This document shows, in pieces, positions 1 through 21,165 of a stretch of DNA of 21,165 bases. Each line of letters starts with the position of its first letter. The first letter of the stretch is position 1. The stretch spans positions 1 through 21,165 of the IMG/VR virus record IMGVR_UViG_3300042888_002167. One strand, 5' to 3'. The DNA comes from a virus. The notes below the pieces were generated by a model. That model had not been told where the DNA came from. It was given only the letters and a program-made list of their open reading frames with translations, and ran no database searches. Position numbers and translations under genes: made by a program.

Positions 1-1044
1 GACGCACTAGGCGACAGAATGAAAGAGTTCTACGAGGATAGAACCCGAATCAAACTCCCAAGGAGAACCTACACAATTATCCGTATCGACGGAAAAGCAT
101 TTCACACCTATACGAAAGGCTTAGAGAGACCATTTGACCAAGGACTTATTGAAGACATGAATGCAACTACTGCATATCTATGTAAAAATATCCAAGGCGT
201 TAAATTTGGTTACGTACAATCAGACGAGATTAGTTTAGTCCTAACAGACTTTGATGACTTAGGAACTCATGCCTGGTTTGACAATAACCTACAAAAAATG
301 GTAAGTGTTGCCGCTTCGATGGCAACCGCGGAATTCAATAAACTTAGGTTAGTAAGATACATGGAAGATAGCATGATCTTTTTAGAGCCTGAAGATATTG
401 GAAAATTCAAAATGGCAGAATTCGACGCCAGAGCTTTTCAAATTCCATTTATTGATGAGGTTAAAAACTATTTTATTTGGAGACAACAAGACGCTGTAAG
501 AAACAGTATCTCTTCAGTTGCTCAAAGTCTTTATAGTACTAAAGAACTTCATGGTGTTAAGACTGATCAAATGCAAGAATTGATTTTCCAAAAAGGAATC
601 AATTGGAATGATTATGATTTCCGTATGAAACGAGGTGCTGTGATCGGCAAAGTAGAAACTAGATTTACTAATGAAAATGGTGTTTTTACTAGAAATAAAT
701 GGCAAGTTATTGATACTCCAATTTTTACACAAGATCCATTCTTTTTAGCTGGATTACTAAGTAATCATAAAGGAAATGCAGATGTTGAATATACTAAAGT
801 TCCATATAGTCCTAAAGTAGGAGATCTAGTGTATTATCCTGTAGACGCAGCACCATTCATAGTAAATGGTATTAGAAAAGATGAAGTTGAAATTTACGGA
901 GATTGGAGCGGTGGAACAAATAATGCTATAGGTGCTGGTTGGGTAAAACTTGCAGAAATTGAACCTTACGATGAAAGTAAAGTAACATATTACGATAAAC
1001 AAGGTAAAGTAATTAATAAAAAAAGATGGAATGAGCTGGATTAA
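1..1044 (+). CDS. tRNA-His guanylyltransferase-like protein (Thg1 family), 5'-truncated by window edge
   Basis: Thg1 and Thg1-like proteins add nucleotides in the 3'-to-5' direction to tRNA 5' ends, either the G-1 of tRNA-His or repair of truncated ends. The family is recognised from the N-terminal block RTYTIIRIDGKAFHTYTKG, whose metal-binding Asp codon is at 88-90, and from QSDEIS with its Asp-Glu pair at 223-228. The first ATG in the window is at 19, but the frame is open upstream and encodes DALGDR before that Met. LGDRMK is normally internal in this family, so I infer that the true start lies before position 1 and that few residues are missing. The stop overlaps the next gene by 14 nt. 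It shares the window with tRNA genes and a CCA-adding-type enzyme, which fits a tRNA-repair or tRNA-maturation role. The family call is secure. Whether it acts on tRNA-His or in general 5' repair cannot be told. Confidence 0.9.
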   Translation, partial: DALGDRMKEFYEDRTRIKLPRRTYTIIRIDGKAFHTYTKGLERPFDQGLIEDMNATTAYLCKNIQGVKFGYVQSDEISLVLTDFDDLGTHAWFDNNLQKMVSVAASMATAEFNKLRLVRYMEDSMIFLEPEDIGKFKMAEFDARAFQIPFIDEVKNYFIWRQQDAVRNSISSVAQSLYSTKELHGVKTDQMQELIFQKGINWNDYDFRMKRGAVIGKVETRFTNENGVFTRNKWQVIDTPIFTQDPFFLAGLLSNHKGNADVEYTKVPYSPKVGDLVYYPVDAAPFIVNGIRKDEVEIYGDWSGGTNNAIGAGWVKLAEIEPYDESKVTYYDKQGKVINKKRWNELD

Positions 1045-1546
1045 AAGATTATTTGGAATTAAAGAAGTAGAACCTCAAGGTGTACAAATAAAAGAATCGT
1101 ATTACACTCTTAGAGGAACTTCTAAGACTACTCCTATTGATAAAGAAAAACGTATGAGAGAAATCGTAGAAGCAGAACGCATTCGACGCGATGAAATCAA
1201 TGAAAGTATTCGCAGAAGAAAAGTTCAAGAAGACGAATCAAGTTTCTTAACTTCAATGGCAGTTGCTGCCGTAACTGATTCAACCTTAATTGGTGCTGCA
1301 GTTGGAGGAAATATCTTTGGTGCCGTTGTTGGAGATGCATTAAATGACAGCGATCCCAATTCAAAAGATCCTGGTTTTGATGGAGGTTTTGGAGGTGGAG
1401 ATTTCTCTGGCGGAGGGTCTGGTGGAAGCTGGAATGATAGTTCATCTAGTAGTTCAGATTCATACGACTCTAGTAGTTCTTATGATTCAGGATCTTCTTA
1501 TGACTCAGGAAGCTCATACGATTCAAGTTCTTCAAGCGATTATTAA
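1031..1546 (+). CDS. Ser/Gly/Asp-rich protein with glycine-zipper-like segment and C-terminal tandem repeats
   Basis: Unrecognised 171-residue protein. Residues 1-10 begin MSWIKRLFG, and residues about 45-65 are highly charged (Arg/Glu rich, probably helical). A small-residue apolar stretch (about 75-105, with GAAVGGN and GAVVGD) could be a glycine zipper that inserts in or associates with a membrane. The tail from about residue 115 is low complexity: first Gly-rich (GGFGGGDFSGGG), then tandem copies of a short S-S-Y-D-S/G unit to the stop. It overlaps the Thg1-like gene by 14 nt, so the two are probably translated from one message. Repetitive Ser/Tyr/Asp tails of this kind can vary in length between relatives. 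No function is assigned. Confidence 0.8.
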   Translation: MSWIKRLFGIKEVEPQGVQIKESYYTLRGTSKTTPIDKEKRMREIVEAERIRRDEINESIRRRKVQEDESSFLTSMAVAAVTDSTLIGAAVGGNIFGAVVGDALNDSDPNSKDPGFDGGFGGGDFSGGGSGGSWNDSSSSSSDSYDSSSSYDSGSSYDSGSSYDSSSSSDY

Positions 1547-1565
1547 AACAAATAAAATAAAGAAT

Positions 1566-1772
1566 ATGGCAAAGTGTAGATTTATCTTAATGAACAAAGG
1601 TGTTTGTGAAAGTGATTTTATTTGTGATGTTGAAAAACCATTAATCGATGAATCCATAACAATGGAATTTGACAATGAATTTAAAACGTACGAAGTAACA
1701 TTTGTTCAACACACATTTAAAAAGAACGGAGAGTTTAAATACATCATGGTAACAGGAATTAGAAAAAATTAA
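1566..1772 (+). CDS. Small protein of unknown function (68 aa)
   Basis: The frame is open further upstream, but that part overlaps the Ser-rich gene. The ATG at 1566 follows the previous stop by 19 nt, has an A-rich leader and begins MAKCRFILMNKG, so it is taken as the start. The protein alternates hydrophobic and charged residues (EVTFVQHTFKKNGEFKYIMV), suggesting a small beta-rich fold. It has two Cys residues near the N-terminal half and no membrane segment. It sits 3 nt before the YqeY gene, in the same presumed operon. Not recognised. Confidence 0.75.
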   Translation: MAKCRFILMNKGVCESDFICDVEKPLIDESITMEFDNEFKTYEVTFVQHTFKKNGEFKYIMVTGIRKN

Positions 1773-1775
1773 AAG

Positions 1776-2234
1776 ATGATAATTAAAGAACAAATAGATG
1801 CAGATTATATTACTGCATACAAATCAAAAGATACTACAGCTAAAGCAGCATTAAGTAGTATTAAAGCAGCAATCACAGTTGCTGAAAAAAACAATGGAAC
1901 TTGGGTTGCTACTAATGATGAGATTATTAAAATCATTAATAAAGGAATCAAACAACGTGAGGAATCTATTAAAATGTATGAAACTGCAGGTAGACAAGAA
2001 CTTGTTGACAAGGAAAGGGATGAAATGGAAGTATTGAAAAAATACATGCCAGCTCAAATGACATCTGATGAAATCACATTGGCTTTAAAGGAAATCCTAC
2101 AAGACCTATCAGTTACTATTAAAAATCCTCAAGCTCTTGTTGGTAAATCTATTGGTGAATTCAATAAACAATACCAAGGACGCGCAGATATTGGAACTGT
2201 AAAGGGTATTGTTAACCAACTTGTAGAACTTTAA
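1776..2234 (+). CDS. GatB/YqeY domain-containing protein
   Basis: A 152-residue protein of full YqeY length (about 150 aa in bacteria). Typical features are the helical N-terminus with ALSSIKAAITVAEK, the middle block IKQREESIKMYETAGRQELV followed by a KYMPAQ motif, and the C-terminal part IGTVKGIVNQLVEL. The fold matches the tail domain of GatB, the tRNA-dependent amidotransferase subunit that contacts tRNA, but free-standing YqeY proteins have no settled function. A tRNA-related role is an inference from fold and from the tRNA genes and enzymes nearby. The stop runs into the TTTAACATAAA repeats of the next promoter. The family call is secure. Confidence 0.88.
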   Translation: MIIKEQIDADYITAYKSKDTTAKAALSSIKAAITVAEKNNGTWVATNDEIIKIINKGIKQREESIKMYETAGRQELVDKERDEMEVLKKYMPAQMTSDEITLALKEILQDLSVTIKNPQALVGKSIGEFNKQYQGRADIGTVKGIVNQLVEL

Positions 2235-2311
2235 CATAAATTTAACATAAAATTGTTTCGGTTTCAAAATATTATAGTTATATTTACATATCAAATTAAA
2301 ACAAACGTATT
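2230..2311 (+). promoter_or_regulatory. Promoter P1, Bacteroidota-type, with TTTAACATAAA direct repeat
   Basis: Two copies of TTTAACATAAA (from about 2230) precede a -33-like TTGTTT (2253-2258). A 20-nt spacer follows, then the -7 box TATATTTA (2279-2286), close to the Bacteroidota TAnnTTTG. The leader TATCAAATTAAAACAAA then leads to the ATG at 2312. The same arrangement occurs seven more times in the window. Confidence 0.8.
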
Positions 2312-2473
2312 ATGATAATTGAATTAGTATTTAGAAAATTAGGCTTTATAGTTTCAGACTCAGGAATTTTAGTAACCTCTAATAAATTTGCAAGATTTAT
2401 TGCAAACTTAGCTGTGCAAAACAACAGTTTGAAAAATTTGACTAGAGATGTATATTCAATAAAATTAAGATAA
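2312..2473 (+). CDS. Small protein of unknown function (53 aa)
   Basis: An ATG 25 nt downstream of the P1 -7 box opens a 53-codon frame beginning MIIELVFRKLGFIVS and ending in TAA at 2471-2473, 5 nt before the next gene. Its position directly after a strong promoter, filling the gap exactly, supports it as a real gene. It is basic with short hydrophobic stretches and no clear membrane helix. Not recognised. Confidence 0.7.
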   Translation: MIIELVFRKLGFIVSDSGILVTSNKFARFIANLAVQNNSLKNLTRDVYSIKLR

Positions 2474-2478
2474 TTATT

Positions 2479-2721
2479 ATGACAGAATTAGAAAAATGGC
2501 AAGCTGTTAATCAATGTGAAACTCAAGCTCAATTAGCCGACTTAATAACAAAGTTTACAGACTCAGAAGGAATGATCCAAGGTCGCGAAAGAAAATTCGA
2601 AGCTAGTAAGATGATTATTGGTTTAAGTTATTTCATGACAGACGAAATGCCATCGAACGTTCTCACAAGAGAATTCGGTATTAGACAGCAAGCAATTTAT
2701 TTAAAACATTTTAATAAGTAA
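2479..2721 (+). CDS. Small helical protein, possible DNA-binding helix-turn-helix
   Basis: An 80-residue, mostly helical protein. The C-terminal segment (about residues 60-78, LTREFGIRQQAIYLKHF) has the pattern of a helix-turn-helix recognition region, with Gly at the turn. This hints at a small regulator, but it is weak evidence on its own. The N-terminal part (TELEKWQAVNQCETQ) is acidic. It is co-directional with and 3 nt from the NAMPT gene. No family is recognised. Confidence 0.75.
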   Translation: MTELEKWQAVNQCETQAQLADLITKFTDSEGMIQGRERKFEASKMIIGLSYFMTDEMPSNVLTREFGIRQQAIYLKHFNK

Positions 2722-2724
2722 TAT

Positions 2725-4197
2725 ATGAATCCATTATTTTTAACAGACGGGTACAAAACAGGACATCACCAACAATATCCAAAGGGAACTACGTTGGTTT
2801 ATTCGAACTTCACACCCAGAAGTAACAAGTACGCACCAAAAGGTTGCGACCAATTAGTATCATTTGGACAACAAATGGTAATCAAACAAATTCATGAAGC
2901 ATTTGACAAAGATTTCTTTAGCAAACCTAAAGATGAAGTTTGTGGAGAAATGAAACGCGAATTATCATTGTACTTAAATACTGACTATGCTGTTAGTCAC
3001 TTTGAAGCATTGCATGATTTAGGTTATTTGCCAATTGCAGTTAAATCAATCGAAGAGGGTAGTTTAGTACCAATGAGAGTTCCAGTATTAACTATTTACA
3101 ATACACATCCAGATTTCTATTGGATTACAAACTACTTAGAAACAATTATTTCTAACTTGTTATGGAAACCAATGACTTCTGCAACTATTGCGCATACATA
3201 TCGTAAAGTGTTAACAGAATGGCAAGAAAAAACTGATGCTGAAAGAGCTTGGTTTATCGATTGGCAAGGACATGATTTCTCAATGAGAGGTCTAGATTCT
3301 ATTGATGCAACTATTAGTTCAGGTCTTGGTCATTTAACAAGTTTCTCTGGTTCTGACAGTTTACCAGCAATTTTTGGAGCCCGTAAATTCTACAATGAAG
3401 AAGGATTTGTAGCAGGTTCTGTGAATGCAACTGAACATTCAGTTATGTGTGCTGGATCTAAAGAAGATGAGGTTGGAACATTCCGAAACTTGATGGAAAC
3501 ATATCCAACAGGAATTCTTTCAATCGTATCAGATACTTGGGATTTATGGAAAGTTTGTACTGAACATATTGTTACTCTTAAAGAAGAGATTTTAGCAAGA
3601 GATGGTAAAGTAGTTATTCGTCCTGACTCAGGAGACCCTTCCGATATTATTTGTGGAATGAATACGTCAATTCGTAAAGTTTCTGATGAAGAAAAAGAAC
3701 ATCCTTCATATAAAGGTGTTATTGAATTACTTTGGGACGTATTTGGTGGAACTATCAACGAACAAGGTTACAAAGTTTTAGATTCTCACATTGGAGCAAT
3801 CTATGGAGATTCAATTACAATCGAAAGAGCAAATGAAATTTGTAGTAGATTAGAAGCAAAAGGATTTGCAAGTACAAACATTGTTTTAGGTGTAGGTTCA
3901 TTCACATACCAATTCAACACTAGAGATACTTTCGGTTTCGCAATGAAAGCAACTTATGTTGAAGTTAATGGTGAAGGTCGCGAAATCTTTAAAGATCCAA
4001 TCACTGATGATGGTATTAAAAAATCTGCAAAGGGTTTATTAAGAGTTGCAAAAAATGAAGATGGAGAGATTACATTATTTGACCAAGTTAATTGGTATGA
4101 TGAGAGTAAAGGAATGTTAAAAACTATTTATTTGAATGGTCAATTTGAAAATCAAACTACTCTTACTGAAATTCGTGAACGTTTAAAATTGGCATAA
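2725..4197 (+). CDS. Nicotinamide phosphoribosyltransferase (NAMPT)
   Basis: NAMPT (EC 2.4.2.12) makes nicotinamide mononucleotide from nicotinamide and PRPP, the rate-limiting step of NAD+ salvage. The protein is 490 residues, as for full-length NAMPT. It has the N-terminal LTDGYKTGHHQQYP (compare DSYKVTHYKQYP of animal enzymes), the catalytic His at 238 in NATEHSVM (equivalent to human H247) and the phosphate-binding RPDSGDP at 299-305 (human R311, D313). SGSDSLPAIFGAR lies at about residues 211-223 in the substrate pocket region. The stop overlaps the next start (TAATG). Phage NAMPT enzymes are known in NAD+ reconstitution pathways that counter NAD-depleting defences, where they pair with an NMN adenylyltransferase. 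No such partner is visible in this window. Confidence 0.96.
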   Translation: MNPLFLTDGYKTGHHQQYPKGTTLVYSNFTPRSNKYAPKGCDQLVSFGQQMVIKQIHEAFDKDFFSKPKDEVCGEMKRELSLYLNTDYAVSHFEALHDLGYLPIAVKSIEEGSLVPMRVPVLTIYNTHPDFYWITNYLETIISNLLWKPMTSATIAHTYRKVLTEWQEKTDAERAWFIDWQGHDFSMRGLDSIDATISSGLGHLTSFSGSDSLPAIFGARKFYNEEGFVAGSVNATEHSVMCAGSKEDEVGTFRNLMETYPTGILSIVSDTWDLWKVCTEHIVTLKEEILARDGKVVIRPDSGDPSDIICGMNTSIRKVSDEEKEHPSYKGVIELLWDVFGGTINEQGYKVLDSHIGAIYGDSITIERANEICSRLEAKGFASTNIVLGVGSFTYQFNTRDTFGFAMKATYVEVNGEGREIFKDPITDDGIKKSAKGLLRVAKNEDGEITLFDQVNWYDESKGMLKTIYLNGQFENQTTLTEIRERLKLA

Positions 4198-4439
4198 TGG
4201 TATTTTTAGCAATTTATATTATAGGGTATTTTGTATCTCTTTGGGCGATGCATACTTTTAAGAATGAATTAGACATTAATTCTTATGACCCACCGCATTA
4301 TGATTGGTACGATGACTATGATTCAAATACATCCGCTTATGTTACTATAAGTTTTATATGGCCTTTATTTTGGTTTATGATGATTTTAAAACTGGTTTGG
4401 AATGGTCTTATGTTTATCTCAAAAAAATTAGAAAAATGA
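4197..4439 (+). CDS. Small two-helix membrane protein
   Basis: An 80-residue protein with an N-terminal hydrophobic helix (residues about 1-18, VFLAIYIIGYFVSLWAM) and a second near the C-terminus (about 50-73, rich in Phe, Trp and Ile). They are separated by a very acidic, Tyr-rich loop (DPPHYDWYDDYDSN). The predicted form is a hairpin in the cytoplasmic membrane. Its start overlaps the NAMPT stop by 1 nt, and its stop overlaps the lipoprotein start in an ATGA arrangement, so the three are translationally coupled. No family is recognised. A role at the cell envelope is an inference from topology and from the lipoprotein next to it. Confidence 0.82.
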   Translation: MVFLAIYIIGYFVSLWAMHTFKNELDINSYDPPHYDWYDDYDSNTSAYVTISFIWPLFWFMMILKLVWNGLMFISKKLEK

Positions 4440-4711
4440 ATAGAAAGAATATAACATTATTAATATTAATCTTCGCAGCGCTTGTAACCTTTTTGGTTAC
4501 AAGTTGTGAAGGTAATATACAAGTTTCAACTAAACCAGATTCAAATCGAACGGAACTTGATAATACTTCGGAATATTACGACCAACATTATAAAGTTTAT
4601 ACTTTTGAAGGTTGTGAATATATTGTAATTAATAGTGGAAGTAGTAAATGGGGATCCCATAAAGGAAATTGTAAAAATCCAATACATAAAAAAGAATCTA
4701 ATAATGAATAA
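4436..4711 (+). CDS. Small lipoprotein
   Basis: A 91-residue protein. The frame is open upstream to 4358, but the ATG at 4436 overlaps the previous stop (ATGA) and gives a standard lipoprotein signal: positively charged MNRK, a hydrophobic core, then LVTSC with the lipidated Cys at residue 24. The mature part is about 68 residues, polar, with Cys residues (EGCEYIVI and GNCKN) that could form a disulfide. Small phage lipoproteins often block superinfection by binding an outer-membrane receptor. That is a possibility here, not something the sequence shows. The signal peptide call is strong; the function is unknown. Confidence 0.82.
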   Translation: MNRKNITLLILIFAALVTFLVTSCEGNIQVSTKPDSNRTELDNTSEYYDQHYKVYTFEGCEYIVINSGSSKWGSHKGNCKNPIHKKESNNE

Positions 4712-4904
4712 AGTTAAAGCATTTTTTGATGCAACTGGTGCCTTTTTTTGTTGGTGTTGGAAATATCCAACTACGCCGATTGAGAATTTCCAAGATGCTA
4801 AATTTAGATATGCCGCACAAACAGATCCAGAAATAAAAAAAACATTTGATGATTTAATAAAAGAAATCAATAATCATAATAAAAGAGAAAATGGAAGTAA
4901 TTAA
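4704..4904 (+). CDS. Small protein of unknown function (66 aa)
   Basis: The ATG at 4704 overlaps the lipoprotein stop by 8 nt and begins MNKVKAFFDATGAFFCWCWKYP. The N-terminal third is aromatic and Cys-rich; the rest is a charged helix (EIKKTFDDLIKEINNHNKRE). It overlaps the next gene by 14 nt. The frame is open upstream to 4635, but that portion lies inside the lipoprotein gene, so the shorter form is preferred. Not recognised. Confidence 0.72.
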   Translation: MNKVKAFFDATGAFFCWCWKYPTTPIENFQDAKFRYAAQTDPEIKKTFDDLIKEINNHNKRENGSN

Positions 4905-5367
4905 ACCAGAACCAAAAAACCGAGTATATTCCAATAAAAGTGTTAAAGTATTTTTAGCAGGTTCTATTGAAATGGGTAAGGCTGAAGATTGGCAAGCAGT
5001 AATTCCTGAACTATTTAAAGATCGTAATGATTTAACGTTTTTTAATCCTCGTCGAGATGATTGGGATAGTTCATGGGAACAAAAAGAATCTAATCAACAG
5101 TTCAGTGAACAAGTAAATTGGGAAATGGACAAATTAGAAGAGTGCGATATTATTTTCATGTACTTTTCACCAGAAACCAAGAGTCCAATTAGTCTATTAG
5201 AACTTGGATTATATGCAGATGCTGAAAAAATGATTGTATGTTGTCCAGATAGTTTTTGGCGCAAAGGAAACGTAGATATCGTCTGTAGTCGTCATAACAT
5301 TCCAGTTTATAATACATTAGAAGCTGCAATCGGAAGATTAAGAACAGAACTTAAGAATGTAAACTAA
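4891..5367 (+). CDS. Nucleoside 2-deoxyribosyltransferase-like protein
   Basis: A 158-residue protein matching the second nucleoside 2-deoxyribosyltransferase-like family. It has KVFLAGSIEMGKAEDWQ near residue 20 (Rossmann-like nucleotide site), FNPRRDDWD near residue 50, VNWEMDKLEECDIIFMYF near residue 80 and the acidic block SPISLLELGLYA near residue 105. Enzymes of the superfamily cleave or exchange the N-glycosidic bond of nucleosides, and relatives act on nucleotides such as NMN or NAD-like compounds. It lies in the same overlapping gene string as NAMPT, so a role in nucleotide or NAD metabolism is reasonable; the substrate is unknown. The family call is confident. Confidence 0.87.
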   Translation: MEVIKPEPKNRVYSNKSVKVFLAGSIEMGKAEDWQAVIPELFKDRNDLTFFNPRRDDWDSSWEQKESNQQFSEQVNWEMDKLEECDIIFMYFSPETKSPISLLELGLYADAEKMIVCCPDSFWRKGNVDIVCSRHNIPVYNTLEAAIGRLRTELKNVN

Positions 5368-5382
5368 ATTGTTAATAACTTT

Positions 5383-5462
5383 AACATAAATTTAACACTC
5401 CAGATTTTTTAGTCTGGAGTTTTTTGTTTATATTTACATATCAAATTAAAACAAATATAATT
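5383..5462 (+). promoter_or_regulatory. Promoter P2 downstream of terminator T1
   Basis: The -7 box TATATTTA is at 5429-5436, followed by the shared leader TATCAAATTAAAACAAA and the ATG at 5463. The usual AGTTTT -33 element is replaced by the terminator stem and its T-run (GAGTTTTTTG), so the terminator may supply the upstream contact. A TTTAACATAAA repeat lies upstream at about 5389. Confidence 0.75.
5398..5426 (+). terminator. Intrinsic terminator T1, fused to promoter P2
   Basis: A 7-bp stem CTCCAGA (5398-5404) / TCTGGAG (5413-5419) with an 8-nt loop is followed by six T residues (5420-5425). It ends the transcript of the NAMPT block. The T-run leads straight into the next promoter's -7 box. 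An almost identical copy is at 13817. Confidence 0.88.
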
Positions 5463-5639
5463 ATGGAAATTTATACAGTAATCCCATTTTATTTCGATGG
5501 AATCGAAATCTTTCAAAATGACGTTATAAGTTTTGAAAATTATGATGATGCATATTATTATGCAACAAATCATCTAGATGGACGAAAATTTGAAATTATT
5601 AAAAACATTTTAAAAAAATATTATGCCAAAAATATTTAA
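5463..5639 (+). CDS. Small protein of unknown function (58 aa)
   Basis: The reading frame is open from 5424, but that ATG lies within the promoter -7 region. The ATG at 5463 follows the conserved leader and is the start. The protein begins MEIYTVIPFYFDGIEIF and is rich in Tyr, Asp and Ile (DDAYYYATNH), with a basic C-terminal helix. It overlaps the nucleotidyltransferase gene by 17 nt. Not recognised. Confidence 0.75.
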   Translation: MEIYTVIPFYFDGIEIFQNDVISFENYDDAYYYATNHLDGRKFEIIKNILKKYYAKNI

Positions 5640-6357
5640 AGTCGGAGGTTGTATCAGAGATAAGTTTCTCGGTATCGACTCAAAAGACATAGATTTTACA
5701 TTTGTATTGGACAACTTAGATTGGACTGTAGAGAGTGGATTTGAAATCATGACAGAATGGATGATTGTAAATGGATTTGAAATATTCTTAAGTACTCCAG
5801 ATTGTTTTACAATTCGCGCTAAATTTCCAAAGGACCATCAGTTCGCTGGATTGGTTGCTGATTTTGTAATGGCAAGAAAGGAAGTTGGATATGTTGAAGG
5901 TACCCGTAGACCGATCTTAGAACTTGGAACTCTTGAAGATGATTTGTTACGTCGAGATTTCACCTTAAATGCACTTGCCGAAGATGTTGATGGAAACATT
6001 ATTGATTTATTTGGAGGTATAGAAGATTTAAAGGTTGGTGTTCTAAGAACCCCGCTGGACGCTAGAATTACAATGATGGATGACCCATTAAGAATCTTAA
6101 GAGCCCTAAGATTTACAATCACAAAAGATTTTGTAATGAGCGATGATATTTGGGAAGCAATGAAACAGCCAGGAATCTTAAAGAAATTAGAATTGACGGT
6201 AAGTGGACAAAGAATCAGAGAAGAAATCGACAAAATGATGAGATTTAATACTATCAGAAGTTTTAGACTCTTAATGGATGTAGATTCTATCATTCCAGGA
6301 TTTTTAGAATTGATCTTCAAAGACGGAATGTGGTTAATGCCAACCTTTAAAAAATAA
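5623..6357 (+). CDS. CCA-adding-type tRNA nucleotidyltransferase (class II, short form)
   Basis: This family adds CCA to tRNA 3' ends (or A to RNA 3' ends). Class II hallmarks are present in order: VGGCIRD at residues 7-13, the catalytic pair DID at 22-24, RRDFTLNALA (about residue 110), DLFGGIEDL (about 128) and DPLRILRALRF (about 150). An EEID segment follows near 200. At 244 residues it holds the catalytic head and neck but lacks most of the body and tail of cellular enzymes (usually about 400 aa or more), and it has no HD domain. Most complete tRNA-like 3' ends in this window lack an encoded CCA, which makes a phage CCA enzyme useful. Whether it adds CCA, CC or A cannot be settled by reading. 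Confidence 0.9.
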   Translation: MPKIFKVGGCIRDKFLGIDSKDIDFTFVLDNLDWTVESGFEIMTEWMIVNGFEIFLSTPDCFTIRAKFPKDHQFAGLVADFVMARKEVGYVEGTRRPILELGTLEDDLLRRDFTLNALAEDVDGNIIDLFGGIEDLKVGVLRTPLDARITMMDDPLRILRALRFTITKDFVMSDDIWEAMKQPGILKKLELTVSGQRIREEIDKMMRFNTIRSFRLLMDVDSIIPGFLELIFKDGMWLMPTFKK

Positions 6358-6361
6358 GATT

Positions 6362-6574
6362 ATGAAAATAGATGAAGTAATAAATAAACTTAAAGAATAT
6401 AAAAATGAACACGGAAACATTGAAGTTCGTGTTGCTGGTAGCGTAGAATATTGGGGAACTACTTATAATGAAGTAGATGAATACACTTTAAGTGTTAGAG
6501 AAAATACGCAATTAAATCCTAAAAAATTAGAGAACACTAAAGCGGTTGTTTTCTCTTTTGGATACGATTGTTAA
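6362..6574 (+). CDS. Small protein of unknown function (70 aa)
   Basis: Begins MKIDEVINKLKEYKNEHGNI, continues EVRVAGSVEYWGTTYNEVD, and ends with a beta-type segment KAVVFSFGYDC. Small phage and bacterial proteins of this layout (N-terminal helix, then EVRV strand and a final strand) are common, but I know no function. It starts 4 nt after the nucleotidyltransferase stop. Confidence 0.78.
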   Translation: MKIDEVINKLKEYKNEHGNIEVRVAGSVEYWGTTYNEVDEYTLSVRENTQLNPKKLENTKAVVFSFGYDC

Positions 6575-6599
6575 AACCAACCTTTGAAAAAATATAATT

Positions 6600-6842
6600 A
6601 TGAAAAAGTTTTTAGAATTTATTAGTGTTTTATTCGGACCATTACTATCTAATGTCTTTATGTTCTTTTTTGGAATGTTAATGTTCGGATGGGTTCTTAG
6701 TTTTTTTGGACTACTTGTGTTTTTCGCACCAAGCCCAACATGGTTAAGATGGACGGTAGGAGTCTTTGATTCTTTTTGTCTCATCATGATAATTAATGGA
6801 TGGATATATGGAGCCTGGGAAAAGGTTTATAAACAAAACTAA
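6600..6842 (+). CDS. Small multi-span membrane protein
   Basis: An 80-residue, very hydrophobic protein. Apolar segments lie at about residues 8-25 (SVLFGPLLSNVFMFFFG), 27-45 (LMFGWVLSFFGLLVFF) and 52-72 (WTVGVFDSFCLIMIINGW). It therefore probably has two to three membrane helices with a basic N-terminus (MKKF) and C-terminus (KVYKQN). No family is recognised. Confidence 0.78.
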   Translation: MKKFLEFISVLFGPLLSNVFMFFFGMLMFGWVLSFFGLLVFFAPSPTWLRWTVGVFDSFCLIMIINGWIYGAWEKVYKQN

Positions 6843-6864
6843 AATTAACGATATAATCTATATT

Positions 6865-7272
6865 ATGATGCACAAGATATATTTAGACGATGTAAGAACA
6901 CCAAAAGACCCTAGTTGGGTTGTTGTTCGAAACTACGAAGAGTTCGTTGAGAAAATCTTAGAAATTGGACTTGAGAATATTGAGTTAATTTCATTAGACC
7001 ATGACTTAGGCGATACTGCAATGCAGGAATGGCATCGAAACGTTTACTGTAACTATGAATTAAATTATGATAATATTCATGAAAAGACCGGAATGGATTG
7101 CACTAAATGGTTAGTAAATGAATGGTTAGACGGTAGACCGGTCGTAGATGTAGTTATTCATTCTGCGAATGCTATCGGTAGTGCAAATATGATGGGTTAC
7201 ATTAATAATTACCGACATATTCATAGATTGCCACAAAATTGTGTAAGAGTACGAATCGATCATACTGTATAA
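6865..7272 (+). CDS. Cyclic-phosphate-processing receiver-like (cREC) domain protein
   Basis: A 135-residue protein. It starts MMHKIYLDDVRTPKDPSW, the N-terminal acidic pocket of receiver-like domains (Asp8, Asp9), and carries ELISLDHDLGD around residues 46-56 as the second conserved acidic motif. A Trp-rich segment (CTKWLVNEWLDGRP) and a C-terminal strand with VVIHSANAIGSANMMGYI follow. This matches the cREC family, predicted from comparative genomics to act with RNA or nucleotide end-processing proteins. The start at 6865 (or Met2 at 6868) is preferred over the upstream ATG, which overlaps the membrane protein. With a HAD phosphatase nearby it may belong to an RNA-end processing set; that link is inference. 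Confidence 0.8.
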   Translation: MMHKIYLDDVRTPKDPSWVVVRNYEEFVEKILEIGLENIELISLDHDLGDTAMQEWHRNVYCNYELNYDNIHEKTGMDCTKWLVNEWLDGRPVVDVVIHSANAIGSANMMGYINNYRHIHRLPQNCVRVRIDHTV

Positions 7273-7274
7273 AT

Positions 7275-7481
7275 ATGGCATACTATAACGGACCTCGTAG
7301 AAAAAAGAAAGTTGACCCAAGTATTGTTCGTCGTCGAACAACACAAGATGACTTTGAAAACGTACTTGGGAAACTAAAGAAAGAGGACATTAACATAGAT
7401 CCCTATTCTCAATTTAGAACAATTAATGGAATTCCCCACAAATACAAAGAGGGGGTATGGGTACCCTTAACAAAAATATAA
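7275..7481 (+). CDS. Small basic protein of unknown function (68 aa)
   Basis: Starts 2 nt after the previous stop with MAYYNGPRRKKKVDPSIVRRR. The N-terminal third is very basic (runs of Arg and Lys), which suggests nucleic-acid binding. The C-terminal part contains INGIPHKYKEGVWVPL. The frame opens upstream to 7239, but that part lies within the cREC gene. Not recognised. Confidence 0.72.
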   Translation: MAYYNGPRRKKKVDPSIVRRRTTQDDFENVLGKLKKEDINIDPYSQFRTINGIPHKYKEGVWVPLTKI

Positions 7482-7483
7482 AA

Positions 7484-7711
7484 ATGGCGGCAGAAAGTAA
7501 TACACCGAATGATATTGAAATTTGGATTGTTAAAGTCCTAGAATCATGTACCAGTTTAAGTCAAATAGTTAGAGCCAGACGCTTAATTGATTTTTATGGA
7601 AGAAAAATAGATGCTGAAGGAAGCCTTTCAGGTGATGTTAAAAATCACATCAAAAGTAAACTAATCCTAAAGTATAAAAAGATTAAATCAAATATAATTA
7701 AAATTGCATAA
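7484..7711 (+). CDS. Small helical protein of unknown function (75 aa)
   Basis: Begins MAAESNTPNDIEIWIVKVLESC, continues with ARRLIDFYGRKID, and ends in a Lys/Ile-rich tail (ILKYKKIKSNIIKIA). It looks all-helical and basic at the C-terminus. The ATG at 7484 is preferred to the upstream one at 7457, which lies in the preceding gene. Its TAA overlaps the next ATG (TAATG). Not recognised. Confidence 0.72.
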   Translation: MAAESNTPNDIEIWIVKVLESCTSLSQIVRARRLIDFYGRKIDAEGSLSGDVKNHIKSKLILKYKKIKSNIIKIA

Positions 7712-8283
7712 TGAAAGTAATATTTCTAGATAATGACGGTGTAATTTGTCTCTATAATAATTGGGGAGGCAGGGCTAAGAAATGGTCGAAATACCGTTCT
7801 GAAAATCCAGAAAGCAGTTCAAACTTAAAGGATGCCCCTGTAGAAATACGCTTCGATGATTTTGACAAAAAAGCCATTAAGATACTTAATACAATCATCA
7901 AGGAAACTGGCGCTGAAATTGTTGTAAGTTCAGATTGGAAATTACATGCAAATCTAGAAGAGCTTGGAGATTATTATGAAGCACAAGGAATTATTAAACG
8001 TCCAATTGCAATAACTCCAAATCTTCATGAATTCGATCCAGAGTCGAATGACCTATTTATGTGGAAAAAATGGTTAGAACGTAAAAGAATTGTTGAGATT
8101 AAAAGATACTTAGATATGTACCCAAATATTACAAATTGGGTTGCTGTTGATGATTTAAACATGAGTCTTGAAGCAAACGGAGGAATTGGACTAGAAAACT
8201 TTGTCCTAACACCAAGAAGTTCCGAAGGAATTAAACAGTCCGGTACTACCGAAAAAATAATTCACTTTTTAACAAAAAATTAA
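7711..8283 (+). CDS. HAD-superfamily hydrolase, probable phosphatase
   Basis: A 190-residue protein. Motif I is FLDNDGV (Asp7 nucleophile, Asp9 acid/base), motif II is VVSSDWK near residue 72, and the motif IV acidic pair is VAVDDLN near residue 150. This fits the HAD group that includes Swiss-army-knife RNA repair type domains. The likely reaction is phosphoester hydrolysis; the substrate could be a nucleotide or a 3'/5' phosphate on nucleic acid. It is coupled to the upstream gene by a TAATG overlap and is the last gene before promoter P3. The HAD call is firm, the substrate open. Confidence 0.85.
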   Translation: MKVIFLDNDGVICLYNNWGGRAKKWSKYRSENPESSSNLKDAPVEIRFDDFDKKAIKILNTIIKETGAEIVVSSDWKLHANLEELGDYYEAQGIIKRPIAITPNLHEFDPESNDLFMWKKWLERKRIVEIKRYLDMYPNITNWVAVDDLNMSLEANGGIGLENFVLTPRSSEGIKQSGTTEKIIHFLTKN

Positions 8284-8349
8284 CATAAAAAGTTTTACCG
8301 ATTCAAATATTATAGTTATATTTACATATCACTTTAAACAAAAACAATT
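8281..8349 (+). promoter_or_regulatory. Promoter P3
   Basis: AGTTTT at 8291-8296, a 20-nt spacer and the -7 box TATATTTA at 8317-8324 are followed by a TATCACTTTAAACAAAAAC leader and the ATG at 8350. One TTTAACATAAA-like copy overlaps the end of the HAD gene. Confidence 0.78.
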
Positions 8350-8763
8350 ATGACAATTTCTCACAGAATTAAAAGAGCAAAACAAAGAACCTACATTACA
8401 TGTAAAAAGATGTTTGACCCTTCGTTTAGAACAGAGTCTGACATGCAACAAACTTCTGCATATCTTATTTGCAAAAGATTAATTGAAAAAGAGGGAACTA
8501 CCCTATTAATGGCACCCTTAAGTGGTAAGCGTTATATCAAACAAGAAGATGGTGATCTTTTTATTATAATTGGCGGTGATAGTATTCAGATCATTAATCA
8601 CGTTTATAGTTACACAATTCCGATGAGCGGACATACTCTTATTAAAACAATGGATGTATTTGACAATAAATTAGAAGGTGTAAGAAACCAATTAGAATTT
8701 GATGTTAAAAGTAACATTCAAAAATCATTAAATCAAATCAAAGATGAGCTTGCAAAACAATAA
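8350..8763 (+). CDS. Protein of unknown function (137 aa)
   Basis: Begins MTISHRIKRAKQRTYITCKK with a basic N-terminal helix. A middle part of alternating strands follows (TLLMAPLSGKRYIK, GDLFIIIGGDSIQIINHVYSYTIP), then a C-terminal helix (QLEFDVKSNIQKSLNQIKDELAKQ) that could form a coiled coil. It is the first gene after promoter P3. Not recognised. Confidence 0.8.
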   Translation: MTISHRIKRAKQRTYITCKKMFDPSFRTESDMQQTSAYLICKRLIEKEGTTLLMAPLSGKRYIKQEDGDLFIIIGGDSIQIINHVYSYTIPMSGHTLIKTMDVFDNKLEGVRNQLEFDVKSNIQKSLNQIKDELAKQ

Positions 8764-8767
8764 TTAT

Positions 8768-9154
8768 ATGACCAACGAGGAGTTCGATGCTTTCCTAGAG
8801 AGCATTGGAGGACTTGAAAATGGTTACTATACAGACCGAGGTCCTATCACTGCTAGAGGTTTCTTTAGTGTAGATAATGGTTGGCTAGGAATCTTAAAAA
8901 GATTAATAGAAGACCTAATAGAACTGGGATGGGACAAACAAATCCTTCAAGTTAAAGAAAAGTTTGGAGGTTTACGATTCTACACTAACGGAATCTCAGA
9001 TGATACGCATAACAGAATCCGCTTGGCTGAAGATGCATCATATATTACCTGCGAAAAATGTGGAGAACTAGGAGAACTTCGAGGTGGAGGTTGGATGGCA
9101 ACACTTTGTGATGAACACTCTGAAGGCCGAGAAGCTTACAAAAACCCATTTTAA
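8768..9154 (+). CDS. Phage protein of unknown function with C-terminal zinc-ribbon-like cysteines
   Basis: A 128-residue protein. It contains the conserved-looking block QVKEKFGGLRFYTNG near residue 62, then CEKCGELGELRGGGW and TLCDEH. Two Cys at about 96 and 99, with Cys 114 and His 117, can bind one zinc. Proteins with this KEKFGGLRFY plus zinc-knuckle layout are widespread in phages and bacteria without a known function. The start at 8768 is chosen because the alternative at 8744 overlaps the previous gene by 20 nt and adds little. The stop overlaps the next ATG (TAATG). Confidence 0.82.
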   Translation: MTNEEFDAFLESIGGLENGYYTDRGPITARGFFSVDNGWLGILKRLIEDLIELGWDKQILQVKEKFGGLRFYTNGISDDTHNRIRLAEDASYITCEKCGELGELRGGGWMATLCDEHSEGREAYKNPF

Positions 9155-9744
9155 TGATTAAAGCACCCAAAGTATTAGTGGCTCCTCCCTATGGAGAACT
9201 TGAAAAGCAAATGTATAAGGACTGGCTCACAGAGTATGGATTTAAACCATATTTTCTTGGAACTGAATGTTTAAACATTGATGCGCCATTAATACTTTGT
9301 GGTGGAGGAGATATTGGTAAAAATCCTAAGCGGGACGCCAGAGAATTATACTGGATTAATAGTGCTCTTGAAAATGGGCAACCAATTATTGGAATCTGTC
9401 GAGGAATGCAAATCTTAAACCATTACTTTGGCGGAGAAGTTGAAAATATCTCTGAAGAACTTCAAGAAAATCATCTTAATGATACATTCGATGATGACGA
9501 AGACCACTCTTACAGATTATCACAATTCCATAATGTATACGATATCGATGGAGACATAAAGGAAGTTAATTCACGACATCACCAGCATTGTCGCTGGGTT
9601 GCTCTTAATTTTGAAATCACACATAGATCTGAAGATGGAACCGTCGAAGGCATTGAAGATGTTAAAAATAAGATTTGGGCAGTTCAATGGCATCCAGAAA
9701 GAAATGAATGTGATGACAACGAATATCCACTTAATAAACTTTAA
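9154..9744 (+). CDS. Class I glutamine amidotransferase-like hydrolase (peptidase C26 type)
   Basis: A 196-residue protein with the class I GATase triad: Cys82 in the nucleophile elbow IIGICRGMQILN, and His and Glu in VQWHPE near residues 180-182. The upstream LILCGGGDIG and the segment RHHQHCRWVALNF match gamma-glutamyl-GABA hydrolase-type enzymes, which hydrolyse gamma-glutamyl amides, rather than amidotransferases with a synthetase partner. It stands alone, with no synthetase domain next to it. The substrate is unknown; amide hydrolysis or transfer in nucleotide or cell-wall precursor metabolism are options. Translation is coupled to the previous gene. Confidence 0.88.
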   Translation: MIKAPKVLVAPPYGELEKQMYKDWLTEYGFKPYFLGTECLNIDAPLILCGGGDIGKNPKRDARELYWINSALENGQPIIGICRGMQILNHYFGGEVENISEELQENHLNDTFDDDEDHSYRLSQFHNVYDIDGDIKEVNSRHHQHCRWVALNFEITHRSEDGTVEGIEDVKNKIWAVQWHPERNECDDNEYPLNKL

Positions 9745-9833
9745 CACAAATTTAACATAAAAAGTTTTTCCGATTCAAATATTATAGTTATATTTACATA
9801 TCAAATTAAAACAAACAATTTAAAACAAACAAC
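9741..9833 (+). promoter_or_regulatory. Promoter P4
   Basis: TTTAACACAAATTTAACATAAA repeats (from 9740) overlap the end of the amidotransferase gene. AGTTTTT follows at 9763-9769, then the -7 box TATATTTA at 9789-9796. The leader has two ACAAAC copies before the ATG at 9834, longer than at the other promoters. Confidence 0.78.
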
Positions 9834-10016
9834 ATGAAAACAGTAATTGGAACAATTTTAGTAGAATTAAATGATGACACAATCATGATTAAAGATGCAA
9901 AGACTCTTGAATTAATAAGAGCAAAGGTTGTTAACGCCAACGATGCAGTTGACACTTACAAAGAATTAGTTGTAACTCTTACTGGTAAATATAAAAAATC
10001 TTTAGCAAATGGTTAA
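9834..10016 (+). CDS. Small protein of unknown function (60 aa)
   Basis: Begins MKTVIGTILVELNDDTIMI. It has a two-stranded start, then a helix (DAKTLELIRAKVVNANDAVDTYKELV) and a basic tail. First gene after promoter P4; it overlaps the KTSC gene by 8 nt. Not recognised. Confidence 0.75.
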   Translation: MKTVIGTILVELNDDTIMIKDAKTLELIRAKVVNANDAVDTYKELVVTLTGKYKKSLANG

Positions 10017-10230
10017 AACGCAAACAAATATCTATGACTCGTCTACTGTTAAAGCTTCGACATACGAGTATGAATCTAAAAACCTTTATGTGGTTTTTGT
10101 ACATGCTACTTACAAATACATTGGTATACCTACAGAGGTTTATCAAGAATTTGCGGCCGCCGAATCACAAGGAATTTCTTTAAACTCCTTGATTAAAGGT
10201 AAATATGAATTTGAAAAATTAGAGGAATAA
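10009..10230 (+). CDS. KTSC domain protein
   Basis: A 73-residue protein with the layout of the KTSC domain. The N-terminal SSTVKASTYEYESKNLYVVF is followed by YKYIGIPTEVYQEFAAAESQG and a final LIKGKYEFEKL. KTSC domains are small, often fused to lysyl-tRNA synthetase or found alone in phages; their role is not known (nucleic-acid binding has been suggested). The stop overlaps the next start by 1 nt. Confidence 0.83.
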   Translation: MVKTQTNIYDSSTVKASTYEYESKNLYVVFVHATYKYIGIPTEVYQEFAAAESQGISLNSLIKGKYEFEKLEE

Positions 10231-10589
10231 TGGAAAGATTTATTAGTCACAAAGATCTAGGAGTGGTAGAAGTTTTAATGAGCTTCCAAAGAACTGAAAA
10301 TGGTAAAGATTTACCAAAGGTAGTTGCATTGGCAAAATCAAGCAAAAAACCTTATGAGTCAACGTACCGTCATAATTTTGGTGAAACTTCTTTTAAAACA
10401 TCCCGTAATAGTAGAGGAGAAATTAGCTACCATTATTATTTAGTTTGGGGAACTGATAATGATTTCACAGATTCTGGATTTCAACACTTAACTACAAAAA
10501 GCGGCAGAAAAGTATCTTTTAACAGCGCATTAAAAACGTTCAATGATGCAAAGAATGCAACTGAATTTGTAAACTTTTCTAAGATTTAA
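10230..10589 (+). CDS. Protein of unknown function (119 aa)
   Basis: Begins MERFISHKDLGVVEVLMSF. It is basic, rich in Ser and Lys, with beta-type segments (ISYHYYLVWGT) and a C-terminal helix (DAKNATEFVNF). No Cys pairs or membrane segments. It is translationally coupled to the KTSC gene. Not recognised. Confidence 0.77.
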   Translation: MERFISHKDLGVVEVLMSFQRTENGKDLPKVVALAKSSKKPYESTYRHNFGETSFKTSRNSRGEISYHYYLVWGTDNDFTDSGFQHLTTKSGRKVSFNSALKTFNDAKNATEFVNFSKI

Positions 10590-10613
10590 GATATAATCTA
10601 AAATAAGATAATT

Positions 10614-10871
10614 ATGCCATTTTATACAGGAACAAAAGCAGACATGTCTGATATTCGAGAAATTGGAGGTATGTACATATCAGAAGATGGAAATCAATGG
10701 TCAAATCAACCATATCCAATCCATCGAGAATTATACAGACATTTAAGATTTGTTAATTTAGGTTTTAAAGAAGCACATGAAGCGATGTTAAACGGAACTT
10801 CAAAGGCATCTAAAAGAGTCCAAAAATATGTATTGGCTAATTATGAATCAATGAACCCGCAAAATAAATAA
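10614..10871 (+). CDS. Small protein of unknown function (85 aa)
   Basis: Begins MPFYTGTKADMSDIREIGGM. The N-terminal third looks strand-rich (MYISEDGNQWSNQPYPIHRE); the rest is helical (HEAMLNGTSKASKRVQKYVL). It starts 24 nt after the previous stop with an A-rich leader and ends 2 nt before the exonuclease. Not recognised. Confidence 0.77.
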   Translation: MPFYTGTKADMSDIREIGGMYISEDGNQWSNQPYPIHRELYRHLRFVNLGFKEAHEAMLNGTSKASKRVQKYVLANYESMNPQNK

Positions 10872-10873
10872 AT

Positions 10874-11554
10874 ATGAAATATATCTCAATTGATATCGAA
10901 ACTACAGGATTAGATGCAGATTTTAATCAGATCCTATCAATAGGTGCAGTAATCGAAGATACCTTAAATCCTCTTCCATTTGAAGAATTACCAAAGTTCC
11001 ACGCTGTTATTAAACGTGAAAGTGTTTATGGTAGTATTTTTGCATTAAACTTGAATAGAAATTTGATTCAAGCGATGAAGGATTATTCTGAAGCGCGAAC
11101 TCCAGAACTAAAAGAAGAAATTGAAGAAAGTTTTGGTGCTAAGTTCTATGAAGAAGATGAAGTTGTAGAGGCCCTTTACCAATTTTGCTACAGAAATGGT
11201 TTGGTTGATTTAGACCCTAACTTTTTGAATAAACAAATGAAAATTGTAGATGGTATTCCATATCCAATTTTAGGTTCGAATATGGTTAAAACATATCTAA
11301 ACTGTGCTGGTAAAAACTTTGCAGGATTTGACAAGAAATTCTTAGAGAAGTTACCAAGATGGAAACAAGTATTTTCAATTCGTAGTCGAGTATTAGACCC
11401 AGGAATCCTATTTGTTGATTGGATTAATGACGAAAGTATTCCAAGTCTTGATGAATGTAAAAAACGTGCAGGAATCGATGGTGTTGTAACTCATAATGCA
11501 GTTGAAGATGCAATGGATGTTGTAATGTTATTAAGACAGTGTTATCAATCATAG
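10874..11554 (+). CDS. 3'-5' exonuclease, DEDDh type
   Basis: A 226-residue protein with all three exonuclease motifs: Exo I DIETTG (Asp7, Glu9), Exo II in NFAGFDKKFL (Asp153) and Exo III HNAVEDAMD (His207, Asp212, the HxxxxD form of DEDDh enzymes). It therefore belongs with the RNase T, oligoribonuclease and DnaQ-epsilon group and degrades DNA or RNA from 3' ends with two metal ions. A 90-residue insertion between Exo I and Exo II (about 50-140) is longer than in oligoribonuclease. RNA trimming, including tRNA 3' ends, is one possibility given the tRNA genes; DNA proofreading is another. Confidence 0.88.
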   Translation: MKYISIDIETTGLDADFNQILSIGAVIEDTLNPLPFEELPKFHAVIKRESVYGSIFALNLNRNLIQAMKDYSEARTPELKEEIEESFGAKFYEEDEVVEALYQFCYRNGLVDLDPNFLNKQMKIVDGIPYPILGSNMVKTYLNCAGKNFAGFDKKFLEKLPRWKQVFSIRSRVLDPGILFVDWINDESIPSLDECKKRAGIDGVVTHNAVEDAMDVVMLLRQCYQS

Positions 11555-11566
11555 ATATATAAAGAT

Positions 11567-12202
11567 ATGGAACCAGAATTAGACGTATTTGATCAATGGG
11601 CTGAAGAGCGATCTAAAAAACCATGGATAGTAAGAAAACTTGAATGGATTCCCCTATGGTGGAATCATGAAGGTAAATATTATCATAAGATGTTTAAGAC
11701 TGGAATCAAGAATATCATATATTGGTTTCCTATTGTTTGGAAAGACCGTCACTGGGATTCTCACTATATCTTTGAGATTATGAAGCATAAAATCAAAGCA
11801 CAATCAAAATATATTGGAGAGCGAGATATTCATACCAGGGCCAAAAGAGATGCTGAAATCATGATGACATGCGTTCGACTAATGGAAAAGGTTCAAGATG
11901 ACTATTATTCAAGCGAATACTCTGATTATCATAAAACAAAACATTGGTTTGAAGATGTACCTGGAAAAGAGGGTTTGAGCTCATGGGAATCCCGTTTAAT
12001 GGAAGAGAACTTTGATGATTTCTTTAAAAAATATCCATTAATCCATAAAAGGGTTCTTAAAGGTGAAGGACCATTCAAGAGGGAGGGTCGTGAAGATGAT
12101 AAACAAATTATTGCAATGAACATTGGACATATTAATCATGATCGAGCCAATAAATTGCTGTTTAAATTAATGGAAGAAAACATACAGAGATGGTGGGATT
12201 AA
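11567..12202 (+). CDS. Protein of unknown function, Trp-rich (211 aa)
   Basis: A 211-residue, charged, aromatic-rich protein (WIPLWWNHEG, IIYWFPIVWKDRHWD, IQRWWD) with long helical stretches. The segment DRHWDSHYIFEIMKHKIKAQ followed by AEIMMTCVRLMEKVQDDYY is a layout seen in many phage hypothetical proteins whose function is not known. No signal peptide; the aromatic stretches are interrupted by charges and are not clear membrane helices. Its last codons overlap the next small gene by 13 nt. Confidence 0.8.
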   Translation: MEPELDVFDQWAEERSKKPWIVRKLEWIPLWWNHEGKYYHKMFKTGIKNIIYWFPIVWKDRHWDSHYIFEIMKHKIKAQSKYIGERDIHTRAKRDAEIMMTCVRLMEKVQDDYYSSEYSDYHKTKHWFEDVPGKEGLSSWESRLMEENFDDFFKKYPLIHKRVLKGEGPFKREGREDDKQIIAMNIGHINHDRANKLLFKLMEENIQRWWD

Positions 12203-12324
12203 TTTGTATAGTGGTATTTATATTAGTATGGATTTGGATTTTCTATCAACTCTATAAAGCCCCCTTAATTGAAGATGATGAAAATTTAATTGATCTTGAA
12301 GATAACGAAGAATTCTTAGGATAA
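12190..12324 (+). CDS. Small single-span membrane protein (44 aa)
   Basis: Starts within the end of the preceding gene (13-nt overlap): MVGLICIVVFILVWIWIF is one membrane helix. It is followed by YQLYKAPLIEDD and an acidic tail (ENLIDLEDNEEFLG). The hydrophobic-then-acidic layout over a clean 44-codon frame supports a real gene. Not recognised. Confidence 0.68.
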   Translation: MVGLICIVVFILVWIWIFYQLYKAPLIEDDENLIDLEDNEEFLG

Positions 12325-12407
12325 ATTATTAATATATTACATCGATATCGGTAAACAATCCTACATATTTGGGATATATATAGTAAATTAAAAAAAAAAT
12401 TAAAATT
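12325..12407 (+). promoter_or_regulatory. Intergenic region before the Hint-domain gene, possible late promoter
   Basis: This 83-nt region has an AT-rich core TATATATAGTAAATT at about 12376-12390, somewhat like the T4 late octamer TATAAATA but not identical, and a run of nine A residues before the ATG. The usual early promoter boxes are absent. A late-type promoter for a virion gene is plausible but not shown. Confidence 0.35.
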
Positions 12408-13277
12408 ATGCCTTTACAAACTAGTGGACCAATAAGCATAGAAAATATAAGGAACCAGCTCGGTTTAAGACCGCAAGATTTTGGCTCTAGAAGCCTTCTT
12501 TATCTTAGCGAATATGTGGGATTTTCTGCGCCCCATGCAATGTCAGATTTTTACGGATATCCACCATATCCGCCATACGGAGAATTCTATGAAAGCTATT
12601 GTACCGGTTGTGTTCTTTATTTTGTATATCATGATGGAAGCGGCGGTTATTATACAGTAGCTCAGGACTACGATTCACCAATATGTGGCGGATCTTGCGG
12701 TGGTGCTGGCGGTTATTATTGCTACGATTACTGGGGAAATTGTGGTATATACCAATATCCATGCTACAATTACGGATATGAAAGCTGCGGTGGAGGAGCA
12801 TGTTTACTAGAAGGTACTTTAGTTAAACTATCAGACGGAACCGAAATTACAATTGAATCAGTAACAACAGGTATGGAATTATCTTCTATTATAGTTGGTG
12901 ATATGCCAAACACTGATGCATATGAACCATTATCACTATGGTCTGAAACAAATCCTACTTTATCTAATACATCTGTAACAGTTTCTAAAAATATAGAGAA
13001 AATAGTAGGTAGTGTATTAATTTTTAATGATGGTTTACTAACTTCAAGCGAAGATCACTTGCATGTTGTAAAAAGAAATTCAATATGGTCAGTAATGAGA
13101 GCTAATGACATTTTAGTTGGCGATTCATTTATTAATCAAGATGGATCTGAACAAATAATTAATTCTATTGTAAAAAATACAGGATCATTTAAAGTTTACA
13201 AATTAGACGTAGAGTCTAATGACATATACATAGCAAATGGTATAATTACACATAACAAAATCGAAGATATTCAATAA
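12408..13277 (+). CDS. Virion/tail-fibre-type protein with C-terminal Hint (intein-like) domain
   Basis: A 289-residue protein with three regions. Residues 1-50 match the N-terminus of T4-like phage tail-fibre or virion proteins: MPLQTSGPISIENIRNQLG, then a LSEYVG segment and AMSDFYG. Residues 51-131 are very rich in Tyr, Gly and Cys. Residues 132-283 form a complete Hint domain: Cys132 in ACLLEGTLVKLSDGTEITI (block A), the block B His in SSEDHLHVV, and the terminal His-Asn in ANGIITHN (282-283), followed by Lys284 and only five more residues. As in bacterial intein-like domains, the residue after Asn is not Cys, Ser or Thr, so cleavage or transfer is more likely than true splicing. It is probably a structural protein that processes itself. 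Confidence 0.85.
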   Translation: MPLQTSGPISIENIRNQLGLRPQDFGSRSLLYLSEYVGFSAPHAMSDFYGYPPYPPYGEFYESYCTGCVLYFVYHDGSGGYYTVAQDYDSPICGGSCGGAGGYYCYDYWGNCGIYQYPCYNYGYESCGGGACLLEGTLVKLSDGTEITIESVTTGMELSSIIVGDMPNTDAYEPLSLWSETNPTLSNTSVTVSKNIEKIVGSVLIFNDGLLTSSEDHLHVVKRNSIWSVMRANDILVGDSFINQDGSEQIINSIVKNTGSFKVYKLDVESNDIYIANGIITHNKIEDIQ

Positions 13278-13299
13278 AAATAAACTAAAACCAAAAATT

Positions 13300-13533
13300 A
13301 TGATAACTTACTTAAAAAACGAAAGCGTTACTATTAAAGTTAACGAGGATGAAAAATCATTAATGATTATTAATAACTCTTCAAATATCGCAGCTTGTAT
13401 ATTTGAAACAAGTCTTAAAGCATTTGCTGATGCAACTGTGATAAAAAAAGCAGAAGGATTCTTTGTTGAAGCAACTGAAGCTGATTATATTGCTGCTAAA
13501 CAACAAGCACTAAATAAAATTTCAACATTTTAA
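13300..13533 (+). CDS. Small protein of unknown function (77 aa)
   Basis: Begins MITYLKNESVTIKVNEDEKS. Two strands (SVTIKV, SLMIINNSSN) and a helix (ETSLKAFADATV) precede a C-terminal helix (EADYIAAKQQALNKI). It lies 22 nt after the Hint-domain gene and may be a small virion protein or chaperone for it; that rests on position only. Confidence 0.75.
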   Translation: MITYLKNESVTIKVNEDEKSLMIINNSSNIAACIFETSLKAFADATVIKKAEGFFVEATEADYIAAKQQALNKISTF

Positions 13534-13543
13534 TTAAAAAGAT

Positions 13544-13786
13544 ATGGAAAATACAAAATTAATCGATATCGCTGAAAACTGGTTAAAACTTGTTTTACCA
13601 GACGGTGAAATGACAGCTAAAGTAATAAATAGAGCCGAAACATGTGATCCTTGTGAAAAAAAGGTATATGATGATGAAAAAAGATTTAATAAATGTACTG
13701 CATGTGGTTGTTCTGTTTCAAGTAAAGTTTTTTCTTTTGAGCCAACAACTAAATGTCCACTAAATAAATGGGCAGAAAACCAATAA
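13544..13786 (+). CDS. Small zinc-ribbon protein (80 aa)
   Basis: Cys pairs at 34/37 (CDPC) and 51/54/56 (CTACGC), plus Cys71 in KCPLNKW, form a zinc-ribbon-like site. The order C-x2-C, then C-x2-C-G-C, then C-P-L-x-K-W resembles small phage proteins of unknown function found near tail genes. The first 33 residues (WLKLVLPDGEMTAKV) are probably a short domain of their own. It is followed by terminator T2. Confidence 0.8.
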   Translation: MENTKLIDIAENWLKLVLPDGEMTAKVINRAETCDPCEKKVYDDEKRFNKCTACGCSVSSKVFSFEPTTKCPLNKWAENQ

Positions 13787-13816
13787 ACTGTTAATAACTT
13801 TAACACAAATTTAACA

Positions 13817-13845
13817 CTCCAGATTTTTTAATCTGGAGTTTTTTG
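13817..13845 (+). terminator. Intrinsic terminator T2, fused to promoter P5
   Basis: A stem CTCCAGA (13817-13823) / TCTGGAG (13832-13838) with an 8-nt loop is followed by six T residues. It is nearly identical to T1 at 5398, including the flanking GTTAATAACTTTAACA upstream. It ends the Hint-gene transcript. Confidence 0.88.
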
Positions 13846-13880
13846 TTTATATTTACATGTCTAATAAAAACATTAAAGAT
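13839..13880 (+). promoter_or_regulatory. Promoter P5 downstream of terminator T2
   Basis: The -7 box TATATTTA is at 13848-13855. The leader (TCTAATAAAAACATTAAAG) is the diverged version of the common one. An ATG at 13857 falls 2 nt after the -7 box, upstream of any expected transcript start, so translation must begin at 13881. Confidence 0.75.
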
Positions 13881-14444
13881 ATGCAATGCTTAATTATAAT
13901 AGCGCATCCAAATCGCAATTCAATTGAAAATAATAAAATCTTAAATACCATTAAGAGGACCTATGTTCGAGCCGGATTTAATGTAAATATCGCTAACTTG
14001 TGCAATGATGTTTATAATCCATTTGATTTTGTTGGCAATATCACAAATATGAAAAATAATGCCTTTTCAAAATCATATCGACACCTTGTCAAAACATCAC
14101 ATCATATTGTAATAATCTCTCCAACTCGATGGCTTTCCCTTTCGCCCCTGATTGAAGGGTTTATTGATCAGGTTTTTACCAATAATTTTGCTTTTAAAAA
14201 TGGAAAACCAATGTTTACCGAAAAAAAGCTTATGGTAATTACAACATCAAATTCAATAAAATCTTTAAAATGGAAATCTTTAAACCTTTTATGGGTAAGA
14301 TTGCGTGTAATGATATTTCCACAATTTTTTAAATTTAAAAATATTAGAATGTATCAGATCTGGAATGTTAAGGATAAAACAGGGGTAGAATTAAATAATG
14401 ATCTTAGTAATATCAATAAAATAATCGATAACTTAAAAAAATAA
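13881..14444 (+). CDS. Flavodoxin-fold NAD(P)H-dependent oxidoreductase
   Basis: A 187-residue protein (from the ATG at 13881) with an N-terminal MQCLIIIAHPNRNS and the segment ISPTRWLSLSPLIEGFIDQVF around residue 92. The latter matches the FMN- and substrate-binding region of MdaB/NQO-type quinone reductases. KLMVITTSNS near residue 122 is the next strand. The likely reaction is two-electron reduction of a quinone or similar acceptor using NAD(P)H and FMN. The upstream ATG at 13857 is rejected because it overlaps the promoter. A redox role that protects the infected cell, or a link to NAD metabolism, is possible but not shown. Confidence 0.82.
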   Translation: MQCLIIIAHPNRNSIENNKILNTIKRTYVRAGFNVNIANLCNDVYNPFDFVGNITNMKNNAFSKSYRHLVKTSHHIVIISPTRWLSLSPLIEGFIDQVFTNNFAFKNGKPMFTEKKLMVITTSNSIKSLKWKSLNLLWVRLRVMIFPQFFKFKNIRMYQIWNVKDKTGVELNNDLSNINKIIDNLKK

Positions 14445-14514
14445 CATAAATTTAACATAAAAAGTTTTCGGGTTCCATTTATTATGATTATATTTACATA
14501 TCAAATTTAAAGTT
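14441..14514 (+). promoter_or_regulatory. Promoter P6
   Basis: A TTTAACATAAA repeat overlaps the end of the previous gene. AGTTTT at 14463-14468 and the -7 box TATATTTA at 14489-14496 are 20 nt apart. The leader TATCAAATTTAAAGTT is shorter than in the other copies and leads to the ATG at 14515. Confidence 0.78.
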
Positions 14515-14955
14515 ATGACAAGAATCAATGCCCATATTCCTCCAGCAAAATTATGCGATCAGCATCTTGTTGCAGAATATCGAGAAATCTTGAGAACTAA
14601 TGCATTAGCAATTAAAAGAGCAAGAAAAGAAGGCCGTCAAATGTTAAAGAATATTCAACAAACCTTTACACTTGGAGGTGGACACGTAACATTCTTTTAT
14701 GACAAATTGAAGTATATACACCTCCGGTTTGATTCACTCCGAAGTGAGATGATTAATCGAGGAATGAACGCTACTATTGAATGGCGACTTGATGAACTTG
14801 ATGAATTTCAATGGTTATATAATGACTGGCCTGAAGATTTTGTAGCAGATCAATTAATCATTACAAGAATTCTTGAAAGGGCTAGAACTATGAAAAAGAT
14901 TTCACACACTTCTAAGAATATTGATTTTGAAACTTATTTTAATATTTTAACATAA
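14515..14955 (+). CDS. Pyrimidine-dimer DNA glycosylase / endonuclease V (DenV family)
   Basis: The T4 DenV enzyme cuts UV-induced pyrimidine dimers through glycosylase and AP-lyase steps, using Thr2 (after Met removal) as nucleophile. Here MTRIN is followed by CDQHLVAEYREILR; T4 has DQHLMAEYRELPR. Thr2, Arg23, Glu24 and Arg27 align with T4 Thr2, Arg22, Glu23 and Arg26, with one residue inserted before Asp15. GGGHVTFFYDKLKYI matches T4 GAGHVTFFYDKLEFL. The C-terminal half (residues 80-146) differs from T4. The role is repair of phage DNA after UV damage, as in T4. The start at Thr2-encoding ATG 14515 is required by the mechanism. Confidence 0.93.
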   Translation: MTRINAHIPPAKLCDQHLVAEYREILRTNALAIKRARKEGRQMLKNIQQTFTLGGGHVTFFYDKLKYIHLRFDSLRSEMINRGMNATIEWRLDELDEFQWLYNDWPEDFVADQLIITRILERARTMKKISHTSKNIDFETYFNILT

Positions 14956-15027
14956 ATTTAACATAAAAAGTTTTCGGGTTTCATTTATTATGATTATATT
15001 TACATATCAAATTTAAACAAACGTATC
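14946..15027 (+). promoter_or_regulatory. Promoter P7
   Basis: A TTTAACATAAATTTAACATAAA repeat overlaps the DenV stop codon. AGTTTT at 14969-14974 and the -7 box TATATTTA at 14995-15002 follow at 20-nt spacing. The leader TATCAAATTTAAACAAAC leads to the ATG at 15028. It is nearly identical to P6 over about 60 nt. Confidence 0.8.
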
Positions 15028-15366
15028 ATGACAAGAACACAAGCAATCGGATTAGTTGAAGTAACAAGTCAAACTCAAGCAAATAATGGAACTCAATGTT
15101 TTCATGACCCAATTACTGGTTGCGATTATATGAGTTATGAAAGTGGTTATGTTCGTAGAAAATTTAAAACAACAAGCTGGTGGAGCGATAAAAAGTTCTT
15201 TACAATATATCAAGTAAACAAAACCAGAAAAGTTCAAAGAGAATTAACATGGTCACCTGGTAAATTTGTTGAATGTACTGAAAGAATCTTAGAAATGAAC
15301 CCAGATGTTAGAATCGATATGGTTGTCAGAGCTGCTATTAATTATAGAAACTATTTAAACAAATAA
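15028..15366 (+). CDS. Protein of unknown function (112 aa)
   Basis: Begins MTRTQAIGLVEVTSQTQANN. It has a central aromatic region (YMSYESGYVRRKF, TSWWSDKKFFTIYQVNK) likely to be a beta-sheet, and a C-terminal helix (MVVRAAINYRNYLNK). It is basic overall and may contact nucleic acid; no family is recognised. First gene after promoter P7, 3 nt before the next. Confidence 0.78.
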   Translation: MTRTQAIGLVEVTSQTQANNGTQCFHDPITGCDYMSYESGYVRRKFKTTSWWSDKKFFTIYQVNKTRKVQRELTWSPGKFVECTERILEMNPDVRIDMVVRAAINYRNYLNK

Positions 15367-15369
15367 AAT

Positions 15370-15603
15370 ATGTCACAATCATCACCTGAAGGTATAATTC
15401 TAGGAAAAGGAGCTAAGTTAGTTAGTTTCAATGCAAAAATCAATGATGAGGTAGTAGTAAGCATAGAGGAAAAGCCGCAAACATGGGACTATTATGAAGT
15501 TTTAAAAATGTTAGAATATGCTGTCCATGAATCGAGAATGCAAGATGATAAAACTGAAGAGTACATTGTCAATGAAATAATTTCTGAATTTAAAAACAAA
15601 TAA
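15370..15603 (+). CDS. Small protein of unknown function (77 aa)
   Basis: Begins MSQSSPEGIILGKGAKLVSF. Strand-like N-terminal half (AKLVSFNAKINDEVVVSIEE), then an acidic helix (YYEVLKMLEYAVHESRMQDD) and a basic C-terminus. Spaced 3 nt from both neighbours. Not recognised. Confidence 0.76.
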   Translation: MSQSSPEGIILGKGAKLVSFNAKINDEVVVSIEEKPQTWDYYEVLKMLEYAVHESRMQDDKTEEYIVNEIISEFKNK

Positions 15604-15606
15604 AAT

Positions 15607-15906
15607 ATGTTAAACAAAACTAAGAAAAAGTTTACAACAGTAGAAGAGTACATTGAATTAATTTCAAAGGACTATCAATTTAATCAAAATCATCCGGATT
15701 ATTTAGGATTTATTAACATTGACCCAAATACTGCATTTGAATTAGGCGGTGGAGATTTCCGAGAAGTTGCACAAAAAATTGCAGCAAATCCAGATGCTTT
15801 CGAAGGAACTGCAAATAAGTATGGTTTAACTATTGAATCTGCATGGGAAGATGAACTAATCTTTGCTGAACTAAGTCCAAAACCAAGAGTAAACCATTTG
15901 TACTAA
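15607..15906 (+). CDS. Protein of unknown function (99 aa)
   Basis: Begins MLNKTKKKFTTVEEYIELIS. It contains GFINIDPNTAFELGGGDFRE and a helix AQKIAANPDAFEG, and ends with ELSPKPRVNHLY. Apart from its acidic and Gly-rich middle there is no diagnostic motif. The stop overlaps the next start (TAATG). Not recognised. Confidence 0.77.
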   Translation: MLNKTKKKFTTVEEYIELISKDYQFNQNHPDYLGFINIDPNTAFELGGGDFREVAQKIAANPDAFEGTANKYGLTIESAWEDELIFAELSPKPRVNHLY

Positions 15907-16487
15907 TGAAACTATACACACAAAAACAGGTCGAAGAACTTTTAGAAACTCAAAGAGGTAATTGTTATGTTGCCGTTTTAGGAGAAACTAAAGATACGAA
16001 AATTGCAAGCTTAGCAACTAAAGCGCCACTTCCAGGAGGAGATAAATTTGAAAGGTACTATGGCATTCCGGTTGAATTTTTGTTTGAAGAAGATTTAAAG
16101 GATAGAGAATTACAAGGGAACTACGATGGTTTTAAAAGGCATTTAACTGCTGCCAAAACATCATACAATGATCTAGTACCAAAATTAAATTCAATGATTA
16201 GTACTATTGTTAATTTAAAAGAATTGATAGTTTCATTATCAGTACAGGGATTATCAACTGAAGAACCTGTTAAAAGATTAGCAAGGCTAGATGATAAGTT
16301 TACCAAACTTTCAAAAAGGGCAGATACTTATAAAGTTGAAATGGAAAAATATAACGATCTGATTAAAAAATATGAAGATTGGAATGAGCGTAAATTGTTT
16401 ATGCATTGGAAATATTTAACACACCTAAAGGTTACAAATATCCCATGGACAGATTGGAAGAAACAATACATTGATATAATGATATAA
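15906..16487 (+). CDS. Coiled-coil-containing protein of unknown function (193 aa)
   Basis: Begins MKLYTQKQVEELLETQRGNC. Residues about 70-165 form long, charged helices with heptad-like spacing (KLNSMISTIVNLKELIVSLS, then KLSKRADTYKVEMEKYNDLI), which suggests a coiled coil and a dimer. The C-terminus has WTDWKKQYIDIMI. It is the last gene before the 1-kb RNA cluster, and no terminator is visible between them, so the RNA genes may be read from the same transcript. Not recognised. Confidence 0.78.
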   Translation: MKLYTQKQVEELLETQRGNCYVAVLGETKDTKIASLATKAPLPGGDKFERYYGIPVEFLFEEDLKDRELQGNYDGFKRHLTAAKTSYNDLVPKLNSMISTIVNLKELIVSLSVQGLSTEEPVKRLARLDDKFTKLSKRADTYKVEMEKYNDLIKKYEDWNERKLFMHWKYLTHLKVTNIPWTDWKKQYIDIMI

Positions 16488-16492
16488 TAAAA

Positions 16493-16561
16493 GAACCCGC
16501 TACAAAACGACGCGCGAAATTAATCTCGACTTGTACTGTCTGGCAGGTCAGACCGGGTTCA
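16493..16561 (+). ncRNA. tRNA-like RNA element, 69 nt
   Basis: A 7-bp outer stem GAACCCG (16493-16499) / CGGGTTC (16554-16560) is followed by one A at a discriminator-like position. Directly inside its 3' strand lies a 5-bp hairpin GTCTG/CAGAC (16538-16542 / 16549-16553), in the position of a T-arm. The loop is GCAGGT rather than TTCGA. A D-arm and a clear anticodon arm are missing. It is a tRNA-like fold or a degenerate tRNA; no isotype can be given. Confidence 0.45.
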
Positions 16562-16563
16562 GG

Positions 16564-16665
16564 AGTCAGGTAATACGTAATGTGAAAAATGGTATCACAT
16601 CCTAGACTAAACTTGAAAAAGTTATGTTGGTTGTATTGTTGTAGGTTCGAGTCCTACCTTGACTA
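16564..16665 (+). tRNA. Divergent or interrupted tRNA-like gene A (102 nt), isotype unknown
   Basis: The 5' acceptor strand AGTCAGG (16564-16570) pairs with CTTGACT (16658-16664), one G.U pair. The T-arm GTAGG/CCTAC with loop TTCGAGT (16641-16657) is canonical, and A16665 is the discriminator; no CCA is encoded. A D-arm-like hairpin (TGTGA/TCACA, loop with GG) lies 12 nt from the acceptor rather than 2. The middle holds an extra hairpin AACTT-GAAA-AAGTT. No acceptable anticodon arm is visible, so part of the middle may be an insertion. Confidence 0.5.
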
Positions 16666-16723
16666 CTCTACTTAAGCTAGTTTATGAACAGCCTTTGAGG
16701 TGCAATGCCTTCATTAGAATGGA

Positions 16724-16813
16724 AGTCAGGTGGCGGAATTGGTAGACGCTTACAGAATATCTAAGGCAATTTATTCCCATTTATTCATACAGGTTCGAAT
16801 CCTGTCCTGACGA
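16724..16813 (+). tRNA. Leu-type tRNA-like gene B (90 nt), anticodon not resolved
   Basis: AGTCAGG-TG-GCGG-AATTGGTAGA-CGC (16724-16749) is a textbook Leu 5' half. The T-arm ACAGG/CCTGT with TTCGAAT and the acceptor strand CCTGACG follow (16789-16812), with A16813 and no CCA. Position 1 (A) faces G at position 72, a mismatch. The best anticodon-region stem is GAATA (16755-16759) / TATTC (16772-16776), with a 12-nt loop instead of 7. This suggests a short insertion or decay. Confidence 0.55.
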
Positions 16814-16974
16814 CAATGAGTTGATTACTCAGATGGATTCATCTATCCCTAAAGATGACGACATACTCTTGGGCGTTAGGCAAGAGCGTAGTTTGAAATT
16901 CAGTTTAGTCGATATTACAACTGAGCTCGGAAGGCAACTTATTTCGTGAGGTTTCATCAACCATAATTGCAAAC
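16814..16974 (+). ncRNA. Structured non-coding stretch between tRNA-like genes
   Basis: No reading frame of note. Several hairpins are visible: TGAGT/ACTCA (from 16817), AGATG/CATCT, CTCTTG/CAAGAG with loop GGCGTTAGG (16866-16886) and TCAGTT/AACTGA. Two short segments recur in the neighbouring tRNA-like genes: the G-CGTTAGGCA motif (16871 and 17010) and AAGGCAA-TTATT (16763 and 16931). It may be part of a processed RNA or an intron remnant. Confidence 0.4.
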
Positions 16975-17072
16975 AGTCAGGTGGCGGAATTGGCAACAAT
17001 GATGTTAATGGACGTTAGGCAGAGTCGCTCTCGGTAAGCCCTATCCTACAGGTTCGAATCCTGTCCTGACTA
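16975..17072 (+). tRNA. Leu-type tRNA-like gene C with D-loop insertion (98 nt)
   Basis: The acceptor AGTCAGG (16975-16981) / CCTGACT (17065-17071) is fully paired. TG-GCGG-AATTGG opens a Leu-type D-arm, and the T-arm ACAGG/CCTGT with TTCGAAT (17048-17064) is canonical. The discriminator is A17072; no CCA. After AATTGG an extra hairpin AACA-ATGA-TGTT appears inside the D-loop, followed by GGACGTTAGGCAGAG, a motif shared with 16871. No normal anticodon arm is visible. Confidence 0.5.
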
Positions 17073-17080
17073 CAAAAAAA

Positions 17081-17285
17081 CGGCCAGTAATGCGGTAAAT
17101 ATTATAGATGTTTATAAACGTAAGTTTATCTGAACAGGATATCGGGGAGACCTATTAAGTATAATATTGTTCCGAGGATTAGATGGAAGTTAAGGAAAAT
17201 AACCGGACAAAACATGTTGTTCAGATGTGACTAGAAAGGTTATGAGTATGTAATCACGTTGGGGGTTCGAACCCTTCCTGGCTGA
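17081..17285 (+). tRNA. tRNA-like gene D interrupted by about 130 nt, possible intron
   Basis: CGGCCAG (17081-17087) pairs with CTGGCTG (17278-17284), one G.U. The T-arm GGGGG/CCTTC with TTCGAAC (17261-17277) and A17285 complete the 3' end; no CCA. The 205-nt span is about 130 nt longer than a tRNA. The insert has a hairpin ATAAAC-GTAA-GTTTAT (17115-17130) and a 9-bp helix ATCTGAACA/TGTTCAGAT (17128-17136 / 17218-17226), mutually exclusive by 3 nt. GTTCAGATGTGACTAGA resembles the group I intron R element, with possible partner TAATCAC (17251-17257). The anticodon cannot be placed. Confidence 0.5.
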
Positions 17286-17302
17286 CAAATAAATTAAAAT
17301 AA

Positions 17303-17403
17303 GGTTGCGTGGTGTAAAAGGTGACACTTCCTCAAAGGGAATAGAACGAACTCGAGATACTTCTATTCTTTGGAAATTGCAGGTTCGAATCCTGTCGTGA
17401 CCA
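17303..17403 (+). tRNA. tRNA-like gene E with hairpin insertion (101 nt), isotype unknown
   Basis: The acceptor GGTTGCG (17303-17309) / CGTGACC (17396-17402) pairs with two G.U. The D-arm GTGT/ACAC with loop AAAAGGTG is good, and the T-arm GCAGG/CCTGT with TTCGAAT is canonical; the discriminator is A17403, no CCA. The anticodon region carries an extra hairpin of 8 bp, GAATAGAA (17339-17346) / TTCTATTC (17361-17368). TTCC and GGAA flank it and may be the anticodon stem. TCAAAGGGAATAGAAC here resembles the segment after the 5' half of the permuted Leu gene (20480-20495). Confidence 0.52.
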
Positions 17404-17410
17404 CAAATTG

Positions 17411-17493
17411 TTAATAACTTTTTGAAAATACTTTGAAAAAAGTTTTCGGAATTCAAAAAGAATGATTATATTTACATATCAAATTAAAACAAT
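17411..17493 (+). promoter_or_regulatory. Promoter P8 (DNA ligase)
   Basis: AGTTTT at 17441-17446, a 20-nt spacer and the -7 box TATATTTA at 17467-17474 are followed by TATCAAATTAAAACAAT and the ATG at 17494. The upstream repeat is GTTAATAACTTTTTG instead of TTTAACATAAA. Confidence 0.8.
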
Positions 17494-18786
17494 ATGAAAT
17501 TACAAGACATTCAAAACTTCGTTACTGAGTCGAACCAAACTAACTCAAACACTGATAAATTAAACATACTTAAAAAGTATGCTGATAATGAATCAGTTTG
17601 TAGTGCTCTTAACTACACTTATAATACTTTTAAACAGTATGGAGTTACCTCGGAAAACTGCAAAAAGAATTCTAAATTAATTAGTTATGGTTATACAGAT
17701 CTATCGAAATTACTTGATGATTTGAATGACCGTTACATTACTGGACATACTGCGATAGGATGTGTTAATGGATTCGTAGAAGCAAACAAGGCTTACGAGG
17801 AGTTGATTTTTAATATCATTGATAGAAACCTTAAGACCAGATCTACAACCTCGATGATTAACAAGGTGATCCCTGGATTAATCCCAACATTTGATGTTGC
17901 CCTTGCAAATTCATTCGATGAGAAAATGTCAAAGAAAATCGACTTTGTATTCGATAATTGGTTTGTTAGTCGCAAACTTGATGGATGCCGTTGTATTTGT
18001 ATCATTGATGAGAATGGAGAACCTAAATATTTCTCAAGAGCTGGAAATGAATTTTTAACACTAAAGAATTTAGATGCTGAAATCATTTCATTAGGACTAA
18101 AGAACATGGTTATTGATGGAGAGATTTGTATGATGGATGAGAATGGAAACGAGAATTTCCAAGGTATCATTAAAGAAATCAAACGTAAAGACCATTCAAT
18201 CGAAAATCCATTCTTTTATATGTTCGACCTTTTAACAATGGAGGAATTCATTAATAAAGAGGGTACTACTCCGTTCTCAATTAGAAATGTTCAATTAGAT
18301 AATCTTTTTTATGAAAGAGAATTTAAAAACATTGGTTATCTAGAGCAAAAAATACTCCTTGATGAGAGAATGTTAATGGTACATGTTTCAGAAGCAAAAG
18401 AAAACGGATGGGAAGGACTAATGTTACGTAAAGATGCTCCATACCAAGGAAAACGTAGCAATGATGTTCTTAAAGTAAAACAATTCTATGACGCAGAATA
18501 TATCGTAGTTGACATTGAAAATGCGGTCAATAGAGTTATTGTTGATGGTAAAGAGGTTGAAGAGTTAATGATGAGAAATGTAGTGATAGAACATAAAGGA
18601 AGCCGCGTTCAAGTTGGTAGCGGATTTAATCACGAACAGAAGCGTTATTATTTCGAGCATCCTGAAGAAATTTTAGGAAAGCAAATTACTGTTCAGTATT
18701 TCGAAGAGACACATAATCAAAACGGAGGGGTTAGTTTAAGATTTCCAACCGTAAAAGCAATATATGAAAATGGAAGAGATTGTTAA
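17494..18786 (+). CDS. ATP-dependent DNA ligase
   Basis: A 430-residue protein. Motif I is RKLDGCR with the AMP-accepting Lys161 (T4 ligase uses Lys159). Motif III is about FYMFDLL (near 245), motif IV is GWEGLMLRKD (near 306) and motif V is VLKVKQF (near 328). A C-terminal OB-fold region follows (TVQYFEETHNQNGGVSLRFP). The N-terminal 130 residues form the DNA-binding part seen in T4-like ligases. It seals nicks during replication, recombination and repair; DenV nearby makes such nicks. Its 3' end overlaps the next gene by up to 23 nt. A DNA rather than RNA ligase is indicated by length and motif IV-V sequence. Confidence 0.93.
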   Translation: MKLQDIQNFVTESNQTNSNTDKLNILKKYADNESVCSALNYTYNTFKQYGVTSENCKKNSKLISYGYTDLSKLLDDLNDRYITGHTAIGCVNGFVEANKAYEELIFNIIDRNLKTRSTTSMINKVIPGLIPTFDVALANSFDEKMSKKIDFVFDNWFVSRKLDGCRCICIIDENGEPKYFSRAGNEFLTLKNLDAEIISLGLKNMVIDGEICMMDENGNENFQGIIKEIKRKDHSIENPFFYMFDLLTMEEFINKEGTTPFSIRNVQLDNLFYEREFKNIGYLEQKILLDERMLMVHVSEAKENGWEGLMLRKDAPYQGKRSNDVLKVKQFYDAEYIVVDIENAVNRVIVDGKEVEELMMRNVVIEHKGSRVQVGSGFNHEQKRYYFEHPEEILGKQITVQYFEETHNQNGGVSLRFPTVKAIYENGRDC

Positions 18787-19009
18787 TCCTTATGTAGCCA
18801 GTTTCTTAGAAAGAAACTCATTTAAAAATGTTGGAAATAATCAGTTTGCAAATGAATTATGCATGGTAACTGTTCTTCCTGAATTGTATAAAATTAATTT
18901 TACAAATTATGACGGTGATTTTGAAATGTTTACCGATTCATGGTCAATACCGCATCTAGTAGGAACATTAACATGGCACGGTTTGTTAGACCGTAACTAT
19001 TCAAAATAA
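18764..19009 (+). CDS. Small protein of unknown function (81 aa)
   Basis: Starts inside the ligase gene (MKMEEIVNPYVASFLERN; Met3 at 18770 is an alternative). It continues with GNNQFANELCMVTVLPELYK and a Trp-containing C-terminal part (DSWSIPHLVGTLTWHG). The mixed alpha-beta layout suggests a compact single domain. Probably co-translated with ligase. Not recognised. Confidence 0.76.
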   Translation: MKMEEIVNPYVASFLERNSFKNVGNNQFANELCMVTVLPELYKINFTNYDGDFEMFTDSWSIPHLVGTLTWHGLLDRNYSK

Positions 19010-19014
19010 TTAAG

Positions 19015-19347
19015 ATGACAATTAGAAACTATAAAAAAGCGTATTGGATCGGTAGGGATTCTTTTGGTAAGATGATTTATGCCGGAGATACTGTTGAGGT
19101 TTGGTTACCTTGGGAGACTAGAAAGCCGCATCAATCTAAAGTACTTTGGAATCGTATGGACGGAGCATTCATAGAGTCTCATCCTGCACATAATGCAATT
19201 CATGGAAAGGTACATCATCGAGACTTGCGTTCATATCTTAATACTGAACCCGTTCCGACATGGAGTTATGAAGAAAATGAGGAAGGAGCAATCGTAGGGT
19301 ACAAACAAGGATATGTAAAGAAAGTTAAATCATTTTACACTGAATAA
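19015..19347 (+). CDS. YopX-like small beta protein (110 aa), tentative
   Basis: It contains DSFGKMIYAGDTVEVWLPWE, like the D-x-x-G-K-x-I-Y-x-G-D segment common in YopX-type phage proteins, then a beta-rich part (KVLWNRMDGAFIESHPAHN) and a basic C-terminus (GYVKKVKSFYTE). The function of YopX-like proteins is not known. The similarity is local, so the family name is tentative. Confidence 0.65.
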   Translation: MTIRNYKKAYWIGRDSFGKMIYAGDTVEVWLPWETRKPHQSKVLWNRMDGAFIESHPAHNAIHGKVHHRDLRSYLNTEPVPTWSYEENEEGAIVGYKQGYVKKVKSFYTE

Positions 19348-19348
19348 T

Positions 19349-19549
19349 ATGGCAAAAAGATTAGTATCAACAACGATATGTACAAACTGTTTAGATGAAT
19401 TCGTAACAAAGGAAATGTACACTGTTTCCAGAAAAGTAAGAAGGCATGATGAAAACAATAAAGATGAATATTATGCCCCTTATTGCAAAGATTGTCTTAA
19501 AGACAAAGAATCATATTTAGTAATTATCAATAAACCTATTGTAAAATAA
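19349..19549 (+). CDS. Small zinc-ribbon protein (66 aa)
   Basis: Two CxxC pairs, CTNC (11-14) and CKDC (46-49), are separated by a 31-residue basic linker with VSRKVRRHDENNKDEYY. This is a zinc-ribbon layout. It could bind nucleic acid or a polymerase; no family is assigned. It starts 2 nt after the previous gene. Confidence 0.78.
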   Translation: MAKRLVSTTICTNCLDEFVTKEMYTVSRKVRRHDENNKDEYYAPYCKDCLKDKESYLVIINKPIVK

Positions 19550-19550
19550 C

Positions 19551-19793
19551 ATGGAAGAGCAAGGAGTAATTTTAGAAGAGGCAACATTTAGATTCTCACA
19601 AGATCCTAATTGCCTAGACAGTCAAGACGAATATGAATTCTTGGAAGTTAAAGCGCAATCAAGTCTTGGTATTGATCGTGATGGAGACTGTTTTTTTACA
19701 TTAACTACCCAAAAATGGTCAGTAGATGGAGTAGAAGACCTAGAAAAAATATTTAACCGAATTAGAAAAGTAATAGAGCATGGAAAAATTTAA
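19551..19793 (+). CDS. Small protein of unknown function (80 aa)
   Basis: Acidic N-terminal half (MEEQGVILEEATFRFSQDP, then DSQDEYEFLEV), a strand FFTLTTQKWSVDG and a C-terminal helix (LEKIFNRIRKVIEHGKI). It overlaps the next gene by 14 nt. Not recognised. Confidence 0.75.
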   Translation: MEEQGVILEEATFRFSQDPNCLDSQDEYEFLEVKAQSSLGIDRDGDCFFTLTTQKWSVDGVEDLEKIFNRIRKVIEHGKI

Positions 19794-19992
19794 AGTATTC
19801 GTCGGACAGGAGTTCCGAACCAATCCACAATCAGCAATACCTGGCGGAAGTGTAGTTGAAGTTCATTTTGAAAAAAGGGTCAAGGTGTACGATAACATTA
19901 AAAGTCCAAAGGCTTATGTTAAGTATATTAGAGCTAATAGTACTGAGGAAATTATTAAGATAGTCGTCGATGGTGTAGAAACAAAAAGTTAA
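19780..19992 (+). CDS. Small protein of unknown function (70 aa)
   Basis: Begins MEKFKVFVGQEFRTNPQSAI. Mostly short strands (GGSVVEVHFEKRVKVYDN, EIIKIVVDGVETKS), basic, with no Cys or membrane helix. It may be a small OB- or SH3-like fold. Not recognised. Confidence 0.75.
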   Translation: MEKFKVFVGQEFRTNPQSAIPGGSVVEVHFEKRVKVYDNIKSPKAYVKYIRANSTEEIIKIVVDGVETKS

Positions 19993-20024
19993 TTAACACT
20001 GATATATAAAAATAAAAACATATC

Positions 20025-20099
20025 GTGGAATTTATCATTGGATTGGTATTAGTTACGGCATTTGTAATTTACTTAAAAACTAGAAATAGTGAAAAATAA
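20025..20099 (+). CDS. Very small membrane peptide (24 aa), GTG start
   Basis: A GTG-started frame encodes a short peptide whose residues 2-17 (EFIIGLVLVTAFVIYL) form one membrane helix, followed by a charged tail (KTRNSEK) and TAA. It fills the gap between its neighbours, with an A-rich upstream region and TATATAAAAATA (20003-20014). The size and non-ATG start keep confidence moderate. Confidence 0.5.
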   Translation: MEFIIGLVLVTAFVIYLKTRNSEK

Positions 20100-20134
20100 T
20101 TACTAAAATAATGAAACCTTGTTATGGATCTCTA

Positions 20135-20142
20135 TATAAATA
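20135..20142 (+). promoter_or_regulatory. T4-type late promoter octamer TATAAATA before the histone-like gene
   Basis: TATAAATA, the full T4 late -10 element, lies 27 nt upstream of the ATG at 20170. A second copy is placed similarly before the last gene. In T4 this element is read by the phage late sigma factor; that such a factor exists here is an inference. Confidence 0.55.
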
Positions 20143-20169
20143 CTGTTATTAATATTTAAAACAAACAAA

Positions 20170-20346
20170 ATGGAAGATTTATTAAATCAAATTGCAGAAG
20201 CTGTTGAATCTATTAGAGAAGATGCTGCTAAATTTGAAGAAAAAGGTAATGGTGCTGCAGGAACAAGAGTTCGTAAAGCAATGCAAACTATTAAGACTTT
20301 AGCACAAGACGTAAGAAATCACGTTTCTGAGGCTAAAAAAGCTTAA
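20170..20346 (+). CDS. Histone H1-like (Hc1-type) DNA-binding protein, 58 aa
   Basis: Begins MEDLLNQIAEAVESIREDAA and continues with EKGNGAAGTRVRKAMQTIK, matching the N-terminal domain of the Hc1/histone H1-like family common in Bacteroidota and Chlamydiae (compare EKGNKAAGTRARK). The Lys/Ala-rich C-terminal tail of the cellular proteins is reduced to EAKKA. It is likely to bind DNA, either to compact phage DNA or to affect the host nucleoid. A late-type promoter box precedes it, and the second RNA cluster begins right after it. Confidence 0.82.
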   Translation: MEDLLNQIAEAVESIREDAAKFEEKGNGAAGTRVRKAMQTIKTLAQDVRNHVSEAKKA

Positions 20347-20356
20347 AACAAAATTA

Positions 20357-20497
20357 AGGTTCCTTACAGCAATTAAATTCTATAAGGAAACTGGTATCGA
20401 AAGATGTGTAGGTTCGAGTCCTACCTCTCCAACAAATTTTAAAGTATTTGGAGAGTGGTGAAATTGGTAGACACACTGGTCAAAGAAAATGGAACCT
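20357..20497 (+). tRNA. Circularly permuted Leu-type tRNA gene (3' part upstream of 5' part)
   Basis: Upstream part: variable-arm-like hairpin TATC-GAAA-GATG, T-arm GTAGG/CCTAC with TTCGAGT (20408-20424), 3' acceptor strand CTCTCCA (20425-20431), A20432. Then a 16-nt linker. Downstream part: TGGAGAG (20449-20455), which pairs with CTCTCCA over all 7 bp, TG, and the Leu-type D-arm GTGA-AATTGGTAGA-CAC (20458-20474). The outer flanks AGGTTCC (20357-20363) and GGAACCT (20491-20497) can pair over 7 bp. CTGGT (20476-20480) and ACTGG (20390-20394) could form the anticodon stem with two G.U pairs, but a 7-nt loop with U33 cannot be built simply, so no anticodon is given. No encoded CCA. Confidence 0.7.
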
Positions 20498-20503
20498 GTT
20501 ATC

Positions 20504-20577
<74 letters not shown>

Positions 20578-20578
20578 C

Positions 20579-20653
20579 AATATTTTAAAGGATACGTTCA
20601 GCAAATTAAAAACTTGATCTGTAAATTCAAACAACAGTTATCCTGTAAATATT
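20579..20653 (+). ncRNA. Miniature element related to the permuted-tRNA flanks, with Tyr-like anticodon hairpin
   Basis: Outer helices AATATTT/AAATATT (20579-20585 / 20647-20653) and AGGATA/TATCCT (20589-20594 / 20639-20644) enclose TTCAGCAAATTAAAAACT, the sequence that precedes the permuted exons in the neighbouring genes. A small hairpin follows: TTGA/TCAA around TCTGTAAAT, containing CTGTAAA as in tRNA-Tyr(GUA) anticodon loops (GTA at 20621-20623). There is no acceptor, D- or T-arm. Confidence 0.55.
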
Positions 20654-20658
20654 AAACT

Positions 20659-20745
20659 GCTCGGGTGATGAAATCGGTAGACATGCAAGACTTAAAATCT
20701 TGTGGACAGCTGTCCGTGCGGGTTCGATTCCCGCCCCGAGTACCA
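20659..20745 (+). tRNA. tRNA-Leu(UAA), CCA encoded
   Basis: Acceptor GCTCGGG/CCCGAGT (G1.U72), D-arm ATGA-AATCGGTAGA-CAT, anticodon stem CAAGA/TCTTG with loop CTTAAAA and anticodon TAA (20693-20695), a long variable arm with GGACAG/CTGTCC, and T-arm GCGGG/CCCGC with TTCGATT. It is uninterrupted. CCA is encoded at 20743-20745, unlike the other tRNAs here; the final A adjoins the flank helix of the next, permuted gene. Confidence 0.95.
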
Positions 20746-20867
20746 AGGATGGTTACTGCAAATAATAAAAACTAGGCTGTTAACCTCGTGGTCGTTGGTT
20801 CGAACCCAACCATTATTTTTAGGAATAGTGTAGCTCAGTTGGTAGAGCACGTATCTAAACCCATCCT
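20746..20867 (+). tRNA. Circularly permuted tRNA-Asn(GUU) gene
   Basis: The 3' part (20774-20818) comes first: AGG, anticodon loop CTGTTAA (anticodon GTT, 20779-20781), CCTCG, variable TGGTC, T-arm GTTGG/CCAAC with TTCGAAC, acceptor CATTATT, T. After a 5-nt linker the 5' part follows (20824-20851): acceptor AATAGTG (pairs with CATTATT, one G.U), TA, D-arm GCTC/GAGC with loop AGTTGGTA, A26, CG. Joining CG to AGG gives anticodon stem CGAGG/CCTCG, all Watson-Crick, so the break lies between positions 28 and 29. Outer flanks AGGATGG (20746-20752) and CCATCCT (20861-20867) pair over 7 bp. No CCA is encoded; the base after the acceptor is U, unusual for a discriminator. Confidence 0.85.
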
Positions 20868-20879
20868 GATATATTTAAA

Positions 20880-20950
20880 AAGTGTCTCGGTCCGCTCTGA
20901 AGAAATTCAACGACGAGGTCTCGATAGGCAGAACGCGTCTGACCTATCCA
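20880..20950 (+). ncRNA. Structured RNA of unknown type before the terminator
   Basis: Arm 1: CTCG (20886-20889) / CGAG (20914-20917) with an inner hairpin TGAA-GAAA-TTCA (20898-20909). Arm 2: GATAGG-CAGA (20923-20932) / TCTG-A-CCTATC (20938-20948), ten pairs with one bulged A. It has no reading frame and lies between the permuted tRNA-Asn and the terminator, so it would be the 3' end of the transcript. It may be a stable small RNA like those found in the T4 tRNA cluster; identity unknown. Confidence 0.5.
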
Positions 20951-20956
20951 CAGAAT

Positions 20957-20982
20957 AAAAGGGACCTTTCGGTCCCTTTTTT
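20957..20982 (+). terminator. Strong intrinsic terminator T3
   Basis: AAAA-GGGACC-TTTC-GGTCCC-TTTTTT: a 6-bp GC-rich stem with a UUUC tetraloop, an A-run before it and six T residues after. It closes the second RNA cluster. Confidence 0.95.
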
Positions 20983-21006
20983 ATGAAACAAACTCTTATT
21001 TATTAA

Positions 21007-21014
21007 TATAAATA
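21007..21014 (+). promoter_or_regulatory. T4-type late promoter octamer TATAAATA before the last gene
   Basis: TATAAATA lies 20 nt upstream of the ATG at 21035, right after terminator T3, where a new transcript must begin. It matches the T4 late -10 octamer exactly, like the copy at 20135. Confidence 0.55.
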
Positions 21015-21034
21015 TTTAAAATAAGTACATAATT

Positions 21035-21165
21035 ATGAAAGATGCATTGTTATATTGGCCCCGATTCTTTAGAGAGGCTTGGATTAATAGAAAATACTAT
21101 AAAGCAGTAAAATCAATTGAAGCAGAATTAAATGCTGAAAATCTTAGGGTTGATTGGATTGGTAG
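21035..21165 (+). CDS. Start of a gene cut by the window edge, unknown function
   Basis: An ATG after an AATT leader opens a frame that stays open to the edge (43 codons): MKDALLYWPRFFREAWINRK, then a helix KAVKSIEAELNAENLRVDWIG. It is basic and aromatic at the start. Not recognised; the rest lies outside the window. Confidence 0.75.
   Translation, partial: MKDALLYWPRFFREAWINRKYYKAVKSIEAELNAENLRVDWIG

What the first reader, a model, noticed from the sequence alone, without database searches (positions are those of the whole stretch)
20746..20867. Circularly permuted tRNA-Asn(GUU) in a phage genome, broken inside the anticodon stem
The 3' part (anticodon loop to acceptor) lies upstream of the 5' part (acceptor, D-arm). 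Read in permuted order, every arm pairs: acceptor 7 bp, D 4 bp, anticodon 5 bp (CGAGG/CCTCG, made only by joining the two parts), T 5 bp. The loop CTGTTAA has U33 and anticodon GUU. Permuted tRNA genes are known from some algae and archaea, where a bulge-helix-bulge endonuclease and a ligase act. Bacteria lack that endonuclease, so the maturation route would be new. The break at 28/29 is also unusual.
Basis: partly seen in the sequence, partly recalled or inferred. Interest (0 to 1): 0.95.

Follow-up and report, generated by a model that had tools for sequence, protein, structure and literature searches.

The report
Phage tRNA mimics on RNA handles
A stretch that looks like a tRNA gene with its halves swapped is one of hundreds of unannotated phage RNAs in which a tRNA look-alike, or just an anticodon loop, sits on a shared short "handle" stem; they are probably lures that protect the phage from bacterial enzymes that destroy tRNAs, not working tRNAs.

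Summary
The permuted tRNA-Asn order is real (20746-20868), has a sibling at 20357-20498, and is conserved in three related contigs with compensatory changes. But it is not best read as a tRNA gene awaiting splicing. Its flanks, AGGNNNN-UUACWGCAA ... NNNNCCU-G, are a conserved handle found in hundreds of phage copies. Without pairing being imposed, 147 of 149 handle matches pair fully, with 25 different helix words. The same handle carries lone anticodon stem-loops of many identities (including 20589-20645), linear tRNA-like RNAs, permuted tRNAs with capped acceptor stems, and other RNAs. Some permuted bodies have no usable anticodon loop; in others the anticodon is swapped on near-identical bodies. 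In Caulobacter phage CcrColossus the same permuted body sits on a longer stem beside a Ro60 (TROVE) gene, so the body is a Y-RNA-type tRNA mimic. The handle matches dictyostelid Class I RNA, reported only from social amoebae, below Rfam's cut-off but in 7 of 13 phages and none of 14 control genomes. Best explanation: an unspliced, handle-borne tRNA/anticodon decoy against tRNA-cutting defences. Structure and family are well supported; the decoy role is inferred. Splicing to a working tRNA is unlikely but not excluded.

The parts
20746..20868 (+). Handle-borne permuted tRNA mimic with GUU anticodon loop (the finding)
20746..20761 (+). 5' handle: P1 strand AGGATGG plus TTACTGCAA
20774..20793 (+). 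3' part start: 29-31, anticodon loop CTGTTAA, 39-43, variable loop
20794..20810 (+). T-arm
20811..20830 (+). Acceptor stem closed by a short cap loop (extended hairpin in relatives L008, L010, L011)
20833..20851 (+). D-arm, base 26 and bases 27-28 (CG) that pair with 42-43 of the 3' part
20861..20868 (+). 3' handle: P1 strand CCATCCT plus G
20357..20498 (+). Second permuted mimic: class II (Leu-like) body, handle AGGTTCC/GGAACCT attached where the anticodon loop should be
20589..20645 (+). Lone anticodon stem-loop (CTGTAAA, GUA) on the same handle (AGGATA..TATCCTG); anticodon is GUA or UUU in orthologues
20504..20578 (+). Ordinary tRNA-Ala(TGC) in the same array
20659..20745 (+). Ordinary tRNA-Leu(TAA) in the same array

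Best explanation
20746-20868 encodes a small stable RNA, not a tRNA precursor. Its two ends form a 7-bp terminal stem (AGGNNNN/NNNNCCU, then G) followed by single-stranded UUACWGCAA: a shared handle, probably a protein-binding or end-protecting site. The handle is attached inside the anticodon arm of a tRNA-shaped domain whose acceptor is closed by a loop. A permuted gene is simply what results when the free ends are moved from the acceptor to the anticodon arm. The RNA stays unspliced, cannot be charged as transcribed, and displays a tRNA elbow and a GUU anticodon loop. The phage makes a set of such RNAs from its tRNA cluster (permuted mimics, lone anticodon loops, handle-on-acceptor mimics), most likely as decoys that occupy host enzymes cutting tRNAs during infection, alongside ordinary tRNAs and tRNA-repair enzymes. 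Shown: permuted order, handle, cargo variety, covariation, anticodon swapping, Y-RNA link. Inferred: handle retained in the mature RNA, protein binding, decoy function.
For: Handle: 147/149 pattern matches pair fully though pairing was not imposed, 25 helix words; 229 elements versus 3 with scrambled helix words; 55/70 viral versus 0/16 cellular pattern matches have the helix. Lone anticodon arms: 53/93 small cargoes meet strict criteria (>=4 bp, 7-nt loop, U33, purine 37) versus a shuffle mean of 8.6, maximum 13. Same handle on linear tRNA-like and other cargoes. Anticodon uncoupled from body: at >=80% body identity 15/20 mimic pairs differ in anticodon versus 57/282 pairs of ordinary tRNAs; L166 and L190 bodies are 98% identical with anticodons UAA and GAU. 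One orthologous lone loop is GUA in some relatives and UUU in others while the handle is invariant; tRNA-Tyr and tRNA-Lys are known defence targets (PMC11555353, PMC11455837). Leu-like bodies show no consistent anticodon loop. CcrColossus: same body and break beside a TROVE gene. YrlA's tRNA-like domain has been proposed as a competitive inhibitor of an anticodon nuclease (PMC7790460). The window also encodes Thg1, a CCA-adding-type enzyme and an RNA-repair-associated HAD domain.
Against: No expression, processing or binding data. The clean sum of two parts into 5-bp stems with normal loops (28/68) is also what splicing would need. Short acceptor caps do not exclude tRNA maturation: known permuted tRNAs have intervening sequences of 1-74 nt (PMC3978253). 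RNAfold shows the anticodon hairpin at over 50% probability in only 8/27 unspliced RNAs. No handle-binding protein was identified.
Confidence: 0.6

Rival explanations
1. A true permuted tRNA gene: the flank helix is a permuted intron, the two parts are cut and ligated at 28/29 (by a phage or host RNA ligase), the circle is opened by RNase P and 3' processing, CCA is added, and a working tRNA-Asn results.
For: Exact reconstitution of stem and loop; 27-43 pairs in 22/28 (4 pair types) and 28-42 in 19/28 (3 types); Rnl2-type RNA ligase in 6/12 phages including two window relatives, RtcB in one; CCA-adding-type enzyme in the window; intervening sequences as short as 1 nt are known.
Against: Same handle on lone anticodon arms and linear tRNA-like RNAs; many permuted bodies lack an anticodon loop; anticodon swapped on near-identical bodies; no bulge-helix-bulge at the break and no splicing endonuclease; phages with many ordinary tRNAs carry these too.
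Confidence: 0.12
2. Circular decoy: the handle drives excision and circularisation of the cargo (ligase-assisted or ribozyme-like), and the RNA circle itself is the stable decoy, never used in translation.
For: Circularising fits every cargo type, including lone arms; RNA ligases in half of the phages.
Against: No ligase found in 6/12 phages, though those records may be incomplete; dictyostelid Class I RNAs keep their terminal stem and CUGU end (PMC7919456); no conserved bases seen at the cargo borders.
Confidence: 0.12
3. Platform RNA: the tRNA-like domain tethers a nuclease or repair enzyme to damaged tRNAs, as Y RNA links Rsr to PNPase, and the handle binds a phage protein that replaces Ro60.
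For: Y-RNA-type body beside TROVE genes in other phages; jumbo-phage TROVE proteins with a tRNA-like partner have been linked to RNA repair (PMC7824862); tRNA-repair genes in the window.
Against: No TROVE gene in 12 handle-bearing phages; lone anticodon loops with many anticodons look like bait rather than a fixed tether.
Confidence: 0.14
4. Degenerate tRNA debris or assembly artefact.
For: Neighbouring odd tRNA-like sequences at 16500-17410.
Against: Conserved architecture with compensatory changes in contigs from many metagenomes and in the deposited genome of Synechococcus phage BUCT-ZZ01.
Confidence: 0.01

Closest known systems
Bacterial Y RNAs of the YrlA type (RF02553)
   Same: Permuted T-arm, capped acceptor, D-arm module with the RNA ends in a stem at the anticodon side; in CcrColossus and csAssE-Sib such bodies lie beside Ro60/TROVE genes.
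   Different: Handle instead of the Ro-binding stem; no TROVE gene in 12 phages; complete anticodon arm with varied anticodons; same handle on lone anticodon loops; below the gathering score (31.6 versus 69).
Dictyostelid Class I RNAs (RF01414)
   Same: Terminal stem, UUACAGCAA directly after its 5' strand, CUGU-like 3' end, similar length for the lone-loop RNAs; 7/13 phages match at E <= 1e-3, 0/14 controls; several score above 25 bits, the candidate score used in the original searches.
   Different: Below the Rfam gathering score (best 34.5 versus 41.5); found in phages; cargo is anticodon arms or tRNA mimics. Homology or convergence is undecided.
Circularly permuted tRNA genes of algae and archaea
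   Same: 3' part before 5' part, cloverleaf on joining.
   Different: No bulge-helix-bulge or splicing endonuclease; same flanks on non-tRNA cargoes; several bodies without anticodon loop.
Phage tRNAs that evade tRNA-targeting defence (T5-like tRNA-Tyr and tRNA-Lys)
   Same: Phage RNA presenting a targeted tRNA species; Tyr and Lys recur.
   Different: Those are functional replacement tRNAs; these cannot be charged as transcribed.

Membership tests
Circularly permuted tRNA gene | 3' half upstream of 5' half with cloverleaf pairing when joined | tested here: met
Circularly permuted tRNA gene | Bulge-helix-bulge at the junction | tested here: not met
   P1 is separated from the break by 21 and 9 nt of A-rich sequence; no 4-bp helix with 3-nt bulges seen at the break (by inspection)
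Circularly permuted tRNA gene | tRNA-splicing endonuclease available | tested here: inconclusive
   PF01974 0/12 phages, records may be partial; hosts not examined
Circularly permuted tRNA gene | Mature, charged tRNA from a circular intermediate | not testable with these tools
   needs RNA from infected cells
YrlA Y RNA (RF02553) | Permuted T-arm, capped acceptor, D-arm module | tested here: met
   aligned over the full YrlA model
YrlA Y RNA (RF02553) | Rfam gathering score 69 | tested here: not met
   31.6 bits in the window; best phage 48.9
YrlA Y RNA (RF02553) | Ro60/TROVE gene in the genome | tested here: not met
   0/12 handle-bearing phages; present beside the related RNAs of CcrColossus and csAssE-Sib
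Dictyostelid Class I RNA (RF01414) | Terminal stem, UUACAGCAA motif, CUGU end | tested here: met
   family level: 221/229 elements have G after P1 and 170 have GTT; 82 have exactly TTACAGCAA. The window's permuted Asn itself has TTACTGCAA and CCTGA
Dictyostelid Class I RNA (RF01414) | Rfam gathering score 41.5 | tested here: not met
   best 34.5 bits; window 22.1
Group I or II intron (permuted intron-exon) | Conserved intron core | tested here: not met
   no Rfam match in or around the elements

The most novel reading that the evidence does not exclude
A new phage RNA class: modular RNAs in which one handle, shared with (possibly homologous to) dictyostelid Class I RNA, displays interchangeable anticodon loops and tRNA mimics, an evolving bait library against tRNA-cleaving immunity and the first relatives of Class I RNA outside social amoebae.
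Probability: 0.4. Interest if true: 0.95.

Novelty: categorically new. Interest (0 to 1): 0.87.

Why it matters
It would reveal a large unannotated layer of phage biology: arrays of small RNAs that imitate tRNAs or just their anticodon loops. The anticodon repertoire would be a readable record of which tRNAs host defences attack, and tRNA counts in phage genomes would need rechecking for mimics. It offers simple test objects (50-130-nt RNAs, some in Synechococcus phage BUCT-ZZ01, recorded on the laboratory strain S. elongatus PCC 7942) and gives Class I RNA, whose molecular role is unclear, possible relatives in phages. It also warns that a permuted tRNA in a bacterial system need not imply splicing. 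Novelty is rated on the family as a whole: the permuted body alone is a variant of a known kind (Y RNA), but I found no described system that displays isolated anticodon arms and tRNA mimics on one shared handle.

Tried and rejected
Permuted intron of group I/II type: no Rfam match. Skipping-rope motif as the known name: no Rfam match and nothing useful in the papers. Tripartite tRNA (Leu-like body plus lone loop as its missing anticodon arm): rejected because each handle pairs only with itself, lone loops outnumber loop-less bodies in several contigs, and joining would give a 10-bp anticodon stem. Short acceptor caps as proof against splicing: dropped after PMC3978253 (1-74 nt known). Cellular genome hits of the pattern: 0/16 have the helix, so chance. 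Whole-window megablast and the 16.5-17.4 kb region against named phages: no match. T4 Rnl1 family search uninformative because its control rang nowhere. Sub-threshold YrlA hits in whole genomes are weakly specific, since 7/14 control genomes also ring, so the YrlA link rests on architecture and TROVE neighbourhood.

Full report
Observation. The sequence at 20746-20868 reads as reported: handle strand, anticodon loop with 39-43, T-arm, acceptor 3' strand, cap, acceptor 5' strand, D-arm, bases 27-28, handle strand. ARAGORN finds only tRNA-Ala and tRNA-Leu beside it; Rfam places it below threshold as tRNA (27.2 bits) and as YrlA (31.6 bits). The window is a complete 21,165-base virus record; relatives were found through the DNA-ligase-like gene, three of them contigs of about 235 kb.

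Conservation. Three related contigs keep the permuted order. In L008 and L011 the acceptor is replaced by a different, fully paired helix; in L010 it pairs only 5/7. In all three the cap is an extended hairpin whose pairs change together (GCC-TTAA-GTGGC versus GTC-TTAA-GTGAC). A second permuted body (20357-20498) shows compensatory changes in its anticodon stem (CTGGT/ACTGG, TCTGT/ACAGA, CCGGT/ACTGG, CTAGT/ACTGG). A third element, 20589-20645, has the same kind of flanks around a lone stem-loop with CTGTAAA and is kept in distant relatives that lack the permuted RNAs at this spot.

A widespread element. Searching for the flank motif near a T-loop found the same arrangement in many unrelated phages. 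With the helix required, 229 distinct elements were found against 3 with scrambled helix words. The cleanest test imposed no pairing: of 149 matches to TTAGGNNNNNTTCAGCAA...CCTGTTR, 147 have full complementarity between the two variable words, with 25 different words. Cellular hits of the tRNA-type pattern have the helix in 0/16. In whole phage genomes the elements sit in one tRNA-rich stretch.

Cargoes. Among 249 non-redundant elements my rules permuted, 65 lone stem-loops, 27 linear tRNA-like with a shortened acceptor, 17 with a T-arm only and 69 other; the classes are approximate. Of 93 small cargoes 53 meet strict anticodon-arm criteria, versus at most 13 in dinucleotide shuffles; anticodons cover Lys, Met, Ser, Thr, Asn, Pro, Tyr, Arg, Ile, Phe and others, with Lys UUU the most frequent. 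Of 68 permuted RNAs, 62 pair at 6 or more of 7 acceptor positions, versus 13.5% with a foreign strand under the same optimisation. 28 have an intact loop; in fixed register, positions 30-40 and 31-39 pair in 28/28 with four pair types each (the register was chosen partly by pairing). The handle attaches at 26/27, 28/29 or 29/30; in the Leu-like group it takes the place of the anticodon loop.

Why not a tRNA gene. (i) The same handle carries cargo that cannot become a tRNA. (ii) Anticodon and body are uncoupled: at 80% or more body identity 15/20 pairs differ in anticodon, versus 57/282 ordinary tRNA pairs from the same kind of contigs (several of the same-anticodon mimic pairs are the window's own relatives). 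(iii) Leu-like and some other bodies give no consistent seven-base loop with U33 in any register I tried. (iv) These phages carry many ordinary tRNAs. (v) No splicing endonuclease. None of these alone disproves splicing, and I could not examine RNA.

What it resembles. Caulobacter phage CcrColossus has a permuted body with loop CTGTTAA and a CT|CGA break on a long stem, in a row of YrlA-like matches upstream of an annotated TROVE-like gene; the gut phage csAssE-Sib has one beside a Ro sixty-related gene. So the permuted body is the Y-RNA tRNA-like module, and here its Ro-binding stem is replaced by another handle. That handle is built like the terminal stem plus UUACAGCAA plus CUGU of dictyostelid Class I RNA, described as absent from all other organisms examined (PMC7919456). 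In four loci all matches of the Class I model that I checked fall on handle elements, and 7 of 13 phages but none of 14 control genomes match it, always below Rfam's cut-off. I do not file the RNA in either family.

Function. Bacteria cut tRNAs to block phages: AriB of PARIS cuts tRNA-Lys (PMC11455837) and retron-Eco7 PtuAB depletes tRNA-Tyr (PMC11555353). [quoted passage not shown] One orthologous lone loop here is GUA in some relatives and UUU in others, with an invariant handle. The window also encodes Thg1, a CCA-adding-type enzyme, an RNA-repair-associated HAD domain and NAD-salvage enzymes, the kit described for jumbo phages under translation attack (PMC7824862). I therefore favour decoys. 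This step is inference; circular decoys and a repair or decay platform remain open.

Confidence. Existence and architecture of the family: near certain. Handle retained, not a working tRNA: about 0.8. Decoy role: about 0.5-0.6.

Noticed in passing
window 16500-17410: Four odd tRNA-like sequences (Rfam tRNA matches at 16620, 16724, 16975, 17303) with long inserts in the anticodon region; the stretch 16790-16993 (T-arm, about 160-nt linker, D-arm start) lies in a different order relative to its neighbours in L015 and L017, so it may be another permuted RNA with a long cap domain.
   Followed up: partly
window 20880-20982: Strongly conserved structured stretch (GTGTCTCGG...CTATCC) just before a terminator-like hairpin at the end of the array, kept in most relatives including several distant ones; no Rfam match above threshold.
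   Followed up: no
L077, L137, L151, L166 and others: Same handle around non-tRNA cargoes: 85-120-nt RNAs with a GCGACTAATAATCGC-type hairpin resembling a tmRNA stop hairpin, and 150-275-nt RNAs ending ...ACCAGAAAATAAA; no Rfam match.
   Followed up: no
window 2230, 5380, 8270, 9740, 13800, 14442, 14946, 17437: About 75-bp near-identical repeats between genes, also in relatives; look like repeated promoter regions.
   Followed up: no
window 19-1041, 5623-6354, 7711-8280, 2725-4194: Thg1 family, poly(A) polymerase/CCA-adding head domain, HAD_SAK_2 RNA-repair-associated domain, NAMPT/NAPRTase: a tRNA-repair and NAD kit.
   Followed up: partly
window 12408-13274: Protein with a weak C-terminal intein/Hint-like match.
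   Followed up: no
L401 and ON615601.1 113370 (-): Synechococcus phage BUCT-ZZ01 carries a lone-loop element, a permuted RNA and a larger handle RNA in its tRNA cluster; none annotated at the matched places.
   Followed up: partly
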